DNA from: Paraescarpia echinospica
Lineage: Eukaryota > Annelida > Polychaeta > Sabellida > Siboglinidae
Direction: 5' to 3'
Length of the DNA stretch: 64,000 nt
NCBI GenBank assembly: GCA_020002185.1
Contig: CM034543.1
Span: 54,791,535-54,855,534, forward strand
Of this stretch, positions 1 to 64,000 are shown piece by piece; position 1 is the stretch's first letter; each line of letters begins with the position of its first letter. Position numbers and translations under genes: made by a program. The notes beneath the pieces were generated by a model that worked only from the letters and a program-made list of their open reading frames with translations, did not search any database and was not told where the DNA came from.

Positions 1-876
1 GAAAGACTGCCTAAGAAAGTACATGGCAGAGACACAGAAAGACTGCCTAAGAAAGTACATGGCAGAGACACAGAAAGACTGCCTAAGAAAGTACATGGCA
101 GAGACACAGAAAGACTGCCTAAGAAAGTACATGGCAGAGACACAGAAAGACTGCCTAAGAAAGTACATGGCAGAGACACAGAAAGACTGCCTAAGAAAGT
201 ACATGGCAGAGACACAGAAAGACTGCCTAAGAAAGTACATGGCAGAGACACAGAAAGACTGCCTAAGAAAGTACATGGCAGAGACACAGAAAGACTGCCT
301 AAGAAAGTACATGGCAGAGACACAGAAAGACTGCCTAAGAAAGTACATGGCGGAGACATAGAAAGACTGCCTAAGAAAGTACATGGCGGAGACACAGAAA
401 GACTGCCTAAGAAAGTACATGGCAGAGACACAGAAAGACTGCCTAAGAAAGTACATGGCAGAGACACAGAAAGACTGCCTAAGAAAGTACATGGCAGAGA
501 CACAGAAAGACTGCCTAAGAAAGTACATGGCAGAGACACAGAAAGACTGCCTAAGAAAGTACATGGCAGAGTCATAGAAAGACTGCCTAAGAAAGTACAT
601 GGCAGAGACAGAGAAAGACTGCCTAAGAAAGTACATGGCGGAGACACAGAAAGACTGCCTAAGAAAGTACATGGCAGAGACAGAGAAAGACTGCCTAAGA
701 AAGTACATGGCAGAGACACAGAAAGACTGCCTAAGAAAGTACATGGCAGAGACACAGAAAGACTGCCTAAGAAAGTACATGACAGAGACACAGAAAGACT
801 GCCTAAGAAAGTACATGGCAGAGTCATAGAAAGACTGCCTAAGAAAGTACATGGCAGATGCAGAGAAACTGTCAAA
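1..876 (+). repeat. 36-bp exon-like minisatellite with terminal donor
   Basis: About 24 copies of a 36-bp unit that reads MAETQKDCLRKY in one frame. Three in-frame stops (359-361, 575-577, 827-829) break the frame, so the whole array is not one exon. The last unit changes to MADAEKLSK and ends at 876 before GTAAAT, in the phase (2) that the exon at 1639 needs. It may therefore be the 3' end of a real exon whose tail seeded the array. The array runs off the left edge. Confidence 0.9.
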
Positions 877-1433
877 GTAAATATACTAGCCACAAAAAGA
901 AACTGCATGATGCAAATGTCATTATATTGTTAAAAAGTGGCTTAAACTGTCCATACAAAAGTGTTATGTAAGTGTAACATGTATGCCATCATTTTCACGT
1001 GACAATAACACGATAGCGTTAACATTTATGCCTAGTCTTTAGGATCAAAGTTTCAGCGGCAAACGTAAACGTCACAAGTTTAATAACGGGTGAGTCCTCC
1101 ATCTGCGTTGATCACTGCAGTGCATCGGCGCCTCATTAATAAAATGTGGTGATGGAACCTTTGTGGAATCGCAGGCTTGTTTTTCGTGTGTTTTTCCAGT
1201 TGGGTGTACCAACAGCTCTCCAAACGTCTGCCTTATGTAACCATGCATGCCTGTTACGTAAGACTCTACAGGGGCATTTTCTTTGTTTTCACACAATGGC
1301 GTTGCCTGACCTTGCACTATGTAACTTTCCAGTGAAAGTCATGTTATGGTATAGTCTACATGTCTCTGTTTCATGTTAATCGATATTGACCAAAATCAAT
1401 CCATTGCATTACATTTCGGTGCCTTTCTTCCTT
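877..1433. other. Intronic sequence, no feature seen
   Basis: AT-rich, non-repetitive. No exon, RNA gene or mobile element recognised. Confidence 0.5.
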
Positions 1434-1545
1434 TGCAGTTTCTCTTTATGGCTAGTACACATGGCAGATGCAGAGAAAGACTGCCTAAGAAAGTACATGG
1501 CAGATGTAGAGAAACTGTCAAAGTTGGCAGCCTGAGATGCAGTGA
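1434..1545 (+). pseudogene. Isolated exon-like copy of the 36-bp unit
   Basis: After a pyrimidine-rich CTTCCTTTGCAG and a second AG (GGCTAG) comes a diverged 1.5-unit copy: MADAEKDCLRKY, then MADVEKLSKLAA and a stop. It lacks a good donor (AA|GTTGGC at best). It could be the ancestral exon, an alternative exon or a relic; I cannot tell which. Confidence 0.5.
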
Positions 1546-1638
1546 AAACTAAGTTGCTCAAATCTAACTCATTTGTCTTTGTATTTGTTATGTTCTTTCT
1601 TATTAACACTGTAATAAATGGGAAATTGTATTGTTTAG

Positions 1639-61291
<59,653 letters not shown>

Positions 61292-61299
61292 GTAAGTAG

Positions 61300-61445
61300 C
61301 GTGCTGGGTTGGTCGTCAACATAAACATGACGTGGTGGGGGGGTTGGTCGTCAACATAAACATTACGTGGGGGGTTGGTCATCAACATAAACATTACATG
61401 GGGGTTTGTCATCAACATAAACATTATGTGGGGGGTTGGTCGTCA
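61300..61445 (+). repeat. ~32-bp repeat after exon 29
   Basis: Four copies of GTGGGGGGTTGGTCGTCAAC, ATAAACATTAC, just after the donor. Confidence 0.9.
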
Positions 61446-64000
61446 ACACGTATCATAATTGCAACAGTTGGGCCACCTAATGAGTGACACATATTTTAAT
61501 GCAAATTGATGCTGGTAACAATTTGGGATTGTAATAATCGCAAGTCCCCTACCACATATTTGTGAGGGAAAGCGCCCCAAGGTATCCAGCTAGAGTTGAT
61601 CTACCTGTTCCTGCTCCAGCAGCAAGTTTTTAGTGCTTTGGGCTGAATGTCCAACAGACTTATGCCATCACTCTACGTCCGCCGCACGCTGTTAGCTGCC
61701 ATATCTCAGCAACTTTTTCGCTAATTTTGTGCAAAAATACACAAAATAGATTCGGCATGTCAAAATATGTGTCTACCAAATTTGAAGTAATTAGGTCAAA
61801 TAGTGATTTGTGTCGAAACAACAAAATTAGTTGGATGTCAGCGAACTTGATTTCAAGAAAACACCGTTTTTACATTGCACTGTGAAATTTAACGATTTTG
61901 ATATTTTGTCTCCAAGTGATACTTTAATGTCTTTTCTATCAATTGGCAATGGTTTTTGTCACTTATATTAATATTTAGTACCTACAAGGAACCTTTTTAG
62001 AAAGAGTATGTAACATTTCATGCATGAATTCCATAAATAAAAACGATAAATCACACTTGTTCGCGTCACATTTTTTTAGGATATCCCTCAACGGTAGGCG
62101 GACATATTTGGTACTACGGGAAAGCCCAACGTGTCTACTTTTCATATATGGCAGGGGAATTCTTCGTTTACGTCAATTTTAACCAATACAGGTAGTAGCG
62201 CCTGACACAGGCCTATGTGTAAACAAAAGTTGGCTGCCGCTGGCTGCATTACTAAAACAGGTCCCCTCATTGGCTAACTCTATGTCCACAAGCGCAGAGC
62301 ACCCTTTCTTGACCTCGCTGACTGTAAACAAGTTACGGTGGCAATGGGTTTGTCGTTAGGAAACATTCCTAATTACTCGGATACTGTTACAGTTAGCAGT
62401 TTATGAAATATATCATCACCAATGAGCGTGACATGCAAGTGTATTTCAAATGTATGGAATAGAGGAGTAGAAGCAAGATGGCCGACTTTAGAATGACAAC
62501 ACAGATGTAGTGATGTTCGGTCACTCACTGTAGCCTTCGAGGTCGGGGCCTGGCCCTTGTAGACAGACGATTAAGTTCATAAAGCCATTCCATTACGTTT
62601 AAATGCGTCGATTTCATGTTACGTTGTTGTTCAGTTATTATACAGAGTTTGTGTGTGCAGAGATTATGTAATATTATAAACTTATTTTTACTATTGTTAT
62701 ATACAATGTTTTTTGGTCATAATATTATTAATAGGTCACGTATTTGGTTCATATTTACACTATGTATGGAAAATACCATTAGACAACACTGCAAAATGTC
62801 AGAGAAATCTATTATGTGTAACTAAGGTAATTTGAAGAAAGCATGTATAAACATTTACATTAATTTCAACTGCGTGTTTCTCAGTTTGACTGTTTCTACC
62901 CCAGTCATGTTCGTTGTGACATAACTTTGGCTATGAGTGAGCTAGCTCCATGTTTTATGAACCATTGGAAAGATTAATATGTCTTCTTTCCAATGGTATA
63001 GATAACTCAATTTGTATATTTGTTGTCAAGATTTGACACATTTAGCGGTTGTAAGAACAATGAGAATGATGGTAAAGTCGTCGTACATCAGGTGAATAGA
63101 GTGATGCTATTCTTTCTGTGTTCATTTCCAAGCATGCTATTCCAACGAAAATGCCTGGGGCAGGTATCTTTTCAACTTAGTAACTTTGTCATTAATTGTT
63201 AACTTTTCATGAAATAAATATTTACCTCAGAAGAAGTAGGTGCTTATAGCCATAAAAACAAATGTTTAAGTAATGCAATTTCTATGTTCACGTGGTAATA
63301 CCACTTACTACAGTCACGCCTCGTTATAACTAATGTTCACGTGGTAATACCACTTATTACAGTCACGCCTCGTCATAACTTTGAGGCTATATTTGGCGGA
63401 GATAGATCGTAGAAATTGGTGGTGCAGAAAAGTTGATAAACAAGTGGAATTACTGATTGATAAGTATAATTCTTGCCCTAATATCATTCATAAAGTTGCA
63501 GTAAACATATATTGAGTAGCAGTTGTGCTTAAAGTTAGTTAGTTAAAGTATTTTAGAACACCTTAGTATAGTGAGTGATAATAGGGTAACTTAGCCTTCA
63601 ATAAGTTATAAACAAGATTTAACAAACCTGATTATGTGGTAGAATATACAGGAGATAAAGTAACAACCATCAAACTACTTACATGAGATAATATCTGTGT
63701 AAGCCAGTACTTGCTTATTTTGATTAGGTAGCATTGTTGTTAAAATTAAGCAAGGGCGATAGTCGGGCAGCGTAACCTAAATAAATAAAGCAGCCTAACG
63801 AAACGTAATTGATTGTATTTAAATTAGGTCACTACCGGTAATGTTAGCGTTCGTGACAGGATAAATTGTCGGCTGTGTAATTGAAATTTGTAACTAAAGT
63901 GTGCTGTAGTACACAGGAAACAGTCTTTATAAAGACTAAGTTAGTTAAAGGAAATAAAAACAAGGCATTAGATAAAATCCGTTTTCCATGTGTACACAAA
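61446..64000. other. Intron to the right edge, no exon recognised
   Basis: 2.5 kb. I looked for the expected next coding block after RFTSVVRICFVG and did not find it. Small features: a 13-bp perfect hairpin stem ACCATTGGAAAGA / TCTTTCCAATGGT (62961-62973, 62985-62997), and a ~50-bp direct duplication at 63285-63380 (TTCACGTGGTAATACCACTT). Much of 61.5-63.2 kb is less AT-rich and may be an old transposon, unidentified. Confidence 0.45.

Follow-up and report, generated by a model that had tools for sequence, protein, structure and literature searches.

Minisatellites straddling splice junctions recur within a lophotrochozoan DYNC2H1 gene and resemble lancelet mirages

How does a single gene come to carry tandem repeats at many of its exon-intron boundaries, and are such arrays seeded by a process acting at splice junctions or simply tolerated there? 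The question is raised by a window of 64,000 nucleotides (C13:54791535-54855534, in a genome of 1.08 Gb) that falls in DYNC2H1, the gene for cytoplasmic dynein 2 heavy chain 1. At eight junctions in the window an array is built from the exon edge plus the splice site. A first-pass annotation had recognised the gene and placed these arrays at donors 8444, 22059, and 59042 and acceptors 15815, 23305, 27162, 52236, and 54145; both the identity and the eight positions hold in a gene rebuilt from 23 homologues.

In window coordinates, where negative values lie to the left, DYNC2H1 spans roughly -18.1 kb to +142.9 kb according to tblastn and a spliced-alignment script. For this model the window was extended by 90 kb to the left and 110 kb to the right, and the exon peptides served as the query for homologues. 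The model comprises 71 exons and 139 resolved junctions, 56 of them in the window, and the part at 1..61291 on the + strand, defined by tblastn with the 23 homologues plus spliced alignment, holds exons 11-38 of the 71 found. Five junctions were placed by hand, the exon 28/29 junction (43712/46281) is doubtful and a small exon may be absent from the model there, and an N gap at -2884..-1885 conceals exons between 9 and 10.

The best DYNC2H1 matches, from a chiton, a nemertean, gastropods, bivalves, and an annelid, are 67–68% identical, whereas the best-alignment identity to the lancelet protein is 63%. A FastTree analysis of 3995 columns places the gene inside Lophotrochozoa with support of 1.0, its place among the phyla being without firm support. 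A lancelet host was considered and is ruled out by these identities and the tree. The sister in the tree is the flatworm Macrostomum (0.977), which may reflect long-branch attraction; without Macrostomum the gene groups beside the molluscs. A search of the genome for COX1 gave no match at E 0.001. Left of the window lies a GC-rich block at about -40 kb to -29 kb (L012-L013 and around) whose frames are reminiscent of a virus-like or Maverick-type element. Several reverse-transcriptase-like frames were also seen by eye in the flanks on either side of the window (L009-L028).

DYNC2H1 contains 86 arrays, which make up 48% of its intronic bases, and within the window arrays account for 59% of intronic bases. 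Twelve of the 139 junctions are straddled by an array that includes at least 6 exon bases. Raising the threshold to at least 10 exon bases leaves 11, as donor 90401 has 6. The straddled junctions comprise six donors (-417, 8444, 22059, 59042, 90401, and 110240) and six acceptors (15815, 23305, 27162, 52236, 54145, and 117247). Unit length ranges from 19 to 81 bp in the gene, and these arrays reach about 77 copies and 4.1 kb.

All junction arrays located below lie on the + strand. The leftmost donor-side array, with a 36-bp unit at -452..858, belongs to the donor of exon 10, which at -417 falls outside the window on the left, and only 3 of its 35 extra copies have GT. Position 876, previously proposed as a probable junction, has no coding match and is the far end of this array. 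Donor 8444 carries a 41-bp unit of 35 exon and 6 intron bases (8410..11557) with GT in 64 of 70 extra copies, and donor 22059 a 43-bp unit (22031..22952) with GT in 12 of 18. The array at donor 59042 (59005..60609) is compound, with a 24-bp unit and an exon-edge junction that recurs twice. The TRF array itself starts at 59057, and the exon-edge copies appear again at 59192-59239 and 60556-60603.

On the acceptor side, 15815 has a 61-bp unit of 41 exon and 20 intron bases (14119..15855; AG in 26 of 27 extra copies). Acceptor 23305 has a 62-bp unit (23077..23330; 3 of 3) in the intron shared with the 22059 array, and 27162 has a 29-bp unit (25018..27181; 33 of 66). The 60-bp array at 52236 spans 50692..52267 (25 of 25) and the 19-bp array at 54145 spans 53868..54159 (11 of 13). 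The earlier unit lengths of 29, 36, 41, 60, 61, and 62 bp are as measured, while those of 20, 25, and 40 bp become 19, about 24, and 43 bp.

Less complete forms also occur. A 51-bp array at 5419..5783, ending at the exon 13 acceptor (5787), is a partial case whose unit resembles the acceptor region plus a few exon bases. Beyond the 12 straddled junctions, degenerate copies are found at acceptor 99761 and a two-copy duplication, with copies 148 bp apart, at donor 75837. The latter, like a two-copy duplication at a kinase donor elsewhere in the genome (L064), perhaps represents the first step of an array. Elsewhere in the window, a 56-bp array at 19410-21918, whose unit has an acceptor-like TATGACAG abutting GTT, stops 12 bases short of the exon that begins at 21931 and leaves that exon uncovered. 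An array with a 38-bp unit and about 248 copies (28169-37675) occupies most of intron 25, and a CT-rich tract of about 575 bases (55576-56150) lies in the intron that precedes the exon at 56334.

The units look unrelated to one another. Among 16 units (120 pairs) the best local score is 23, compared with 22 in 360 shuffled pairs, and the mean is 13.9 versus 12.5, which supports the proposal that the arrays were born independently. Accordingly, the related sequences over many introns that would be expected of introner-like elements are not seen in these 120 pairs. Periods of higher order, 123 and 249 bp, are seen in some arrays, and copies vary in sequence. The exon share of the unit runs from 0.09 to 0.85, consistent with an even spread (KS P 0.33), although this test has low power with only 15 units, 4 of them from other genes, and units stopping exactly at the splice site fall outside the straddling count by construction. 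Unit length is divisible by 3 in 4 of 15 cases. No TRF array lies wholly within any of the 71 exons, and the authentic, protein-making copy is the exon-proximal one.

The remaining copies form a large population of decoys. The transcript had been expected to carry well over 100 decoy splice sites, which is right and too low: GT or AG is kept in 251 of 334 extra junction copies. Losses are concentrated at -417 (32 of 35), 27162 (33 of 66), and 22059 (6 of 18), with few elsewhere. The low retention at -417 (3 of 35 with GT) and 27162 (33 of 66 with AG) hints that some decoys have been selected against. With scoring matrices built on the sites of the gene itself, 156 of the 334 decoys equal or exceed the authentic site, and none attains its score in the arrays at 15815, 23305, and 54145. 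In most of the arrays, therefore, strength alone cannot single out the correct site.

Copy number can be followed on two further contigs. C629 carries DYNC2H1 exons 11-32 at 99–100% identity and C2810 carries exons 21-25; most simply, these are other haplotypes, with C629 a probable haplotig. Eight of 21 introns (after exons 13, 14, 15, 18, 19, 24, 29, and 31) have the same length on C629 and C13. Five of these lack TRF arrays (13, 15, 18, 19, and 24), and the other three have short arrays, a point against the explanation preferred below. Introns with junction arrays differ mostly by near-whole units. Relative to C13, C629 is longer by 459 bp (9 x 51) in the 5787 intron and by 755 bp (18.4 x 41) in the 8444 intron. 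It is shorter by 613 bp at 15815 (10 x 61 being 610), by 783 bp at 27162 (27 x 29), and by 249 bp in the intron shared by 22059 and 23305, a length that fits either a single 249-bp higher-order unit or 4 x 62 + 1. Intron 25, with its 38-bp array, is 6533 bp longer on C629, the intron of the 56-bp array is 1166 bp shorter, and the remaining differences are -39, +23, -978, +161, +430, and -42 bp. Between C2810 and C13, three of four introns are equal and the one with the 27162 array differs by 26 bp. As introns with these arrays differ in length between contigs and five array-free ones match exactly, the arrays are both real and unstable.

Arrays of this kind already have a name. In lancelets, mirages are described in Adh3, the globins BflGb6 and BflGb9, PGBD5, and troponin C, where, in the available text of PMC3087553 and PMC3902484, a tandem unit lies across an exon-intron boundary on the donor or acceptor side and many copies have AG or GT. 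The same text cites Adh3 units of 10–72 bp and somatic instability for Adh3, gives BflGb6 haplotypes with 6 versus 3 units, and reports that mRNA splicing is not disturbed. The arrays described here agree in every feature compared except the host. The unit spans the boundary at 12 DYNC2H1 junctions and 4 junctions of other genes and measures tens of base pairs, donor and acceptor sides are both represented (6 + 6 in DYNC2H1), and AG or GT is kept in most copies. If C13 and C629 are taken as haplotypes, copy number also differs between haplotypes. Unlike in lancelets, the host is a lophotrochozoan (tree support 1.0), 12 junctions are affected in one gene, and the arrays reach about 77 copies and 4.1 kb. 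Cephalochordates are where the mirages of this literature were described, but this is not a defining feature. The first-pass annotation knew of no described case of this recurrence within one gene; the kind is in fact known, and what is new is the lineage, the recurrence in one gene, the scale, and the allele comparison. Neither mirages outside lancelets nor such recurrence within one gene was found reported in the open-licence literature searched.

Other systems are more distant, each judged from the available part of its source. Human genes in segmental duplications share minisatellites at exon-intron boundaries that alter gene structure (PMC2812944), but these are internal tandem repeats of recent paralogues with reported new introns, whereas DYNC2H1 is a conserved gene with intact exons. 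In UBC and VCX3A, tandem-repeat genes with dual-specific splice sites, splice signals are likewise repeated at the array period (PMC10809524), but in those genes the repeat itself is coding sequence and its splice sites are in use, while the DYNC2H1 copies sit in the intron. Earthworm metallothionein has intronic minisatellites, with exon edges unmentioned in the available text (PMC12783039).

Exon definition favours the choice that gives the shortest exon. The arrays are probably mirage-type minisatellites that arise by ordinary, GC-favoured tandem duplication and are tolerated, since the copy nearest the exon remains intact and is the one spliced. Duplications of a few tens of bases would arise across introns, more commonly in GC-rich DNA, and by chance a duplicated stretch would sometimes straddle a boundary. 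The copy adjoining the exon would then retain the coding sequence and the splice site, the remaining copies would end up in the intron, and the array could expand and contract like any minisatellite. As the outermost copy preserves the exon, such a duplication should be nearly neutral. The spliceosome would keep to the exon-proximal copy, most likely through exon definition, and since this copy gives the shortest exon, equally strong intronic decoys would be passed over. That selection tolerates arrays where one good copy remains had already been suggested, and is supported by the exon-proximal position of the protein-making copy, the lack of wholly intra-exonic arrays, and the finding that 4 of 15 unit lengths are multiples of 3.

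The alternative that survives best is a junction-specific process, such as transcription- or splicing-linked breaks, R-loops, or template switching, that seeds duplication at exon edges; seeding at junctions was one of two alternatives offered by the first-pass annotation. This alternative draws on an excess over a chance model in which the unit of each array may be seeded at any place in the collapsed gene that is not entirely exonic. Under uniform seeding, 12 straddling arrays are observed in the whole gene versus 4.8 expected (P 0.003), a 2.5-fold excess. For the window counted from -599, which takes in -417, the figures are 9 versus 2.6 (P 0.0007), but this comparison is post hoc as the window was chosen for the feature, and right of the window only 3 are observed versus 1.9 expected (P 0.29). 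A run that included super-periods (123 and 249) gave 11 versus 6.2 for the gene (P 0.04), and also 10 versus 5.7 (P 0.05); the super-periods inflated the expectation and base periods were used instead. Within 400 bp, 14 of 139 junctions have a copy that matches in 15 or more of 18 bases, as do 19 of 1500 control points, a comparison generous to the finding as the control points exclude arrays.

Base composition accounts for part of this excess. Array birth per 40-bp segment climbs with GC and, by a crude control, the GC at junctions gives a rate 1.66 times the intron mean. Allowing for this, the expectation becomes 4.8 x 1.66 = 8.0 against the 12 observed, an excess of about 1.5-fold with a Poisson P of about 0.11 by hand. 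The evenly spread position of the junction within the unit also speaks against dedicated seeding, within the low power of that test. The uncorrected P value was accordingly set aside as proof of junction seeding after the base-period rerun and the GC control.

Other genes of the genome point the same way as the raw counts. Exon loci came from HMM searches, with 135 matches for protein kinases and 76 for myosin heads, and 45 of them (15 myosin, 30 kinase) were hand-picked. Most of the 45 are matches to part of a domain and free of stops, and some belong to a single gene. The 65 junctions in these loci were set by eye and are approximate, with the L042 and L051 donors one base off a GT, and five loci (L034, L044, L047, L057, and L068) yielded no resolved junction. 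Straddling arrays occur at 4 of the 65, compared with the 12 of 139 in DYNC2H1: three acceptors, one in a myosin (L042, 20 bp) and two in kinases (L056, 45 bp; L060, 88 bp), and one donor in a kinase (L061, 34 bp). L053 is a partial case. The expectation is 1.3 (P 0.033), without GC adjustment. The tandem-repeat content of DYNC2H1 is itself unusual, at 55% of the window, compared with values of 11% and 13% for the two sets sampled first. Taken together, the non-significant excess past GC and the unadjusted count in other genes make a weak junction bias possible, while a dedicated seeding process is distinctly unlikely.

A second alternative is that tandem duplication of AGGT-type sequence in exons gave rise to the introns, with the arrays as remnants. 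Such a mechanism is described for potato RdRp, where an intron was gained through tandem duplication (available text of PMC4974935), and modelled in the available text of PMC3087553, and AG abutting GT is present in several units. The potato case shares tandem duplication around a splice signal, but in DYNC2H1 it is an existing junction that has been duplicated (compare PMC4974935, in its available text). The units hold intron as well as exon bases (intron 6 of 41 and 20 of 61), and no new intron bounded by two exonic copies is seen. Ten of the 11 introns with a straddling array have one at one end only, and the eleventh has two with unlike units. This origin is accordingly very improbable.

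Retention of the repeated splice sites for a function in regulating splicing or intron size is less credible still. The intactness of most decoys (251 of 334) would fit such a role, but the contigs differ in copy number by as many as about 27 units, the units are unrelated between junctions, and in two arrays the dinucleotide is gone from most copies or from half of them. Least credible of all is that collapsed or duplicated reads produced false arrays, as, although assemblies do err in arrays, C629 and in part C2810 carry the region, where intron lengths mostly differ by close to whole numbers of units, introns free of arrays are identical in length between contigs, and the copies vary in sequence and show the higher-order periods.

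Mirage-type minisatellites tolerated at junctions thus remain the preferred reading, and the finding suggests that mirages are not an oddity confined to lancelets. Length-variable arrays would be a simple route for intron growth. A bolder extrapolation, which is rather unlikely, is that about 1 in 12 to 1 in 16 junctions genome-wide bear mirages born with a real exon-edge bias beyond base composition, with introns lengthening in good part by splice-site copying and thousands of equal decoys resulting. DYNC2H1 also offers a natural test of splice-site choice, with about 250 intact decoys in one gene; as nearly half of the extra copies score as high as the real site, position rather than strength must separate true from false. 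This genome can test whether exon definition renders exon-edge duplications neutral.
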